From [Synechococcus] sp. NIES-970 (lineage in GTDB: Bacteria; Cyanobacteriota; Cyanobacteriia; Cyanobacteriales; MRBY01), in the NCBI GenBank assembly GCA_002356215.1, contig AP017959.1, positions 2,682,195 through 2,746,194 on the forward strand: a DNA stretch of 64,000 nucleotides, written 5' to 3'. Below the pieces are notes generated by a model, which saw only the letters and a list, made by a program, of their open reading frames with translations, was not told the origin of the DNA and did not search any database. Positions 1-64,000 of the stretch are shown piece after piece. The position numbers and the translations under genes were made by a program. The stretch's first letter is position 1, and each line of letters begins with the position of its first letter.

Positions 1-2
1 CC

Positions 3-443
3 GGCGGCGAAACCAGCGAACGCAACGCCAGTCTAACGGCACAACTCTGGGTCTGGAATCAACGATCCAAACGGGGAAAAACGTTTGATTCCTCCGGCGG
101 ATTTATCCTACCCAATGGCGCAATGCGATCGCCTGATGCCGCCTGGATTCCTCTCGCTCGTTGGGACGCCCTGGAACCGGAAGCAAAGACGAGATTTTTA
201 CCCCTCTGCCCCGATTTTGTCGTTGAGCTGCTTTCACCGACAGATTCCCTGCCCCGCACCCAAGCCAAGTTACAGGAATTTATCGACAATGGGACGCAGC
301 TCGGTTGGCTGATTAACCGGGCGACGCACCAGGTTGAAGTGTATCGCCCCGATCAACCTGTGGAAACGCTTGAGCTGCCGGAATTTCTGAATGGCGAAAC
401 TGTCCTGCCAGATTTTCAACTGGATTTGAGTACTATTTGGTAA
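3..443 (+). CDS. Uma2 family protein (DUF820), 5' truncated by window edge
   Basis: The reading frame is open from the first bases of the window to a TAA at 441-443, so the N-terminus lies outside. The visible part begins with a GGETSERN-type segment, continues through SPDAAW and the core FVVELLSPTD, and ends with a typical QLDLSTIW tail. These are the conserved blocks of Uma2 proteins, a PD-(D/E)xK nuclease-like fold present in many copies in cyanobacterial genomes. The acidic residues in SPD and VELLS are the expected catalytic ones by family knowledge. Substrate and biological role are unknown. An internal ATG at 123 would skip a conserved block and is unlikely to be the start. Confidence 0.85.
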   Translation, partial: GGETSERNASLTAQLWVWNQRSKRGKTFDSSGGFILPNGAMRSPDAAWIPLARWDALEPEAKTRFLPLCPDFVVELLSPTDSLPRTQAKLQEFIDNGTQLGWLINRATHQVEVYRPDQPVETLELPEFLNGETVLPDFQLDLSTIW

Positions 444-514
444 GGCCCTAGGCTAATCCAATTTCCGACCAATGAGCTCGACGAAATCAAGCCCAATTTC
501 AAAAAAACAGAACC

Positions 515-706
515 ATGACAGAAAGAGAACAATTGATTCGAGAAATTGAACAGATCCCCGATTATTTAGTTCATAAAATACTAAAAATCTTGTTAGAAGA
601 AAGGCAAGAAAAATTCAATCTTGACCAGTCTGAAAAATTACGTCCTTTTGGATTATGTGAAGGAGAATTCATCGTTCCAGATGATTTTGATGAGCCATTG
701 CCATAA
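515..706 (+). CDS. DUF2281-like antitoxin
   Basis: A 63-residue protein with an N-terminal helix pair (MTEREQLIREIEQIPDYLV) and the C-terminal signature PFGLCEGEFIVPDDFDEPLP. The combination of a leading helical part and a terminal DDFDEPL motif is typical of short DUF2281 antitoxins paired with PIN toxins. The toxin gene begins 35 bases downstream on the same strand, so the two form one operon. By analogy the protein binds and neutralises the toxin and represses their shared promoter; both are inferences. The pair is more AT-rich than its neighbours and has no HIP1 site, consistent with mobile character. Confidence 0.75.
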   Translation: MTEREQLIREIEQIPDYLVHKILKILLEERQEKFNLDQSEKLRPFGLCEGEFIVPDDFDEPLP

Positions 707-741
707 GACATTATTCAACTATTTGAGAATCCAGTTTAGCC

Positions 742-1131
742 ATGGAGATCTTGCTGGATACACATATTTTTCTCTGGTTTTTAAATAAAGATTCTCGTCT
801 TCCCATAGGAATCATTACAGCTATCCGCAATCCAGATAACATTGTCTCTTTGAGTGTTATCTCAATTTGGGAAGCAACGATTAAACATCAGCTTGGTAAA
901 CTTCCTTTACCAGAATCTCCAGAAATATATTTAACAGAACAGAGAAAACGCCATGGTATCGATAGCTTATCAATTACAGAAAATACAATTAAAGAGTTGA
1001 TTCACCTACCAAATATCCATCGTGATCCATTTGATCGTCTTCTGATTTGTCATGCTAAAGAAAAAAAGTTGGTTTTTATTAGTCAGGATCCTCTTGTTTT
1101 AAAATATCTAGAAGTTGAATTTTTCCAGTAA
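742..1131 (+). CDS. PIN domain toxin (VapC-like ribonuclease)
   Basis: The 129-residue length and the acidic residues are those of a PIN domain: LLDTHIFLWF at the start (first catalytic Asp, residue 6), SVISIWEATIK in the middle (Glu), and RDPFDRLLICHAKE near the end (the paired Asp residues), followed by FISQDPLV. PIN proteins of this subgroup are single-strand RNA nucleases that need a divalent metal. It follows its DUF2281 partner directly and closes the toxin-antitoxin unit. The RNA target cannot be read from the sequence. Confidence 0.85.
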   Translation: MEILLDTHIFLWFLNKDSRLPIGIITAIRNPDNIVSLSVISIWEATIKHQLGKLPLPESPEIYLTEQRKRHGIDSLSITENTIKELIHLPNIHRDPFDRLLICHAKEKKLVFISQDPLVLKYLEVEFFQ

Positions 1132-1184
1132 AAAATAAAAATTTTTAATGTCATGTTTGTCAATTGAATTATTCAAAATAAGAA

Positions 1185-2039
1185 TTAATCCAATTGCCGC
1201 CCGGTAAGCTCGACGAAAATATCTTCAAGATTCGACTCACGAACCATCATGCTGGTTTTATCGGGCAAGCTATCGAGGTGATTTTGGGCTTCCTGTAGGG
1301 TCGGGAAAAATTTGTATTCCCAGCGATCGCCTTTTTGTTTCACCACTAATCCCTTGCCATGTTTCGCCTGGAGGTCTTCAAAAGTACCCTCATCAATCAA
1401 GCGACCCGCTTCCATAATGCCAATGCGATCGCACAAGGTGGCGGCCTCTTCCATGTAGTGGGTGGTGAGCAGGATCGTCATGCCGCTCTTGTTGAGGTTG
1501 CGGATAATTTCCCAGAGGCGGCGGCGAGTTTGGGGATCCAGACCAACGGTGGGTTCATCGAGAAAGAGAATTTTCGGCTCATGCAATAGGGCCCGGGCGA
1601 TCTGGACGCGGCGTTTCATCCCCCCCGATAGGGTTTTAACGAGGGCATCGCGGCGATCGCTCAGTTCCACATATTCTAAGGCTTGACGGATCAGCCGTTG
1701 GCGCTTGGGATTAGGGATATGGTGCAGGCGGCCATGGAACTCCAGATTTTCCCAGACGGTGAGATCCACATCGACACTCATCTGTTGCAACACCACGCCG
1801 ATATTGCGCTTGGCATGGGCGCGATTTTGCATGACATCTTCCCCGGCGATGTAAATTTTGCCACTCGTCGGTTCTGTCAGGGTGATCAGCATCCGGATCG
1901 TGGTGGACTTCCCAGCACCGTTTGGCCCCAGCAGCCCATACATTTCGCCCGCTTGGATATCAAAAGAAAGCTGATTAACCACCGGCACTTTACCGAAAAC
2001 CTTTGTGACCTGATCGAGGGAAACCGCCGCCGCTGCCAT
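1185..2039 (-). CDS. ABC-2 type transporter ATP-binding protein (DrrA-like)
   Basis: A 284-residue nucleotide-binding subunit with Walker A GPNGAGKST (residues 38-46), Q-loop VLQQ near 84, signature LSGGM (137-141), Walker B ILFLDEP (157-163) and the switch histidine in TTHYMEEA. The C-terminal tail carries the regulatory region ending with an EDIFVELTG motif usual in DrrA/CcmA-like exporters. It would drive an ABC-2 type membrane permease exporting drug, lipid or polysaccharide. No permease gene is adjacent, so the partner must be encoded elsewhere and the substrate is open. Transcription is divergent from the glycerophosphodiesterase gene. Confidence 0.9.
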   Translation of the reverse strand: MAAAAVSLDQVTKVFGKVPVVNQLSFDIQAGEMYGLLGPNGAGKSTTIRMLITLTEPTSGKIYIAGEDVMQNRAHAKRNIGVVLQQMSVDVDLTVWENLEFHGRLHHIPNPKRQRLIRQALEYVELSDRRDALVKTLSGGMKRRVQIARALLHEPKILFLDEPTVGLDPQTRRRLWEIIRNLNKSGMTILLTTHYMEEAATLCDRIGIMEAGRLIDEGTFEDLQAKHGKGLVVKQKGDRWEYKFFPTLQEAQNHLDSLPDKTSMMVRESNLEDIFVELTGRQLD

Positions 2040-2139
2040 GGATTTTGTAACTGTTTGTAAAGTTTACTGTTCCCATTATGCCCTGTCTCGCTGTTACTTT
2101 TTACCTTGGGAGGAAGTGATTCGAGGATTTTCGCCCGCG

Positions 2140-3018
2140 ATGCAATCAAAATTTTTTCCGCCCTCTGGACATCCTTTGATCTTCGGTCACCGGGGCGTTG
2201 TCACGGATCATCAGGAAAATACGATGGCCGGTTTCCAAAAGGCGATCGCCCTAGGCTTAGATGGCGTCGAGCTAGATACCTTTCTCACTAAGGATAGAGA
2301 GTTAGTCGTTTTTCATGACCTCTATACCAAGCGCCTCACCGGGGTCACCGGTAAAATCACAGAGATGACCTGGCCCGAAATCCAGCGTTTACGCATCCAG
2401 CCAAGCCTCAAAGTGGGCCGCCAGCTTTATGAATATGCCCAGCCCGAAAAAATTTCGCGTCTGGAGGATGTGCTGGCAGAATTACGGGGCAAGGTGCTGA
2501 TCAATATCGAAATGAAAGCGCCCCGTCTCAACCTCCAACAGCGCAAAACGGGGATTGCTGTCGCCCAACTGCTCGAAAAAATGCACCTGCAAGACGAGGT
2601 TTTTGTGACATCTTTTAGCCTCTGGTCATTGTTCTGGCTAAAACTGACCCACCGCCCTCTTGAAGCGGGGATTCTCTATTCGCCTTTGGTCGCGAAAAAT
2701 CCACTGCTGCAGCGCTTGGCGGAAACACGCCTCCTAGAAAAAATTCTGGATGCCAGTTTAGTCAGCCTCAATGTCAATCTGTTTAAAAAACAAACCATTC
2801 AACGGCTCCATCAGCAACAGTTGGCCGTGGGCGCCTGGACGATTTTTTCGCAGAAATATCGCCATGACCGCCCAAAGCATGCACAGCGGGAACTCGAACA
2901 AATCAATCGCTTGGTCCAAGGGGGGGTCGATTATTTGATTACCGATGACCCCCAGAAATTGCGATCGCATCTCCAAAGTCTCCAGCCCAGCAAGGTGCCA
3001 TCTCCTGCGGGAGATTAG
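2140..3018 (+). CDS. Glycerophosphodiester phosphodiesterase
   Basis: The protein hydrolyses glycerophosphodiesters to glycerol-3-phosphate and an alcohol. The family signature is clear: FGHRGV close to the N-terminus, ENTMAGF, GVELDTFLTKDRELVVFHD (metal-binding Glu and Asp, then catalytic His), and ITDDP at the C-terminus. I chose the ATG at 2140 because the HRG block follows it by the usual distance; in-frame codons upstream (ATG 2038, GTG 2116) would add an atypical Cys-rich segment that overlaps the divergent ABC gene. No signal peptide is visible from 2140, suggesting a cytoplasmic enzyme. Confidence 0.85.
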   Translation: MQSKFFPPSGHPLIFGHRGVVTDHQENTMAGFQKAIALGLDGVELDTFLTKDRELVVFHDLYTKRLTGVTGKITEMTWPEIQRLRIQPSLKVGRQLYEYAQPEKISRLEDVLAELRGKVLINIEMKAPRLNLQQRKTGIAVAQLLEKMHLQDEVFVTSFSLWSLFWLKLTHRPLEAGILYSPLVAKNPLLQRLAETRLLEKILDASLVSLNVNLFKKQTIQRLHQQQLAVGAWTIFSQKYRHDRPKHAQRELEQINRLVQGGVDYLITDDPQKLRSHLQSLQPSKVPSPAGD

Positions 3019-3047
3019 GCGATCGCCCCCGGAAATTTCCCTCTACA

Positions 3048-4712
3048 ATGGACCTCTTTGCTCGTAATTTGTTATTAAAAAATACCCTGGCTGCCATGAC
3101 TGCTCCTCTGTTTGCCTACGAACCACAACCGGGTTTTGATCACGTCACCGCTTGGTATGAGGGGGTTTGTCCGGCAACGAAACAGTTGTGTCGTTTACCG
3201 CGCACCAAGCAGGCGGAGGCGATCGCCCAACAGCTCATGGCCGAACTACAAAAGGATCCAGCCTTTAGTTGGGAAGGAAAAATGTATGGGGTGCTGTTAG
3301 GGGAAACGCCCACGGGGGAAACGGTTTTTCTCAAGGCTTTTTCGGGCTTATTGCAAGGAGAAAAAGTCCGCCCCGGTTGGGTTCCCCCCATGGATGGAGG
3401 CGATCGCCTAATTTTAGAAGAGCAGGAAATCCTCGCCCAATTGCGTCAGATTCGCCAAGACATTCACCAGCTCGAAACCCTGCCAGAGCGGGAAACCTAT
3501 CAAACCTTACAACAACAATGGCAGGCTAAGATCGCGCGCTTTAACCAGGAACGCCGCCAAAAAAAACAAACCAGGCAACAAAAGCGAGATTTTTACCAAG
3601 CTAATTTTACCGGGGCTGCCCTGACCGAAGCCCTGGCGAATTTACAAGAAGAAAGCCGCCAGGAAAGCAATCATAAGCAGGATTTAAAACGGGCCAGAGA
3701 CCAGGAGATCAAACCCCTCGAGGCGATAATCCAAAAGGCCGACCATCAACTACAAGCCCTCCGTCAGCGCCGCAAAACCCTATCGCGCAATCTCCAAAAA
3801 CAAATGCACCGGGTTTATCGCCTGAAAAATTTCCACGGGGAATCGAAGGCGATCGCCGATCTGTTTCCCACAGGTTTACCCACGGGCACGGGGGATTGCT
3901 GCGCCCCCAAGTTGCTGAACTACGCCGCAAAGCACCAGCTTAAACCCGTGGCCATGGCGGAATTTTGGTGGGGCCGAGACCAAGGCGATAAACAGGTAGG
4001 CAACTTTTATCTCGCCTGCACAGAACGCTGCCAACCGATCCTCGGCTTTTTGCTCTCTGGTCTGGGGGGAAGCTCCTTCCAAAAGATTCTCACCGCCCCA
4101 GAAATGCCCCTAGAGATTATCTACGAAGACCACAGTCTGATTGCGATCCATAAACCTGCGGGTCTGCCGTCGATTCCGGGGCGCAGTAGCCACACCTATG
4201 ACAGTGCTTTTTCGCGCCTGCGCCGGGATTTAAACAATATTTTCCTGGTGCATCGTCTCGACCAAGACACCTCTGGCATCTTGCTCTTTGCAAAAACGGC
4301 CGAGGCCCAGCAACATTTACAAACCCAATTTCGCGCCCGCACGGTGCAAAAAGAATATGAAGCCTTGTTAGAACGACCGATTCAGCGCCAGACAGGAAAA
4401 ATTACCCTGCCCCTCTGGGCCGACCCAGGCGATCGCCCCCGGCAAAAAGTCGATGTGAACCGGGGCAAACCGAGCGAAACTCAATTCACCAGATTAGACA
4501 GCCACCGTCTCAGACTCAAGCCCATCACTGGACGCACCCACCAGCTGCGGGTCCACTGCGCCCACCCCGAGGGGTTAAACAATCCAATTTTAGGCGATCG
4601 CCTCTACGGAAAATTGACCGCCCATCGCCTTCATCTCCAGGCGATCGCCCTCAGCTTTACACATCCCCAAACAGGCACTTTAATTCAACTCCGTAAAAAT
4701 ACTGAATTTTAA
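3048..4712 (+). CDS. RluA family pseudouridine synthase with long N-terminal extension
   Basis: The C-terminal third is an RluA-type pseudouridine synthase: motif I is YEDHSLIAIHKPAGL, the catalytic Asp lies in HRLDQDTSG (about residue 400), then TGRTHQLRVH and LGDRLYG. The first 350 residues are an extension that is strongly charged and predicted coiled coil between about residues 125 and 270 (runs of Q, E, R, K), followed by a segment rich in Cys and Gly. Total length of 554 residues is nearly twice the minimal RluA enzyme. The RNA target (tRNA or 23S rRNA) cannot be told. It lies 29 bases after the phosphodiesterase gene on the same strand, so co-transcription is possible. Confidence 0.85.
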   Translation: MDLFARNLLLKNTLAAMTAPLFAYEPQPGFDHVTAWYEGVCPATKQLCRLPRTKQAEAIAQQLMAELQKDPAFSWEGKMYGVLLGETPTGETVFLKAFSGLLQGEKVRPGWVPPMDGGDRLILEEQEILAQLRQIRQDIHQLETLPERETYQTLQQQWQAKIARFNQERRQKKQTRQQKRDFYQANFTGAALTEALANLQEESRQESNHKQDLKRARDQEIKPLEAIIQKADHQLQALRQRRKTLSRNLQKQMHRVYRLKNFHGESKAIADLFPTGLPTGTGDCCAPKLLNYAAKHQLKPVAMAEFWWGRDQGDKQVGNFYLACTERCQPILGFLLSGLGGSSFQKILTAPEMPLEIIYEDHSLIAIHKPAGLPSIPGRSSHTYDSAFSRLRRDLNNIFLVHRLDQDTSGILLFAKTAEAQQHLQTQFRARTVQKEYEALLERPIQRQTGKITLPLWADPGDRPRQKVDVNRGKPSETQFTRLDSHRLRLKPITGRTHQLRVHCAHPEGLNNPILGDRLYGKLTAHRLHLQAIALSFTHPQTGTLIQLRKNTEF

Positions 4713-4896
4713 GTTTCTTTACTTAAAATTCAATAACTTGAGGTGAATCAATTAGTCTTTTTGAAATCATTATATTCTTCACAAAAAAGTTCATAGAATA
4801 GGAGAAGAAGCATTACAGTAACTTTTTTTGCTTAATGCCCAGTCTCAATTCGCTTACTTTCGCACAATCACCCAGGTCAAAGAGGCAAATCCAAGC

Positions 4897-6000
4897 ATGA
4901 GCAATCAAGATTCTTATCTTAAGTACAAAGGCGATATTTTAATCGTTGATGATGTACCAGAAAATCTGCAGCTCCTCTCGGAAATTTTGTCAGAGAATGG
5001 CCATGAGGTGCGCCAGGTCATTAATGGCTACCAAGCCCTCAAAGCGATCACTGCCGACCCCCCTGATTTGGTTCTTCTAGACATCAAAATGCCTGTACTC
5101 GATGGCTATACTGTTTGCCAAAAACTCAAAGCAAATCCAGTTACAGCAAAAATTCCAATTGTTTTTATTAGTGCTCTCAATGATGTTTTTGATAAAGTCA
5201 AAGCATTTACCCTCGGGGGGGTAGACTACATCAACAAACCCTTTGATATGCATGAGGTTTTAGTACGAGTTGAAAATCAGCTAAAAATCCTGAGAAATGC
5301 CCAAGAATTAGAAGAAAAAAACAAAGAATTAGAGCGCATCAATAAAGATCTAAAATCTTTTAATTACATGGTCTCCCATGATCTTCGTCGTCCCCTCACT
5401 AAGCTGCTCGGATTTTGCGAAATACTACTCGATGAAAACACAAATCTTGACGCTGAAACCTTGGAAATGCTAGACATTATTGCCACTTCTGCTAAGGAAA
5501 TGAGTAGTATTATTGCTGAGTTGATGCGACTAGCAGAAATCAAAGAAAAAAAACTCAGTCTTGAAACTTTAAATATGAGCACCATTGCTGTAGAAATCAT
5601 ACAGCAGTTGCAGTTTGAAAATCCAGAACGACAGGTTGAGGTCACCATCGAACCTGATTTATTTGTTATTGGTGATCATGCTCTTCTCAGGGTTGCCTTG
5701 GAAAACCTACTAGAAAATGCCTGGAAATACAGCAGTAAAGTGACAACTGCAAAAATTCAATTTCATAAAATTTCAGCTCAAACCTACTGTATTCAAGATA
5801 ATGGCGCAGGTTTTCAAACAGAAAATCAAGAAGAGTTATTTCTCCCTTTTAAAAGACTCCATAATCAGTCAGACTTTTCTGGTACGGGTATTGGCTTAGC
5901 GATTGTCAAGCGAATTATTGAAGTGCATCGTGGTGATATTTGGGCAGAAGGGGAACCCGACCAAGGTGCAAAATTTTATTTTACCTTGGGAATTCTATAG
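4897..6000 (+). CDS. Hybrid sensor histidine kinase, receiver domain first
   Basis: A 367-residue soluble two-component protein. Domain order is: receiver (DD at 18-19, phospho-acceptor Asp 62 in LLDIKMP, Lys 114 in INKPF), a short coiled coil (about 128-155), HisKA with the phospho-acceptor His 161 in SHDLRRPL, and HATPase_c with N-box ENLLENAWKYS, G1 DNGAGF and G2 GTGIGLAI. No membrane segment is present, so input probably arrives by phosphotransfer to the receiver domain. The ATG at 4897 is preferred over ATG 4828 because the receiver domain starts just after it. The gene is AT-rich with no HIP1 site. Confidence 0.9.
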   Translation: MSNQDSYLKYKGDILIVDDVPENLQLLSEILSENGHEVRQVINGYQALKAITADPPDLVLLDIKMPVLDGYTVCQKLKANPVTAKIPIVFISALNDVFDKVKAFTLGGVDYINKPFDMHEVLVRVENQLKILRNAQELEEKNKELERINKDLKSFNYMVSHDLRRPLTKLLGFCEILLDENTNLDAETLEMLDIIATSAKEMSSIIAELMRLAEIKEKKLSLETLNMSTIAVEIIQQLQFENPERQVEVTIEPDLFVIGDHALLRVALENLLENAWKYSSKVTTAKIQFHKISAQTYCIQDNGAGFQTENQEELFLPFKRLHNQSDFSGTGIGLAIVKRIIEVHRGDIWAEGEPDQGAKFYFTLGIL

Positions 6001-6198
6001 GGATATTTAACTCCAAAAAAATAGAGGAAATTTCCCGTAAAAAATTTTATTTCTAACTTAAAAATCTCTTTAATTATATTTAAACTCCGCCTAAAAATTC
6101 ATCTTAAATGGTATTTTCAGCCTAGTTAGGATACTTGCTTATTTTCTATTTACTTTGCTTACAATAGATCAGAGAATTACAAAAACCTTACGAGTCAT

Positions 6199-6870
6199 AT
6201 GAGTTCTGCTAACACAACAAAAAAATATAGCGATCGCCAAATTACCGCCTGGCTCCGGGGACTGCTCACCATCGCCTGGGCTGATGGCCAATTTGATCCA
6301 GAAGAGCAAGAATTAATCACCCGTTTAACCCAGGATGAGTTAGCTCCCCATGGTGATTTAGGCGAGCTCAAAACAATTACAGGGCCCGACCTCGCCGCTG
6401 AACTCGGAGAAGATCACCATACCCGAGAAAATTTTCTACGCACAGCAGTGATGATGGCGATCGCCGATGGTGTTTATTCCGTCGTCGAAGCAGATCAAAT
6501 CAAGGCTTTTGGGAGGGCCCTAGGAATAGATCTGTCGGCGCTCCAGAGCCTCGAAGCCACCCTCTATGACCCAGCGCAAATCACCACCGAAACTCCCCAG
6601 CCAGAAGTACAGATTGATGCCCTTAAGCCTATCCGTAATTGGCTCGACGGTATGGACATTGATGATCCCCGCCTTGCCCGCTTCATTTGTAAGATGGTGC
6701 CGCCCCAATGTCCTTTTGAACGGGATATCAAACTCTTCGGGAAAAAAATTGTCCACATTCCGCCGATGTGCAAGCTGAATCCCCTCTATGAGCAACTTGT
6801 GGGTCTGCGCTTTCGTTCTCTGTCCTATCTTGCCGATGACTGTCAAGAAGATATCACGGAATTTATTTGA
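6199..6870 (+). CDS. TerB-like domain fused to Mo-dependent nitrogenase C-terminal-type domain
   Basis: A 223-residue protein with two parts. Residues about 10-125 resemble TerB-like helical domains (WLRGLLTIAWADGQFDPEEQELI, then MMAIADGVYSVVEADQIKAFGRALG): paired acidic loops that in TerB bind metal. Residues about 140-223 (PIRNWLDGMDIDDPRLARFICKMVP, CPFERDIKL, HIPPMCKLNPLYEQL) match the domain named after the C-terminus of some Mo-dependent nitrogenases, found alone in non-fixing cyanobacteria too. No nitrogenase gene is nearby. Conserved cysteines at CPF and MCKLN could hold metal or redox function; this is a guess. Function unknown. Confidence 0.75.
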   Translation: MSSANTTKKYSDRQITAWLRGLLTIAWADGQFDPEEQELITRLTQDELAPHGDLGELKTITGPDLAAELGEDHHTRENFLRTAVMMAIADGVYSVVEADQIKAFGRALGIDLSALQSLEATLYDPAQITTETPQPEVQIDALKPIRNWLDGMDIDDPRLARFICKMVPPQCPFERDIKLFGKKIVHIPPMCKLNPLYEQLVGLRFRSLSYLADDCQEDITEFI

Positions 6871-7199
6871 AAAATTTTACGATATTGCCCCAATATTTCC
6901 CGAACGAATTTTCTACCTCGACTTACCGGACTTGCCCTACTCAACTCGACATCGGCAGAACAGGGGCACAAAAAAAGAACCCAGACCCTATCGCGACGAT
7001 TAGGAGTCTAGGCTACATAAATTATCCAAAGTGGAGATGCCTTTTTTCTAAATCCCTAAACCCCATCAACAACTTGCGACAGTTGCATTAAACGGAGAGG
7101 AGCTTTGCACTTCCTTCATAATAAAACGCCTGCTTCTCTAGATGCAACCCAAAAAAACCGTATTTTGGCGTAGATAGTCTAAAAAATGCTTCTCATTTT
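6871..7199. other. Intergenic stretch without identified gene
   Basis: This 329-base stretch separates a plus-strand gene and a minus-strand gene that converge. Short open frames exist but lack family-like sequence and a ribosome binding site. No T-tailed hairpin is clear for either gene. I see nothing else that I can support. Confidence 0.5.
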
Positions 7200-7577
7200 T
7201 TACGACTGAAAAATTTGCTGGAGAATTTTTACCGGAGGCGATCGCCAATGGTCAACGTGAGCAATGATCAGGTTTTGATCATTTAATTCCAGGAGACTGT
7301 AGCCCGTAATCTGAAGACGGGGCTGCCAGGGTAAAGGGCAAGTCATCGAAAGGGTCCAATCGCTGCGAATAGTGCGCTGATCCTGGCGGAGATCATGAAG
7401 TTCTAAATGAATATTGCGAAACCACCGTGCCAGAAATGCAATCATTTTTTCATAGCGTTTTCGACCCCGAAAGCGATTGAGGGGATCTTGAAAAAAGACA
7501 TCAGCGCTATAGAGACTAAAGGTTTGATCTCGGGGAAAACGCTGGTAATCCTGGCGCAACATCTCAAGAATATCCAT
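7200..7577 (-). CDS. DUF2358 protein, NTF2-like fold
   Basis: A 125-residue protein with MLRQDYQRFP at the start, SADVFFQDPLNRFRG in the middle, and a terminal strand pattern ending HVDHWRSPP. This matches DUF2358, an NTF2/SnoaL-like alpha+beta barrel conserved in cyanobacteria and plastid-bearing plants. The pocket of such folds binds small molecules or mediates dimerisation; no reaction is established. The gene starts 17 bases downstream of the OmpA-like gene on the same strand, so the two are probably co-transcribed. Confidence 0.75.
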   Translation of the reverse strand: MDILEMLRQDYQRFPRDQTFSLYSADVFFQDPLNRFRGRKRYEKMIAFLARWFRNIHLELHDLRQDQRTIRSDWTLSMTCPLPWQPRLQITGYSLLELNDQNLIIAHVDHWRSPPVKILQQIFQS

Positions 7578-7594
7578 GGGTCTTTGCGCCTCAA

Positions 7595-8404
7595 TTACTG
7601 GGTACTGATTTCAATGCGCGGCTGTTGGGAGGGGTTAGTGGTGGCCTCAGTTTGGGCAGTGAGGCCATAGCCCACTACTAACCAACGGTAATCCCTGGGG
7701 AGTGCTTCGGTGAGATAGCGCTGGACGGATTGGGCCTGCTGTCGCGCAAGACTGGTCGCGGCTTCGGGGGTTTCAGCTGTTTGGTAACCAGCAATCGCAA
7801 TGGTTTGACGGTCCTGCTGTTGGAGGTCGCTGGCGATCGCCCCAAGAATCTCCGGGGCATCAGCGGCCAGTTCTCCCTCAGGGGTAAAGAGGGTGTTACT
7901 GGGGAGGGTGATTTTTAATGGTTCCGCAAGGGCCGCCTCTGGCGTAGTGACAGCACTTGGGTCAAAACTGCTGGGGTCAGTGGCTAAGAGGGTTGTTAAA
8001 TTACTGAGGCGATCGCCCAAATTAGCCCGTTGGCGATCGAGGTCTAATTCTGCCTCAAGCCGTTGGGTGCGTGCTTCGAGGACATCCAATTGGGCGCGGA
8101 TTCCAGTAATTTCTTGTTCAATGGCGGCCCGCTCTTCATTCGAAAGATTCACAATGGTTTCATTGAGTGTCGGTTTCGGGCCGGGGGCCGTATTGGTTGT
8201 CCATAACCGTAGAAATAATGGCGGCTTTGGATTCACCCGTGGCATCAGCTGACCTGTCACCAGGCCTAAGGCGATCGCCCCGACCCCAGAGCCGACCAAG
8301 ATCAGACTCCGACTGGAGATGGCGATGATCCATTTTGTTACAGAAACGCGGGACGTCGTTGACGCTACAGGGGGGTGGGGTGAAGATGAACTCACAGCAC
8401 TCAT
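7595..8404 (-). CDS. OmpA-like domain protein with one N-terminal membrane segment
   Basis: The protein has a Ser-rich cytoplasmic head, one membrane segment (about residues 26-50, ILVGSGVGAIALGLVTG), a coiled coil (EERAAIEQEITGIRAQL to about residue 125), and an OmpA_C-like C-terminal half (LFTPEGELAADAPEILGAIA, then IAGYQTAE and LARQQAQSVQRYL). OmpA_C domains bind peptidoglycan, so this likely sits in the plasma membrane with its C-terminus in the periplasm. The usual Arg/Asp diaminopimelate-binding motif is not crisp, so peptidoglycan binding is uncertain. ATG 8404 is preferred over the GTG at 8416. Confidence 0.7.
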   Translation of the reverse strand: MSAVSSSSPHPPVASTTSRVSVTKWIIAISSRSLILVGSGVGAIALGLVTGQLMPRVNPKPPLFLRLWTTNTAPGPKPTLNETIVNLSNEERAAIEQEITGIRAQLDVLEARTQRLEAELDLDRQRANLGDRLSNLTTLLATDPSSFDPSAVTTPEAALAEPLKITLPSNTLFTPEGELAADAPEILGAIASDLQQQDRQTIAIAGYQTAETPEAATSLARQQAQSVQRYLTEALPRDYRWLVVGYGLTAQTEATTNPSQQPRIEISTQ

Positions 8405-8526
8405 TGCAATCAGCACAATATTTACCGTTAATTCTAATGTGCCATAGACATTAGCGTTAGGGTTTATTCAAAGCGTCCTGCCCAATCAATTTCATATTTC
8501 TGGCCAGCTTCTTCTCCACCGAGATC

Positions 8527-9237
8527 ATGTCTATATCTGCCTCCTCTTCCCAGCTGATTACAGATCCACTCCACAGTCCTTTCCCGATCCCCTGGCAATG
8601 GATCTTAGAGACCCAGGCAGCGGTGGCTGCAGGCCAGCATAATGGCGCAGAGGTCTATCGCAGTCCCCTTTTGACGAATGGCCGTCAACAATATGCTGCC
8701 TACAGTCGTATCCACTTAGAATTACGGCCTTGTCTCCAACAAAGTCGTATCAATAGCATCGTATTTGTCGAAAACTTACAGACAGGGGTCCTCAGCACCG
8801 TTGTCACCCAATCACCCCTAGCGCCCCACCCCTTCCAAGAAGCCCCGCACACTGATACACCAGGCACTATTTCACTCTTGATGCCTATTTCTTGGTCTGC
8901 GGATGGCCAGCGGCTCCTGGCGAGGCAATTTGAAGGTTATTTTGGCAGTGGTGTAATGTCTGATTTTGCCGTGGTTTGGGATGCCAAGAGTCAACAGAGT
9001 CACACTCTCCAGCCACACATCGAAGGGGAATATAGCCATGCGATTTTATTGGGTTGGAGTGAGCGCTATGCCAAGGATGTATTGTTTCAAACAGGCATCA
9101 TGGGCCAGGATGACTGGCCTATCTGGCGGGTCAGTCTCGATGGTGATACCAATTTAGCAACGGAAGACCACGGAGTGGTGTACGGAGATCCTCTCACCTA
9201 TGCTTGGTCAGGGAGTGAAGGGAATCTTAACATTTAG
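8527..9237 (+). CDS. Cyanobacterial protein of unknown function
   Basis: A 236-residue protein that I do not recognise as a named family. It has no signal peptide, membrane segment or nucleotide-binding motif. The composition is soluble with many aromatic residues and strand-like patterns (YSRIHLELRP, SIVFVENLQTG, HAILLGWSERY, DWPIWRVSLDGD), suggestive of a beta-rich or propeller-like fold. The coding frame keeps the composition of its neighbours, and a clear start and stop delimit it. It lies 88 bases upstream of hemJ on the same strand, with a HIP1 site between them; no functional link is implied. Confidence 0.7.
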   Translation: MSISASSSQLITDPLHSPFPIPWQWILETQAAVAAGQHNGAEVYRSPLLTNGRQQYAAYSRIHLELRPCLQQSRINSIVFVENLQTGVLSTVVTQSPLAPHPFQEAPHTDTPGTISLLMPISWSADGQRLLARQFEGYFGSGVMSDFAVVWDAKSQQSHTLQPHIEGEYSHAILLGWSERYAKDVLFQTGIMGQDDWPIWRVSLDGDTNLATEDHGVVYGDPLTYAWSGSEGNLNI

Positions 9238-9325
9238 TTTCAACTTCCCTAAAAATCCAGGCGATCGCCCCCCGACCCTTTTAAACTGACTAAAAACAGT
9301 ATCAAGATTTTTATCAAAACCTGCT

Positions 9326-9940
9326 ATGACACAGTTTTGGTCAGCGATCGCTCCCCAGGCTTACTTTTGGTTTAAGGCATTTCACATTATCGGTGTGGTG
9401 GTGTGGTTTGCCGGGTTGTTCTATCTGGTGCGTCTTTTTGTTTACCATGCCGAGGCCGAACAGGAACCCGAACCCGCCCGGAGCATCCTGAAAAAGCAAT
9501 ACGAATTAATGGAAAAACGCCTCTATAACATCATTACCCAACCGGGAATGTTTGTGACCGTCGCCATGGCGATCGCCATTGTTAGCACCGAGCCCGCGAT
9601 CTTAAAATCCTGGTGGCTCCATGCCAAGCTTGCACTCGTGGCCCTGCTATTGGTCTACCACTTTTTCTGTGGGCGGATCATGGGTCAACTAGCAGCTGGC
9701 ACTTGCACCTGGAGTGGTCAACAATTCCGCGCCCTCAACGAAGCCCCAACCCTTCTTTTAGTAACCATTGTGATGCTAGCAGTCTTTAAAAATAATTTGC
9801 CCCTCAACTGGACTGGTGGGTTGATTCTTGCCCTGATTGTTTTCATGGCCGCAGCAATCCAGCTTTATGCGAAAAAACGGCGCCAAGACCAAGAAAAACT
9901 CCGGGAAGCCCAAAGTCAAGTGGCGACTTCCAATCCATAG
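9326..9940 (+). CDS. hemJ: Protoporphyrinogen IX oxidase HemJ
   Basis: HemJ oxidises protoporphyrinogen IX to protoporphyrin IX, the last common step of haem and chlorophyll synthesis, and is the usual enzyme in cyanobacteria lacking HemY. The 204-residue integral membrane protein starts with WFKAFHIIGVVVWFAGLFYLVRLFVYH (conserved His 20 and the following helix), continues with QPGMFVT, and shows four to five hydrophobic helices ending with a basic tail KKRRQDQEKLR. A strong bidirectional terminator follows the gene. It is monocistronic as far as can be seen. Confidence 0.92.
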   Translation: MTQFWSAIAPQAYFWFKAFHIIGVVVWFAGLFYLVRLFVYHAEAEQEPEPARSILKKQYELMEKRLYNIITQPGMFVTVAMAIAIVSTEPAILKSWWLHAKLALVALLLVYHFFCGRIMGQLAAGTCTWSGQQFRALNEAPTLLLVTIVMLAVFKNNLPLNWTGGLILALIVFMAAAIQLYAKKRRQDQEKLREAQSQVATSNP

Positions 9941-9972
9941 CTTGCTTTTTTTTAGGGATCTTCACATCGACC

Positions 9973-10013
9973 AAAAAAGCCCTCAGCTTTAATAATCTGC
10001 TGGGGGCTTTTTT
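9973..10013. terminator. Bidirectional Rho-independent terminator, hemJ / aroA
   Basis: An A-run plus GCCCTCAGC pairs with GCTGGGGGC followed by a T-run; the A-run pairs with the T-run, so it works in both directions. It sits between the convergent hemJ and aroA genes. Confidence 0.85.
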
Positions 10014-10110
10014 GTGGCCAAGCTATCGCTCTAGGACAAAGCTTTAGACCCAAACTTTTGATCCCCTCTGCAATGCTTTGGGAAAATCAGCATCGCTCAT
10101 TATTGTTGAT

Positions 10111-11451
10111 CTACCCTGCCTGACACACGCCCGTGAGGGTTTCTACGAAGGTGGGGTAAGAAATAGAAGCGGCTTCAGCTCGATAAATCTGGGTGGCGCC
10201 TTGGGCATTGAGGGCGGCGATCGCCAAACTCATCGCAATGCGATGGTCGGTGTAGCTATCGGTTTCGGCGCCTTGCAGCGTTTTTCCGCCAGTAATTTCT
10301 AAACCGTCGGGATGTTCAATGATTTGGGCTCCCATTTTCGAGAGCTCTGTGGCCATCACCGCCAGGCGATCGCTCTCTTTGACCCGTAATTCCTCCGCAT
10401 CTTTAATGAGGGTTGTCCCAGTGGCGAAACAAGCGGCCACAGCCAGGATGGGAATTTCATCAATTAAGCGAGGAATAATCGCGCCGCCGATGGTGCAGCC
10501 CTTAAGCTGGGAATATTTCACCCGCAGATCGGCCACTGGTTCCCCGGCCACTTCCCGCACATTTTCTAAGGCAATATCGGCCCCCATCAGCTCCAGCGCT
10601 TCGAGAATGCCGGTGCGGGTCGGATTAATACCTACATTTTCAATGGTTAGGTCAGAGTCTGGAGTAATCGCCGCCGCCACCAACCAAAAGGCCGCTGAAC
10701 TGATGTCTCCAGGAACAATTACTTTTTGGCCGATCAAAGTGGGGTGAGGTTCGAGGGTAACACTGTTGGTTTCGGGGTCAATGGTGAGGTGGGCACCGAA
10801 AGCGCGGAGCATCCGTTCACTGTGATCCCGGGAAAGGGCCGGTTCTGTGACAGTGGTGGGACTATCGGCCAAAAGGCCCGCTAAGAGCACGCAGGATTTG
10901 ACCTGGGCTGACGCAATGGGAGAGTGGTAGTGAATGCCCTTGAGTTGCTGCCCTTGAATGGCGAGGGGCGCAAGGGTATTGCCTTTTTTACCCCAGATTT
11001 GGGCGCCCATTTCCTTAAGGGGATTGACCACCCGGGACATGGGCCGCGATCGCAAGGAATGATCTCCGGTGACGGCGAAAAATTTCCCCGGCGAAGAGGC
11101 CAACAGCCCAAGCATTAAACGCATGGTTGTGCCGGAGTTGCCCGCATCTAAAACATTGTCCGGTTCCTGGAGATTCCCCAGACCGATCCCCTCAACTCGC
11201 ACCTCGGTTTCATTGAGTTCAGAAATTTTTGCCCCCATCGCCGAAAAACAGGCCGCCGTACTCCGGGGATCTTCTCCTAAAAGCAAACCTTCAATAATGG
11301 TTTCCCCCTGGGCGATCGCCCCCAACATCAACGCCCGGTGGGAAATGGATTTGTCCCCCGGAATCCGAATTCTTCCCTGCAAACTCACCCCTGAAACGGG
11401 TGGGGTAATCGTGAGCTGCTGGTGGGAAGAAACGGTTTCGAGGTGAATCAT
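10111..11451 (-). CDS. aroA: 3-phosphoshikimate 1-carboxyvinyltransferase (EPSP synthase)
   Basis: AroA transfers enolpyruvate from PEP to shikimate-3-phosphate, the sixth step of the shikimate pathway. The 446-residue product contains the shikimate/PEP binding block [44 protein letters not shown] and TDHRIAMS. The residues around the glyphosate-binding loop read [11 protein letters not shown], a class II-like or variant pattern rather than the LGNAGTAMR of enteric enzymes. Two other aromatic pathway genes (aroQ, aroK) are in the window but are not linked to it. A start at ATG 11451 leaves a short leader before the first conserved strand. Confidence 0.95.
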
Positions 11452-11765
11452 CGTGCTGGAGGTGACAAATGGGCGATGTCATCTTAGCGGATTTCGAAAT
11501 CCCTTGCCTATGGCCTAGGCAAAAATCAATTTTTTGCTAAGTACAAAGGCTTATCCAGATACCAAAAGTTACAATTTGATGACATTAAAAGCCCTTAAAA
11601 CCCACTGAAATCGTTAAAAGTCAAAATATCCTGACAACCGGGATCACCGGCTGCCAAATTCTCTGTTACAACAAGAAGCAGCAGGCGATCGCCCAAAAAA
11701 ACAATGCCGATGTAAGCGCCTACCCTGTCCCAATTCAGCTATTGCGCAACGGAGGAGCCCAACCC
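11452..11765. promoter_or_regulatory. Divergent intergenic region aroA / DUF4912 gene
   Basis: The 314 bases hold the promoters of two divergent genes. The half nearer the DUF4912 gene contains one HIP1 site. No riboswitch-like structure or operator was recognised. The ribosome binding site for the plus-strand gene is GGAGGAG at 11751-11757. Confidence 0.4.
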
Positions 11766-13073
11766 ATGACCACCACAGTAGGCAATGAATTCGCAGATAA
11801 CCTAGAAGATATGACCCTGAGGCAATTACGCAAACTCGCGAGTAAGCTCGGCATTAGCCGCTACAGTCGGATGCGAAAAGATCAACTGCTCGCTGAGGTC
11901 AAAAAGCGTTCCCAAAGCAATGAGCCCAAGCCCCCCGTGGCATCCGAAATCACTGAATCTATCACCCCAACCCCAGTTAATAGCCAAGAGGAGGAAACCC
12001 TAGTGGAAGCAGCAAAATTTGAAGTTGGCCAAGATGATCCTATCGAACTCGATCTTGCGAGTGTGGATGAAGATCTCGGTAACCTCCCCGGTGGCTATGG
12101 CCAAAGCCGGATTGTACTGCTGCCCCGGGATCCTCAATGGGCCTATGCCTACTGGGATATTCCCAATGACCACAAGCAATATCTACGTAACCAAGGGGGC
12201 CAGCAAATTGCTCTACGCCTCTATGATGTAACTGATATCAACCTCGATTACCAAAATCCCCACAATGTCCAGGAATATCTCTGTGATGAATTGTCCCGGG
12301 AATGGTATTTCCCCGTTCCTGTAAGCGATCGCGATTATGTCGTCGAAATTGGCTATCGTTGCGCCGACGGCCGCTGGTTGAGCCTTGCTCGCTCCACTGC
12401 GATCCGAGTACCACCTGTTTACCCCAGTGACTGGATCGAAGATATTTTCGTCACCGTCCATTGGGACGAAGAACTCAAAGGTAAAACCGTTTATAAGCTT
12501 GTGCCCCCAGCGAAAAAACAAGCAGAAGCCGCCGCTGCCGCCGCCCAAGCAGCCAACAGCCCCATTTACGACGAAATTTTTGGAGATCTCCAGTCCCTTG
12601 AAGCCCAACGTATTGCGGGCTCTTTGTTCGGTTCCATGCAGCATGTCGCTGGTTCTGTGCCGCCCCAAGAATCGATTAGTTCCTATGTCTTTCCTTCGGG
12701 TGCTGGTCTATGGGCCGCGCCAAATGTTTCTGGCTTGAATATGTCAGGGCTCAACATGTCTGGTGCTGGATTTGCCTCAATGCCCCCAGCGCGTCCTCGG
12801 AAGTTCTGGTTGGTGGCTGATGCCGAACTGATTGTATATGGAGCGACGGAACCCGATGCCACGGTAACGATTGGGGGTCAACCGATTAAGCTCAATCCCG
12901 ATGGCACTTTCCGCTTCCAAATGTCCTTCCAGGATGGCAATATCGACTATCCGATTGTGGCGGTGGCTGCCGATGGAGAACAAACGCGCTCGATTCACAT
13001 GACCTTTGACCGGGCCACTCCCTCCCGCAATACTAATACCAAAGAAAATGCGATGGATGAATGGTTTGTTTAG
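11766..13073 (+). CDS. DUF4912 domain protein with N-terminal Rho-N/SAP-like segment
   Basis: The 435-residue protein starts with a small helical domain (MTLRQLRKLASKLGISRYSRMRK, residues about 17-50) like the Rho N-terminal/SAP fold that binds nucleic acid. A linker follows, then the DUF4912 domain (IVLLPRDPQWAYAYWDIP to about residue 225). After an Ala-rich helix (KKQAEAAAAAAQAANS) and a Gly/Met-rich stretch (NMSGLNMSGAG), a beta-sandwich-like end appears (YGATEPDATVTIGGQPI). I chose ATG 11766 because GGAGGAG lies nine bases upstream; the TTG at 11742 overlaps that binding site. Function is unknown; the architecture is common in cyanobacteria. Confidence 0.8.
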   Translation: MTTTVGNEFADNLEDMTLRQLRKLASKLGISRYSRMRKDQLLAEVKKRSQSNEPKPPVASEITESITPTPVNSQEEETLVEAAKFEVGQDDPIELDLASVDEDLGNLPGGYGQSRIVLLPRDPQWAYAYWDIPNDHKQYLRNQGGQQIALRLYDVTDINLDYQNPHNVQEYLCDELSREWYFPVPVSDRDYVVEIGYRCADGRWLSLARSTAIRVPPVYPSDWIEDIFVTVHWDEELKGKTVYKLVPPAKKQAEAAAAAAQAANSPIYDEIFGDLQSLEAQRIAGSLFGSMQHVAGSVPPQESISSYVFPSGAGLWAAPNVSGLNMSGLNMSGAGFASMPPARPRKFWLVADAELIVYGATEPDATVTIGGQPIKLNPDGTFRFQMSFQDGNIDYPIVAVAADGEQTRSIHMTFDRATPSRNTNTKENAMDEWFV

Positions 13074-13106
13074 GATTTAGGTATGAGATAAACGGGTGAC
13101 CCCCAC

Positions 13107-13136
13107 AATTCCCTTCCCTGCGGAGGGAATTTTTTT
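13107..13136 (+). terminator. Rho-independent terminator after DUF4912 gene
   Basis: AATTCCCT and AGGGAATT form a stem around a nine-base loop, followed by a run of T. It lies about 35 bases after the stop codon. Confidence 0.8.
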
Positions 13137-13180
13137 ATACTTTGAGAGGTGATGAAATATTTGCCCCGAAAAAAGTCACA

Positions 13181-13216
13181 AAAAAACCAGCCACCCCTGA
13201 GGAATAACTGGTTGGT
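13181..13216 (-). terminator. Rho-independent terminator after petJ
   Basis: Read on the minus strand, AACCAG pairs with CTGGTT over a 17-base loop, and a run of seven T follows. It lies about 45 bases after the petJ stop codon. Confidence 0.6.
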
Positions 13217-13257
13217 ATTAGATGGTAGTTAGGGTGAATCAAAAAAGATTCAGCAAC

Positions 13258-13611
13258 TTACCATTTGTTGTTTTCTGCTTGGTCAGCAACGTACGCTGCA
13301 ACGTTGGCAATATCAGCATCGCTCAGACGACCACCAAAAGCAGGCATTGCGCCTTGGCCATTGGTTACCTGGTAAGCAACAGCTTCTTCGAGGGATTTGC
13401 TGCCATCTTTGTAGCCAGCGAGGTAGGTTTTGAGGGCATCAGCCTTCAGGGTTTTGGTGGGCATAACGGCGTTGTTACCACCAGCGTGACAGGCAGCACA
13501 GTTCGCCGCAAAGACTTGAGCACCAGCTGCCGCATCAGCAGCAAAAGCAGGCGTACCGAAGGCAAAGACGGTGGCCAGGACAGTTAACGCAATCGCAAGT
13601 AATTTTTTCAA
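13258..13611 (-). CDS. petJ: Cytochrome c6
   Basis: Soluble thylakoid-lumen electron carrier from the cytochrome b6f complex to photosystem I, replacing plastocyanin when copper is scarce. A signal peptide (residues 1-24, KKLLAIALTVLATVFA core, cleavage after PAFA) precedes a mature chain of about 93 residues. The haem is attached at C38 and C41 of CAACH with His 42 as axial ligand; the Met ligand is in GAMPAF. The start codon is a TTG at 13611: it gives exactly the signal peptide expected, no in-frame ATG lies upstream, and GAGAGG sits about eight bases before it. The gene is flanked by its own terminator. Confidence 0.95.
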   Translation of the reverse strand: MKKLLAIALTVLATVFAFGTPAFAADAAAGAQVFAANCAACHAGGNNAVMPTKTLKADALKTYLAGYKDGSKSLEEAVAYQVTNGQGAMPAFGGRLSDADIANVAAYVADQAENNKW

Positions 13612-13761
13612 AGGAGTTTTCCTCTCAATGCTCTCAACAGAAAAGAATTTGGTTAAAGTTTAATATAATCAACCAGACTATATTTTATCGATCTTGCCGT
13701 TTGGTTCAAACGCATTGCCCAAAATTCCCCAAATTGTTTCAATTTGTCACGAAACTGACCT

Positions 13762-14748
13762 ATGCAACCCACCCCTTCCCTTGCCGACAATCTGGCTGTA
13801 GTCAAGACTTGGGATCTCTGTAAGACTTACCGCACTGGCTTTTGGTTAAACAAAACCAGTGAATCACTCAAGCATTGTTCGTTATCGGTGGCAGCGGGGG
13901 AAACCTTTGGGCTTTTGGGGCCCAATGGTGCAGGCAAGACGACACTCCTTAAGATCTTGTTGGGAATTATTCGGCCCACGGCGGGTCATGCCACGTTACT
14001 GGGAAAACCCTTTGGCGATCGCCCAACGCGGCAAAAAATCGGCTACCTGCCAGAAAATGCTTATTTCTATGATTTTTTGACAGCCTGGGAATTTCTTGAA
14101 TTTACCGCTGGCCTATTCCAAATCCCGAAAGCCAAACGCCAGAAACGCATTAAAGCCCTTTTGGATACGGTGGGTCTGGCCCAGGAGGTGGCGAAAAAAC
14201 GACAGCTCCGCAAGTATTCCAAGGGGATGCTCCAGCGGGTCGGTATGGCCCAAGCACTGATTAACGACCCAGATTTAATCTTTTTCGATGAGCCGATGTC
14301 GGGGTTAGACCCCCTCGGTCGCTACCAGGTGCGAGAAATTATCCTGTCTCTGAAAGCCCAAGGTAAAACTATTTTCTTTAATTCTCACATTTTGGCGGAT
14401 GTGGAGCTAATTTGCGATCGCCTGGCAATTTTGTCTAAGGGCGAAATTATTTGCCAAGGCACCTTAGATGAACTCTTAGGATCGGCAGATCGTTACCAAG
14501 TGATCATCGAAGGAGGGACTACAGAAGCTTTACAACCCTGGGTCCCGGATTTAACCCGCAAGGATCACCATTGGATCGGCCATTTGGAAGGAGATCCCCA
14601 GAAATTTATTGCCTTCCTTGGTTTGACAGGGGCAAAATTACTAGATCTTAAGTTGGCGCGAATTTCCTTGGAAGATTTCTTTATTCGCCAAATCCGTAGC
14701 CATGATCCCCAAGCCCATATTGAAGAGAATCTTCAGGCGATCGCCTAG
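13762..14748 (+). CDS. ABC transporter ATP-binding protein (CcmA/ABC-2 type)
   Basis: A 328-residue nucleotide-binding protein with Walker A GPNGAGKTT (residues 53-61), signature YSKGM (in place of LSGGQ; usual for the gliding/ABC-2 subclass), Walker B LIFFDEPMSGLDP, and switch histidine in FNSHILADVE. The C-terminal 90 residues form the extra domain that often regulates such subunits. The permease partner is not adjacent, since the next gene is convergent. Possible cargoes are lipids, glycans or an unknown exporter substrate. The gene is divergent from petJ. Confidence 0.88.
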   Translation: MQPTPSLADNLAVVKTWDLCKTYRTGFWLNKTSESLKHCSLSVAAGETFGLLGPNGAGKTTLLKILLGIIRPTAGHATLLGKPFGDRPTRQKIGYLPENAYFYDFLTAWEFLEFTAGLFQIPKAKRQKRIKALLDTVGLAQEVAKKRQLRKYSKGMLQRVGMAQALINDPDLIFFDEPMSGLDPLGRYQVREIILSLKAQGKTIFFNSHILADVELICDRLAILSKGEIICQGTLDELLGSADRYQVIIEGGTTEALQPWVPDLTRKDHHWIGHLEGDPQKFIAFLGLTGAKLLDLKLARISLEDFFIRQIRSHDPQAHIEENLQAIA

Positions 14749-14760
14749 GGATTAAAGCTA

Positions 14761-14793
14761 GAAAAAATCCCCTATCGGCATGGATAGGGGATC
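14761..14793 (-). terminator. Rho-independent terminator after phosphohexomutase gene
   Basis: Perfect ten-base stem (ATCCCCTATC with GATAGGGGAT) over a six-base loop. On the minus strand a T-run follows, so it mainly serves the minus-strand gene; the plus-strand ABC gene ends 12 bases away and may use it too. Confidence 0.85.
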
Positions 14794-14818
14794 TTCAGAA
14801 GCGAATGGAATGTGACGC

Positions 14819-16252
14819 TTATTTAGCTGGGTCGAGTTTGGCGATCGCCGCTTCCATTTCTGAGGCAATCTTGGCTTCGAGTTCAGCGGAATCCGTTTCC
14901 ATGTAAACCCGCATCAAGGGTTCTGTACCAGAGGGCCGCAGCAGAATCCAACTGCCATTTTCTAAATACAGCTTCACACCATCCTTAAGGCCGATTTCCT
15001 TCACTCCCAAGCCCGCAACAGCGCTGGGGGGCGTCGCTTTGTAGAAGTCGAGCACGGCTTTTTTGTGGGGTTCTTCGAGGTGTAGGTCCAGTCGTTTGTT
15101 AAAGAGGGGGCCATCAGCATCTTCGAGGGCTTCTTGCACCAACTGGGAAAGGGGCTTGCCAGCATAGGCGATCGCCTCCGCGACGAGCATATCTGCGAGA
15201 ATCCCATCCTTTTCGGGAATGTGACCGAGCACACTCAGGCCACCGGATTCTTCCCCGCCGATCAAAACTGCCGTTTCGCGCATTTTTTCGCCAATATATT
15301 TAAAGCCAACCGCCGTTTCAAAAATCTCTAAGCCATATTTCGCCGCGAGATTATCAAGCAGGTGGGTTGTGGCCACTGTGCGGACGATCGCCCCCTTTTG
15401 GCCCTTGTTTTTCAGCAGGTGTCGGGCTAGGAGGAGTAAAATTGTATTGGGTGTTAAAACATTCCCCAGTTCATCGACAACCCCAAAGCGATCGCTATCT
15501 CCGTCCGTAGCTAGGCCGAGATCTGCCTGATCTGCTTTCACTGCTTCCACCAGACCCACCAACTGAGAGCCCTTTGGTTCTGGCATTCCCCCTCCAAAGA
15601 GGACATCGCGGGTCGTGTTGAACGATTCTGTCTCACAGCCGCAGTGGGCCAACACCTCATCCAAATAGCCACGGGAAGTGGAATAGAGAGCGTCATATTT
15701 CACCTTCAGCCCCGCCGAGCGAATTTTTTCCACATCCAGAAGCGTATAGATAAACTTCAAATACTCTGGCTTGGGATCAAAACGCGAAATGCGATCGCCA
15801 TTTTTCCCCGTGGGCATTGCGTCAGAAGAGCCGGCGATATTCGCCACGATCGTATCGGTGATCTCTGGGGTCGCCGGGCCTGCATAGTCCGGAATATATT
15901 TGATCCCGCAGTAGGGAGCCGGGTTATGGCTGGCCGTAAACATCAAGGCACCAGCCGAGTTTAGAGACTTTGCATTGTAGGCGATCACCGGCGTTGGGCA
16001 ATCCCGGTCTACCACCTTCACCGTCCAACCGAGATCCGCAAGTACTTCCGCCGCCGTCTGGGCAAACTCATCCGCAAAAAAGCGGGTGTCATAGGCGATT
16101 AACACTGGTCGATCTTTGCTATATGCCGTTTCTAAATAACTGGCGATCGCCCGGGTCACCTTACACACATTTGCAAAGGTAAAATCATCAGCGATAATGC
16201 CGCGCCAGCCATCGGTGCCAAACTTGATCGGGGGATTGCTTGCAATACTCAT
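14819..16252 (-). CDS. Phosphoglucomutase/phosphomannomutase family protein
   Basis: Alpha-D-phosphohexomutase of 477 residues that interconverts hexose-1- and hexose-6-phosphates. The phosphoserine loop is TASHNPAPYCG, the metal-binding loop is DGDSDRFG, the sugar-specificity loop is GGEESGG, and the phosphate-binding loop is RPSGTEPLMRVY. The GEESGG loop fits glucose- or mannose-phosphate use. Synechocystis has a similar secondary enzyme, so this may act beside a main phosphoglucomutase in glycogen synthesis or in nucleotide-sugar supply. It is unlinked to the glgX cluster at 40 kb. Confidence 0.9.
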   Translation of the reverse strand: MSIASNPPIKFGTDGWRGIIADDFTFANVCKVTRAIASYLETAYSKDRPVLIAYDTRFFADEFAQTAAEVLADLGWTVKVVDRDCPTPVIAYNAKSLNSAGALMFTASHNPAPYCGIKYIPDYAGPATPEITDTIVANIAGSSDAMPTGKNGDRISRFDPKPEYLKFIYTLLDVEKIRSAGLKVKYDALYSTSRGYLDEVLAHCGCETESFNTTRDVLFGGGMPEPKGSQLVGLVEAVKADQADLGLATDGDSDRFGVVDELGNVLTPNTILLLLARHLLKNKGQKGAIVRTVATTHLLDNLAAKYGLEIFETAVGFKYIGEKMRETAVLIGGEESGGLSVLGHIPEKDGILADMLVAEAIAYAGKPLSQLVQEALEDADGPLFNKRLDLHLEEPHKKAVLDFYKATPPSAVAGLGVKEIGLKDGVKLYLENGSWILLRPSGTEPLMRVYMETDSAELEAKIASEMEAAIAKLDPAK

Positions 16253-16503
16253 GGAAGAAAACAGGGCTTGTTAAAATTCCCCTTTATCTTATCCGCAAGG
16301 GGGAAACCGAGAATGGCGATTTTTTTACAAAATTTCCCCGAAGACAGGCATTTTTTCAACGCATTAGATATTATTGGGTCTAATACTGGTTATCCCCAGA
16401 AAAACATTATCGGCAAGCAGCTGTTTTTCTATCCTTTGGGCGGTGCAAATTGTGTCTGAAGGAACATCACCAGCGGACGACCCGACCCAAACCCCTTGAT
16501 CAC

Positions 16504-17067
16504 ATGGAGCGACAAACAACCGTGGCAACAACTGAACCCATCTCAACCTCCGCCAATGTGGCCCACCTCCAGCAAGAACTCCACCTGCGGGATCAACTGG
16601 TGCAACAGCTTTCCCAAGAGTTATTTCGGCTTGTGAAAGGAAATGATGATTCGATCGCAACAGCCGAAATAGAAGAGCAGTACCAAGCAGAAATCCAACA
16701 ACTGCGGGAACAGTTCCAAGAAGTTGAGCAGCAGGTCGTTTTTTACCAAGAACAACTGGCCCAGAAGGATCAAGAAATCTCCCATCTACGTCAATCCGTG
16801 CAAGATTTAGGCGATCGCAGCCGGCGACTTGAGCAGGTGATTCAGGAGCTCCCCACCATTTATCGGCAAAAATTCGCTGAGAGAATGGCAGCGGTTCGCG
16901 ATAAAGTAGAGAAGCTGCAAAGAGAAAACCGTCAACTCCATGCCGAATTACAGAGTGTCAGCTATCGCCTTGCAGTAAAAAACCGTCGTCATAGCCTGTC
17001 TGAGATTGAACTACCCACATTTAACCCCAAAGGTGGCAGCCCCATCCCGACGTTCAGTACCCTCTAA
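16504..17067 (+). CDS. Coiled-coil protein of unknown function
   Basis: A 187-residue protein that is almost entirely predicted coiled coil: heptad patterns run from about residue 18 (VAHLQQELHLRDQLVQQLSQ) to 150 (RENRQLHAELQSVSYRL) with Gln, Glu and Arg dominating. It lacks a membrane segment. ATG 16504 is preferred over a TTG at 16450. Its 3' end overlaps the next gene by about 60 bases in another frame, which argues for coupled expression. I do not recognise the family; a structural or scaffolding role is only suggested by the composition. Confidence 0.7.
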   Translation: MERQTTVATTEPISTSANVAHLQQELHLRDQLVQQLSQELFRLVKGNDDSIATAEIEEQYQAEIQQLREQFQEVEQQVVFYQEQLAQKDQEISHLRQSVQDLGDRSRRLEQVIQELPTIYRQKFAERMAAVRDKVEKLQRENRQLHAELQSVSYRLAVKNRRHSLSEIELPTFNPKGGSPIPTFSTL

Positions 17068-17761
17068 GGTTACGGTCTTAGTAAATGCTGAATTAAAGCA
17101 TTCTGGCAAATTTATTTCCGCTTCCCCGGTGACAGAGCGGATGGTCAAGGCGTTTAAAACAGCAATCTCGCAGCAAAATCAAGGGGTCGAGGTTGAAGTT
17201 TTAACCCCGGCGATGGTGCGTCACGGCAACTCAGGCCAAGGTGGTGATGCCCTTGTCTGCCCCTTGACCATTGATCTGCCAGAACGCCTGACGTTCTCCC
17301 AGCAAAAAGTTTTTCAAGCCTGCCGTCAAATTGGCGATCGCCGCCAATGGGTACAGCAACATACCGCCCACCGCATCGCGAATCATAGTCACCTTGGTGA
17401 CCACTGGCTACCCATTATTCACACCGCCAAAGGGCCTTTATATGGCGAGGTAATTGGGGAAGGGGTAATGCCAAATTCTTACCACCAGCCGATTAATGTC
17501 CGGGATGAGCAGCGACAAAATTTATATCACCTCGGCTATCGCCTCTTGGATTCCATTGAAGCAACCCCAGGGGTTTATCTGCTCCAGTTCTCCTTCGCGC
17601 CAGACCAACGCCTTATTTTTGACCGCCTTTGGCCTTTTCCGGCGGCGCCGGCGATCGCCTCTTTGCACTGCCAACAGCCTGATCTTTTCACCTGTCACTG
17701 GCGCTGTCTAACGGGTCAAAACATCACTGATGTGATTATCCCCCATCACCTCGCTGGCTAA
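17006..17761 (+). CDS. Cyanobacterial protein of unknown function
   Basis: Up to 251 residues, not recognised as a named family. It has no membrane segment. The frame has neighbour-like composition and HIP1 sites through the core (VTVLVNAELKHSGKFI to TDVIIPHHLAG). Many His, Gln and aromatic residues occur in the middle (HTAHRIANHSHLGDHWLP). The start is uncertain: a TTG at 17006 or a GTG at 17033 both lie inside the coiled-coil gene upstream, so translation is probably coupled to that gene. The protein may be a partner of the coiled-coil protein. Confidence 0.65.
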   Translation: MNYPHLTPKVAAPSRRSVPSKVTVLVNAELKHSGKFISASPVTERMVKAFKTAISQQNQGVEVEVLTPAMVRHGNSGQGGDALVCPLTIDLPERLTFSQQKVFQACRQIGDRRQWVQQHTAHRIANHSHLGDHWLPIIHTAKGPLYGEVIGEGVMPNSYHQPINVRDEQRQNLYHLGYRLLDSIEATPGVYLLQFSFAPDQRLIFDRLWPFPAAPAIASLHCQQPDLFTCHWRCLTGQNITDVIIPHHLAG

Positions 17762-17845
17762 GATCCGAGCCGACGACGGGATAGGGGTCTAGGAAAATGT
17801 CTAAGAAATGACGTTAATTTCCGGGCTAATTCTGTGAGAAAAAAT

Positions 17846-18169
17846 TTAACGCCATTGTTTGTTTTCTAGATCGCGCACTTGGCGTTCGAGGCGATCGATG
17901 CGGCCCCGCAGTTCGTCCATCTCTGATTGGCGAGGAACACCTAGATCCCGCAAAATATTGCGCACCTGTCGCTCGAAGTAGGCTTCAGCATTGCCCTGTT
18001 CGAGTTTAAGTTGGCTCATCATATCATCGAGCATTTCTTTTGCTTGCTCTGGGTTAATGGTGCCTTCTTTGACCCATTGATCGCTCACTTCTTTGACCTT
18101 TTCCGCCACAATCGAAGTAGTGCCGATACCGATCATGAGCATTTGCTGTAGCCAATTATTGTTATCCAT
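17846..18169 (-). CDS. Phasin-like / PhaF-type small helical protein
   Basis: A 107-residue protein that starts with a hydrophobic stretch (WLQQMLMIGIGTTSIVAEKV), continues as one long amphipathic helix (WVKEGTINPEQAKEMLDDMM) and ends with a coiled-coil leucine zipper (LRGRIDRLERQVRDLENK). This is the layout of phasin-like proteins, which in other bacteria coat polyhydroxyalkanoate granules. Whether this organism makes such granules is not shown here; no pha gene is nearby. It is divergent from hisB. Confidence 0.65.
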   Translation of the reverse strand: MDNNNWLQQMLMIGIGTTSIVAEKVKEVSDQWVKEGTINPEQAKEMLDDMMSQLKLEQGNAEAYFERQVRNILRDLGVPRQSEMDELRGRIDRLERQVRDLENKQWR

Positions 18170-18261
18170 GCTGTGATTGTTCCAGACTGCGTGAGGTTTC
18201 CCGAAAATGGCCTTGGCCTTAGGTTAGAATAGCTTAACGAATTTGCACTATTTACATTTTA

Positions 18262-18873
18262 ATGATGCCTGCTGTTTCTGAGTCCCAACGTATTGCCACT
18301 GTTACCCGGGTGACAGGTGAAACGAATGTAAAGGTTATGGTGAATTTAGACGGGACAGGGCAGTGTGCGGTCACTACAGGGGTGCCATTCCTCGATCATA
18401 TGTTGCACCAGCTTTGTTCTCACGGGTTGTTAGATCTCGATATCCAGGCCCAAGGGGATTATGAAATTGATGATCACCACACCAATGAGGATGTGGGCAT
18501 TACCCTGGGGATGGCGATCGCCAAAGCGATTGGCGATCGCAAAGGGATTCAGCGGTTTGGTCATTTTGTGGCGCCCCTCGATGAAGCCTTGGTACAAGTG
18601 GCCCTCGATTTTTCCGGGCGGCCCCACCTCAGCTATGGGTTAGAAATTCCCACGGAGCGGGTCGGCACCTACGACACCCAGTTAGTGCGAGAGTTTTTTG
18701 TGGCGATCGTTAACCATGCCCAGATGACAATCCACATCCGTCAACTGGATGGGATCAACTCCCACCACATCATCGAAGCGACGTTTAAAGCCTTTGCCCG
18801 GGCGGTACGCATGGCCCTAGAAATCGACCCCCGCCGTGCTGCCACTATCCCCAGTTCCAAAGGGGTTCTGTAG
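18262..18873 (+). CDS. hisB: Imidazoleglycerol-phosphate dehydratase
   Basis: HisB dehydrates imidazoleglycerol phosphate to imidazoleacetol phosphate in histidine synthesis. The 203-residue single-domain enzyme has the manganese-binding motifs [13 protein letters not shown] and [11 protein letters not shown] and the C-terminal repeat of the same site around [16 protein letters not shown]. There is no fused histidinol-phosphatase, as usual outside enterobacteria. It stands apart from hisH (at 23.3 kb), typical for scattered cyanobacterial his genes. Tandem ATG codons occur at 18262 and 18265. Confidence 0.96.
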
Positions 18874-18987
18874 CATTCAGCAGGCCAAGGCTTAACCCAA
18901 AACGGTTTTGCACAGAGCAAGGCCCCGGCCAGGGATAGAATAGAAACGATTGATTTTTGTATATTCTTTTTTTATTTACCGAGTCCT

Positions 18988-20478
18988 ATGGCAGTTGCAG
19001 CACCCCGCAAAACCGAGTATGAAGCGATTATTGGCCTAGAAACCCACTGTCAGCTCAATACCGCTAGCAAAATCTTTTGTCAGTGTTCGACGAAGTTTGA
19101 AAGTGATCCCAACAGCAATGTCTGCCCGATCTGCCTAGGCTATCCAGGGGTTTTGCCGGTTCTCAATGAAAAAGTTTTAGAGTCGGCGGTGAAAATGGGT
19201 CTGGCCCTCAAAGCGAAAATTAGTCCCTACAGCAAGTTTGACCGGAAACAATATTTCTACCCGGATCTGCCGAAAAATTACCAAATTTCCCAGTTTGATC
19301 TGCCGATCGTTGAACATGGCCAACTGGAAATCGAAATTGCTGACAAACCCAGCGATACTCCTGTTAAAAAAGTGATTGGGGTAACCCGCCTCCATATGGA
19401 AGAAGACGCTGGCAAATTAGTCCATGCGGGGAGCGATCGCCTCGCCGGTTCCACCTACTCAAAAGTAGACTTTAACCGCACAGGCATTCCCCTACTGGAA
19501 ATCGTCTCGGAGCCAGATATCCGCTCCGGGAAAGAAGCCGCTGAATATGCCCAGGAATTGCGCCGCCTCGTTCGTTACCTAGGAGTTGGTGACGGCAATA
19601 TGCAAGAAGGCTCCCTCCGTTGTGATGTAAACATTTCGATCCGCCCCGTTGGTCAGGAAGAATTTGGCACCAAAGTAGAGATCAAAAACATGAACTCCTT
19701 TAGTGCGATCCAAAAGGCGATCGACTATGAAATTGAGCGGCAAACCAAAGCCGTCGAAGCAGGTGAACCGATTTACCAAGAAACTCGCCTCTGGGATGAG
19801 AGCAGCCAGCGCACTTTCAGTATGCGCAAAAAAGAAGGCTCCAGCGATTACCGTTATTTTCCAGAGCCGGATCTGCCTCCCATCGAAGTGACCCAAGCAC
19901 AATTAGAAAAATGGGCCGCCGAATTGCCCGAAACCCCCGCTCAAAAACGGGCCCGTTACGAAACAGAATATGGTCTTTCGGGCTATGACACCAGGGTGTT
20001 GACCGACGACCGGGATGTGGCGGAATATTTCGAAGCGGCCGTGGCAGCAGGAGCGGATCCCAAGCAGGTAACAAACTGGGTTACCCAAGATATTGCAGCC
20101 CATTTAAATAAAAATATTGGTCTTACCATTGGTGATCTACCGCTAACGGCGGTCCATTTAGCGGAGTTGGTGAACCTCATTAACGATGGCACCATCAGCG
20201 GCAAAATTGCCAAAGAGATCCTGCCAGAACTGCTGGAAAACGGGGGCTCACCGAAGGCGATCGTCGAAAGTCGTGGGTTAACCCAAATTTCTGATACCGG
20301 CGCCCTCGAAGCGATGATCGATGAGATCTTGGCGGCAAATCCCGACAAGGTGGAACAGTTCCGCGCCGGGAAGACAAAACTGCAGGGCTTTTTTATCGGT
20401 CAATTGATGAAGAAAACCAGTGGCCGGGCTGATCCGCAACTGCTGAATCAACTTTTAGCCCAAAAGCTCCAGGGGTAA
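18988..20478 (+). CDS. gatB: Asp-tRNA(Asn)/Glu-tRNA(Gln) amidotransferase subunit B
   Basis: GatB is the tRNA-binding, kinase-like subunit of GatCAB, which converts Glu-tRNA(Gln) to Gln-tRNA(Gln). The 496-residue sequence shows [14 protein letters not shown], a zinc-binding Cys set (CQCSTKF...CPICLGYPG), [26 protein letters not shown], and the C-terminal GatB/YqeY tail with [17 protein letters not shown]. gatA and gatC are not in the window. A terminator follows 40 bases after the stop. Confidence 0.97.
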
Positions 20479-20517
20479 CAGCCCACGATCTTCCCTCAAA
20501 AAGAAAAACATTCCCTT

Positions 20518-20544
20518 AAATCTCCCTTCAAAGGGAGATTTTTT
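20518..20544 (+). terminator. Rho-independent terminator after gatB
   Basis: AAATCTCCCTT pairs with AAGGGAGATTT across a two-base loop and is followed by a T-run. It lies between the convergent gatB and the small minus-strand gene. Confidence 0.85.
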
Positions 20545-20554
20545 GATTTGGAGG

Positions 20555-20860
20555 CTAATTAATGTCCGCTTCGGTGAGATATTGTTGCATCTGGGTAAGG
20601 GAAAGACCTGATTCAATAAAGACAGGATTAGCGGGATCGTAGGGACTCTGGAGGCGATCGATGCTTTGAATTGGTAGCGCTTCTGTCAGGATGGGGTTAT
20701 CAGGATTAAAATCGGTGGGACGCATCAGGGAACTAGAGAAGCCTTTAAAGATCAAAATCTGATCTTCAACTGCTTCCTGACCGAGGCTCAGTAAAAGCAC
20801 TTCTTGGGGATGTTGGAGAGTATAGGCTTCGAGTTGTTTGATTAGCTGTTGGGGGGCCAT
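20555..20860 (-). CDS. Small conserved protein of unknown function
   Basis: A 101-residue soluble protein: an N-terminal helix and strand (LIKQLEAYTLQHPQEVLLLSL), a strand pair (ILIFKGFSSSLMRPTDF), and a C-terminal helix (LSLTQMQQYL). Similar short proteins occur in cyanobacteria and plants, from memory; no activity is known to me. It is monocistronic, facing gatB across a terminator. Confidence 0.7.
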   Translation of the reverse strand: MAPQQLIKQLEAYTLQHPQEVLLLSLGQEAVEDQILIFKGFSSSLMRPTDFNPDNPILTEALPIQSIDRLQSPYDPANPVFIESGLSLTQMQQYLTEADIN

Positions 20861-20992
20861 GGCATCCTCTCTAGAAATGATGATCCATTTAGAATAAATG
20901 ACTTAATATTTAAGCATTCTTTACCCAAAGGCTGCTTTTCTTTGTTTACGAGGTTACAGTGGCTTTTATTGATCTCCGCCTGATGTTGTGCG

Positions 20993-22174
20993 ATGACCGA
21001 CGCTAATCTATCTCCTGAAATTCCGATTCGTAATTTTGATGCGGCAAAACAGACGGCGCTGTTTCAAACGTTAAAGAAGCCACAGTTTACAGGCTGTTTG
21101 ATTTTGACAGACCCGCGATCGCGGCAATGGTCTTTTTTTGTTTATTTCGGGCGGCTGATCTATGGAACAGGGGGAACCCATGGGGTACGGCGGTGGCGAC
21201 GGCATTTAACGGCCCAAATGCCCCATATTGCAGCGAATACACAGCTATTACAGCAGAGTCTCACCACCCTGAAACTGGGGGAAATTAAGCTGCACTGGGA
21301 ATATGATTTACTCCAGGCTTGGCATTTGCAGCAACGGATTACCCGAGAACAAATTCAAAAAATGATTGAGGCGATCGCCACGGAGATCTTTTTTGAAGTG
21401 AGCCAGAGTACGGAGATCACCTATCGGTTTCAGCCGATGGTCGAACATGAAGAACCATTAATTCTCATCGATCCGGCCCAGAGTATTCGCAAGGCTTGGC
21501 AACTGTTTGAGCAATGGAATACCCTGGCGATCGCCCACATTTCTCCCCAGGCAGCCCCAGTGATCGTCCAGCCCGACTTGCTTGAAGCGCGTTCTTCGGC
21601 CGCCAACTATCGTTTATTAACTAATCTAGTGACGGGGCGGCGGACGTTTTGGGATTTATCAATGCGCCTGAAACAAGATATTTCCCAGGTGGCTCGGCTG
21701 TTGATACCCTACATGAAATTGGGGTTTATTGATGTGCAGCTGCTCGATGACCTGCCAACTCCAGTGCCGATTGTGAGCCACCCTGTTCAACCAGCAGAAA
21801 CAAAAAATTCACCCCTGATCGCCTATCTAAGCCTTAACCCAGAGCAACATCAACAGCTTGGCCCCAGTTTTAAGCAGCATCATTACCGTTACCTGGCGAT
21901 CGCCGACTTACAGAAAGCATTACCGACCCTGTTAACCACAAAGCCAAATTTGATTCTTTTAGACCAAGATCTGGGGGATAGCACCAATGGACTGGAATTT
22001 TGCACCCAACTGAAAAAGCTTTCTTTATTTCGACAGACCCCGGTGTTAATCTTGGCTGAGAGTCATAGCTTTTTGGAGCGCGTAAAAGGCCGGCTCACAG
22101 GGGCCACGGATTTTGTGGTTAAAACCAACAATCCAGAGACACTTCTGAAAGCATTGCAAAAATATGTCCGTTAA
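20993..22174 (+). CDS. PATAN-domain response regulator (PatA-like)
   Basis: A 393-residue protein whose N-terminal 230 residues form a PATAN/DUF4388-like region (TALFQTLKKPQFTGCLILTD, WSFFVYFGRLIYGTGG) followed by a helical linker. The C-terminal 125 residues form a CheY-like receiver (LILLDQDLGD, FVVKTNN). PATAN-REC proteins of cyanobacteria act in phototaxis, heterocyst patterning and related signalling by interacting with other proteins. The receiver retains the central Asp and the Lys, but the acidic pair normally at the end of the first strand is replaced (YLAIADLQ). Phosphorylation may therefore be weak or lost. The gene is alone; no chemotaxis genes are adjacent. Confidence 0.8.
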   Translation: MTDANLSPEIPIRNFDAAKQTALFQTLKKPQFTGCLILTDPRSRQWSFFVYFGRLIYGTGGTHGVRRWRRHLTAQMPHIAANTQLLQQSLTTLKLGEIKLHWEYDLLQAWHLQQRITREQIQKMIEAIATEIFFEVSQSTEITYRFQPMVEHEEPLILIDPAQSIRKAWQLFEQWNTLAIAHISPQAAPVIVQPDLLEARSSAANYRLLTNLVTGRRTFWDLSMRLKQDISQVARLLIPYMKLGFIDVQLLDDLPTPVPIVSHPVQPAETKNSPLIAYLSLNPEQHQQLGPSFKQHHYRYLAIADLQKALPTLLTTKPNLILLDQDLGDSTNGLEFCTQLKKLSLFRQTPVLILAESHSFLERVKGRLTGATDFVVKTNNPETLLKALQKYVR

Positions 22175-22261
22175 GCGGCCCAGTTATGTGCAGAAAAAAT
22201 CTCCCCCAATCACCTTAGGGAAGAAATCGACAAATTATAAAATTATTTTGAGAATTGCAAT

Positions 22262-22675
22262 CTAAATGCCGCGTTTCACAGCGAGATTTGCTTTTTCAAA
22301 CTCACTGGTTAAGCGGGTCTTGAGTTTTTCGGGTAAGGGGCGACTACCAAAGGAGCTATAGTAACCAGCCAACGCATTTAGAGCCGTTTGCATCGTCGTA
22401 AAGGAGCGCAACCCGGATGTTTTTGGATCGCGGCGGTAGCGAGAAGTATATTCATTCATCTGGAGACGAGCGGCTTCTTGAACTTCAGTGCGATTGGGGG
22501 CATCAGCGGGCAGTTGGATTGCAGTGGTCAGATTTTCTACGACCAGCAGGGTATCATCGACATATTTTCCGGTCAGGCCACTGGCGCTAGTTCCACTACA
22601 GGCGGTTAAACCAGTAAAGCTCACCATGACGACTAAAGCGAAGGTCAGCAGGCGAGCTAAAAATTTCTTTAACAT
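22262..22675 (-). CDS. psb27: Photosystem II assembly lipoprotein Psb27
   Basis: Psb27 binds CP43 on the lumenal side of PSII intermediates during assembly and repair and is removed before the Mn cluster forms. The signal peptide ends in the lipobox LTAC with Cys 26 as the lipidated residue. The mature four-helix protein includes YVDDTLLVVENL, EVQEAARLQMNEYTSRYRR, SFTTMQTALNALAGYYSS and RPLPEKLKTRL, all typical. Length of 137 residues is normal. The gene is monocistronic in appearance. Confidence 0.95.
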   Translation of the reverse strand: MLKKFLARLLTFALVVMVSFTGLTACSGTSASGLTGKYVDDTLLVVENLTTAIQLPADAPNRTEVQEAARLQMNEYTSRYRRDPKTSGLRSFTTMQTALNALAGYYSSFGSRPLPEKLKTRLTSEFEKANLAVKRGI

Positions 22676-22767
22676 AGTTTTTCGGTATAGGAAGGCACGT
22701 TAAAAGTTAGCTTTTATCCTACCGCGAAAACTTCCTCCTTGCCTGTTCATCGCATTGTCTAGCGCGG

Positions 22768-23229
22768 TTACAGCGGCATCAGCATGGAGGCATCTACCAG
22801 CACCGATGCTTGGTCAGTAACTTGGAGATTGGCCCCTAGCTTTCCCTGGGGATCGAGGCGTTGCTCAAAAAAAGTCTGGCAGTGGTTGTGCTCGTCTGCC
22901 AAGATTACTTTTGCCGTGTGACCCCGCTCTAAAACATCAGTGCGATCGCGCAATTCATAGGCTGCCACAATCAGGCGATCGCCTGGGGTACAGAGATGGG
23001 CCGCCGCACCATTGAGGCAGACCACACCACTGTCCCGCGCACCGGGGAGCACATAGGTAGTCAAGCGGTTGCCATTTTCCAGATTCCAGATATTCACTTC
23101 CTCTAGGGGCAAAATGCCGACCTTTTCGATCAGAGCCTGGTCAATGGTGATGCTCCCTACATAATCCAGCTCTGCCTGGGTCACCCGCACATGGTGGAGT
23201 TTTGCATGCATCAGTTTAATTTGCGCCAT
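22768..23229 (-). CDS. panD: Aspartate 1-decarboxylase
   Basis: PanD makes beta-alanine from aspartate for pantothenate and coenzyme A synthesis. It is made as a proenzyme that cleaves itself before a Ser, which becomes the pyruvoyl group: here VGSITID with cleavage between Gly 25 and Ser 26. Other conserved blocks are [26 protein letters not shown] and [10 protein letters not shown]. The product is about 153 residues, longer at the C-terminus than the 126-residue enterobacterial enzyme. I chose ATG 23229 rather than the TTG six bases upstream. Confidence 0.95.
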
Positions 23230-23333
23230 GGTCAACCAGAAAAGTAAAGGTGGAGAAAGTTGAAAAATGATGTCTGTTGAGATTGGGAAAACATCCCCCT
23301 AAATCCCCTTTGGGAAGGGAGAGCGAAGACATT

Positions 23334-23960
23334 TTATTGTTGTTGCACCCAGTGGACAAAATTTTTGAGGATTTTGAGGCCGAGGGTCGAAGATTTTTCG
23401 GGGTGGAATTGCATCGCCACAAGATTATCCTTGGCGATCGCCGCTGTGACCGTTTGGCTGCCGTGGGTGACCGTGGCGGCATTCACCCGGGCATCCGTCG
23501 GGGCCACATAGAACGAATGAACAAAGTAAACATAGGGATTTTCTGGGAGGCCCTGCCAAATGGGGTGGTCTGGCTGGGTCAACTGTAATGGATTCCAGCC
23601 CATGTGGGGAATGGTGATCCCAGGTTCTGGCTGAAAACGTTTGACTCGGCCAGGAATTGCCCCTAGGCCTTTTTCTTGGCCTTCGGCAGAACTTTCAAAC
23701 AAAATTTGCATCCCCAAACAAATGCCGAGAAACGGTTTACCGCTGGCGATCGCCTGATGGAGTGGTGCTTCTAAGTGGCGATCGCGCAGATGGCGCATTG
23801 CAGGGTCAAAGGCCCCCACACCGGGCAGCAAAACCGCATCGGCCCCAAGAATTTCTTCGGTTTGATTGGTAACCATCGGGACGGCCCCGGCTTTTTCTAG
23901 GGCTTTACAGGCGGAGTGGAGATTCCCCATGTCATAATCAACGACCGCAATTTTTACCAT
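23334..23960 (-). CDS. hisH: Imidazole glycerol phosphate synthase, glutaminase subunit
   Basis: HisH is a class I glutamine amidotransferase that releases ammonia and channels it to HisF in histidine synthesis. The catalytic triad is Cys in GICLGMQ and the His and Glu of QFHPEKS; the oxyanion segment PGVGAFDPAM is also present. The 208-residue length is normal. ATG 23960 is chosen over an upstream TTG. hisF is not in the window. panD lies downstream on the same strand after a gap of about 100 bases with an imperfect hairpin. Confidence 0.95.
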   Translation of the reverse strand: MVKIAVVDYDMGNLHSACKALEKAGAVPMVTNQTEEILGADAVLLPGVGAFDPAMRHLRDRHLEAPLHQAIASGKPFLGICLGMQILFESSAEGQEKGLGAIPGRVKRFQPEPGITIPHMGWNPLQLTQPDHPIWQGLPENPYVYFVHSFYVAPTDARVNAATVTHGSQTVTAAIAKDNLVAMQFHPEKSSTLGLKILKNFVHWVQQQ

Positions 23961-24046
23961 CTTCAATCGCCCGTAAGTTCACAGAAAGCTATAACATACA
24001 CCACAAAAGGTCCTTGATCCTAACCATTCTTCGGGAAATATTCGCC

Positions 24047-24616
24047 TCAATTCTCTGGTGCTTCAAGACGCCATTCGGACAATGGCCGCATGACTCCATT
24101 ACGAAAATCTAGGGGCAAAACAAGCACTGTTTCTTGCGCATCTAAACGGCCATAAATTTTGGTGCGGTCAAAATTCTCTGTCCCCAAGGTCAATTGGGTC
24201 TGCTGTCCGCCTTGGGTTTGGGCCGTAATTGTAGCGTAGGGTGGGGCTAAACCGTAATCCCCTAAAGTCGTGGCCTCGCTCAAAAAAGCCTCGTAGGGTT
24301 GGGGCTCTGTCAAAAGATTCAGTAAAAAGGCGATCGCCCCTCGATTGGCCACCACTTCAACTGGTTCGACCAACCACCACTGGGCGATCGGTGCAAAACG
24401 TTGCTCAAAAATAAGCGTTTCACCGTTCACATTGAGGGTGATGGCTTGAATTTCTGTGGTAGCAAAAGGGAATAAGGGCGCTGCGATCGCGGCGGTGGAT
24501 GCTGCTTCTTGCCTTAAATGCTGCCGTTGGGCCACAATCCAGACTCCACTGGCTAGGGTCAAGGCGATCGCTAAGTAAATTACCGTACTCCGTCGTAACA
24601 TTGCTGATTTTGGCAC
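24047..24616 (-). CDS. DUF4340-like membrane-anchored protein
   Basis: A 189-residue protein with one N-terminal membrane segment (STVIYLAIALTLASGVWIV, residues about 10-29) and a periplasmic beta-rich region (ALTLNV-type strands: IQAITLNVNGETLIFEQRF, WWLVEPVE, DYGLAPPYATITA, KIYGRLDAQETVLVLP). The LxPPxATIT pattern and the closing LPLDFRNGVM are typical of DUF4340. The GTG at 24616 directly follows the aroQ stop, so translation is probably coupled; an ATG at 24601 is the alternative. Function is unknown; an association with gliding-type ABC systems in other bacteria is not evident here. Confidence 0.7.
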   Translation of the reverse strand: MPKSAMLRRSTVIYLAIALTLASGVWIVAQRQHLRQEAASTAAIAAPLFPFATTEIQAITLNVNGETLIFEQRFAPIAQWWLVEPVEVVANRGAIAFLLNLLTEPQPYEAFLSEATTLGDYGLAPPYATITAQTQGGQQTQLTLGTENFDRTKIYGRLDAQETVLVLPLDFRNGVMRPLSEWRLEAPEN

Positions 24617-24618
24617 TT

Positions 24619-25062
24619 TTAAGCGCGGAGATATTGCACCAAGGCCCGTAGCCCCAAACGATAACTTTCAGCCCCAAAGCCACAGATTTGACCGATGGCG
24701 ATTGGTGCAATGTACGAATGGTGCCGAAACGCTTCCCGTTGATGAATATTACTCAGGTGAACCTCTACCACTGGCAAACTAACGGCAGCAAAGGCATCTC
24801 GCAGGGCAACACTGGTGTGGGTATAGGCGGCAGGATTGATGAGAATGCCAGAAAAGTTTTCCCTTGCGGCTTGAATCTTGTCAATCAGAATCCCCTCATG
24901 GTTGGACTGGAAACAATGTAAAGAGACATCCAGGGTGGCTGCATCGGCTTCAAGCAACGCGTTAATGTCTTGGAGAGTCGTGGAACCATAAATCTCGGGT
25001 TCACGTAGACCCAACAGGTTCAAGTTCGGCCCATGCAGCACTAGAACTTTTAAGCTAGACAA
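24619..25062 (-). CDS. aroQ: 3-dehydroquinate dehydratase, type II
   Basis: AroQ dehydrates 3-dehydroquinate to 3-dehydroshikimate. The 147-residue sequence has the type II signature [18 protein letters not shown] with the catalytic Tyr, [27 protein letters not shown] and the base His in [18 protein letters not shown]. The start is a TTG at 25062: a stop codon lies three codons upstream in frame, so no earlier start is possible, and the next alternative (a GTG at codon 8) would leave almost nothing before the signature. Confidence 0.95.
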
Positions 25063-25123
25063 CGGCGTTTAACCTAACACAAGTTTAAGTAAAAGGAGAT
25101 CTAAAATCCCGGAAGAAAAAATT

Positions 25124-25264
25124 TTAGTAGCGACGACGCTGACGATCATGGACAGGGATCGGAATGAGCTCGGGTTCAGGCTCGGCGGCAGGCCCGAGGA
25201 GAGTCTCAATGACTTTACCCGCCCATTCTCTGAGTTTTTCCAGTACTTTTTCGATATAGCCCAT
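25124..25264 (-). CDS. 46-residue protein, amphipathic helix plus Pro/Glu tail
   Basis: A short gene starting at ATG 25264 behind an AGGAGTC-type ribosome binding site about 8 bases upstream, ending with TAA at 25124. It codes for an N-terminal amphipathic helix (GYIEKVLEKLREWAGKVIE), then a Pro/Glu-rich stretch (PAAEPEPELIPIPV) and a basic end (DRQRRRY). The same pattern of helix, EPEPE and IPIPV occurs in small cyanobacterial proteins I recall, so it is likely real and conserved. Function is unknown; a peripheral membrane role is possible from the helix. It stands between aroQ and cinA on the same strand. Confidence 0.7.
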   Translation of the reverse strand: MGYIEKVLEKLREWAGKVIETLLGPAAEPEPELIPIPVHDRQRRRY

Positions 25265-25453
25265 CAAAAAGACGACTCCTGTAAACTCGACATGCCACGA
25301 TCCAATGTACCTATGATAAATCTCGGGGTTTTTGAGAACGTGGTTTTTGTAGATATATTAAGAATAACACAGGCTTTTGGGTCGGCGATCGCCCCATGGC
25401 AGTTCTTTTTTAGGATTATCCCTGAGAAACACCTGTCTTTTCGTAACAAAACT

Positions 25454-26713
25454 TTAAATTTTCCCGTTCATTAACCATCGTCGGAGACCATCCAAGGCAT
25501 CACAGGCACTGAGATAACGGATGAAATCGCGGTCGCGGTCAGTACCGTAGCGGTGGGTGTGGCTATAGACTTGGTTGTCGGGAGCAGCCCAAGCAAGGCA
25601 AACTAGGCCCACGGGTTTAGCGGAGTCGTCACTCCTGGGGCCAGCAATGCCTGTGACGCCCACTCCCCAATCAGTGTTTAGCCTAGTTTTCACGCCCAAA
25701 GCCATTTGTTCGGCAACCTTTTCACTAACGGCCCCTTGTGCTTGTAAATCTTGGGGATTGACGCCTAGAACGTTGGTTTTTACGACGTTAGCATAGGCAG
25801 TGATGCCGCCGATAAAGTAATCAGAACTGCCGGAAACAGTGGTAATGAGTGCCCCTAGCCCTCCCCCTGTACAGGATTCTGCAACACTGAGGGTCTGCTG
25901 CTTTTTTCGGAGTAAATCACCCACCACCTGGGCAAGGGTTGTTTGGTCAGAGCCGAAATAATCCAGCCCCGCGATCGCCTTAATTTCGGCCACCACCGGC
26001 TCAATTAATCTTTTTGCTTCGGTAATGGAATTGGCTCGGGCCGCCACCCGTAATTTCACTTCCCCCTTGGAGGCATAGGGGGCGACAGTGGGATTGCTTC
26101 GGTTAAATAAATGGTTAACTTTAGCTGCTAGGGTAGATTCGCCAATGCCCCAAAAGCGCATCATTTCGCTATGGATGATCGTCTGACCATAGCCCTGGGC
26201 TTGGAGGTAGGGGACAGCGGTATCTTGCCACATCCGCTTCATTTCGCTGGGAACCCCGGGAAAGGTCAAAATCGTCAAATTTTCGACTGGCTGCCAAATC
26301 ATCCCGGGAGCTGTGCCAGTGGGATTGGGCAAAATCATCGCCCCTTCGGGTAAAAGAGCTTGTTTGCGATTGTTGGCGGTCATGGCACGGCCCCGGTTCG
26401 CAAATTTTGTGGTGATGTCGGCGATAATTTCTGGCCGTTCCACCAAGGGCATGTGGAAGTAACTGGCGATCGCCTCGGTGGTGAGGTCGTCCGGTGTGGG
26501 GCCGAGCCCCCCGGTGAAGACAAGAATTTCGCTACCCCGTTGTCGCGCTACATCGAGAAGAGAATGGATCCGGGCGATGTTATCCCCCACCACGGACTGG
26601 AAATAATGGGCAATGCCGAGTTTTGCAAGTTCTTGGGCGAGGTACTGGCTATTGCTGTTAACAATATCCCCCAAAAGGATTTCGGTGCCGACACAAATGA
26701 TTTCCGCCGCCAT
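25454..26713 (-). CDS. cinA: CinA family protein (NMN deamidase / ADP-ribose pyrophosphatase type)
   Basis: A 419-residue CinA protein with an N-terminal MoCF/COG1058 domain (ICVGTEILLGDIVNSNSQYLA, VFTGGLGPTPDDLT, PNPTGTAPGM, FPGVPSEM) and a C-terminal CinA domain (SVAESCTGGGLGALITTVSGSSDYF, VGVTGIAGPRSD). CinA deamidates nicotinamide mononucleotide in pyridine nucleotide recycling, and in some cyanobacteria is linked to competence and clock-gated transformation. It follows a tRNA gene on the same strand and is apparently monocistronic. Confidence 0.93.
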   Translation of the reverse strand: MAAEIICVGTEILLGDIVNSNSQYLAQELAKLGIAHYFQSVVGDNIARIHSLLDVARQRGSEILVFTGGLGPTPDDLTTEAIASYFHMPLVERPEIIADITTKFANRGRAMTANNRKQALLPEGAMILPNPTGTAPGMIWQPVENLTILTFPGVPSEMKRMWQDTAVPYLQAQGYGQTIIHSEMMRFWGIGESTLAAKVNHLFNRSNPTVAPYASKGEVKLRVAARANSITEAKRLIEPVVAEIKAIAGLDYFGSDQTTLAQVVGDLLRKKQQTLSVAESCTGGGLGALITTVSGSSDYFIGGITAYANVVKTNVLGVNPQDLQAQGAVSEKVAEQMALGVKTRLNTDWGVGVTGIAGPRSDDSAKPVGLVCLAWAAPDNQVYSHTHRYGTDRDRDFIRYLSACDALDGLRRWLMNGKI

Positions 26714-26778
26714 AGTACTCCTTGCTAAAAAGGCGATCGCCTTCCCCTACAGATTAGATATTTTTGGTCCTTAAAAAA

Positions 26779-26851
26779 AGCCCACAACAGGACTTGAACC
26801 TGCGACCGGCTGATTACAAATCAGCTGCTCTACCAACTGAGCTACGTGGGC
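26779..26851 (-). tRNA. tRNA-Thr (anticodon UGU)
   Basis: A 73-base cloverleaf on the minus strand. Acceptor arms GCCCACG and TGTGGGC pair with one mismatch or G-U; the D arm is GCTCAGTTGGTAGAGC; the anticodon stem is CTGAT / ATCAG around the loop TTTGTAA, giving anticodon TGT (threonine, ACA codons); the T arm is around GGTTCAAGTCC. The CCA end is not encoded. It lies between rre1-like and cinA genes. Confidence 0.95.
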
Positions 26852-26918
26852 ATTGGTGATTAAACCGTATATGAGTATAGCAAGAGCAGCCCTGGGATTG
26901 TCAAGTATTTTGTTGGCG

Positions 26919-27563
26919 TTAAACCAAGCCACTATCCATTGCCCAGCGAGCCAGCTCTGTGCGATTACCTAAGCTTGTTTTATTCAACATGTTTGAAACA
27001 TGGCTTTCAACTGTGCGTTGACTAACCTTGAGAATTTCGGCGATTTCTCGGTTAGACAGCCCCTGGGAGACGAAGCCTACCACCTTAGTTTCTGTGGGGG
27101 TCAGCTCTACATAGCTTGGGACTCGAAAGGTGGGAGATTTGTGGGTCATCCCAGAATGGTCAAGGATGCGACGGGCTTGGCTCAGGGAAGATTCCACCTG
27201 GGCTACTAGTTCTTCTGGCTCGAAGGGTTTAACCAGATAAACATCGGCCCCTTGATTCAAGCCTTCGATGCGATCGCGGGTTTGCCCTTTGGCGGAGAGA
27301 AAGATCACCGGTAACCAACTCGTCTCAGGATTTTGCCGGACATTTTGGATGAAAGTGTAGCCGTCCATTTCGGGCATCATGACATCGCAAATAATGAGAT
27401 CGGGCGTTGTATTTGCCAAGATTTCGAGGCCTTCGGCACCATTGGCGGCGGTGAGAATGTCATAACCGCGAAATTCCAGGTAGTCGCGCACCAGCAAGAT
27501 TAGGTTGGGGTCATCGTCAACTAAGAGTAAAGTGGCACCTTGGGAATTGGGGGAATCGCTCAT
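26919..27563 (-). CDS. NarL/FixJ-type response regulator (Rre1/Ycf29-like)
   Basis: A 214-residue regulator with a receiver (LLLVDDDPNLILL, phospho-acceptor Asp in LIICDVMMPEMDG, Lys in YLVKPFEPEE) and a LuxR-type helix-turn-helix (LTPTETKVVGFVSQGLSNRE, VSQRTVESHVSNM). The central motif set ADVYLVKPFEPEELVAQVESSL matches the Rre1/Ycf29 orthologue group, which with kinase Hik2 controls stress and photosynthesis genes in cyanobacteria and red-algal plastids. That assignment is from memory. ATG 27563 is chosen because the upstream TTG at 27590 adds an unconserved leader. Confidence 0.85.
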   Translation of the reverse strand: MSDSPNSQGATLLLVDDDPNLILLVRDYLEFRGYDILTAANGAEGLEILANTTPDLIICDVMMPEMDGYTFIQNVRQNPETSWLPVIFLSAKGQTRDRIEGLNQGADVYLVKPFEPEELVAQVESSLSQARRILDHSGMTHKSPTFRVPSYVELTPTETKVVGFVSQGLSNREIAEILKVSQRTVESHVSNMLNKTSLGNRTELARWAMDSGLV

Positions 27564-27644
27564 GGCAGGGATGGGGGCGCAGGGGGTCAAGATTAGCCAA
27601 ATCTTAGCAGAGGAATTTTCTCCGGGATCAGAGGGGATAGTTGT

Positions 27645-28037
27645 CTAGGGCAGTTCGGGGAGGGGATGGGTCGTGAAAACATAATCAGTCACCGGGCGAT
27701 CGCCTAACAAATGCTCCTGAATAATCCGCTCAATCACCGGGGGGGTGGCATTGTGATACCAAATCCCATCGGGATAAACCAGCAGAATCGGCCCTTGACT
27801 ACAAACCCGTAAGCAGTTTGCTTTGGTGCGAAAAATATGGGGAGAGTCATCACTTGGGCCATCAAGTCCCAGTTCCTTAAGACGTTTTTTGAGGTAGTCC
27901 CAAGCCGCAATACTGGCCTGTTTATCACAACATTTGGGTTTGGTCTGGTCGGCACAAATAAAGATATGGCGATCAATCCGGTCAAGACCGAGATTTTCTG
28001 CACAGACCTTGAGACTTGCAATACATTGTTCAGCCAT
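27645..28037 (-). CDS. Thioredoxin-like 2Fe-2S ferredoxin domain protein
   Basis: A 130-residue protein with the four-Cys pattern of thioredoxin-like [2Fe-2S] ferredoxins: [14 protein letters not shown] (first two ligands) and [19 protein letters not shown] (last two). These proteins bind one 2Fe-2S cluster and resemble the NuoE/HoxE type and Shethna-type ferredoxins. Electron partners are unknown. Divergent from the Ycf23-like gene; the two starts are about 125 bases apart. Confidence 0.88.
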
Positions 28038-28161
28038 GGTTACAGCTTCTCCATTGGGAATGGAAACAATTTTACCGAGCCACGACCTCTCGTCGCGAAG
28101 GAAGGAACGTTGGGGGATACACTATAGAGAATCAAAAATTTTGAATATTGGTTTGATTCCT

Positions 28162-28902
28162 ATGGATCTGATGCTAAAAGATGCCTTTGCTCAAGGTCGA
28201 GCACTCAAAGTAATTAGTGGTTTAAACAATTTTGATGCAGCTAACGTGCTGGCAGTGGCTCGGGCAGCAGAAGCAGGTGGCGCAACTTTTGTAGATATTG
28301 CGGCGGATGCAAATTTGATCCGTCAGGTAAAAGCGGCCATTGCTCTCCCCGTGTGTGTTTCAGCAGTAGAACCCCAAAAATTGGTTGCAGCAGTGGCGGC
28401 CGGGGCTGATCTGGTAGAAATTGGGAATTTCGATGCGTTCTATGCCCAAGGGATTCGCTTCGAGGCAGAAGAAGTGCTTGCGATCACCAAAGAAACCCGC
28501 GCTTTACTCCCCAATGTAGTCCTTTCTGTGACCGTGCCCCACATTCTCGCTCTCGATGAACAGGTTGCCCTGGCTGAGCAGCTTGTGGAAGCAGGTGCTG
28601 ACATTATCCAAACCGAAGGTGGCACTTCTAGTCAGCCTGTCAGTGCGGGTACCCTCGGTCTAATTGAAAAGGCAGCGCCCACCTTGGCGGCAGCCCATGC
28701 TATTTCCCGTGCAGTAGATGTCCCTGTTCTTTGTGCATCAGGGCTTTCTGATGTGACGGCCCCCATGGCGATCGCCGCTGGTGCTGCGGGGATTGGGGTT
28801 GGCTCTGCGATTAACAAGCTCAATGATCCCTTGGCGATGGTCGCTACTGTGCGCCAGTTAGTCGAAGCGTTGGATCGCGCAGCTATTGGCGTACAGGCTT
28901 AG
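28162..28902 (+). CDS. DUF561 protein (Ycf23-like), TIM-barrel fold
   Basis: A 246-residue protein conserved in cyanobacteria and encoded as ycf23 in red-algal and related plastid genomes. Sequence blocks are KVISGLNNFDAANVLAVARA, GATFVDIAADANLIRQVK, GADLVEIGNFDAFYAQG and PVLCASGLSDVTAPMAIAAGA. The GADxxEIGN and ASGLS strands with alternating helices indicate a flavin- or phosphate-binding TIM barrel. No reaction has been assigned to my knowledge. I chose ATG 28162, which starts right before the first conserved block; earlier in-frame codons overlap the divergent ferredoxin gene. Confidence 0.88.
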   Translation: MDLMLKDAFAQGRALKVISGLNNFDAANVLAVARAAEAGGATFVDIAADANLIRQVKAAIALPVCVSAVEPQKLVAAVAAGADLVEIGNFDAFYAQGIRFEAEEVLAITKETRALLPNVVLSVTVPHILALDEQVALAEQLVEAGADIIQTEGGTSSQPVSAGTLGLIEKAAPTLAAAHAISRAVDVPVLCASGLSDVTAPMAIAAGAAGIGVGSAINKLNDPLAMVATVRQLVEALDRAAIGVQA

Positions 28903-28942
28903 TTTTGCCTTTTGGTTGAGCGGGCTCATCAGTTCAAAAGTT

Positions 28943-28980
28943 AAAGTAAAACCCTCCATTGATTCGGAGGGTTTTACTTT
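28943..28980. terminator. Bidirectional Rho-independent terminator
   Basis: A perfect 15-base stem (AAAGTAAAACCCTCC with GGAGGGTTTTACTTT) over an eight-base loop. It separates the Ycf23-like gene from the convergent small membrane protein gene and is symmetric. Confidence 0.9.
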
Positions 28981-29000
28981 GGGAACTGTTGTAGCGCTAC

Positions 29001-29189
29001 TCAGGACAGTAATAATTGGTGAAGACAGTTGTTCATGAGAAAGTACACAACCATCATGGCGGCAGCGGCGGCTGCCACTAGGGTTCCGGCCAACATCAGG
29101 GAAAACTCCTGTTGGTCAAATGCTTGTTGCATGAGGTGGAGTGACCACGCTACAAGTGCAACATCAAAGATGAGAATCGGAACCAGCAT
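29001..29189 (-). CDS. Small two-helix membrane protein, unknown function
   Basis: A 62-residue protein with two hydrophobic helices (VPILIFDVALVAWSLHL and LMLAGTLVAAAAAAMMVVYF) joined by a charged turn (QQAFDQQEFS). Proteins of this pattern recur in cyanobacteria, from memory. The ATG at 29189 follows an A/T-rich leader. The C-terminus is short and polar. No function is known to me; a thylakoid or plasma membrane location is inferred. Confidence 0.7.
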   Translation of the reverse strand: MLVPILIFDVALVAWSLHLMQQAFDQQEFSLMLAGTLVAAAAAAMMVVYFLMNNCLHQLLLS

Positions 29190-29555
29190 GTTTTAATTTT
29201 TGTTAACTTAAGTTTATTTTAGTACATCATCTTCTGATTTCGGGGAAAAAGTTTAGGGTGTTTTAAGATTTGCGCGGAGAGAAAAGCCTTTATTTTGAAA
29301 GTTTTGCGGGGATCATTCGCCTCTAGAGCGAAACAACCCACTGATTTTGTTTTTTGTCAAGTGCAGAGAGACAGACATCGGGCTAAATGGGGATTGGGGG
29401 TTGGCGATCGCCATTCCCAGATCAAGCAAATCATTATGTTCGGGTTTCAATGCCCGTTGCCCCTAAGGCAGAGTCAGGTTTCCCAAGGAAGGGAAACAAT
29501 GCTAAAACATTTGGGTAGCAAAATTCTTTAAACATCACGTTGTCGTTCTTTGGGC
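29190..29555. ncRNA. Intergenic region with three consecutive hairpins
   Basis: The 366-base gap between divergent genes contains a compact series of potential stems at 29441-29497: CGGG/CCCG, TGCC/GGCA, and GTTTCCC/GGGAAAC (seven pairs over a six-base loop). None is followed by a T-run, so this is not a simple terminator. It could be a structured leader of the desaturase/SDR gene or a small RNA. A 78-codon open frame across the same bases has no plausible ribosome binding site or recognisable sequence and was not called. Confidence 0.35.
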
Positions 29556-30782
29556 ATGATCAGCAGTAGCCAACTTGTTCTCGGTGGTGGCCTCGCCCTA
29601 GGTTCCGTCTTTTGGGTGGAATTGGTGCGGGATTTATACCATGTCTTAGCTCATCTTTGGGCACCTGTCGGTCAGCTCCATGCTTGGCATCACCGGGTAT
29701 TTCGGCGCGATTTGACCCCAGTGAGTGAAGAAATTTATCGGAAAGCCCATTGGTACAATGATGTGCCCGAAGCGCTCGTCATGCTGACCTTTGGGCTGTT
29801 GTTCTGGGGTCTATTGCTGAGTCTGTCGGTACCAACGGCTTGGTTGGGTTTAGCGGGTTGTCTATATACTTTGTCTTTTTTGGGGGCGGCGATCGCCCGG
29901 GGTTTAGGATTGCCCTACGCCGAAGAATTAACGGATTTGACCCACCGTCCAGGGGCGTTTACGGAGTTGCCGGGGGATTGGTGGGTCAATCGCCCTTACC
30001 ACTGGCGACACCATTTTGAAAACCAAGAGGCTTATTATTGTGGCACATTTACCCTGGTAGATAAGCTCATGGGCACAGCACTTTCCATTAAAGGTAAACG
30101 CATTGCCGTGACGGGGGCTTCGGGCACCCTAGGCCGAGCACTCCTCACGGAATTGCACCAGGCGGGGGCGAAGGCGATCGCCCTCACTTCCAGTTCAGAA
30201 TCGCTTTCGATTGGGATTCATCAACAGGATGTTCCTTTGCCCACCGTTACTTGGCAAATTGGAGCCGAAGCGGATCTCTTAGACACCCTCAAAAAAGTTG
30301 ATATCCTCGTGCTCAATCACGGGATCAATGTCCATGGCGATCGCACCCCTGAAGCCATCCACAAATCCTATGAGATCAATACCTTTTCCCAGCAGCGGTT
30401 AATGGCGTTATTCCTCAGCACCGTCGAAACCAATCAAGACCGGGTGCGCAAAGAAATTTGGGTCAATACCTCCGAAGCGGAAGTAAGCCCAGCAGTAAGT
30501 CCTCTCTATGAACTCAGCAAACGGGCCTTGGGCGATCTTGTAACCCTTCAACGGCTCGATGCTCCCATTGTGATTCGCAAGCTCATCCTCGGGCCATTTA
30601 AGAGCGCCCTCAATCCAGTGGGGGTCATGTCAGCGAACTGGGTGGCAAAACGCATTGTTGGGGGGGCTCGCCGGGATTTTCGTAATATTATCGTCACCAT
30701 TAACCCCCTCACTTATGTCCTGTTTCCCATCAAAGAATTTTTTGTGGCAAGCTATTTTAAGCTGTTCAGTCGCGGAGCCTAA
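29556..30782 (+). CDS. Fatty acid hydroxylase/sterol desaturase-like region fused to short-chain dehydrogenase
   Basis: The N-terminal half is a membrane protein with the His clusters of diiron sterol desaturase / fatty acid hydroxylase enzymes: HAWHHRVFRRD, HRPGAF and YHWRHHFENQ, between hydrophobic helices (ALVMLTFGLLFWGLLLSL). The C-terminal half is a short-chain dehydrogenase with the nucleotide-binding motif TGASGTLGRAL, NHG in VLNHGIN and the YELSK catalytic pair in LYELSKRAL. The protein therefore combines oxidation and NAD(P)-linked steps, presumably on a lipid or terpenoid; the substrate is unknown. ATG 29556 is chosen over TTG 29550. The LapA-like gene follows with almost no spacing. 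Confidence 0.85.
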   Translation: MISSSQLVLGGGLALGSVFWVELVRDLYHVLAHLWAPVGQLHAWHHRVFRRDLTPVSEEIYRKAHWYNDVPEALVMLTFGLLFWGLLLSLSVPTAWLGLAGCLYTLSFLGAAIARGLGLPYAEELTDLTHRPGAFTELPGDWWVNRPYHWRHHFENQEAYYCGTFTLVDKLMGTALSIKGKRIAVTGASGTLGRALLTELHQAGAKAIALTSSSESLSIGIHQQDVPLPTVTWQIGAEADLLDTLKKVDILVLNHGINVHGDRTPEAIHKSYEINTFSQQRLMALFLSTVETNQDRVRKEIWVNTSEAEVSPAVSPLYELSKRALGDLVTLQRLDAPIVIRKLILGPFKSALNPVGVMSANWVAKRIVGGARRDFRNIIVTINPLTYVLFPIKEFFVASYFKLFSRGA

Positions 30783-30785
30783 TTG

Positions 30786-30995
30786 ATGGAAGCTCTAGGC
30801 CGCTTTATTGCCATGTCCCTGATTGCGGTGGTGATCATCAGCATGGCAGTGGTTTCGATCCAAAATATTGAGCTGGTTTCCCTACGCTTCTTGATCTGGG
30901 AATCGGCTCGCTTTCCCTTTGGGATCCTGTTGGCTTTTGGGGTGAGCCTAGGGGTGATCTGCGGTAGTTTTTTATCGATTGGGGCGCGCCGTTAG
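30786..30995 (+). CDS. LapA/DUF1049-like small membrane protein
   Basis: A 69-residue protein with two hydrophobic helices: IAMSLIAVVIISMAVVSIQNI and ARFPFGILLAFGVSLGVICGSF. The sequence NIELVSLRFL between them and the second helix fit the lipopolysaccharide assembly protein A (DUF1049) family. It starts three bases after the upstream stop codon, so it is coupled to the desaturase/SDR gene and may act in the same membrane process. Confidence 0.7.
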   Translation: MEALGRFIAMSLIAVVIISMAVVSIQNIELVSLRFLIWESARFPFGILLAFGVSLGVICGSFLSIGARR

Positions 30996-31049
30996 GGAAG
31001 GTAAGAAAAACCCTTATGATGATGTCTTGTGAGTTTGTCGGGCTAATCT

Positions 31050-31625
31050 ATGGATGATTTGCTGAAAGGTTTAAATATTTATCTCATCGGCATGATGGGC
31101 ACAGGAAAAAGTACCCTCGCGGAAATTATCGCAGAGTTGATGAATTACCGCAGTTTGGATTCGGACAGCATCATCGAGACCTTGGCAAAGCGATCAATTA
31201 ACGAGATCTTTGCAGAAATGGGGGAGTCAGAATTTCGCAACCTAGAGACCCAAGTCCTCAAGCAAATTGCGGTGCAAACGCGGACCGTGGTCGCCACTGG
31301 AGGGGGAATCGTGGTTTCCCAGGCCAATTGGTACTATCTGCGCCAGGGTTTGACGATTTGGTTGGATGTGCCTGTACCCGTTTTAGTCGATCGCCTCAGG
31401 AGTGATACATCGCGGCCGCTGCTCCAAAATGTCGATCTCGAAAGAAAGTTGGGGCAACTGCTCCAGCAACGGCGATCGCTCTATGGTGAGGCTGATTTGC
31501 ATGTGCAAATTTCTGGGAATCGCCCCCCCCGAGCTGTGGCAGAAGATATTATTGCCCAAATTCCTTCGGTGCTGCGTAAACCACCGGAATTTATTGGCGA
31601 TCGCCCCCCAAAGGACAAGACCTAA
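31050..31625 (+). CDS. aroK: Shikimate kinase
   Basis: AroK phosphorylates shikimate at the 3-position. The 191-residue protein has the P-loop MMGTGKST (residues about 14-21), shikimate-binding Asp and Arg in SLDSDSIIE and ESEFRNLE, the glycine-rich Walker B-like VATGGGIV, and the lid Arg in TSRPLLQ. The final 15 residues are a basic extension with a HIP1 site in its codons. It is the third shikimate pathway gene of the window, each in its own place. Confidence 0.95.
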   Translation: MDDLLKGLNIYLIGMMGTGKSTLAEIIAELMNYRSLDSDSIIETLAKRSINEIFAEMGESEFRNLETQVLKQIAVQTRTVVATGGGIVVSQANWYYLRQGLTIWLDVPVPVLVDRLRSDTSRPLLQNVDLERKLGQLLQQRRSLYGEADLHVQISGNRPPRAVAEDIIAQIPSVLRKPPEFIGDRPPKDKT

Positions 31626-31739
31626 AAAGTCTCCAAAATGCTAGTCGAGAACAAATAGGGCGATCGCCGATCCCGTACAATACCGACTCATGTTGAGCCA
31701 GTCACCTGCGCTCAGTTCACCTTAGAAACACATTCATTC

Positions 31740-32651
31740 ATGGAAAGCGAATACATCAGAGAACCCGAAGCCACCCGTGTCCGGATCCTTAGTGAAGCCC
31801 TCCCCTACATGCAGCAGTTTGCCGGGCGCACCATTGTGGTGAAATATGGCGGTGCAGCAATGAAAGATAGCACCCTCAAAGATAAAGTAATCCGTGACAT
31901 CGTCTTCCTCTGTTGTATTGGCATGCGACCAATCGTTGTCCATGGTGGTGGCCCAGAAATTAACACCTGGTTAGCGAAACTCAACATTGAACCCCAATTC
32001 AAAGACGGCCTACGGGTGACCGATGCCAATACTATGGACGTGGTTGAAATGGTTCTCGTCGGGCGGGTCAACAAAGAAATCGTCTCCCTCATTAACCAAG
32101 AAGGGGGCTTAGCCGTGGGTCTCTGTGGTAAAGATGGCAACATGATCCAAGCGCGTCACGTGGGCAAAGAAGGGGTCGGCTTCGTAGGGGAAGTGACCAC
32201 CATTGACACCAGACTGATTAAATCCCTTGTCGAAAATGGCTATGTGCCTGTTATTTCTAGTGTGGCTGCCGATGAAACAGGCCAAGCCCACAACATCAAT
32301 GCTGATACCGTCGCTGGGGAATTGGCTGCCGCCCTGGGCGCCGAAAAACTCGTCCTCCTAACAGATACCCCCGGTATTTTGGAAGACTATCACAACCCAG
32401 CAAGCTTGATTCCCCGTCTAAACCTCCAACAGGCCCGGGAATTGATTGATTCTGGTGTCGTTTCGGGGGGAATGATCCCCAAGGTGAGTTGTTGTGTGCG
32501 ATCGCTGGCCCAGGGGGTAAAAGCGGCCCATATTATCGACGGTCGGATTCCCCATGCGTTGCTGCTCGAAATTTTTACAAACGATGGCATTGGCTCAATG
32601 ATCGTCGCCTCCGACTACCAGAGTCAGTTTCCGCTGACGCCCTTTGGCTAA
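31740..32651 (+). CDS. argB: Acetylglutamate kinase
   Basis: ArgB phosphorylates N-acetylglutamate in arginine synthesis and in cyanobacteria is activated by PII binding. The 303-residue amino acid kinase shows [11 protein letters not shown] (ATP), HGGGPEIN (substrate), [23 protein letters not shown] and SGGMIPKV. An N-terminal helix before residue 20 ([20 protein letters not shown]), characteristic of arginine-sensitive hexameric enzymes, supports feedback inhibition by arginine. Transcribed alone. Confidence 0.96.
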
Positions 32652-32738
32652 TACCCAACTTCGAGATATTTCCCCTAATCTCTGCTTTGGGGGAAAAGAT
32701 CAAGGAGCTCAAATGTAGGTAACCAGGCGATCGCAGCG

Positions 32739-35700
32739 CTAGCTTAACTCATCTCCAGAAGCTTTGATCCGGTGACCATAGCCACCGCCGCCGGGGGTTT
32801 TGATCTCCAGGCGATCGCCTTTTTCCATCGCGACTTCAACGGTACTAGACAAAAATGTTTCACTACCATCGCTGCGGATTACCTTGTTTTCTCCACACTG
32901 GCCCGGTAAACCGCCCCCTAATCCAAAGGGTTCTACCTGTCGCCGACTGGAGAGAATCGCCGCTATCATCGGTGCTCGGAATTGTAGCCGCCGCACCACC
33001 CCATTGCCGCCCCTAAAGTTTCCCAAGCCACCGCTATTTCGACGGATGGAAAATTCCTCTAACAGCACCGGAAACCGCCATTCCAAAACCTCTGGATCCG
33101 TGAGGCGCGAATTGGTCATATGGGTCTGTACCGCATCGGTGCCGTGAAAATTGGGGCCAGCGCCGGAACCGCCACAAATGGTTTCGTAATATTGATACTG
33201 AGCGTTCCCAAAGGTGAAATTATTCATTGTCCCTTGGGACGCTGCCATCACTCCCAGAGCGCCATATAGGCAATCAGTAATATTTTGGGACACCTCCACA
33301 TTGCCTGCTACCACCGCCGCTGGATACCGGGGGTTGAGCAGACAGCCTTCGGGAATAATCACGTTGATCGGCTTCAGGCAACCATGGTTGAGGGGAATGT
33401 CATCCTGCACTAGGCTGCGGAAAACGTACAATACCGCCGCTTGGGTCACAGCTTTGGGGGCATTAAAATTTGTCTTGGATTGGGGCGAGGTCCCAGTAAA
33501 ATCCACCTCGGCCGTTTGCTGCTCTTGGTTAATTTTGATCTTCACCTGGAGGCGATCGCCGTTGTCCAGAGGGACGGTAAATTCTCCGTCCCGGAGCCGT
33601 TTTAATTGCTGTTTTACCGCCTGCTCGGCGTTATTCTGCACATGCTGCATGTAGGCCAAAACCATTGCTTGACCATAATGTTGCACAAGTCTTTGGAGTT
33701 CCTGAAGACCTTTGGCATTGGCGGCAATTTGCGCCTGGAGGTCGGCGAGGTTCTGGGTGAGATTACGCACGGGATAAGCCGCCTCGGTAAACAGTTGCGT
33801 AACCGTTGCGGTTTGGAATTGCCCCTGTTTTACGAGGCAAACATTATCAATGAGAATCCCTTCCTCCTGGATCTGGGTGCTTTGGGGAGGCATTGAGCCC
33901 GGCGTAATCCCCCCCAGGTCGGCATGGTGACCGCGAGAGGCGACGAAAAAAAGCGGCTTTGCCATGGCATTGTCCGCTTGGGCCGGCGCAAAAACCGGCG
34001 TGATCACCGTTATATCAGGTAAGTGAGTCCCGCCATTGTAGGGATTATTCGACATATACACATCCCCTGGTTGGAAATGCGTTCCGTGGGCTTGGATTAA
34101 ACTCTGGACGCTTTCTCCCATGGAGCCGAGGTGCACGGGAATGTGCGGGGCATTGGCGACGAGGTGGCCTTGGGGGTCGAAAATCGCACAGGAAAAATCG
34201 AGCCGTTCTTTGATATTTACGGAGTAGCTGGTGTTTTGCAGGGTCACCCCCATCTGTTCGGCGATCGCCCGAAAGAGATTATTAAAAATTTCGAGGGTGA
34301 CGGGATCTGGCTGGCTGAAATCTGTGGTCGCGGGGGCGATCGCCTGGGATACATCCTGTACCTTTTCGAGGATGAGGTGATTATATGTATTTAAGCGGCC
34401 TTGCCAACCAGGTTCAATCACATTTGTGCCTGTTTTTTCAATGATCAGGGCAGGACTAGCAATCACATCACCGGGTTGAAGCGCGGCGCGATCATAGACG
34501 GGAGTTTGCTGCCATTGACCGGTGCTGTACATAGAAACTGTTTCAATCGGTTTTGTAGTGCCGTCAGTGCGTTGGGGTTGGGGACGTTCCGTGGCCGCTT
34601 GGGTTTCACAAATCAGCTCCAGGCTAATCGATTCAACGATCAGCGCCTTATCAGGTAGAGTAAAACCATAGCGTTGCTGGTGCAGGGCGGCAAATTCGGC
34701 CACCATCGCCGCCAGATCACCATCATTGACAATCAAAATAGAGTCCGTGCCCTGGTACTTGAGATGAACCTGGCGGGCCTCGACAATTTTTGCCTGGGCT
34801 GGGGGCTGTTGCTGATTTAGTTCGGCGATCGCCTGTTGTCTGAGTTCCTGGAATTTTGCTTCTAGTTCAGCAAGGAGATGATTCTCTAAAACCTTTTCGA
34901 TCGCCTTTTCTTTGAGCATTCGAATTTCTGCTAAACCAATGCCATAGGCTGATAACACTCCCGCAAAGGGATGAATCACGATGGTCTTTATCCCCAGGGT
35001 ATCGGCGATCGCACAGGCATGTTGTCCCCCTGCCCCCCCAAAGCAACAGAGGGCATAGTTACTCACATCGTGGCCCCGTTGCAAAGAAATCTGCTTAATC
35101 GCATTGCTCATGTTCTCCACGGCGATCGCCAGAAAACCAGCGGCCACAGCTTCAGGATCTTGGTTTAAAGTTGCCGCCAGGGCTTGGAATTTTTTCTGGA
35201 CAATGGCGCGATTTAAGGGATCTTTTCCCGCTGGCCCAAACACTTTTGGGAAGAACTCCGGCTGGATTTTCCCCAACAGCACATTACAATCGGTGACCGT
35301 CAGTGGCCCCCCTTTGCCATAGCAGGCAGGCCCCGGATGCGCCCCGGCAGATTCTGGCCCGACCCGAAACCGCGCGCCGTCATATTGCACCAGAGAACCG
35401 CCCCCCGCCGCCACAGTATGGATCGCCAACATCGGCGTTTTCAGGCGCACCCCAGCAATTTCTGTTTCAAAACTACGTTCGTAAGTGCCGTCGTAGTGGG
35501 CGACATCGGTGGAGGTACCCCCCATGTCAAAGGTGATAATTTTTTCAAAGCCGGCGATCGCACAGGTTTTTACTGCCCCGACAATGCCCCCGGCTGGCCC
35601 CGAGAGGATACTGTCTTTCCCCTGGAATTGTTGCGCCTCCGTGAGGCCGCCATTGGACTGCATAAACATCAGTTTTGGCCCCTGACCCGCGGCCTGGAGA

Positions 35701-36395
35701 TAGCCGGCCACTTGATCCACATAGCGGCGTAAAATCGGCGATAGATAGCCATCTACCATCGTCGTGTCGCCCCGGCTGACCAACTTCATCAACGGGCTGA
35801 CCTGATGGGACAGGGAAATCTGGGTAAAGCCAATTTCCTGGGCGATCGCCCCAATTTGCCGCTCGTGGTCAGGGTAACGGTAGCCATGCATCAGTACCAC
35901 CCCACAACTGCGAATCCCTGCGTCAAAGGCGTTTTGTAAATCCTGTTTAACCTGGGCTACATTCAGGGGCTGCAACACATTCCCCTGAGCATCAAGGCGC
36001 TCCTGGGCCTCGATCGCCTGCTCATAGAGCATTTCCGGTAGCTTAATTTCTAGGGCAAAAATATCTGGGCGATGTTGATAACCAATCCTTAGGGCATCGC
36101 GAAATCCCTGGGTAATCACCAACACTAGGCGATCGCCTTTCCGTTCCAGGAGGGCATTGGTGGCCACCGTTGTCCCCATTTTGATCACTTCAATGTGATC
36201 TGTGGGGATTGCATCATGGGAATTTAAACCGAGTAAGTCCCGGATCCCCTGCACTGGCGCATCGGGGTAGCGCTCTGGATTTTCTGACAGGAGCTTATGG
36301 GTGACCAGCTCGCCATCGGGACGTTTGGCGACGATATCAGTAAAAGTGCCGCCCCGATCAATCCAAAATTGCCAACGAGAGCAAGTTGCTGCCAT
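32739..36395 (-). CDS. 5-oxoprolinase (HyuA-HyuB fusion)
   Basis: One 1218-residue chain combines the hydantoinase A half and the hydantoinase B half, as in eukaryotic and many bacterial 5-oxoprolinases that hydrolyse 5-oxo-L-proline with ATP. The N-terminal half has [35 protein letters not shown] and [11 protein letters not shown]; the C-terminal half has [24 protein letters not shown] and FRGGNGVVR. Fusion is normal for one subfamily. The enzyme would recycle oxoproline from glutathione breakdown or damaged peptides. Monocistronic, facing argB. Confidence 0.93.
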
Positions 36396-36514
36396 AAGTC
36401 TATGCTTTGGGTGTTCTGAGAAATCCTAGATTTCTCATTAAAGCTTATTTATCTTGTGTCCTGAGGAATCCCCAGGGAAAATTTGTTGCGTAACAACATC
36501 AATAAAATAGAACC

Positions 36515-36667
36515 ATGACGACGAATCAGACCAAAGCTAAATGCAAATACTGTGATGGCCAAGGCTATGTTAGCGAACGTGACTGTAGCGGCAATGTTCA
36601 ACGGGAAAGCACCTGTCCACTCTGTGCTGGCACAGGAACACAGGTTTTTAATCCCGCCACAGAATAA
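36515..36667 (+). CDS. 50-residue Cys-rich (DnaJ zinc-finger-like) protein
   Basis: A short plus-strand gene, ATG 36515 to TAA 36665-36667. The protein has two CxxC motifs in the pattern CKYCDGQGYV and CPLCAGTGTQVF, the CxxCxGxG repeats found in DnaJ zinc fingers and in small electron-transfer or chaperone-like proteins of cyanobacteria and plastids. The four cysteines can hold one zinc. It is placed between the divergent 5-oxoprolinase gene and the convergent ftrV gene. Conservation is likely from pattern, not checked. Confidence 0.75.
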   Translation: MTTNQTKAKCKYCDGQGYVSERDCSGNVQRESTCPLCAGTGTQVFNPATE

Positions 36668-36812
36668 GACGCCAACAACAGCAGAGGACACCAGGAAAAA
36701 ATCCTAATGTCCTCTAGTCGTTCGTCTTCCCACTGCCTTGAATCGGAGAAGGGATAAGCGATTTCAAAGAGATTTGTAACGTCGCCTGTCTCTCACTGAC
36801 CGCCAGAAAAAT

Positions 36813-37022
36813 CTAGATCACTTCGATTTCATCTTCCCGGAGATGGGCTGCGTACTTCGGCTCGAAACGGACCTTCACCGGAAGAGTTGCTGTGATAGGC
36901 CGGCCGATAACTGCCTCGATCTCTCCTTCCATTCCTTTTAAATCAAAGGCTTGTTTGCGGCTTTGGGGATGGTTATACACAATGACAGATGCTGTAACAC
37001 GGATGCGATCGCCAACATTCAT
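36813..37022 (-). CDS. ftrV: Ferredoxin-thioredoxin reductase, variable chain
   Basis: FtrV is the SH3-like beta-barrel subunit that stabilises the catalytic FtrC subunit; the enzyme passes electrons from ferredoxin to thioredoxin in light regulation. The 69-residue product begins MNVGDRIRVTASVIVYNHP, continues with FDLKGMEGEIEAVI, and ends KVRFEPKYAAHLREDEIEVI, all typical. The catalytic chain gene ftrC is not in the window. The gene is short but full length. Confidence 0.92.
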   Translation of the reverse strand: MNVGDRIRVTASVIVYNHPQSRKQAFDLKGMEGEIEAVIGRPITATLPVKVRFEPKYAAHLREDEIEVI

Positions 37023-37276
37023 AAACCTTTCTTGTCCTCACTCGTACATAAAATATCTCTAAGGCTCCCTAAGAAGCGCACAGCCTTCCTATTGTACATA
37101 GCCATGGATCTCTACAAAATGATTTTTGGGACATTGTTACTAAATTTCTCTAACCTGGGCATGAAAAATTGCTGTGATTTAAAAAGTCATACCCAAAAGT
37201 CATCTTGATTACAATGCTCTATAACGGATTAAACCTAGCTTGTCATTTCACAAAATCAATCAGGTCTCGTGATCCC

Positions 37277-39043
37277 CTAAAACTCTCTTCTAATACCAAC
37301 AACTGTGATATCGTCAAATTGTTCTGCTTCCCCAATATGTTTGATAACAGCACCAGTAATATTCTGGACTAAGTGATCAGCAGAATCATATGTTTGAAGC
37401 ATCATTTCTTTCAGATGATCCATGCCATAAAAAGATCCAGTGATTGATTTTGATTCAGGAATACCATCCGTATAAACGCAAAATAAATCTCCATTTTTAA
37501 ATTCCACTTCTTGTATCTGAAAAGGCAAATCAACCATCATTCCCACCGCTGGGCCAGTTGAATTCAAAACCTGCTTGATATTCCCTTGGGAATCCAAAAG
37601 AAAAGCTGGTTCATGGCCACCACTAACATATTTCATTATGCCAGTTTTTGTGTCCAACACACCAAAAAAAATAGTTGCAAACATCCCTGTATCGCCATGG
37701 TTTAAAGCCACATAATTATTAGCCAGAGAAATAGCTTCAAGTGCTGGTTGATAGTTGTCTTCTCTCCTTAGGCTTTCGAGATCAAGGATCTTGTGAGATT
37801 CCAAATGAAGTCCATCTAAAAGTGTTTGCCCAGAAAAAATTCTGATTAGACTACGAAAAAGCCCCATAAATAAAGCTGCGCCAACACCTTTGTCACAAAC
37901 ATCTGCAACTACGATGCCAATTGCATCATTAGGTAATTCAAATAAATCATAAAAATCACCAGAAAGTTGTTTTGCTGGACTAAAAAAAGTACTAAATTCC
38001 CAACCTTTTTTATTTGGAATTTCAGACGGCAGAAAATTTTTTTGCATTTGTCGTCCTTTATCCAGTTCATTCTGCATAATGGAAGACAGGGTTTCCAATT
38101 GGTGAGTATATAGGACTTCCTTGTCTCTTAATTTTTTACGCTCTAGAGATGCTTCGATACGAGCTTTTAACAAAACAGGATCACAAGGCTTAGGCAAGTA
38201 ATCTTCTGCGCCAATTTGAATACACTGAACAATATGCTGAAAATCATCCAAAGCCGAAATCATCACTACTGGAATAAACTGAAATTCAGTGTGGCTTTTC
38301 AAGAATTTCAAGAATTCATAACCAGTGACTTCTGGCATTATTACATCTAAAAGAATAATGTCAAATAAGTGTTGTTTCAAAATATCAATAGCAAGTTTTG
38401 CACTAAGACAAGTAGTAACTTGATGGCCTTGTCGAGTTAGTTGACGTTCTAGAAGATCTACATTAGCTTGATTATCATCTACTACTAAAATTCGTCCCAA
38501 CAGATCTCTTCTGGCTTTTTGGGTACTCTGATTTAAAACATCTTCTGTGTTTTCTTCAAAAAAATCGCTAGATATATTGAAGGTTGTGTTTTCAATCCTT
38601 AAAGAGTCTTGGAAATTTTCGTAGATACTTTCGAGACTATAAACAAGATTTTTGAGTTTTGTCGTTGCTATTTGGATTTTTTCTAAATCTTGAATAAGTT
38701 CCTCGTCTATGATTTCATCGCGTAATTCACTTATTTTTAAGAAAATATTTTCTATGGAAGGTGCCATGAGCAAAAGCACTTTAGAAAAACATTCTTTTAA
38801 CAGAAAAGGCTCTGGCTTAGATTTTTTATCTGATGCCAGTAGATTATTGATGATTTCCAAGAGTTCATGGGCTTGGTCAATCACATAACTGCATTTTTTT
38901 GCAGAAGAAGATTCTATTTCTTCTAGATCTTCTTGAACTATCTCCGCATATCCAATAATCGCGTTAATTGGTGTGCGAAGCTCATGACGAATCAAAGAAA
39001 GTAATTGATATAAAGTTTCAGTTTGAATATTATTTTTTGTCAT
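37277..39043 (-). CDS. HisKA-REC-PP2C (SpoIIE-type) phosphatase, IcfG-like
   Basis: A 588-residue regulator. Residues 15-90 are a HisKA-type region with the phospho-acceptor box SLIRHELRTPINAIIGYAE, but no HATPase domain follows. A receiver with Asp in IILLDVIMPEVTG occupies about 185-305. The C-terminus (about 345-588) is a metal-dependent Ser/Thr phosphatase of the SpoIIE/RsbU class: LSGDFYDLFE, VVADVCDKGVGAALFM, YVSGGHEPAFLL, VYTDGIPES, FDDITVVGI. By analogy it dephosphorylates the STAS proteins encoded upstream, with activity set by phosphorylation of its own receiver from another kinase. It is the last gene of the run and comparable to IcfG of Synechocystis, from memory. Confidence 0.88.
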   Translation of the reverse strand: MTKNNIQTETLYQLLSLIRHELRTPINAIIGYAEIVQEDLEEIESSSAKKCSYVIDQAHELLEIINNLLASDKKSKPEPFLLKECFSKVLLLMAPSIENIFLKISELRDEIIDEELIQDLEKIQIATTKLKNLVYSLESIYENFQDSLRIENTTFNISSDFFEENTEDVLNQSTQKARRDLLGRILVVDDNQANVDLLERQLTRQGHQVTTCLSAKLAIDILKQHLFDIILLDVIMPEVTGYEFLKFLKSHTEFQFIPVVMISALDDFQHIVQCIQIGAEDYLPKPCDPVLLKARIEASLERKKLRDKEVLYTHQLETLSSIMQNELDKGRQMQKNFLPSEIPNKKGWEFSTFFSPAKQLSGDFYDLFELPNDAIGIVVADVCDKGVGAALFMGLFRSLIRIFSGQTLLDGLHLESHKILDLESLRREDNYQPALEAISLANNYVALNHGDTGMFATIFFGVLDTKTGIMKYVSGGHEPAFLLDSQGNIKQVLNSTGPAVGMMVDLPFQIQEVEFKNGDLFCVYTDGIPESKSITGSFYGMDHLKEMMLQTYDSADHLVQNITGAVIKHIGEAEQFDDITVVGIRREF

Positions 39044-39061
39044 AAAATAAGGGGAAATTTC

Positions 39062-39427
39062 TTAAGTTGACAAAAGAGTATTTATTTTTTCCAAGAGTCG
39101 CTTAAATTCTATCGGCTTAGTATCATAATCGTCGCATCCAGCAGCAAACGCTTTTGTGCGATCACTTGCCATGGCATGGGCAGTTAAGGCAATAATTGGG
39201 ATATTAGCCGTGACCTCTTGATTCTTAAGATGCTTAGTCGCCGTCCAGCCATCAATAATTGGCAAACTCATATCCATCAAAATCAAATCAGGTGTTTCTG
39301 ATGATGCCATGCTAATCGCCTGTTCGCCATCAACGGCAATAACAACATCAAATCCTTTGCGAATAAGCCTCCTAGAGAGCATATCCCGATTCATTTCATT
39401 GTCTTCAACTAAGAGAATCTTATTCAT
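39062..39427 (-). CDS. Single-domain response regulator (CheY-like)
   Basis: A 121-residue stand-alone receiver: acidic pocket in ILLVEDNEMN, phospho-acceptor Asp 53 region in LILMDMSLPIIDG, Thr in ALTAHAM and Lys in YDTKPIEF. No output domain. It ends 18 bases before the HisKA-REC-PP2C gene, so it is co-transcribed. It may carry phosphate to or from the HisKA-type histidine of that protein; this is inference. Confidence 0.9.
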   Translation of the reverse strand: MNKILLVEDNEMNRDMLSRRLIRKGFDVVIAVDGEQAISMASSETPDLILMDMSLPIIDGWTATKHLKNQEVTANIPIIALTAHAMASDRTKAFAAGCDDYDTKPIEFKRLLEKINTLLST

Positions 39428-39510
39428 TATTATTTATTTCTTTTCAATCTATTTTTGATAAAAGTAGTAGCTGATTGAGCAGCTCCGACAGAATTTTAAA
39501 TGTATTAAAC

Positions 39511-39951
39511 TTAATTTTGCACATCAATGTTCATTATAAAAATATTATAATTATAGTTGTCGGCTCTCTCATATTGAAATCCATCAACAGAATTCAATGC
39601 CAAAAAAACACCTAAACCGCCTATCTCTCTCTCTTCTAAACTAAGGGATAGATCTTCTGCCGATGGAAGATCACGTGTTGTTGGGTCATAGGGAATACCC
39701 TGATCTTTAAGTGTGATGACTAAGCTTGATTCATTAATTTCTGCTTTTAGGGTAATATTTTTTGCTATATTTACTTTTTGATGGCCATATAAAATAACAT
39801 TTGTTGCAATTTCATCAATTGCCAAACGAAGATTATACGCAGATTTTTTACTCAAGCCTGCTTTTTGAGCAACGTCTAAAACCCAAGATGCTATTGTAGA
39901 TAATGAGTCTAAAGATGCTGGACAACTTAAATCATCTGGGATAGAAGACAT
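39511..39951 (-). CDS. RsbW-like anti-sigma-type serine kinase (HATPase)
   Basis: A 146-residue GHKL ATPase of the RsbW/SpoIIAB class: N-box LAIDEIATNVILYG, G1 LKDQGIPYDP and G2 EIGGLGVFLAL. Such kinases phosphorylate a partner STAS protein on serine, and the free form binds sigma factor or another target. Two STAS proteins are encoded in the same run, one immediately before it and one upstream of glgX. Which of them is the partner, and whether the target is a sigma factor, cannot be read. Between it and the STAS gene lies a gap of about 100 bases. Confidence 0.88.
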   Translation of the reverse strand: MSSIPDDLSCPASLDSLSTIASWVLDVAQKAGLSKKSAYNLRLAIDEIATNVILYGHQKVNIAKNITLKAEINESSLVITLKDQGIPYDPTTRDLPSAEDLSLSLEEREIGGLGVFLALNSVDGFQYERADNYNYNIFIMNIDVQN

Positions 39952-40054
39952 AATTTATGTAAGCTCGAAACCAAGAAACAAATAATTTATCTGTATAAAA
40001 AAGACTTCCTAAAAAATCTTTTATTTATATAGCCATGTCACTTAGGAGAATGTT

Positions 40055-40363
40055 TTATTCTTCAAGCACAACACTATGATGAAATCCCGTTTTTTTAATG
40101 GTTTCTTTTACCATTTCTTGGGTATTTATAAGATAAATTGTCACCGCACTTCCCATCTGCTGCTTGGAGAATATTAATACTCTCAGACCTGCACTAGCCA
40201 TGTAATCAAGGTTCTTTAAGTCTAAAATCAGCTCCCTAAGATCATAGGCTGCAGCTTCTTTGATTTTTTCCTGAAAAAGTTCTGCAGAACTGGCATCTAG
40301 CTGACCTGACAGATTTATGGTTGCAACATCATTATTAACACTTAAAGTAACTTCTAAAGACAT
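40055..40363 (-). CDS. STAS domain anti-anti-sigma-type protein (second copy)
   Basis: A 102-residue STAS protein: SVNNDVATINLSGQLDASSAELFQEKI followed by LILDLKNLDYMASAGLRVL, in which the Ser of the ASAGL motif occupies the expected phosphorylation region. I chose ATG 40363, preceded by AGGA at the right distance; an upstream in-frame TTG at 40429 overlaps the glgX end. It lies directly after glgX and before the kinase gene, the place of an RsbV-type partner of that kinase. Confidence 0.88.
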   Translation of the reverse strand: MSLEVTLSVNNDVATINLSGQLDASSAELFQEKIKEAAAYDLRELILDLKNLDYMASAGLRVLIFSKQQMGSAVTIYLINTQEMVKETIKKTGFHHSVVLEE

Positions 40364-40418
40364 ATTTTTTCCTGATAAATTGACAAATTTTAATAGGGCT
40401 TGAATTTTGGGCATGAAA

Positions 40419-42536
40419 TTATCTGGCAATCAAAATAACGGCTGATCGCTCTCTAAGGAATAAACCCGATTGATTATCAATCATAATTTCATTTCCAGGA
40501 GAATTAATGTCCATAGGACTAGCGACTCCTGTATTAGCAAAAATATACCATTTTTTACCTTCAAGAGTTCGCGGTAATTCAAAGTAATGTGCTTGCCAAT
40601 GCATGTTAAATGCAACGTATATCCTTTCATCAGCGATAGTTCCCTGTTTAGCATGTTTTCCACACAACATAAAAGCAATGATATGCGAAGAAGACCAATC
40701 AGCTTGCCAAGCCTGAGTTCCATGCCAACTGATATCAGGGAGTCCACTACCTACATAATCTTTATTTTGAAAATGATGGGTGTTTCTCAACACAGGATGG
40801 GCATTACGGAAAGCAATCATTGCTTTTGTAAAACGAAATAATTCATGATTTTTACTTAACAAATTCCAATTCAACCAATTCAATTCGTTGTCATGGCAAT
40901 ATGTATTATTGTTTCCGTTTTTGGTCCTACCAAATTCGTCTCCCATCAAGATCATAGGGACACCCTGACTAACCATCAACATCACTATGGCATTTTTAAT
41001 TTGACGGTAACGCAAACTTAAAATTTGTGGATCATCGGTTGGCCCTTCAACACCGCAATTCCAACTATCATTGTCATTACTTCCATCATTATTGTTTTCT
41101 CCATTAGCTATATTTTGTTTTTGGTTGTAAGAAACCAAATCCATTAATGTAAAGCCATCATGACAGGTGATAAAGTTAATAGATGTTGCTGGAGAGCGAC
41201 CAGATGCTGCATACAAATCAGGAGAGCCTTGTAAACGTTGAGCTACCTCTCCAACATTACCATCCCCTTTTAAAAATTTCCGTATACTATCTCTGTATTT
41301 GCCGTTCCATTCCGCCCAACGACCATATGCAGGAAAAGAACCAACTTGATAAAGACCACCTGCGTCCCATGCTTCTGCGATGAGCTTGCATTTAGCTAAG
41401 ATTGGATCAAATGCTAAGCTTTCTAATAAAGGAGGATTAGTCAAAGGATAACCCCACGGATCACGACCTAAAATAGCCGCCAAGTCAAATCGAAATCCAT
41501 CAATATGGTATTCAGCAGCCCAATAACGTAAACAATCTAAAACCATTCCCCGCACAATTGGATTATTACAATTGAGGGTATTACCAGTACCACTAAAATT
41601 AAAATAATAACCTTCTGGGGTTAGCATATAGTATGTTTTATTATCAATGCCACGGAAAGAAATAGTCGGCCCTTTTTCATTTCCTTCTGCTGTATGATTA
41701 AAAACAACATCTAAAATGACTTCAATGCCATGCTTATGTAATGTTTTGACTAAATTTTTAAATTCGTCAACTTGCATTCCATACTTCCCAGTAGCTGCAT
41801 AACCAGTTTTAGGTGCAAAAAAACCAACGGTACTATAGCCCCAGTAATTAACCAGTAGTTCTCCTGTTTCAGGGTTTAGACGACTATTCTCAAATTCATC
41901 AAATTCATAAATAGGCATTAACTCAATAGTATTAATACCTAATTCTTTAAAATAGGGGATTTTTTCAAGAATACCCGCAAAAGTTCCCTGGTGTTTTTCT
42001 TTTATTCCGGAAGAAGGATGACGCGTAAAACTACGTACGTGCATTTCATAAATAATTTGATCTTCTGGAGGAATTTCTAATAGACAGTCATCTTCCCAGT
42101 CAAAGTCATCAAAGGCGATTCGCGACCGATGCTGATAAATATCTTGCCAGTCAGGTGTTACCCCCCATACATCTCGTCCACCAATGCTTCTAGCATAGGG
42201 ATCCATTAAGATTTTACTCTTGTCAAACCAATGACCTTCTTTAAAATCATTTGGGCCATCCATTCGATAACCATACTCAAGATTTTCGTAGTCAAGATCA
42301 AAAACTATCATGCAATAAACGTTGCCAATACGAAATTCCGTAGGAAATGGAATTTCAATCAATGGTTCTTTAGCATGTTTTTCAAAAAGAACTAATATGC
42401 ATGAAGTTGCATAGCTAGAATATATTGAAAAATTGATTCCACCCGGAACAAGAGTCGCACCAAATGGAAAAGGTTTCCCACAACGCAACTTATATTGGTG
42501 ATAGGTGTGTGTGGGATGAACGTCAATTCTCTGCAT
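40419..42536 (-). CDS. glgX: Glycogen debranching enzyme GlgX (isoamylase-type)
   Basis: A 705-residue GH13 enzyme that hydrolyses alpha-1,6 branches of glycogen. The N-terminal CBM48-like region (RCGKPFPFGATLVPGGINFSIYS) precedes the catalytic barrel: DVVFNHTAEG, GFRFDLAAILGRD (nucleophile Asp), LIAEAWDAGG (acid/base Glu), FITCHDGFTLMDL and the C-terminal beta domain with IYVAFNMHWQ. It stands between two STAS genes in a regulatory run, which suggests that glycogen mobilisation is co-regulated with the partner switch. Long intact frame, AT-rich, no HIP1. Confidence 0.95.
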   Translation of the reverse strand: MQRIDVHPTHTYHQYKLRCGKPFPFGATLVPGGINFSIYSSYATSCILVLFEKHAKEPLIEIPFPTEFRIGNVYCMIVFDLDYENLEYGYRMDGPNDFKEGHWFDKSKILMDPYARSIGGRDVWGVTPDWQDIYQHRSRIAFDDFDWEDDCLLEIPPEDQIIYEMHVRSFTRHPSSGIKEKHQGTFAGILEKIPYFKELGINTIELMPIYEFDEFENSRLNPETGELLVNYWGYSTVGFFAPKTGYAATGKYGMQVDEFKNLVKTLHKHGIEVILDVVFNHTAEGNEKGPTISFRGIDNKTYYMLTPEGYYFNFSGTGNTLNCNNPIVRGMVLDCLRYWAAEYHIDGFRFDLAAILGRDPWGYPLTNPPLLESLAFDPILAKCKLIAEAWDAGGLYQVGSFPAYGRWAEWNGKYRDSIRKFLKGDGNVGEVAQRLQGSPDLYAASGRSPATSINFITCHDGFTLMDLVSYNQKQNIANGENNNDGSNDNDSWNCGVEGPTDDPQILSLRYRQIKNAIVMLMVSQGVPMILMGDEFGRTKNGNNNTYCHDNELNWLNWNLLSKNHELFRFTKAMIAFRNAHPVLRNTHHFQNKDYVGSGLPDISWHGTQAWQADWSSSHIIAFMLCGKHAKQGTIADERIYVAFNMHWQAHYFELPRTLEGKKWYIFANTGVASPMDINSPGNEIMIDNQSGLFLRERSAVILIAR

Positions 42537-42600
42537 TTTTAGTATTGCACCGTAGGATAAAGCATTTATTTTCTAAACTAAGCTTGTTTAGATATTCTTG

Positions 42601-42936
42601 TTATGTTTGAAAAACTGTTGTTGCTTCTTCTAGAGAAGAATAAGTTTTAAAGAAACTCAAAAAGCCAGTTACAGCCATTGTGTCCTGAACATCTTCAGAT
42701 AAACCTACGATTACTAAAATACTGTTTTGACCTGTTGATTGTCGGTGTAATGAAAGCAACATGCGCAAACCAGCACTAGACATATAGGCGACTTTTGTCA
42801 TATCCAAAATGATTTTAGCGCTTGGTTTAATAATTGGTAAAATTTGTTCAGTAACAATTGGCGCTGTGCTCGCATCAATATCGCCAGTAAGTGACGCAAT
42901 TTGCAGATCATCAATAGTTTGAAGAGATATTTGCAT
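42601..42936 (-). CDS. STAS domain anti-anti-sigma-type protein (first copy)
   Basis: A 111-residue STAS protein with ISLQTIDDLQIASLTGDIDA, then KIILDMTKVAYMSSAGLRMLL; the serines of SSAGL lie where SpoIIAA/RsbV-type proteins are phosphorylated. I chose ATG 42936 because the STAS fold begins there; the longer frame starts at an ATG at 43014 inside the gap after the AGE gene and adds a hydrophobic, unconserved leader. It precedes glgX. It is only moderately similar to the second STAS protein, so the two may serve different partners. Confidence 0.85.
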   Translation of the reverse strand: MQISLQTIDDLQIASLTGDIDASTAPIVTEQILPIIKPSAKIILDMTKVAYMSSAGLRMLLSLHRQSTGQNSILVIVGLSEDVQDTMAVTGFLSFFKTYSSLEEATTVFQT

Positions 42937-43025
42937 AATATTTATGATGGATAAGATAATCAATATGTTCAAATAACCAGGTAAAGCTTGAATTCCAAAC
43001 CTTGTTTGTATCAAGCTTTATTTTT

Positions 43026-44843
43026 TTAGTTGGGCAGTATCTGAACCTTGATTTTGATGCGTTCATGGGTTTTAGGTAGATTGACTGTTAATTCATCTGC
43101 ATCAAAATTAGTATAAGGTTCACCATCAATTTCACATTTTCCAATTTTCACACTGCCTTTAGGCAGAATATCCGGTGCAACCCTTAAAATATTATCAGGA
43201 AAGCCGCCAGGAATTGGTTTAAAATAAAAGTCCATTGGCTGTTTTGTAATCAATAAATTAGTATAAACAGCAGCAAGATAACATAATTCAAAAGAATGAT
43301 AGCCGCTCATGGAATGACTTCCTTTTCCACGTTCATTACCACCAGAAAGATAAGGGATACCATTGGCCAGAACATTAAAATACACGCCTCCATCTTCTAA
43401 ATCGAGGAACCAAGCGTTATAAAAAGCAGCAGCTTCTCGAGCTAAACGATGATACTCTTTATTTGTTAGAGTGCCAGATAAAATTAGATAGGCAAGGATA
43501 GATTGTTCCTGCTGCCACCAGGCTTTTCGATCATGCCAAACAAAACGATATTGAGTTTCACCTTCTGCTAGGGAACGCTCAAGCACGTCATACCAGCCGC
43601 CTCGTTGTTGATCACTACCAACATCAGGCATTAAATTGGCAATTTTTTGAGCTAAAGAGGAATATTTTTCTTTTCCTTTTAGGCTCTGCATACGCATCAA
43701 ATTCCAGGCAATTTTAAGATTATGACCGACGACAGCGCGGTTCTGTTGCCATCCCCAAGTTTTATCGTGGGACCAATCTTCATAGAAGCGCTCTTGCACA
43801 AATGGGCTATTTTCATAATCAGGAAAATATTTTTCAATCGTATCAAACGTATATTCAATCATCTCTGCATACTCTTGTTTGCCAGTTACTAGCCAGAGAT
43901 TAATTAGATATGCAGGAGCATGATCGCCTACTGAATTCCAATTTTTTTTCGCCTTATTATCTCCTAATGTATCACTGCGAGGATCTAGGGTTAGGGGATC
44001 TAAATGGGAAAAATAACCACCATATTCACTTTTATCTAAGAAGAATTTATCAAAAAGCTTGATGGTTTTTTCGGTATCCTCCATAATCCGGGGATCACCG
44101 GTGCATCGGTAAGTTTGAACAGGGCCAGCTAGCGCATAAATTTGCTCATAGGCGGGAATTGCATAATAATCATCGCCAAACTCTGAAGCAAAGATTTTTG
44201 TTTCGCGATCACCTTGTACATCGATACCGTGATACCAATACACAATATCTTCATCAAGATCAACAAAGCGCATGTGTTCACGGAGATATTCTGTACCCCG
44301 TTCTGCTGCTTTTAGAAAGCTATCATTGCCTGTCATCATAAAAGCAGTAGCAAAACCATATACAAGACGAGAAATAGTATCAGTTTCTTGGCGAAAACTA
44401 TTCGTTTGCATGCCAGAAAGATTTAAGTCTGTTCGATATCGACGGTAATCATAATCTCCTTCCCCAAACTGTGCTTTCAAGTAAAATTTACCTAAGGCAT
44501 TAATTTGCTTAACCCACCAATCTTGCTTTTCAAAAACATATTCATTCTGTTTAAAACCAACAAAAACAAGATTTTTTGCATCAAAAATCTGACTATCAGG
44601 ATAAAAAATACCATAGGCGAATAAGTAACGACCAGGCAAAAGCATAGAACGCATGCTGCCAGTGGCGTCGGGATAGCCTTCTTCAAAATTTTGAATAATT
44701 TTAGCGTATGCCATGGCAGACAATTTTACTAAAAATTCACGACCGTCTGAAGTTTTCAAGCCAAACGTGTCTTCAGATTCATTGAAACTAGTAACATACC
44801 CGGCGATTAGATCAGAAAAAGAAAAACTTGTGGTGGATGACAT
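43026..44843 (-). CDS. AGE-epimerase-like (N-acylglucosamine 2-epimerase / renin-binding type) protein
   Basis: A 605-residue protein. The first 130 residues form a separate beta-rich part (ITSFNESEDTFGLKTSD-type strands; LIAGYVTSFNESEDTFGLKT, PGRYLFAYGIFYPD). The remainder is an (alpha/alpha)6 barrel typical of AGE and related sugar isomerases: RLVYGFATAFMMTGND, YAIPAYEQIYALAGPVQTY, TWGWQQNRAVVGHNLKIAWNLM, WWQQEQSILAYLIL. Conserved His in VGHNLK and the Trp-rich end support a sugar-binding barrel. True substrate could be a free sugar or a glycogen-derived saccharide. It is a standard member of the icfG-type cluster, from memory. Confidence 0.82.
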   Translation of the reverse strand: MSSTTSFSFSDLIAGYVTSFNESEDTFGLKTSDGREFLVKLSAMAYAKIIQNFEEGYPDATGSMRSMLLPGRYLFAYGIFYPDSQIFDAKNLVFVGFKQNEYVFEKQDWWVKQINALGKFYLKAQFGEGDYDYRRYRTDLNLSGMQTNSFRQETDTISRLVYGFATAFMMTGNDSFLKAAERGTEYLREHMRFVDLDEDIVYWYHGIDVQGDRETKIFASEFGDDYYAIPAYEQIYALAGPVQTYRCTGDPRIMEDTEKTIKLFDKFFLDKSEYGGYFSHLDPLTLDPRSDTLGDNKAKKNWNSVGDHAPAYLINLWLVTGKQEYAEMIEYTFDTIEKYFPDYENSPFVQERFYEDWSHDKTWGWQQNRAVVGHNLKIAWNLMRMQSLKGKEKYSSLAQKIANLMPDVGSDQQRGGWYDVLERSLAEGETQYRFVWHDRKAWWQQEQSILAYLILSGTLTNKEYHRLAREAAAFYNAWFLDLEDGGVYFNVLANGIPYLSGGNERGKGSHSMSGYHSFELCYLAAVYTNLLITKQPMDFYFKPIPGGFPDNILRVAPDILPKGSVKIGKCEIDGEPYTNFDADELTVNLPKTHERIKIKVQILPN

Positions 44844-44897
44844 ATTGATTTATTCTTAAAAACAAAAAGTGGGAAATTAAAATAAGCTACTCATTTG

Positions 44898-45500
44898 TTA
44901 ATGTTGAGACTTTTCAATTTCATCAACAAAAACCTTCATGAATTGATCGACAATACCAGGATGTTTGGCAGTGATTAAATTACCATCAATGACCAAATCT
45001 GCTGTCGCTTCACCTTCATAGATAACTTCAGCACCCGCATTTTCAACATCACAAATAATATTGTGAGCACAGGTTACTTTTTTGCCTTGAATCAAGTCGG
45101 TATCAGCACAAAATAGCCAAAGACTATGGCAGATTGCTCCTAATTTAACATTCGAAGCTTGGGTCGCTTTACGGAGAAAATTAACTGCTGGGGCTTGATT
45201 TTTCTGGCCCTTCTTAACGTTCACTTGATATCGCAAGCGGTCCATTGCGTAAGCGCCAATACAAATAATACCTCGGTAGTCTTCTGGTAAAATGTCATTG
45301 ACTTCTGTCGTCACAGTAACAGAATATTCAATTTTGTTATTTTCAGGGTTAGAGCTAAAAGAAAGCTCTGCATTACCCCATAAGTGAGATATGTACTCTA
45401 CGTCATATCCATGCTGTGGAAAATAATCATTAAAACGATGGAATTCAGTGCCATCAAAATGTTCTTCGATAAGAACGCCAATCTTGCCTTTATTATCCAT
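44898..45500 (-). CDS. DJ-1/PfpI family protein
   Basis: A 200-residue member of the DJ-1/PfpI superfamily: IGVLIEEHFDGTEFHRF at the N-terminus, the nucleophile elbow GAICHSLWLF with Cys and His, and HPGIVDQFMKVFVDEI at the C-terminus. Members act as amidases, glyoxalases, chaperones or amidotransferases; the AICHS elbow is close to the protease/amidase-like PfpI group. Its substrate is not predictable here. It is transcribed between the unknown gene and the AGE gene. The starting strands carry the expected acidic residue (EE in LIEEH). Confidence 0.85.
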   Translation of the reverse strand: MDNKGKIGVLIEEHFDGTEFHRFNDYFPQHGYDVEYISHLWGNAELSFSSNPENNKIEYSVTVTTEVNDILPEDYRGIICIGAYAMDRLRYQVNVKKGQKNQAPAVNFLRKATQASNVKLGAICHSLWLFCADTDLIQGKKVTCAHNIICDVENAGAEVIYEGEATADLVIDGNLITAKHPGIVDQFMKVFVDEIEKSQH

Positions 45501-45689
45501 GGTAAAACTTTTTAGGTAACTCGAAGTTTAATCTTGAAACAAGTGCTCAAAGGAAAATAAAAAACATTTCCACCAAGGCTACTGTGACTTGTATTTTTCA
45601 GCTGCTGCTTAGAAAAAATGTTGAAGTTAAAATCTTTTTGGGTTTGTGCTTCTCTTCCACAAGAAATTTTGAATATGATCAAAACTAGC

Positions 45690-46256
45690 TTAATCTAGGG
45701 TGATTAATGTTAAAAGCTCATCGGGAGCAAAAACATCTCTGTAGAAAGTAAGTTGTTCTGTTTTGAGATAACAACCCCCACGGTGCCCTCGACGAACCCA
45801 GGTGACATTTCCTTTTGCAAGGGTTTCGTTCGTTGCGTCATCTACGCACTTCCATTCAAAGTAAGTATGTTCTCCAGAAAAGAGAACAATAGGCCAGCAC
45901 ATGGTGACATCGGGTTGAGAGATCAAGGCCCACCAATGCTTTTCTCTTTCTTGTTGTTCACTTAAGCCATAGTAAGGCCCGTCTTGGCATAAGTAAACTA
46001 AATCATCGCGATATTCCCCAGTCAAAATGTCTCCGCGCCCTTGTCTTAATGCTTCACAATGGGTCGGCCACCATTCTTTATTTTCCTGTTCAATTTGTTT
46101 GAGAGAGTAGTGATCGTTAATCGCAGGCAGTTGTGGTTCTTTCATTGCCACGATTTCTTCAGCGTCGCGAATAAGCTTTGTGGCTAGTTCGGCAGAGACT
46201 AAGCCAGGGCGAGAGTAATCTGCTGATAAATCTTGATAGTAACTAATCCGTTTCAT
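45690..46256 (-). CDS. Protein of unknown function in icfG-type cluster
   Basis: A 188-residue soluble protein without a recognised catalytic motif. It begins MKRISYYQDLSADYSRPGL, has a Trp-rich centre (ENKEWWPTHCEALRQG, EKHWWALISQPDVTMCWPIVLF) and ends with strands (HTYFEWKCVDDATNETLAKGNVTW, GGCYLKTEQLTFYRD). The strand-rich end resembles NTF2/SnoaL-like barrels, but this is only an impression. It is the second gene of the run, 48 bases after the CMD gene, and corresponds by position to an unknown gene of the Synechocystis icfG region, from memory. Confidence 0.75.
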   Translation of the reverse strand: MKRISYYQDLSADYSRPGLVSAELATKLIRDAEEIVAMKEPQLPAINDHYSLKQIEQENKEWWPTHCEALRQGRGDILTGEYRDDLVYLCQDGPYYGLSEQQEREKHWWALISQPDVTMCWPIVLFSGEHTYFEWKCVDDATNETLAKGNVTWVRRGHRGGCYLKTEQLTFYRDVFAPDELLTLITLD

Positions 46257-46304
46257 ATGATATCTAGATTAAATGTCAGTAGTAACAAATGAAAAATTAA
46301 AGAT

Positions 46305-46664
46305 TTACTTTTCTCCGGGAGGAAAAAATTCATTGAAAACGCCAAAACAGCCTGCCACTTTATTAAATCCGGCATAGGGACATAAAAAAAGCAACAATTC
46401 TTCTATCTCTTCTTTTGTTGCACCTTGTTTGACAGCCATATCAATATGGGCACCAAATGGAGATCCTGGCCCTAATTGTTCTTGGTTGACTACGTCAATA
46501 GCGATTGTGATTAAAGCTTTTGTTTTTTGATCAATGAGTGGTAATCCCCAGGCTTCTCCGGCAACACGGGTAACAAAGTCGCCAAATTTTGGATTTAAGG
46601 ATTTCAATTTTTCCTGCAAATCAAAATCGTCAAGAACCGCATTTTCAAATGCTGTATTCTCCAT
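46305..46664 (-). CDS. Carboxymuconolactone decarboxylase-like protein (CMD/AhpD fold)
   Basis: A 119-residue helical protein of the CMD family: FVTRVAGEAWGLPLIDQKTKALITIAIDVVNQ, PFGAHIDMAVKQGATKEEIEELLLFL and CPYAGFNKVAGCFGVF. The AhpD-type CxxC thiol pair is absent; a single Cys precedes PYAGF, and the His in GAHID matches the conserved position of the CMD group. Some members are decarboxylases and others scavenge peroxide, but neither can be claimed. It is the first gene of the ten-gene run, so its upstream gap holds the main promoter. Confidence 0.8.
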   Translation of the reverse strand: MENTAFENAVLDDFDLQEKLKSLNPKFGDFVTRVAGEAWGLPLIDQKTKALITIAIDVVNQEQLGPGSPFGAHIDMAVKQGATKEEIEELLLFLCPYAGFNKVAGCFGVFNEFFPPGEK

Positions 46665-47236
46665 GTGATACTCTCTGGTTGTCTCAAAAAATTATGGTAG
46701 AGCAAATCTTAGTTGTTAGATTATGTCGCCTATTTGTTGGGCTACTGAATATGCTCACCAATAAGATTAGCTCAGACAACAACTGAAGAATATTAAGAAA
46801 ACCTTTCGTTTTAAAGGTGTTTGTTTGTAGAGAAAATATCTATTAAGCAAGGTCAAGAAAAGTTAAATTTTTCTTGCTCTTGTCAAAGTCTTCTCAAAAA
46901 AGAGGCCGCCAAGAACTGCAGCCAAAATCATCTATAGATTCTGAACTTTAGTGTAATTGAGGGAAAAAATAATAGAGCGGTAATTTATTTTTAGTGTTTA
47001 AAAAGGTAGTGACCGATGAAGATGACTCGATCATGGCACAGCGAACACTGATGCATATGGGCCGGCTTAGTCAAGGAACTTGATTGCGGTGATTTGCTTG
47101 GCTAGCTTGACTGGACAAATTTTAGGATCTCTCAACTATAAAGCGCTTCAGAAGAAAGAAATGATAGGTAAACAAAAAAAGGCGATCGCCTCAGGACCGC
47201 CTCAAAAAATCAATTAAGCCAAAGGAAGAAAGCTGG
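46665..47236. other. Intergenic region upstream of the icfG-type run
   Basis: A 572-base gap between the first gene of the run and psbQ, both on the minus strand. It must contain the promoter of the run (near 46,670-46,800, minus strand) and the terminator of psbQ (47172-47208). A short plus-strand frame near 47,010-47,095 (GTG start, about 24 codons) looks like a remnant with no family. AT-rich in most parts, and HIP1-free until 47,181. Confidence 0.5.
47172..47208 (-). terminator. Possible psbQ terminator containing a HIP1 palindrome
   Basis: On the minus strand, after the psbQ stop, GAGGCG is followed by GGCGATCGCC and a T-run of seven. The stem could form from AGGC/GCCT within the HIP1 palindrome or from GGCG with CGCC further apart. 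The placement 30-65 bases after the stop fits a terminator. Confidence 0.5.
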
Positions 47237-47695
47237 TTAGCTTGCTTCGGTGTTTCCGGGGATCAACCGCAAGAACGCATCAAAATCAGCGAGAGCATTG
47301 TTGTATTCTGTCGTTGTCGCTGTTCCGTTGCGATCTTGGGCGGCAGCGTCGAGGCGCTCTAGGTGCGCAAAAATCTCATTGATGAGATCCTTTGCTGCCT
47401 TTTGATCATTGGGCAATAGGGTATTGGCCAGATAGGTCAGGTCACGACGCAGGAAGCCAAAAGGCCCATGGATGTAGGTACGAGCATTGGTCCAGTTATT
47501 AGCCTGGACAAATTCACCAAGGGTTTCCATACCTTGGCGTGCTTCACTGACGGGGGTCAGATAAATTTGAATTTGAGCGATTCGGTCGGGGGTGTAGGTG
47601 TCAGGAACTTTGACCGAGGGGCCAGAGCAACTGACGAGAAAGGTGGTGATTACCACTAACAGCAAGGACAAAACTGACCGCAAACGTAGCATCAT
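47237..47695 (-). CDS. psbQ: Photosystem II protein PsbQ (CyanoQ)
   Basis: CyanoQ is a lumenal lipoprotein that stabilises the PSII oxygen-evolving side. The signal peptide (LSLLLVVITTFLVSC) ends in the lipobox VSC with lipidated Cys 23. The mature part is a four-helix bundle: PDRIAQIQIYLTPVSEARQGM, ANNWTNARTYIHGPFGFLRRDL, DQKAAKDLINEIFAHLERLD and EYNNALADFDAFLRLIP. All are standard CyanoQ features at normal length (152). Tandem ATG codons at 47695 and 47692 make the start uncertain by one residue. Confidence 0.93.
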   Translation of the reverse strand: MMLRLRSVLSLLLVVITTFLVSCSGPSVKVPDTYTPDRIAQIQIYLTPVSEARQGMETLGEFVQANNWTNARTYIHGPFGFLRRDLTYLANTLLPNDQKAAKDLINEIFAHLERLDAAAQDRNGTATTTEYNNALADFDAFLRLIPGNTEAS

Positions 47696-47819
47696 GGTTA
47701 TGTATTAAAGCTTAATGACGTTATCAGGTTTTCAATTGCCAACATCATCTCACAAATGGGACGGAGATTAGGTTTTCCCCCAAGGCCATTCATATTTTTT
47801 TATGGCTGATGCCCCGGTT

Positions 47820-48653
47820 CTACGCTAAAAATTCACTCAATTGGGGGGCGATCGCCTCCGGAAAATGTTCTTGGGGATAATGTCTTGCCTCGGGCAGATC
47901 AAACCATTGGTGGGATGTTTCTGCTTGTATCCAAGTTTTGAGTAATTCACCATCTAACCAGGGATCTTGATTCCCCCAGAGGAATAGAGTAGGGGCTGTA
48001 TGGGCCTGCAATTTTGCTTTCAGTTCTGGCAACACCTGGGCAAAATCAAATCGCTTGACCGTCGCCATCAACGCCCGGCCCACAGCGGAACTGGTTAAAA
48101 AAGGTTGGCGATAAACGGCTAGATCCTCATCGGCAATCACAAAGCCGCTGCCTTTCTCGAGGGTGCGGTCTACCAATAATGGGTCCTGGGTGAGCATATC
48201 CCCTGCGAGGGGTAAACCCCACTGTTGCATCGGCCAGGGAAGCTTACTACCAGGCAGGACAGGACTATTGAGAATTACCAGGCGATCGCATAATTGCGGT
48301 TCATTTAGGGCAAACCCAATTCCCACATGGCCAAGAAAACCTTGGGTGACAATGTGACAACGCTCAATGTCCAAGGCTTTGAGAAAATCTTTGAGGGCCC
48401 CTTGGAAAGCATCAGCTCGGTAAGAGAACTCCCGGCTGCTGGGATAGCTAGAAAAACCCGACCCAGGCCAATCAGGGGCCAAACAATAGAAGTTTGCTGC
48501 CGCCAGCCGCTTCATCACAGCCCGCCAACCATAACTATGGGATGGCAACCCATGGAGAAATACAATCGGTAAGCGGCCATTGTCTAATTTTTCAGTTTCT
48601 CGGTAGAACCAAGTGAGGTTTCCAACGGTGATTTTCTGTTCGGCGATCGCCAT
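47820..48653 (-). CDS. Alpha/beta hydrolase (haloalkane dehalogenase/epoxide hydrolase-like)
   Basis: A 277-residue alpha/beta hydrolase: oxyanion segment VFLHGLPSHSYGWR, nucleophile region near HIVTQGFLGHVGIGFAL (VTQGFLG where G-x-Nuc-x-G is expected, so the catalytic nucleophile is unusual), GNQDPWLDG, and the terminal His in EARHYPQEHFPE. The missing classic Ser/Asp at the elbow (Gln-Gly-Phe) raises doubt about catalysis. ATG 48653 is chosen over the TTG at 48677 because GxHG spacing matches the family. Substrate unknown. Confidence 0.8.
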   Translation of the reverse strand: MAIAEQKITVGNLTWFYRETEKLDNGRLPIVFLHGLPSHSYGWRAVMKRLAAANFYCLAPDWPGSGFSSYPSSREFSYRADAFQGALKDFLKALDIERCHIVTQGFLGHVGIGFALNEPQLCDRLVILNSPVLPGSKLPWPMQQWGLPLAGDMLTQDPLLVDRTLEKGSGFVIADEDLAVYRQPFLTSSAVGRALMATVKRFDFAQVLPELKAKLQAHTAPTLFLWGNQDPWLDGELLKTWIQAETSHQWFDLPEARHYPQEHFPEAIAPQLSEFLA

Positions 48654-48754
48654 GGTTTTGTTTGCCCCTATCAACAACAGGTAAAGCTTTCACTGTGGCA
48701 TACTCTTTCCCCAAATTGAAGTTCAGAGGCCAAGGCTAATATTCCAGCAGAGAG

Positions 48755-49882
48755 ATGCTATCTTTTTGGGGAATTGAATCAATGCCAGTGATCCCCGTGG
48801 AAACCAAATCTTCACCCCTACTCTTCATTCAGAAGCCCTCTGGAACCCAGCTTTTGGGTCTTTTGACAGGCCTCCTAATCTGTCTGTCTCTACTCATTCC
48901 GCTCTGGGAACCCACAGATATCATCCCCCTTTGGATTCCGGTGCTTGTGTCCGCAGGATTTGCTGGGGCCTTGGGCTTTTGGTTAGTGCCTCTGTTACGC
49001 CGTCTAAAAACAGGCCAAATTATTCGAGAAGAAGGCCCCCAAGCTCACCTCAAAAAGGCGGGAACCCCCACCATGGGAGGACTCATTTTTCTGCCTGTGG
49101 GACTCATTACTGGTGTACTTTTCGCGGGGTTTAACCCGGAGGCGATCGCCATCGCTTTGGTCACCCTTGCCTATGGGGTCATTGGCTGGGTAGACGATTG
49201 GCAAGTGTTGCGCCTGAAATCCAATAAAGGGATTTCCCCCCGGATGAAACTGATCCTGCAAATTGTGATCGCCATTGTTTTTTGTATTTGGTTAGCTCTC
49301 ACCACCCCAGAGCTAACGACAATTACCTTTTTTGCAGAATTGAGTCTTCCCCTGGGTTTTCTATTTTGGGCCTTAGCTGGATTTGCCATGGTTGCCGAAA
49401 GCAATGCCACCAATCTTACCGATGGTGTCGATGGTTTGGCTGGGGGCACTGGGGCGATCGCCTTCCTGGGCATTGCCGCCCTTGCTCTACCAGAACATGC
49501 CGGTGTTAGCTTACTCTGTGCTTGTCTGAGTGGCGCTTGTCTCGGGTTCATTTATCACAATCGCAACCCAGCCAAAGTATTCATGGGTGATACTGGTTCC
49601 CTGGCCCTTGGGGGCGGTTTGGCCGCGGCCGGAATTCTCACTGGAAATATTTGGGGCCTGCTCATCATCAGCGGTATTTTTTGCATTGAGGCCGTCTCAG
49701 TAATCGCCCAAGTCAGCTACTACAAAGCCACAAAAGACGAACATGGCCAAGGCAAACGTCTCTTCAAAATGGCTCCCATTCACCACCACCTAGAACTCAG
49801 TGGCTGGCCCGAAACCCAAATCGTTGGTGCATTTTACTTAATCAATTTTGGCTTGGTTCTTCTCTGTTTCATCCTGACATGA
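48755..49882 (+). CDS. mraY: Phospho-N-acetylmuramoyl-pentapeptide transferase
   Basis: MraY transfers phospho-MurNAc-pentapeptide to undecaprenyl phosphate, the first membrane step of peptidoglycan synthesis. The 375-residue protein has about ten hydrophobic helices and the signatures KKAGTPTMGG, VIGWVDDWQVLRLKSNKG, SNATNLTDGVDGLAGG and VFMGDTGSLALGG, plus the HHHLE block. The start could be ATG 48755 or ATG 48782. The PBP2 gene follows after 163 bases on the same strand, a natural cell-wall pairing. Confidence 0.95.
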   Translation: MLSFWGIESMPVIPVETKSSPLLFIQKPSGTQLLGLLTGLLICLSLLIPLWEPTDIIPLWIPVLVSAGFAGALGFWLVPLLRRLKTGQIIREEGPQAHLKKAGTPTMGGLIFLPVGLITGVLFAGFNPEAIAIALVTLAYGVIGWVDDWQVLRLKSNKGISPRMKLILQIVIAIVFCIWLALTTPELTTITFFAELSLPLGFLFWALAGFAMVAESNATNLTDGVDGLAGGTGAIAFLGIAALALPEHAGVSLLCACLSGACLGFIYHNRNPAKVFMGDTGSLALGGGLAAAGILTGNIWGLLIISGIFCIEAVSVIAQVSYYKATKDEHGQGKRLFKMAPIHHHLELSGWPETQIVGAFYLINFGLVLLCFILT

Positions 49883-50045
49883 ACTACTCGCCGGCTGGAA
49901 TTGTTGAATCATCACATAAAAGATGCTTCATTACGAGGGCTGAGAAAGTACCATTGTCGCCTTTTAGACTTCTCTGGTAGCCCTTTAAAAATCAAATCAC
50001 CGCGCTAAAATTAGAGGTGCAATTTTTCCAATTCCCCAGCGATCT

Positions 50046-51854
50046 ATGACCCTCCTTTCTCCTATCGCCAAAGCATCACGCAAAGAATCGGGTCGCACTG
50101 TTGGCCGAGGGATCAGGCCCTGGGGAATTATGTTTATGGCCAGTGTTGTTTTAATCGGTGGCCTGGGCTCACGACTGGCCTTTTTGCAACTGGTCAAGGG
50201 CGACGAACTACAGCAAACTGCCCGCAGTAACAGTGTCCGGATCGCGCCGAAACCCCCGATCCGAGGCAATATGTTTGATCGCAATGGCAAAGTGCTTGCC
50301 ACGACCAAACTCGCCCATGCCATTTATATCTGGCCCTTAGCTCGCACCAAACCCGATTGGCCGAAAACGAAACAATTGCTTTCCCAATTGGTGGGGATCT
50401 CGCCGGCTGAAATTGAAAAACGCCTCAAGTCCCAAGATATTTACGCCACCGAACCTTTGGCGATCGCCCGTAATTTGACCCTTGCCCAGGTCACAGCGAT
50501 CGAAGAACATCACCAGACCCTTGAAGGAGTCGAGGTGATTATTGAGCCCGTACGGTATTACCCACAAGGTAACACCGCTTCCCATGTGCTTGGCTATACC
50601 CGAGAGCTCACCCCCGAAGAATTCGAAGCCAGACGGGCCGAAGGATATCGCCTCCAGGATTACATCGGCAAACTGGGTTTGGAATCTTCCCTGGAAACTC
50701 GCCTGCGGGGTCAGTGGGGTGGCCAAGAAATCCAAGTTGACCGGGATGGTCGTTTCGTCCAAATCCTCGGAGAAAAACCAGCCCAAGCTGGCGAAGATAT
50801 CCATCTGACCATTGACGCAGACCTCCAAAAGGTCGCCCAAGATGTCTTAGGTAATCGCAACGGGGCAATTGTGGCGATCGATCCTCGTAATGGTGATGTC
50901 CTTGCCATGGCAAGCTATCCAGACTTTGACCCCAATATTTTTTCTGACCGCATCTCCCCAGAAAAGTGGGCTGCTGTCACCGCGAAAGGAGACCCTTTTA
51001 TTAATCGGGCCCTCCGGGGCTTTCCCCCTGCATCCACCTTTAAAGTCGTTACCGCCGCCGCCGGGATGGAATCTGGGAAATATCCAGCCAATGTCGTCCT
51101 CAGTACAACCCCCTATTTAGCCGCAGCAGGGGTGCGTTTTTATGAATGGAATCGGTCTGGTTTTGGGGCGATCGGCCATGTACGAGCAATGGCCTGGAGC
51201 AGTAACACCTTTTTTGGGCAAGTCGGCCGGGGTGTTGGCGGAGAAACCCTAATTGATTGGGCCCGGCGGTTTGGGTTCGGCCAGCGCACAGGCATTGAAC
51301 TAGGCGAAGAAACCTCCGGCCTAATCCCAGATGATGATTGGACCCAAGAACAGCTCGATCGCCCCTGGAACCTCGGCGATACAATCAATATGTCAATCGG
51401 TCAGGGTCTTACTTTAGCGACCCCCCTCCAGGTGGCCCAGATGTTTGCTGTAATGGCCAATGGCGGGTATCTCGTAAGCCCCCACTTAGTCCAAACAGAC
51501 ACGCCCCAAAAAACCTCCCTTAACCTAGAACCCCGCACCCTAGAAACCATTCGCGCTGGACTACGGGCTGTTGTCACCAGTGGTACAGGAACTGTACTCA
51601 ATGTGCCTGGGATCCCAACAGCAGCAGGCAAAAGTGGCACAGCAGAAGCCCCGCCCCGCGAAAACCATGCTTGGTTTGGCGCTTTTGCCCCCTATGAAAA
51701 TGCAGAAATTGTTGTTGTAGCCTTTGCAGAACACTCTGGCGGCGGTGGCGGCTCCGTGGCCGGGCCGATGGTGCACGATGTGATGACCGCTTATTTCGAG
51801 CTCAAGGAAAAGGCAGAAAATCCGACTGTTGAAACCCCAGAAACACTGGAGTAA
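50046..51854 (+). CDS. mrdA: Penicillin-binding protein 2, transpeptidase
   Basis: A class B PBP that crosslinks peptidoglycan during elongation. An N-terminal membrane anchor (IMFMASVVLIGGLGSRLAFL, about residues 22-42) precedes the dimerisation domain (PPIRGNMFDRNGKVLATT, QPGNTASHVLGY-type block) and the transpeptidase: Ser 330 in STFK, SSN, and KSGTAE near residue 528 in place of the more frequent KTGT. The KSGT variant is normal in many PBP2s. Length 602 is normal. It stands 163 bases after mraY. MrdB/RodA is not present here. Confidence 0.92.
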   Translation: MTLLSPIAKASRKESGRTVGRGIRPWGIMFMASVVLIGGLGSRLAFLQLVKGDELQQTARSNSVRIAPKPPIRGNMFDRNGKVLATTKLAHAIYIWPLARTKPDWPKTKQLLSQLVGISPAEIEKRLKSQDIYATEPLAIARNLTLAQVTAIEEHHQTLEGVEVIIEPVRYYPQGNTASHVLGYTRELTPEEFEARRAEGYRLQDYIGKLGLESSLETRLRGQWGGQEIQVDRDGRFVQILGEKPAQAGEDIHLTIDADLQKVAQDVLGNRNGAIVAIDPRNGDVLAMASYPDFDPNIFSDRISPEKWAAVTAKGDPFINRALRGFPPASTFKVVTAAAGMESGKYPANVVLSTTPYLAAAGVRFYEWNRSGFGAIGHVRAMAWSSNTFFGQVGRGVGGETLIDWARRFGFGQRTGIELGEETSGLIPDDDWTQEQLDRPWNLGDTINMSIGQGLTLATPLQVAQMFAVMANGGYLVSPHLVQTDTPQKTSLNLEPRTLETIRAGLRAVVTSGTGTVLNVPGIPTAAGKSGTAEAPPRENHAWFGAFAPYENAEIVVVAFAEHSGGGGGSVAGPMVHDVMTAYFELKEKAENPTVETPETLE

Positions 51855-52205
51855 GACCCAGAAGAAGCAGTTAAAAATGTATCTTTTACCTACATTTATG
51901 TTACATTTCTAAACATAGGCACAACACAATACCTAATATTGTCAAGATAGAATCAAGTGGCGCCGCAACCCCTAGTTTCACCCGCCAAACTGAATTCAGC
52001 CTCCTGAGTCCTTCTAAAAAAATACCTGTAGACTGAGCACTTAAATGTACCGACATATCTTGAGCTATGGATGATAAAGGCAAGCCATAAAGTCGCTCAT
52101 GTAAAAAGAATCAAAAATTTCTGACCACCCATTAATAAGCCATTTACAGTTCTACCTGTAACCCAAAAGAAAATCTTTAAAAGCCTTACCTATCCCTCGG
52201 AAAAC
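51855..52205. other. Intergenic stretch between PBP2 and REC-EAL genes
   Basis: The 351 bases contain no convincing gene. A 60-codon minus-strand frame at 51901-52083 has no ribosome binding site or recognisable sequence. The final 60 bases before 52206 form the leader of the signalling gene (TCGG at 52196 is not a clear ribosome binding site). No terminator with a T-run was found. Confidence 0.5.
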
Positions 52206-54005
52206 ATGACCTCGCACAATACCAATTTCCAAAATTTCAACTCGTCCGGCGATTCGGAATCTAAAAATCGGGACTTAGTGACAATTCTGGTTATTGAAGA
52301 TGATGCCATTATTCGCAAACTTACCCAAAAGATTTTGACGAATGCTGGTTATATCGTGGTTGAAGCCAGTAATGGTGAAGAAGGGGTCCGCCTGGCGGCA
52401 GACTACAGCCTTGATCTCATTATCTGTGATGTCATGATGCCTGGCCTCAATGGTTATGACGTTTTGGCACAACTTCAGCAGCAAGAAGAAACGAAAATGA
52501 TTCCGTTTATTTTCTTGACGGCCCAAGCTGAAACTGGGCAACTGCGTCGGGGCATGATTTCGGGAGCGGATGACTATCTAGTCAAGCCGATTCGAGCTGC
52601 AGAGCTTCTCAAAGCCGTAGAAGTGCGCCTCAAAAAATACACAAGGGTCAAACAGTACTACGCTGAACAGCTCGATCAGCTGAATGCCAAGGATACCCTG
52701 ACAGGGTTGCCCAATCCGAGTAGTGTCGAGGATGCATTTCAACAAATTATTTCCCAGTTTCCCGCCGATCTAGATAGTGACGCCATTCCTCCCACCGCCC
52801 TTCTTTCGATTAGCATTGATCGCTTTCCCCTGCTGAATGAATATCTCGGCCATGGGGTAGTGCGCCAGCTCATAAAACGTGTGGCTGTCCGTCTTCAAGG
52901 TGTTTTAGAAAAATATGGCTTGATTGCCAGTCTGAATACATCAGAATTTTGTGCTTTACTGAAGCCCCTAGAGCACCGCTATGAAGTGACTGGTATTGCC
53001 CGGGAGCTCTTAGATGTCTTTAGTGAGCCTTTTGCGATCGAAGGGCATCAAGATATTTTTGTCAGTCTCAGTGTTGGGATTGCCCTCTATTTTAGAGATG
53101 CGTTCACCCTTGACGAACTCTTAAACCACGCCCACACAGCCATGGTGAGAGTCCAACAGCAAGGAGGGAATCAATCGGCTTTTTACTCTGTCGCAATGAA
53201 TGTGGGGCGCTTTAATGCAGTATCCCTCGAATCTGATTTGAGACAAGCCATTGAGAACAATGAACTGGAAGTTTTTTATCAACCGAAAGTTAATCTGCAA
53301 ACAGGCAAAGTTGTTGGAGCGGAAGCTCTCTTGCGTTGGTTTAGCCCAACCCGCGGCCTAGTTTCACCCAATCAATTTATCCCCCTGGCAGAAGAAACTG
53401 GTTTAATTATTCCGATTGGTGAATATGTTTTAGATGAAGCTTCTAGTCAGTTGCGGCGCTGGCAAATGGCTGGTTTAAAAGATTTTTACATGTCTATTAA
53501 TCTTTCGGCAAAACAGTTTACCCAGCTCAATCTTCACCATCGTCTCAGTCAAATTATTATCAATAACCAACTGCAACCTCAGGATCTGCAGCTAGAGCTC
53601 ACGGAAAGCACTTTAGTAAATAATGGGGATGCGTCGATACGCCGCCTCAAAGCTCTCCGCTCTCTGGGAATTAAAATTGCCCTCGATGATTTTGGGACTG
53701 GTTATTCTTCTTTGAGCTATCTCCAACAATTTACCTTTGACACTCTTAAAATTGATCGTTCCTTTATTCATAAAATCCATGAAAATAATGTGAATGCAAC
53801 GATCATTAGTTCCATTATCGATATGGCTCATAAACTGGGTTTAAAGGTCATTGCTGAGGGGGTTGAGGAACAGGCAGAATTAGAATTTTTAACACAGTTT
53901 GAGTGTGATGAAATTCAAGGTTTCTTATTTAGTCGTCCGATTCGCGCGGGAGAATTCTTGAGTTCCCCCTTTATTGACTTGGACACTCTATCCCAGACAG
54001 TCTAG
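52206..54005 (+). CDS. REC-GGDEF(degenerate)-EAL cyclic di-GMP phosphodiesterase
   Basis: A 599-residue soluble signalling protein. The receiver (TILVIEDDAIIRKL, LIICDVMMPGLNG, YLVKPIR) is followed by a GGDEF-like domain whose active motif is lost (SLNTSEFCAL stands where GGDEF should be). An EAL domain keeps the catalytic set: GAEALLRW, LELTEST, DDFGTGYSSL, LKIDRSFI and AEGVEE. It likely hydrolyses cyclic di-GMP, with the broken GGDEF possibly binding GTP to tune activity, as in known examples. Phosphorylation of the receiver would control it. A bidirectional terminator follows. Confidence 0.9.
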   Translation: MTSHNTNFQNFNSSGDSESKNRDLVTILVIEDDAIIRKLTQKILTNAGYIVVEASNGEEGVRLAADYSLDLIICDVMMPGLNGYDVLAQLQQQEETKMIPFIFLTAQAETGQLRRGMISGADDYLVKPIRAAELLKAVEVRLKKYTRVKQYYAEQLDQLNAKDTLTGLPNPSSVEDAFQQIISQFPADLDSDAIPPTALLSISIDRFPLLNEYLGHGVVRQLIKRVAVRLQGVLEKYGLIASLNTSEFCALLKPLEHRYEVTGIARELLDVFSEPFAIEGHQDIFVSLSVGIALYFRDAFTLDELLNHAHTAMVRVQQQGGNQSAFYSVAMNVGRFNAVSLESDLRQAIENNELEVFYQPKVNLQTGKVVGAEALLRWFSPTRGLVSPNQFIPLAEETGLIIPIGEYVLDEASSQLRRWQMAGLKDFYMSINLSAKQFTQLNLHHRLSQIIINNQLQPQDLQLELTESTLVNNGDASIRRLKALRSLGIKIALDDFGTGYSSLSYLQQFTFDTLKIDRSFIHKIHENNVNATIISSIIDMAHKLGLKVIAEGVEEQAELEFLTQFECDEIQGFLFSRPIRAGEFLSSPFIDLDTLSQTV

Positions 54006-54054
54006 GGTTGCGGTCATTGGCGATCGCCTAAGCAGCAACAGAACCAATCCAAAC

Positions 54055-54094
54055 AAAAAGCAAGGCCAAAAATCAGTCAGGTCTTGCTTTTTTG
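54055..54094. terminator. Bidirectional Rho-independent terminator
   Basis: AAAAAGCAAG pairs with CTTGCTTTTT over an 18-base loop, flanked by A-run and T-run. It separates the convergent EAL gene and the Cys-repeat gene. Confidence 0.85.
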
Positions 54095-54101
54095 TGTATT
54101 T

Positions 54102-54479
54102 TTAGCGAGATGGTGCCAACTGAATACTTTGGACAGCAGGTAATAATAAACCTGCTTGGGGTTGGGGATTATTCGGAATCAGAGTGCCGGGCAGGCAAGG
54201 GCCCAGTTGAAAATTGACTGCCTGGGGACGGGGACGCCAACCAGGAGGGCAAGTGCCGGGAGTCGGTTTAGCTTGGGCTTGGGGCAAAACAGGTGTAATC
54301 GTTCCGGGCATGCAAGGGCCGAGTTGAAAATTGACCGCTTGGGGACGGGGAACCCAACCAGGGGGGCAAGTACCCGGCACGGGTGAAAGCGGCGAAGCAT
54401 TGGCCCCAAGGCTATTTCCCATTAGAATCATTGCCCCAAGTAGTAAGCCTTGACCGACAGAGCGTTTGGTTAGTTTCAT
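54102..54479 (-). CDS. Small secreted protein with two Cys-rich repeats
   Basis: A 125-residue protein not matching a family I know. Residues 1-29 are a signal peptide (GQGLLLGAMILMGNSLGANA). The mature part has two near-identical 26-residue units at 35-60 and 74-99 with a 39-residue period; each starts PGTCPPGW, contains QAVNFQLGPC and ends PGT. Each unit has two cysteines (38, 56, 77, 95), probably one disulfide each. A Pro/Gln-rich linker joins them and the tail is hydrophobic (GLLLPAVQSIQLAP). It is upstream of the VWA lipoprotein's minus-strand neighbour, so both may be exported. Function unknown. Confidence 0.75.
   Translation of the reverse strand: MKLTKRSVGQGLLLGAMILMGNSLGANASPLSPVPGTCPPGWVPRPQAVNFQLGPCMPGTITPVLPQAQAKPTPGTCPPGWRPRPQAVNFQLGPCLPGTLIPNNPQPQAGLLLPAVQSIQLAPSR
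54184..54377 (-). repeat. Direct repeat of 77-base units within the Cys-rich gene
   Basis: Two 77-base units, 54184-54260 and 54301-54377, with a 117-base period are highly similar, encoding the tandem Cys-rich repeats. The period is a multiple of three, so copy-number change would keep the frame. Confidence 0.85.
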
Positions 54480-54614
54480 GAAATTTTCTCCAGATGAATT
54501 ATTTGGGTTCGTGCGTTTATGTAGTCACTGGAAAAATTAACTGACGCAGTGCTCGTTGCCTGGAGCTGGGTTTATTCGGAGTGGTAAGCAATGAAAGAAG
54601 GCAGTCAGCGCGCT

Positions 54615-56252
54615 TTAAAACTTTAGGGCTTGAGCTGTTTTAGCCAGCTGAATAAATTCACTGCGATAGCCTTCTAAATCTTCTCCTTTGCTGCCTTGGG
54701 CCAGGGCTAGGACTTGATCAAAAGAACTTTCGCCACGGTAGGGAGAATCTCGCAACAGCATCCCAAATTCCGCCACCGCCGCTGCAAACCGGAAATCTAG
54801 AGAGGCTTGATCCAAGGGTTTACTGTCATTGGCGATCGCCTGGCTGATCAGTTCAGAACTATCCCCAGTGGGTGCTTTGTAGCGGAGCTTTAGCTGCAGT
54901 AGTTCCCCTGAAAAATCGCTGGCGATCGGTTGACTTTCCTGATATTTCAACTCATCTAGTACAGGGAGATCCGCGGGCGAATCGACGCCCACTGGCACAA
55001 TTTCATAGAGAGCGGTCACCGTATGACCTGCCCCCAATTCCCCCGCGTCCTTCGTATCATCGTTAAAATCTTGAGCCGCCAACAGGCGATTTTCGTAACC
55101 CAACAGACGATAGGCTTGCACCTGAGCCGGGTTAAATTCCACTTGAATTTTTACATCCTTTGCCAGGGTTAAAAGCGTACCGCCCATTTCCGTAACGAGC
55201 ACCTTTTTCGCTTCGAGAATATTGTCGATGTAAGCATAATTGCCATTGCCATTGTTCGCCAATTGCTCCATCTTGGCATCTTTCAGATTACCCGTGCCGA
55301 ATCCTAATACCGTCAAGAAAATATCCTGCTCTCGCTTTTGTTCAATCAAACGAATTAGCTCAGCATCACTGGACATCCCCACATTAAAATCACCATCGGT
55401 AGCCAGAATAATCCGGTTATTGCCGTTATCAATAAAATTTTCTGCAGCTTCGCGGTAGGCCAGTTCAATCCCTTCACCGCCCGCCGTCGAGCCGCCTGCC
55501 TCTAAACTATCCAAAGCCGCGAGGATCGTCTCTTTTTCTGCCCCAGAGGTGGAAGGTAGCACCAAACCCGCTGCTCCGGCATAAACCACAATCGAGACGC
55601 GATCTTCTGGGCGCAGTTCATTTACCAATAGGCGAAAAGCTGATTTAAGGAGGGGCAATTTATCTGGCGAATCCATCGACCCCGACACATCGAAGAGAAA
55701 CACCAAATTACTCGGGGGTAAGGCCGCATTTTCAATGTCTTGCCCCTTAATGCCAATGCGGAGCAGTTGATGCTGGGGTTGCCAGGGGGCTTGGGAGAGT
55801 TCTGTGCTGATTGAAAATGGTTTGTCGCCTGGGTTCGGGTAGTCATAGGTGAAATAGTTGATCAATTCTTCGAGGCGCACCGCATCGGGGGGCGGCAACT
55901 GACCATCATTTAAAAAGCGCCTTACATTGCTATAGGCTCCAGAATCCACATCAAGGGCAAAGGTAGACAGCGGTTCTGCCTGCACTAATTGGAATGGATT
56001 ATCGCGAATTAGGTTGTAATCTTCTTGGGACGGTTCTGGAACCTCTTGGGGAATTTCCCCATCGGGGGGCGGCGCCAGAGGCATGGCTTCTGTTTCGGCC
56101 ACCTGGGGGGCCATGGTATCTAAGCCCATTTCGGGATTTCTCTGGGAGGCCATCTGACAACCAAGTAAAATCTGACTGCCTAACAGACAACCACTGAGGA
56201 GTACGGTTAAGGAACGCTGGGGCGACGGGTTTCGGAATGATGAAGCGGCCAT
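54615..56252 (-). CDS. VWA domain lipoprotein (YfbK/DUF3520-like)
   Basis: A 545-residue protein with a lipoprotein signal ending LLGC (lipidated Cys near residue 32). A Pro-rich linker and an N-terminal VWA-associated block (FSTFALDVDSGAYSNVRRFL) precede the VWA domain with MIDAS motif DVSGSMDSPDKL, Thr/Asp sites in GGSTAGGEG and ATDGDFNVGM. The C-terminal DUF3520-like part runs from about 400 (LKYQESQPIASDFSGELLQLKLRYK) to the end. VWA domains bind a metal and a partner protein; this one would be anchored at the outer face of the plasma membrane or in the periplasm. Partner unknown. It overlaps no gene. Confidence 0.88.
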   Translation of the reverse strand: MAASSFRNPSPQRSLTVLLSGCLLGSQILLGCQMASQRNPEMGLDTMAPQVAETEAMPLAPPPDGEIPQEVPEPSQEDYNLIRDNPFQLVQAEPLSTFALDVDSGAYSNVRRFLNDGQLPPPDAVRLEELINYFTYDYPNPGDKPFSISTELSQAPWQPQHQLLRIGIKGQDIENAALPPSNLVFLFDVSGSMDSPDKLPLLKSAFRLLVNELRPEDRVSIVVYAGAAGLVLPSTSGAEKETILAALDSLEAGGSTAGGEGIELAYREAAENFIDNGNNRIILATDGDFNVGMSSDAELIRLIEQKREQDIFLTVLGFGTGNLKDAKMEQLANNGNGNYAYIDNILEAKKVLVTEMGGTLLTLAKDVKIQVEFNPAQVQAYRLLGYENRLLAAQDFNDDTKDAGELGAGHTVTALYEIVPVGVDSPADLPVLDELKYQESQPIASDFSGELLQLKLRYKAPTGDSSELISQAIANDSKPLDQASLDFRFAAAVAEFGMLLRDSPYRGESSFDQVLALAQGSKGEDLEGYRSEFIQLAKTAQALKF

Positions 56253-56408
56253 GGGCTGACCTCCAGAGGCGGGATTTTCTTCAACGTAACACCGTATTTT
56301 GGGGCGATCGCCTCAATTCAAAAAACTGTAACGGCAGGACTAAATGGAGATTGAATCCCTAAGGCAATCGTGGGGTAGAATGAAACACGCTCAATGCCAG
56401 TGCTTGCC

Positions 56409-57824
56409 ATGTCCCTCAGTCTCTACAACACGCTCCACCGCCGCTCTGAACCCTTTGAACCCCTCGAAGCGAACCAGGTGCGGATGTATTGTTGTGGGAT
56501 CACCGTCTATGACTATTGCCACCTAGGTCACGCACGGACTTGCCTAACTTGGGACGTGGTGCGGCGTTATTTGCAGTGGTCGGGCTATGCGGTGCGCTAC
56601 ATCCAAAATTTCACTGATATTGACGACAAAATTCTCAATCGGGCGCGCCAGGAAAATAGTTCCATGGAGGCGATCGCCGAAAAATTTATCGAAGCTTATT
56701 TCGAGGATATGGCAGCGCTACATATCCAGCCCGCCGATGAGTATCCCCGGGCGACCCACAGTTTAGATGGCATCCAAAAGCTGATCCATGACCTGGAACA
56801 ACGGGGCTTTGCCTATGCCTCCCAGGGAGATGTGTACTATGCCGTGCGTAAATTCGAGGGCTATGGGAAACTCTCTGGCCGCAAATTAGACGATATGCAA
56901 GCAGGGGCCAGTGGCCGGGTGAATGAAGACCCCGATGCCCCGAAAAAACAAGATCCCTTTGATTTTGCCCTTTGGAAAGCCGCTAAAGAGGGAGAACCCG
57001 CCTGGGATTCCCCCTGGGGGGCAGGTCGCCCCGGTTGGCACATCGAATGTTCGGCGATGGTGCGCGATCGCCTCGGAGAAACCATTGATATCCATGTGGG
57101 GGGCAGTGACTTGATTTTTCCCCACCACGAAAACGAGATCGCCCAATCGGAAGCCGCCACTGGCCATCCCCTGGCGAAATATTGGCTGCACAATGGCATG
57201 GTGAAGGTGGAAGGGGAAAAAATGTCCAAATCCCTCGGTAACTTCATCACGATTCGGGATTTGCTCGAAAAATATGACCCGATGGCGGTGCGTTTGTTTA
57301 TCCTCCAGGCCCACTACACCAAGCCCCTGGATTTCACCGATGAAGCCCTCAGCGCTGCCACCAAGGGTTGGGAAACTCTTAACGAGGCGCTCCTATTTGG
57401 GGAACAGTTAGACACCAATAACATTGCCGCCGACAAGGGCATCCTGACGAAATTTAAGGCGATCGTTGACAATGACCTGAATTTTTCTGGCGGCTTGGCG
57501 ATCCTCTTTGAACTGGCCAAGGAACTGAAAAAAGAAAAAAATATTCTTGTCCACGAAGGTAAACTCCAGCAAAATCCGCAAATTCTTGCCTCCCTCTGGC
57601 TCACCCTCAAGGAATTAGCCGATATCCTCGGTTTTGTCCCGGAAGTGAAGCAACAGACCAATAATTTAACGGACGCCGAAATTGAAGACTTGATCCAACA
57701 GCGTAAGGATGCCCGCGCCAATAAAGACTATGCAGAAGGCGATCGCCTGCGGGATTTACTGGCCGAAAAAGGAATTATTCTCGTAGACAAGCCCGGCGGC
57801 GTTACCGAATGGCATCGGGAATAA
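56409..57824 (+). CDS. cysS: Cysteinyl-tRNA synthetase
   Basis: CysRS charges tRNA(Cys). The 471-residue class I enzyme has MYCCGITVYDYCHLGHAR (zinc Cys and HIGH-like motif), FTDIDDKIL, FPHHENEIAQSE, and the KMSKS loop in GEKMSKSLGNF. The C-terminal tail QQRKDARANKDYAEGDRLRDLLAEKGI is the tRNA-binding end. ATG 56409 is taken because the conserved SLYNTLHRR follows directly; ATG 56394 is five codons upstream. narM follows 27 bases after the stop. Confidence 0.96.
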   Translation: MSLSLYNTLHRRSEPFEPLEANQVRMYCCGITVYDYCHLGHARTCLTWDVVRRYLQWSGYAVRYIQNFTDIDDKILNRARQENSSMEAIAEKFIEAYFEDMAALHIQPADEYPRATHSLDGIQKLIHDLEQRGFAYASQGDVYYAVRKFEGYGKLSGRKLDDMQAGASGRVNEDPDAPKKQDPFDFALWKAAKEGEPAWDSPWGAGRPGWHIECSAMVRDRLGETIDIHVGGSDLIFPHHENEIAQSEAATGHPLAKYWLHNGMVKVEGEKMSKSLGNFITIRDLLEKYDPMAVRLFILQAHYTKPLDFTDEALSAATKGWETLNEALLFGEQLDTNNIAADKGILTKFKAIVDNDLNFSGGLAILFELAKELKKEKNILVHEGKLQQNPQILASLWLTLKELADILGFVPEVKQQTNNLTDAEIEDLIQQRKDARANKDYAEGDRLRDLLAEKGIILVDKPGGVTEWHRE

Positions 57825-57851
57825 AGAACATTTTCACTGAGGCAAAATCCC

Positions 57852-58310
57852 ATGACTGATTTCTTTGGGTTCGAGCAAGATTTCATTGCATCCCTCCGCT
57901 GCATCCCGATGATCATGCGCTACAAACTGGATACCTGTGGCGTCAAAATGAAACTCGACCATTGGCACAAGTTCACAGAGGCCGAAAAAACCCAGCTCAT
58001 TCAAATGCCCTGTGAAACCCCTGCTGAAGTGCAGCTCTACCATGAAACGCTCCAAAAACTGATCACCGCCAAAACAGGCACACCGGCCAAAGTCCTCGAT
58101 ATTGACCCACATCCCCCCTGGTTGCAAACAGAAATTCCGGCCCAAGTGCGAGAAAAAGCCCAAGCTTGCGCTGTCGAAATTACGTCAACCCAATGGCAGA
58201 GCTTAAGCCCCCTACAACGATTTGCTTTGTTGAAATTGAGTCGTCCCAGTCACGAAAACCATAATTTTGTTCCGGCTCTAAAGGAATTTAGTATTTTACC
58301 GACGGTTTAG
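57852..58310 (+). CDS. narM: Nitrate reductase-associated protein NarM
   Basis: NarM is a cyanobacterial protein needed for active assimilatory nitrate reductase (NarB), from published work on Synechococcus elongatus. The sequence has the hallmark [45 protein letters not shown] and the terminal [19 protein letters not shown]. The 152-residue length is typical. narB and the nitrate transporter are not adjacent here; narM instead sits between cysS and dnaA. Confidence 0.9.
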
Positions 58311-58378
58311 CCCAAGAGAATTTGAGCTACATTAAAAGGCCCGTCCCCCTTGAAAACATCGTTCGTAGGATCAATACG

Positions 58379-59728
58379 GTGACTCAAAATCCCCAATGGC
58401 TTTGGCAAGAAGTCCTGACAAAACTCGAACAACAACTGAGTCGCCCTACCTACGAAACTTGGATTCAGCCGACGAAGCTCCAGCAGTGGCAGGAAGATGA
58501 AATTATTCTTTGTGCGCCCAATGTCTTTGTGCTGAATCATATCCAGAAGTACTATGGCGCGTTAATCACTGAGACGATCGCCGAATTGCTACAGCAGCCC
58601 GTTAAGGTGCGCCTGACTTCCCCCGAAGGGAATACCCTCGCGGCGACCCAGAGTTTTTACAGTTCCCGTAGTGGCCAATCGACTCGACCAGGCCGAAAAA
58701 CCCCAGAACTCAACCCCAAATATACGTTTTCACGGTTTGTGGTCGGCCCCACCAATCGCATGGCCCACGCCGCAGCCCTGGCGGTGGCAGAATCACCGGG
58801 GCGGGACTTTAACCCCCTCGTTCTCTGTGGGGGGGTGGGTTTGGGGAAGACTCACTTGATGCAGGCGATCGGCCATTACCGCTTAGATACTCAGCCCGAT
58901 GCGAAAATTTTCTATGTGTCCACGGAGCAGTTTACCAATGATCTAATCGTCGCGATCCGCAAAGATAGCCTGCAAACCTTCCGGGAACATTACCGCACCG
59001 CCGATATTTTGCTGGTGGATGATATTCAGTTCATCGAAGGGAAAGAATATACCCAGGAGGAGTTTTTCTATACCTTCAATACCCTCCACGAAGCAGGCAA
59101 ACAAATTGTGCTGGCAAGCGATCGCCCACCGCATCAGATCCCAGGCCTACAGCAGCGCCTTTCATCGCGCTTTTCCATGGGGCTCATCGCGGATATCCAA
59201 CCCCCTGATCTGGAAACCCGGATGGCGATCCTCCAAAAAAAGGCCGAGGCCGAAAATTTAAATCTTTCCCGTTCGGTGATCGAATATATTGCCACCCACT
59301 ACACCGCCAATATCCGCGAACTAGAAGGGGCATTGTTGCGGGCGGTGACCCACATTGCGATCTCTGGGCTACCGATGACGGTGGAGAACCTCGCCCCGAT
59401 TCTGAACCCAACGGTGGAATATGCCTCCGCCCCCCCGAATGTGATTTTACAAATTGCCGCTGAGGCCACGGGGGTAAGCATCGAGGATCTCAAAGGGGCA
59501 TCTCGGCGCCGGGAAATTAGTACGGCCCGCCAAATTGCTATGTATTTGATGCGCCAACATACAGATCTCAGTTTGCCCCGCATTGGGGAAATGTTTGGCG
59601 GTAAGGACCACACCACCGTGATGTACAGTTGCGACAAGATTGGCCAGTTACTCACCAAAAATCAAAAAATCTCCCAACTGGTGAGCCAAATTAGCGATCG
59701 CATTAACCACCATCACCAAAACCTCTAG
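58379..59728 (+). CDS. dnaA: Chromosomal replication initiator DnaA
   Basis: DnaA binds DnaA boxes and opens the origin. Domain I starts [12 protein letters not shown]; domain III has Walker [11 protein letters not shown], Walker [12 protein letters not shown], sensor 2 and arginine finger region SRFSMGL; domain IV ends with the DnaA signature [17 protein letters not shown] chose the GTG at 58379, where domain I begins; a longer frame starts at a TTG at 58322 with a divergent leader overlapping the region just after narM. No DnaA box cluster or dnaN is adjacent, so the origin is probably elsewhere. Confidence 0.93.
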
Positions 59729-59785
59729 GGGATCAGCAAAGGACACCGTTACAATAACAAACAGTGTTATTTCCCCGTTAAACCA

Positions 59786-60715
59786 ATGGTTGCCCCCTAC
59801 CGGATCGTTTCCCTCCTGCCCAGTGCCACCGAAATTCTCGATTGCCTGGGTTTAACGCCCCAGGTGGTGGGCCGGAGCCATGAATGTGATTATCCGCCAG
59901 AGATAAGCGATCGCCCCATCTGTACGGCGGCCCGTCTCAACTCTGAACGTTCTAGCGGGGAAATCGACCGGGATGTATTGGCCCTGCTCCAGGCGGCTTT
60001 GGGAATTTATGAAGTGAAACTGGATGTCTTGCAAGCCTTGCAACCGACCCACATCGTCACCCAGGACCAATGTGATGTGTGCGCCGTCACCCTCAGCGAT
60101 GTCCAAAAGGCGATCGCCTCCCTGGGGGATGCCCAGCCGCAGTTAATTTCCCTCCAACCCAATACCCTGGCAGAAGTTTATGCTGATATTACCCGCGTCG
60201 CCCAGCAGTTCAATCGCGATCCCCAACCGGTATTAAACGCTCTCCAGCAGCGGGTAAAAGCTTGTCAAGAAAAAGGAAAAACCCTCGCAAAACGACCCCG
60301 AGTGGCGGCGATCGAATGGATTGATCCCCTGATGGGGGGCGGCAACTGGCTGCCAGAATTGATTGAGCTAGCAGGCGGTGAAAATATTTTGGGACACCAG
60401 GGCCAGCATTCTCCTTACGTCAGTTGGGATGCCCTCCTGGCCAGTGATCCTGATGTGGTGGTGGTAATGCCCTGCGGCTTTGACCTCGCGCGCACTCGTC
60501 AAGAAATGCTTGCGGATCTGGCCTTGCATCCGCAGTGGCAGCAATTGCGAGCGGTACAACAGGATCAGCTCTACATCTGCGATGGCAATGCCTATTTCAA
60601 CCGACCGGGGCCACGCCTTGTGGACTCTCTAGAAATTCTCACGGAAATTTTGCAACCCCCAGGCGATCGCCATTATCCAGAAACCGCTTGGACAAAATTG
60701 TCTTTATCAAGTTAA
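59786..60715 (+). CDS. Cobalamin/Fe-siderophore-type periplasmic binding protein-like, no signal peptide
   Basis: A 309-residue protein of the BtuF-like class III solute-binding fold: IVSLLPSATEILDCLGL, VVGRSHECDYPP, PTHIVTQDQCDVC, LAEVYADITRVAQQFN, IEWIDPLMGGGNWLPELIELAGG, DPDVVVVMPCGFDL. No signal peptide or lipobox is present, unlike true BtuF proteins, so it may act in the cytoplasm as an adaptor or adenosylcobinamide-like protein. The conserved Cys pair in DQCDVC is typical of the cobalamin-binding-like family. Partner transport genes are not adjacent. Confidence 0.85.
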   Translation: MVAPYRIVSLLPSATEILDCLGLTPQVVGRSHECDYPPEISDRPICTAARLNSERSSGEIDRDVLALLQAALGIYEVKLDVLQALQPTHIVTQDQCDVCAVTLSDVQKAIASLGDAQPQLISLQPNTLAEVYADITRVAQQFNRDPQPVLNALQQRVKACQEKGKTLAKRPRVAAIEWIDPLMGGGNWLPELIELAGGENILGHQGQHSPYVSWDALLASDPDVVVVMPCGFDLARTRQEMLADLALHPQWQQLRAVQQDQLYICDGNAYFNRPGPRLVDSLEILTEILQPPGDRHYPETAWTKLSLSS

Positions 60716-61025
60716 GACTTACCTGAGGCGAAAGGCATTACAAAACCTAATATTTTCAGGAAACAGCCATTATCCAAAGAAATATTACATTCCGGCCTAG
60801 TTTTACAACATTTTCTATCAAGTTCACCAGGGCAAAAGATGGGATATTCCGACGAATTGCCGCATATTTTTATAAAAGTCAGCATTATCCCAGAAAACCT
60901 CTCCCTTTAGCTTTAGGGGGGAATTTGGCACATTAAGGTCATAGCAAGATTTTGAGGGCAGGCGTCTCGTGATGAACCGCCGCTTTTCGATTCCCAACAT
61001 ATTCCCTAAAGTGAGGATGCTGTCT
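60716..61025. other. Intergenic stretch after BtuF-like gene
   Basis: About 310 bases without a supportable gene. A short imperfect hairpin near 60901-60930 (CTCCCTTTA...AGGGGGG) resembles the interspersed palindromes common in cyanobacteria but has no T-run. AT-rich and probably non-coding. Confidence 0.4.
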
Positions 61026-61205
61026 ATGTGGCTCAAAATTAGGCACCTCGTCGATCCCGTATTTCAATATCTCAATCAGCCGGTAGGACATACGGATCGA
61101 CATACGGTATGGAATCCCAATCGGTTTTGGTATCTCTATAAAATCAATCTACTGGAAAAATGCTGGCAAAAGGAGGCTGCAAACAAAAATCAGCACACGT
61201 ACTAA
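61026..61205 (+). CDS. Possible 59-residue protein, unknown function
   Basis: Frame from ATG 61026 to TAA 61203-61205 with GAGG about nine bases upstream. The product has a basic first helix (MWLKIRHLVDPVFQYLNQPV), a His-rich turn (GHTDRHTVW), NPNRFWYLYKINLLEKCWQ and a charged end. The pattern of Trp/Arg/Pro residues looks protein-like rather than random, yet no family is recognised. It is convergent with the NrtS-like gene. Confidence 0.4.
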   Translation: MWLKIRHLVDPVFQYLNQPVGHTDRHTVWNPNRFWYLYKINLLEKCWQKEAANKNQHTY

Positions 61206-61237
61206 ACACCCTGGGGCGATCGCCAAAAATTCAAGAT

Positions 61238-61498
61238 TTATTTGTTCGATAACTGGAGGAGAGTCGCCTCTAACTGTTGGCGTCGCCGACTGGTCAATTG
61301 GCCATGGAGATTGACGCAGTAGGGAACAACATAGGTTAATCCTGCCGAAACCCAACGGGCACGGTTCATGTTTCCCCCTAAGACGGCACTGCCATGGTTG
61401 ATCCCGAAGAGTAAGGTGCCGACAATGAGGGCTACCCGGACTGCGGTTGTGTGAATAGTGCGATCGCCAAAGGTGGGAAACTGTAGAAATCGATGCAT
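61238..61498 (-). CDS. NrtS-like small membrane protein (nitrate/nitrite transport)
   Basis: An 86-residue protein with two hydrophobic helices (TTAVRVALIVGTLLFGINHGSAVLGG and WVSAGLTYVVPYCVNLHG). The blocks VALIVGTLLFGINHG and LTYVVPYCVN match NrtS, a family of small two-helix membrane proteins shown to transport nitrate/nitrite in some cyanobacteria, from memory. The residues match well but the family is short, so paralogous functions are possible. It lies about 30 bases downstream of nanE on the same strand and may be co-transcribed with it. Confidence 0.65.
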   Translation of the reverse strand: MHRFLQFPTFGDRTIHTTAVRVALIVGTLLFGINHGSAVLGGNMNRARWVSAGLTYVVPYCVNLHGQLTSRRRQQLEATLLQLSNK

Positions 61499-61528
61499 GG
61501 CGAAATCTTATGCTGATATTGTTCGGTC

Positions 61529-62221
61529 TTAGAGCACCATATTCTCGCAGGCCCGACAAAATTTCTGTGCTAAAAGATCAATTCCAGTAATCGCAGTTCC
61601 GACAACGACGCTATCAGCCCCCAGTTGAAACGCCTTTTGCATCATTTCGGGGGTGTGGATGCCCCCTTCACAAATCACGGGTAAATCAAAATCCTGAACT
61701 AACTTTTTCAGGAGATCAAAGCCGGGGGGTGTTAGATGCTGCGTTTCTCTCGTATAGCCATAGAGGGTCGTGCCTAAAATGTCGGCCCCTGCTTTTGCTG
61801 CGAGGGCTCCATTTTCGTAACTATCTAAATCGGCCATCACACGTTTTCCCGTCTGCTCGTGGATGCCTTGGATTAAGCCGGCTAACGTCTCGTCGTTGGG
61901 TCGAAACCTTGCTGTGGCATCGATCGCCACAATATCGGCTCCGGCTTCAACGACGGCGAGGGCATCTTCTAGGCGGGGGGTGATATAAACCTCTGATTCG
62001 GGAAAAGTGCGCTTCCAGAGGCCAATGATGGGGATATTGGGTAACTTTGCCCGCACGGCACGGATGTGGTCAGGGCTGTCGATGCGCACCGCAACAGCCC
62101 CCTGATTGACAGAGGCTTGGGCGATCGCCGCGATGATTTCAGGCGCATGGAGCGGGGAATCAGCCGGAGCTTGGCAGGAGATAATGAGGCGATTTTTAAA
62201 CTGGGCAATCAGATCAGACAT
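61529..62221 (-). CDS. nanE: Putative N-acetylmannosamine-6-phosphate 2-epimerase
   Basis: NanE interconverts N-acetylmannosamine-6-phosphate and N-acetylglucosamine-6-phosphate. The 230-residue TIM barrel has LIISCQAPADSPLHAPEII, AVAVRIDSPDHIRAVR, IIGLWKR, GADIVAIDATARFRP, VMADLDSYENGALAAKAGADILGTTLYGYT and VICEGGIHTPEMMQKAFQLGA. No sialic acid catabolism genes are nearby, so its role may be amino sugar recycling. A start at ATG 62221 places the first strand normally. Confidence 0.92.
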   Translation of the reverse strand: MSDLIAQFKNRLIISCQAPADSPLHAPEIIAAIAQASVNQGAVAVRIDSPDHIRAVRAKLPNIPIIGLWKRTFPESEVYITPRLEDALAVVEAGADIVAIDATARFRPNDETLAGLIQGIHEQTGKRVMADLDSYENGALAAKAGADILGTTLYGYTRETQHLTPPGFDLLKKLVQDFDLPVICEGGIHTPEMMQKAFQLGADSVVVGTAITGIDLLAQKFCRACENMVL

Positions 62222-62239
62222 GGGCTTGCTAAAAAAATT

Positions 62240-62884
62240 CTAAGAATATTGGGTAACGGCGAGGGCGATCGCCGCTGGAAAAATACGATGTTCCTGTACC
62301 TGAATCCGGGCATGGAGGGTTTCGGGGGTATCACCGGGCAAAATTGGCACCGCTGCCTGCATGATAATGTCGCCGCTATCGACTTCCAGGCTGGCAAAAT
62401 GCACCGAGCAACCCGTTACTTTTACTCCTGCGTCTAAAGCCTGCTCCACGGCACGAATCCCTTTAAAGCTGGGCAGTAAACTGGGGTGAATATTCAAAAT
62501 CCGGCTTTCGTAGCCCCTGAGTAAAACCTCAGTGACGATGCGCATCCAACCCGCCATGATCACCCACTCCACCCCGTGCGATCGCAAGCAATCTAAAATC
62601 GCTTGGTCACAGGCTTCGCGGGAGGTGAAATCGCGGTGGTTAATCAGTTGGGTCTTGGTGCCAAATTGGGCCGCCCGTTCTAAAACCTTCGCCTTGGGGT
62701 TGTTGTAGATCAAGACCGGAATTTCCGCATTGAGCTGCTGACTGGCAATGGCCTGGGCGATCGCCCCATAGTTGCTGCCACTACCGGAGGCCAAAACTCC
62801 CAACTGCACCGGACGGGATAGGGGCACATCCGCCAGGGTCACCGGGGGAGAAATCAAAGCAGAATCTAGCGGAACATTACCCAT
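62240..62884 (-). CDS. purN: Phosphoribosylglycinamide formyltransferase
   Basis: PurN formylates GAR with 10-formyl-THF in purine synthesis. The 214-residue protein has LGVLASGSGSNYGAI, VLIYNNPKAKVLERA, HPSLLPSFKGIRAVEQAL and the catalytic Asn/His/Asp set with HPSL and SVHFASLEVDSGDI. The first 25 residues are an extension before the first strand. I chose ATG 62884 over an upstream TTG at 62896. nanE follows with a short gap on the same strand. Confidence 0.95.
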   Translation of the reverse strand: MGNVPLDSALISPPVTLADVPLSRPVQLGVLASGSGSNYGAIAQAIASQQLNAEIPVLIYNNPKAKVLERAAQFGTKTQLINHRDFTSREACDQAILDCLRSHGVEWVIMAGWMRIVTEVLLRGYESRILNIHPSLLPSFKGIRAVEQALDAGVKVTGCSVHFASLEVDSGDIIMQAAVPILPGDTPETLHARIQVQEHRIFPAAIALAVTQYS

Positions 62885-62986
62885 CAATCGTGGCAAGCCT
62901 CAAAAGTACAACCACTAAGCATATCGGTTCCCTGGCTGAAAATCAGATATTTTTTGAGGAGCGATCGCCCCCAGAGCCCCGTTCAA

Positions 62987-63328
62987 TTAGGCTGAGTCTT
63001 GATCCTCAAAGCGAATAATATCTTCATCCCCTAAAAATTCACCGTTTTGAATTTCGATCATCACCAGATCAATCACGCCCGGATTTTCGACCCGGTGCCT
63101 GGTATTCATCGGTACATAGGTCGATTGGCGCGCTGTGAGGATTGTTTCTTGGTCGTTGCAGATCACCTTCGCTGTGCCCGAAACCACGACCCAATGTTCG
63201 CTACGGTGATAGTGCATCTGGGTGCTGATGTGATGACCCGGTTTGAGTTCGATGCGATTAATTCGATAGCGATCGCCTTCTTCGAGGAGAGTGACTTTTC
63301 CCCAGGGAGGTGTACGAATTTCGGTCAT
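62987..63328 (-). CDS. Cupin protein, mannose-6-phosphate isomerase type II C-terminal-like
   Basis: A 113-residue cupin: WGKVTLLEEGDRYRINRIELKPGHHISTQMHYHRSEHW and VPMNTRHRVENPG carry the metal-binding His/Glu of both cupin motifs. The whole is equal to the C-terminal isomerase domain of type II phosphomannose isomerases/GDP-mannose pyrophosphorylases, but alone. Stand-alone versions may isomerise mannose- and fructose-6-phosphate. ATG 63328 is chosen because the TTG-like upstream frame adds no conserved residues. Confidence 0.85.
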   Translation of the reverse strand: MTEIRTPPWGKVTLLEEGDRYRINRIELKPGHHISTQMHYHRSEHWVVVSGTAKVICNDQETILTARQSTYVPMNTRHRVENPGVIDLVMIEIQNGEFLGDEDIIRFEDQDSA

Positions 63329-63368
63329 AGTTACAAGGTTCAAGGGGTGCTAATGTCATTTTAAGGGT

Positions 63369-63728
63369 TTAACTACCGCCGAGGCGATCGCGCAGTTCCG
63401 TTTCACTGGCCCGGAAGCCCACCAATACTGCTTGACCATCCCGCACAAATAAAGGCCGTTTTAACAACATGGCATCTTGGGCAAACGCTTCAATCCACTG
63501 GTCATCGCTCCAGGATTTCTTTTCTTCCCCCAAGGCCCGGTAAGATTGGCCGGAGGTATTGCGCATCGGTTTACTGCCGAGGGTATTTACCCATTGGGCG
63601 ATCGTCTCTCTGCTAGGGGGCTGTTCTTTGGTGTTGATGAATGTGTAAGGAATTTCTTCTGCTTCGAGCCATTGCAAGGCTTTTTTACAGGTGTTGCAGG
63701 TGGGAATGCCGTAAACTTGCAGGGCCAT
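63369..63728 (-). CDS. Spx/MgsR/ArsC family thioredoxin-fold protein
   Basis: A 119-residue protein with VYGIPTCNTCKKALQWLE (CxxC-like CNTC motif, two cysteines) at residues 6-20, TFINTKEQPPSRETIAQW, and FVRDGQAVLVGFRASE at the end. This is the Spx/MgsR-ArsC-like branch of thioredoxin folds: members are arsenate reductases or RNA-polymerase-binding regulators. The CxxC favours a Spx/MgsR-like redox switch, but arsenate reduction is not excluded. Confidence 0.82.
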   Translation of the reverse strand: MALQVYGIPTCNTCKKALQWLEAEEIPYTFINTKEQPPSRETIAQWVNTLGSKPMRNTSGQSYRALGEEKKSWSDDQWIEAFAQDAMLLKRPLFVRDGQAVLVGFRASETELRDRLGGS

Positions 63729-63842
63729 TTTGTAATCGGTTAGACAAAAGATAACTTCATTTATTATCCATGATTCTAAGGACAGTCAACTTTGGCAGAA
63801 GTGTTACAACGGGAACTGTAGCAAGTCCCAATATTTTTCACC

Positions 63843-64000
63843 ATGACGACGACAATTTCTGTCGAAAAATCAATTGCAGCTTGGCTCGGTGATGAAGCAG
63901 AAAGCCTCTTGGGTCATCGCGCAAAAATTACTCAAAATCTACTGACCCTCCCCGGTGCGGATATCGTAGAGCGAGTCTATAGCCAGAGCGATCGCCCCAC
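63843..64000 (+). CDS. Class I fructose-bisphosphate aldolase, 5' part (cut by window edge)
   Basis: The frame opens at ATG 63843 and runs off the window. The N-terminal sequence (SIAAWLGDEAESLLGHRAKI and LPGADIVERVYSQSDRPT) matches cyanobacterial class I aldolases (fda), Schiff-base enzymes for glycolysis and the Calvin cycle. The catalytic Lys is outside the window. Preceding 110 bases hold its promoter; the Spx-like gene is divergent. Confidence 0.8.
   Translation, partial: MTTTISVEKSIAAWLGDEAESLLGHRAKITQNLLTLPGADIVERVYSQSDRP

Follow-up and report, generated by a model that had tools for sequence, protein, structure and literature searches.

The phosphatase gene and the icfG-type cluster

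The window analysed here, a stretch of 64,000 nucleotides from the genome of [Synechococcus] sp. NIES-970 (contig AP017959.1, positions 2,682,195 to 2,746,194), encodes on its minus strand a 588-aa protein in which three domains are recognized by Pfam (Table 1): HisKA at residues 13-70 (PF00512, E-value 5e-10, 39.7 bits vs a cut-off of 26.9), a receiver (Response_reg, 1e-25) and a SpoIIE-type PP2C phosphatase (2.4e-39). The HisKA domain carries a candidate phospho-acceptor, His20, within the motif HELRTP (codon 38984-38986). In the receiver, the acceptor Asp233 is accompanied by Asp189/190, Ser263 and Lys285, and all five residues are invariant across the 16 fronts (HisKA through receiver) of alignment A2. 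In the phosphatase part, Asp363 (just ahead of the Pfam domain), Asp381, Asp526 and Asp577/578, which we take to be the PP2C metal site, are invariant in all 12 rows of alignment A1 (where the numbering is one lower); A1 comprises 12 of an initial 14 full-length proteins, omits the near-copies L039 and L048, and excludes the interrupted L044.

Table 1. Coordinates within the window of the genes and domains discussed in the text
Feature	Position	Strand	Basis
DHp-DHp*-REC-PP2C protein, 588 aa	37277..39043	-	ORF and Pfam
SpoIIE-type PP2C domain, residues 372-586	37286..37930	-	Pfam and tree
Receiver domain, residues 185-296	38156..38491	-	Pfam
DHp2, putative degenerate His-less hairpin, residues 78-150	38594..38812	-	hhalign with controls; AF2 helices 79-110, 114-181
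DHp1 (HisKA), residues 8-74	38822..39022	-	Pfam PF00512
Solo receiver, 121 aa, Asp52	39062..39427	-	Pfam receiver, 1.9e-26
HATPase_c_2 anti-sigma/Ser kinase, RsbW/SpoIIAB type	39511..39951	-	Pfam PF13581, 1.9e-20; present in icfG clusters of relatives
STAS anti-anti-sigma protein 1 (STAS1)	40055..40429	-	TIGR00377, 1.3e-23
GlgX glycogen debranching enzyme	40419..42536	-	TIGR02100, 2.2e-209
STAS anti-anti-sigma protein 2 (STAS2)	42601..43014	-	TIGR00377, 1.7e-22
605-aa epimerase-like protein	43026..44843	-	NF041848 at 1.9e-5, far under its cut-off; synteny with L052, L053, L055, L123, L170

No HATPase domain was detected by Pfam in the 588-aa protein at E-values up to 1, nor in any of the 12 A1 members at E-values up to 10 (HMMER filters on), all 12 of which show the HisKA, receiver and SpoIIE matches (E-values up to 10). 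A cryptic HATPase domain, which the initial annotation had named as one finding that would overturn its reading, was rejected as well for the region between HisKA and the receiver: no HATPase profile matches there, and the AF2 model of residues 1-183 is helical throughout, with no Bergerat fold. The domain composition given in that annotation, a HisKA region, a receiver and a SpoIIE-type domain without an ATP-binding domain, is thus borne out, and the protein does not have the HATPase domain that defines a hybrid histidine kinase. An Hpt domain (PF01627) was likewise not found, either in the 588-aa protein (E-values up to 1) or in the 12 A1 members (E-values up to 10, HMMER filters on). Six Hpt places lie elsewhere in the same genome. 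A search of the genome contigs with the single protein yielded one weak locus, L058, where only the receiver part matched.

The phosphatase gene is preceded, in the order of transcription, by a solo receiver gene, and the 18 bases between them (39044-39061) are as initially described. Following transcription, the complete order is the epimerase-like gene (presumably an 'AGE'), STAS2, GlgX, STAS1, the HATPase_c_2 kinase, the solo receiver and the phosphatase. The co-occurrence of two STAS proteins, a HATPase_c_2 kinase, GlgX and the epimerase-like gene identifies an icfG-type cluster, in which the 588-aa protein presumably serves as the phosphatase of the partner switch and the HATPase_c_2 protein as the counterpart of Slr1861. 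A scan of promoters and terminators returned 28 and 2 sites, respectively, against 32.6 and 5.5 expected. The initial annotation had noticed neither this cluster, which the receiver-phosphatase pair ends, nor the second DHp-like region between HisKA and the receiver.

In Synechocystis PCC 6803, the icfG cluster, as described in the available part of the source, consists of slr1856, slr1857, slr1859, icfG/slr1860 and slr1861 (PMC12329169). Slr1861 is reported there to be the kinase for Slr1856, Slr1859 and Ssr1600 and to control formation of the SigC holoenzyme, and IcfG to dephosphorylate Slr1856 but not Slr1859; the operon is placed within a carbon-signalling network, and the phosphatase of Ssr1600 is said to be yet to be identified (PMC12329169). 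No input to IcfG is named in the same available text (PMC12329169). STAS-type antagonists, an isoamylase/GlgX, a HATPase kinase and a PP2C phosphatase are thus common to that cluster and the one described here; however, IcfG is gone from its slot here, and the solo receiver and the DHp-DHp*-REC-PP2C gene come after the HATPase gene. In two relatives, STAS1 and the HATPase gene are separated by the gene of an IcfG-type phosphatase with a sensor front, namely dCache-HAMP-PP2C in G036 (locus L052) and GAF-GAF-PP2C in G007 (locus L053). The phosphatase of the cluster in the window has no such front, DHp-DHp*-REC standing in its place, and the L053 IcfG used as a query against the same genome found the 588-aa protein as its sole match at E-values up to 1e-20. 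The arrangement in G013 (L123, L040) is comparable: on one strand follow the epimerase-like gene, STAS, GlgX, STAS, HATPase, an AMP-binding/reductase-like gene, a hybrid kinase, the solo receiver and the HisKA-REC-PP2C gene, with no IcfG between the cluster and the kinase, receiver and phosphatase. G132 has the same order from GlgX on, where its contig starts, with a porin gene and an opposite-strand gene between STAS and HATPase. Given these gene orders and the single match to IcfG in the genome studied, the phosphatase stands where IcfG is missing in two families (f1 and f14). Among six genomes searched from the genus of the window, the kinase of the cluster was matched at E-values up to 1e-10 in two, namely its own and, weakly, G106 (4.4e-16).

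A second DHp-like hairpin in the front

Residues 78-150, between HisKA (hereafter DHp1) and the receiver, look like a second DHp hairpin related to DHp1, judging from profile comparison. The DHp1 and DHp2 profiles of 17 fronts match each other with an hhalign probability of 96.4. Without the homolog from G175 (L121), the probability is 88.1; the score of 32.0 compares with at most 19.8 (mean 9.0) among 200 shuffles of the columns and with 8.2 when the profile is reversed. Leaving out L051 and L117 together with L121 lowers the probability to 71.8, whereas stretches from four other places in this alignment reached only 0.1 to 0.4. With 24 fronts the corresponding values are 96.6 for the full set, 93.3 without L121 and 88.7 without L121 and the three free proteins. 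L121 itself has two HisKA-like hairpins in tandem, of which the first carries HELRTP and the second a Tyr where the His would stand, and its second copy is matched at 6e-13 by the DHp1 profile of the other fronts. The second copy of the 588-aa protein is matched by the DHp1 profile at 3.8 bits only. By eye, DHp2 of the 24 fronts has no His at the place corresponding to His20. On the same comparative grounds, the second copy appears to be worn down in the 588-aa protein and in the remaining fronts.

DHp domains form four-helix bundles as dimers. In the tandem front, a single chain is predicted to form such a bundle, with both halves contributed intrachain. The AF2 model of residues 1-183, computed from one sequence, has four helices (3-42, 48-67, 79-110 and 114-181); pLDDT is at least 90 in 78 of its residues, and 10-residue block means lie mostly at 80-97 within the bundle. 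A 305-residue construct (1-305) gave the same helices, the first one broken, at slightly lower block means, and did not model the receiver (mean pLDDT 52.2). Foldseek comparison of the 1-183 model to solved structures gave 1005 matches at E-values up to 10, none of them at E-values up to 0.001. In a VIA comparison, the best match was a de novo designed four-helix bundle (Z 14.4), PDK4 scored Z 11.0 (121 residues aligned, rmsd 2.2), and no DHp or HPt chain was apparent by title among the 50 matches listed, which in a follow-up list of this kind does not count against a DHp or HPt fold. Because such Z values are common among unrelated helical bundles, we make no family claim for the bundle from structure. 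At the level of sequence, phmmer against PDB sequences found 10 histidine-kinase-type sequences, the best of them matching residues 14-72 (2.3e-6).

The front also occurs on its own. In G071 and G088, the genes of free 148-aa tandem-DHp proteins (76% identical to each other) are flanked by the solo receiver gene and that of a phosphatase equipped with a front of its own. In G068, a gene for a free 142-aa tandem-DHp protein follows the kinase and solo receiver genes; in all three genomes, the free gene stands directly after the kinase and the solo receiver. Since such free proteins exist, the front appears to be a separable unit. We hypothesize, with about even odds, that the tandem DHp constitutes a type of histidine phosphotransferase in its own right. 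As a pseudo-dimer joined covalently, it would work as a single-chain HPt, either free (142-148 aa) or fused to REC-PP2C, and would in cyanobacteria connect a single family of sensor kinases with two or more different partner switches, among them the icfG type and the DUF6272/STAS type.

As in phosphotransferases of the Spo0B/ChpT type, the acceptor His of the 588-aa protein lies on a DHp hairpin; the C-terminal ATPase-like domain that follows the hairpin in that type, and that Spo0B also has, is replaced here by a second hairpin and then the receiver. Spo0B and ChpT are described, in the available part of the source, as helical hairpins that function as phosphotransferases in a four-helix bundle composed of two subunits, with an ATPase-like C-terminal domain in ChpT (PMC3433190). 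The tandem predicted here differs from both in being a single chain that carries one His and lacks an ATPase-like domain.

Recurrence of the module and a candidate kinase

Among 148 genomes sampled across the order, 41 have a match to the 588-aa protein at E-values up to 1e-60, of which 14 (own genome included) are full length, and G007 has in addition a gene interrupted by a stop; these counts are lower bounds, given that G068, G071 and G088 encode such proteins with no match at this threshold. In a phylum-wide sample of 386 genomes, with five candidates scored per genome, a complete front was found in 11 at E-values up to 1e-45. The solo receiver gene directly precedes the HisKA-REC-PP2C gene in 13 of the 14 other pair-bearing genomes (L038-L051), the fourteenth being G046, with a remnant of the solo receiver. 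From this conservation of gene order, it appears that the pairing of the solo receiver with the phosphatase is not due to chance. Solo receivers of the same type (177-179 bits) also lie by kinases in G020, G047 and G009, with no tandem-DHp front in the stretch read.

The outputs attached to this module differ. The phosphatases of the window and of G036, G078, G013, G083, G132, G117 and G451 (class A) have PP2C domains that fall, with G078 outside the tree, on the same side as those of icfG-type clusters, where 25 rows marked as such are matches and only L052, L053, L055-L057, L122 and L170 were seen in clusters. The phosphatases of G119, G067, G086, G103, G019, G120 and G046 (class B) have a quite different PP2C domain, with which one of those 25 rows, I_L095, groups. 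The tree, built without L044, L117, L121 and L039, does not recover class A as one clade (2 changes) and, because the branches of own_L002 and class B are very long, only the split between the two classes is used. Among the neighbourhoods examined, DUF6272-like and STAS-like genes (compared with the G119 genes as queries) follow the class B gene in G119, G046, G017, G068, G071 and G088. In G175, the front is joined to a tail other than PP2C. The unit of kinase, receiver and front has therefore come to be joined to different outputs.

Of 24 fronts, which come from 21 genomes, 23 carry His at the position of His20, and at the position after it 19 of the 24 have E and 4 have D. These fronts are not independent: they include the near-copies L038/L039 and L047/L048, and G068, G071 and G088 contribute two of them apiece. 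The sole exception is G046, with Tyr at this position. All that is left of the kinase and the solo receiver in that genome is a 220-aa frame, which joins a fragment of the kinase, 82% identical to residues 238-355 of the G120 relative, directly to the later portion of the receiver (residues 31-122, 62%). In G017 the phosphatase is broken and the H-box changed, with His kept. As the loci of G046, G017 and G007 are decayed or interrupted, the module must be dispensable, and since the G046 phosphatase persists with Tyr, the PP2C output is not always in need of the His. From what the sequences preserve, the decay cases agree with His mattering only while the relay exists, a single Tyr case being no statistics.

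The initial annotation had proposed that an unlinked kinase feeds a phosphorelay into the phosphatase, and a specific candidate can now be named. A 720-aa kinase (L059; G000:C1:2527158-2529320), about 190 kb from the phosphatase gene, combines a weak PDC-type sensor match with HAMP, HisKA (1.5e-20) and HATPase_c (4.7e-27), the last two being what a relay kinase needs. The kinase linked to the pair in G013, used as a query against the genome studied, matches this protein at 301 bits and the next kinase at 185. Of the 14 other genomes with the pair, 12 have a kinase gene adjoining it, upstream or, in G036, G078 and G007, divergently, and in the same proportion (12/14) the best match of the 720-aa kinase is the gene beside the pair. 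The two exceptions are G117, where the best match lies within 14 kb of the HATPase gene of that genome and the pair is 1 Mb away, and G046, where the neighbouring kinase is a remnant. The adjacent kinase gene is split by another ORF in G083 and divergent in G451, the pair of which is the closest to that of the window among those read. The kinase is therefore unlinked, as had been proposed, in this genome and in G117, but unlinkedness is not a feature of the module.

Helix 1 of the DHp domain of this kinase is also the closest to DHp1 of the phosphatase (17/34 identical, BLOSUM62 score 88, next 79) among the 19 helices parsed from the 37 other HisKA places of the genome (38 places, 37 above the cut-off, one being the 588-aa protein). 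Across 11 kinase-phosphatase pairs, own included, 16-21 of the 34 positions are identical. Such closeness would be expected if one solo receiver docks on both proteins. With the entire 588-aa protein as a query against its own genome, a different kinase came out slightly ahead over the HisKA part (27.2 bits, against 25.9 for the 720-aa kinase). The link between kinase and pair is not exclusive: in G113, G079 and G044, where the stretch read contains no tandem-DHp front, kinases reach similar scores (293-295 bits over the kinase core). Given the best-match relation, the 720-aa kinase is probably the unlinked kinase of the relay. Together with the helix comparison, the conserved His and the negative search for a HATPase domain, this relation supports the relay reading of the phosphatase, by comparison and circumstantially.

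In Synechocystis, we take slr1982/slr1983 to be the counterpart of the pair and sll1871/Hik6 to be the divergent kinase beside it. G036, G078 and G007, which have the divergent kinase alongside the pair, are, as we presume from the neighbour genes, Synechocystis-like; the icfG clusters of G036 and G007 keep their own IcfG (L052, L053) and are located away from the pair. The accessible portions of two publications list slr1983 as a putative Ser/Thr phosphatase (PMC3264485) and as a response regulator and putative phosphatase (PMC10068330). In the open-licence literature, as far as its available text goes, no mechanism was found for slr1983 or slr1982, and nothing for Hik6/sll1871 in Synechocystis.

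A proposed relay into the partner switch

We propose that this locus is an icfG-type partner switch, the phosphatase of which is under the control of a four-step His-Asp-His-Asp relay starting from the distant kinase, and assign this reading a probability of about 0.6. On a presumed signal, the sensor kinase (C1:2527158) would phosphorylate Asp52 of the solo receiver, from which the phosphate would be handed to His20 in DHp1. Together with the His-less DHp2, DHp1 would fold into a single-chain four-helix phosphotransfer bundle, and the phosphate would move on from His20 to Asp233 of the fused receiver. Phosphorylated Asp233 would then raise or lower the activity of the PP2C domain on the phosphorylated STAS proteins of the same cluster, its putative substrates, in opposition to the HATPase kinase, and the STAS proteins would act through that kinase on a sigma factor as the presumed final output. 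As far as residues go, the components of such a relay are present: an intermediate and a terminal receiver, each with its acceptor Asp, and between them a phosphotransfer domain that carries a His.

The main rival, which we consider unlikely but worth weighing, is docking without transfer: the phosphorylated solo receiver would bind the DHp bundle and change the phosphatase allosterically, as phosphorylated DivK does with DivL, and the fused receiver would be phosphorylated directly by a kinase. PleD and DivK are indeed the closest solved relatives of the solo receiver by sequence. DivL, as presented in the available text, is a DHp protein without a phospho-acceptor that binds phosphorylated DivK and has, in its homologs, a conserved Tyr (PMC4211667), as opposed to the His found here. 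The Tyr of G046 would fit this comparison, but is better read as decay because the solo receiver of that genome is truncated; the acceptor His, replaced in a DivL-like pseudokinase, is present as His20, and its near-universal retention, together with the acidic residue that follows it in 23 of the 24 fronts, argues against mere docking. The similarity between the DHp helices of the kinase and the phosphatase could also mean that the ATPase domain of the kinase phosphorylates His20 directly, perhaps through mixed DHp pairing, with the solo receiver as a sink or a second output. We regard this as rather improbable: the pairing face is expected, from the model, to be occupied by DHp2, and the regular position of the solo receiver gene directly before the phosphatase gene speaks against it as well.

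The least probable of these explanations, in our view quite improbable, is that the protein is the remnant of a hybrid sensor kinase, in which the DHp region has no role and the fused receiver alone controls the PP2C domain. The absence of the ATPase domain and the decay in some relatives would be accommodated by such a vestige, but it does not explain why the H-box is kept across several families and two PP2C classes, nor why the same front is found also in free genes and, in G175, with a non-PP2C tail.

Returning to the proposed relay, its logic has precedents in other bacteria, for which we draw on the available parts of the respective sources. In Sphingomonas, the Pak-SdrG-PhyT-PhyR pathway leads likewise from a kinase through a single-domain receiver and a His phosphotransferase to an effector receiver, but the transferase PhyT is a protein of its own, bound to the membrane, and what PhyR controls is the sigma factor EcfG (PMC5898713). 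In the 588-aa protein, by contrast, the transferase and effector parts belong to a single polypeptide, which has a PP2C as its output. The HptB-HsbR-HsbA system of Pseudomonas is similar in that a phosphorelay feeds into a REC-PP2C protein that sets the phosphorylation of a STAS-type antagonist; unlike here, HptB is a separate protein and HsbR has a kinase/anti-sigma domain of its own (PMC6482189). In the open-licence literature, a search for SpoIIE, HisKA and phosphorelay in cyanobacteria gave, by title, only work on sporulation, and a tandem or second DHp is not apparently described, by title and the start of the abstract. The relay logic is thus known; what seems to be new is the tandem DHp, along with its position within a switch of the icfG type.

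If the proposed relay is correct, the input to the phosphatase of the switch would, in some lineages, be a two-component relay with a named kinase. In addition, the front suggests how a phosphotransferase may have originated from a kinase domain, namely by duplication of the DHp hairpin and loss of one His and of the ATPase domain.

Free-standing and altered tandem-DHp fronts

The tandem-DHp front, in which a hairpin with the relay His is followed by a His-less one, is also encoded alone: in three of the compared genomes (G071, G088 and G068) a free-standing gene for a protein of 142–148 aa lies after those of the kinase and the solo receiver (REC). Altered forms were observed as well. In G046, one frame joins a kinase piece to the C-terminal portion of the solo REC, and this fusion adjoins a phosphatase in which Tyr replaces the relay His. 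In G175, a DHp-DHp*-REC front carries a C-terminal tail, in which PP2C was not found by Pfam; its gene adjoins those of a 985-aa kinase and a solo REC.

Features in the window and at the loci (L) read in G genomes, in each one's own coordinates
Feature	Location	Strand	Context
390-aa REC-HisKA-HATPase kinase	window 4828-6000	+	
1218-aa hydantoinase A/B (oxoprolinase-type) fusion	window 32739-36395	-	downstream of icfG-type cluster
599-aa REC-GGDEF-EAL protein	window 52206-54005	+	
Genes adjoining presumed kinase	G000:C1:2529356-2532392 = L167 14357-17393		
AMP-binding/carrier/reductase-like	L040 1027-4002		directly before kinase
same	L042 5292-8210		directly before kinase
same	L045 12457-15465		directly before kinase
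same	L198 41-4387		directly before kinase
Free-standing tandem-DHp	G071, L196 4856-5302	-	
same	G088, L198 7841-8287	+	
same	G068, L192 9119-9547	+	
Kinase-solo REC fusion	G046, L051 6165-6827	+	
Front with tail	G175, L121 6376-7608	-	

Neighbours of the kinases

In several relatives, the kinase is directly preceded by an AMP-binding/carrier/reductase-like protein of about 970–1450 aa, a designation with a Pfam basis for the L042 copy only; the icfG-type cluster of the window is without such a gene. Genes next to the presumed kinase of NIES-970 resemble, judging from N-terminal sequence, those of dicarboxylate/amino-acid symporters and amino-acid racemases, a possible hint to the signal of this kinase.

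Possible other outputs of the solo receiver

G020, G047 and G009 (L200, L201 and L202) also encode this type of solo REC (177–179 bits), near kinases and a 351–356-aa receiver protein. Given that no tandem-DHp front was found in the stretch read around it, the solo REC may also serve other outputs.
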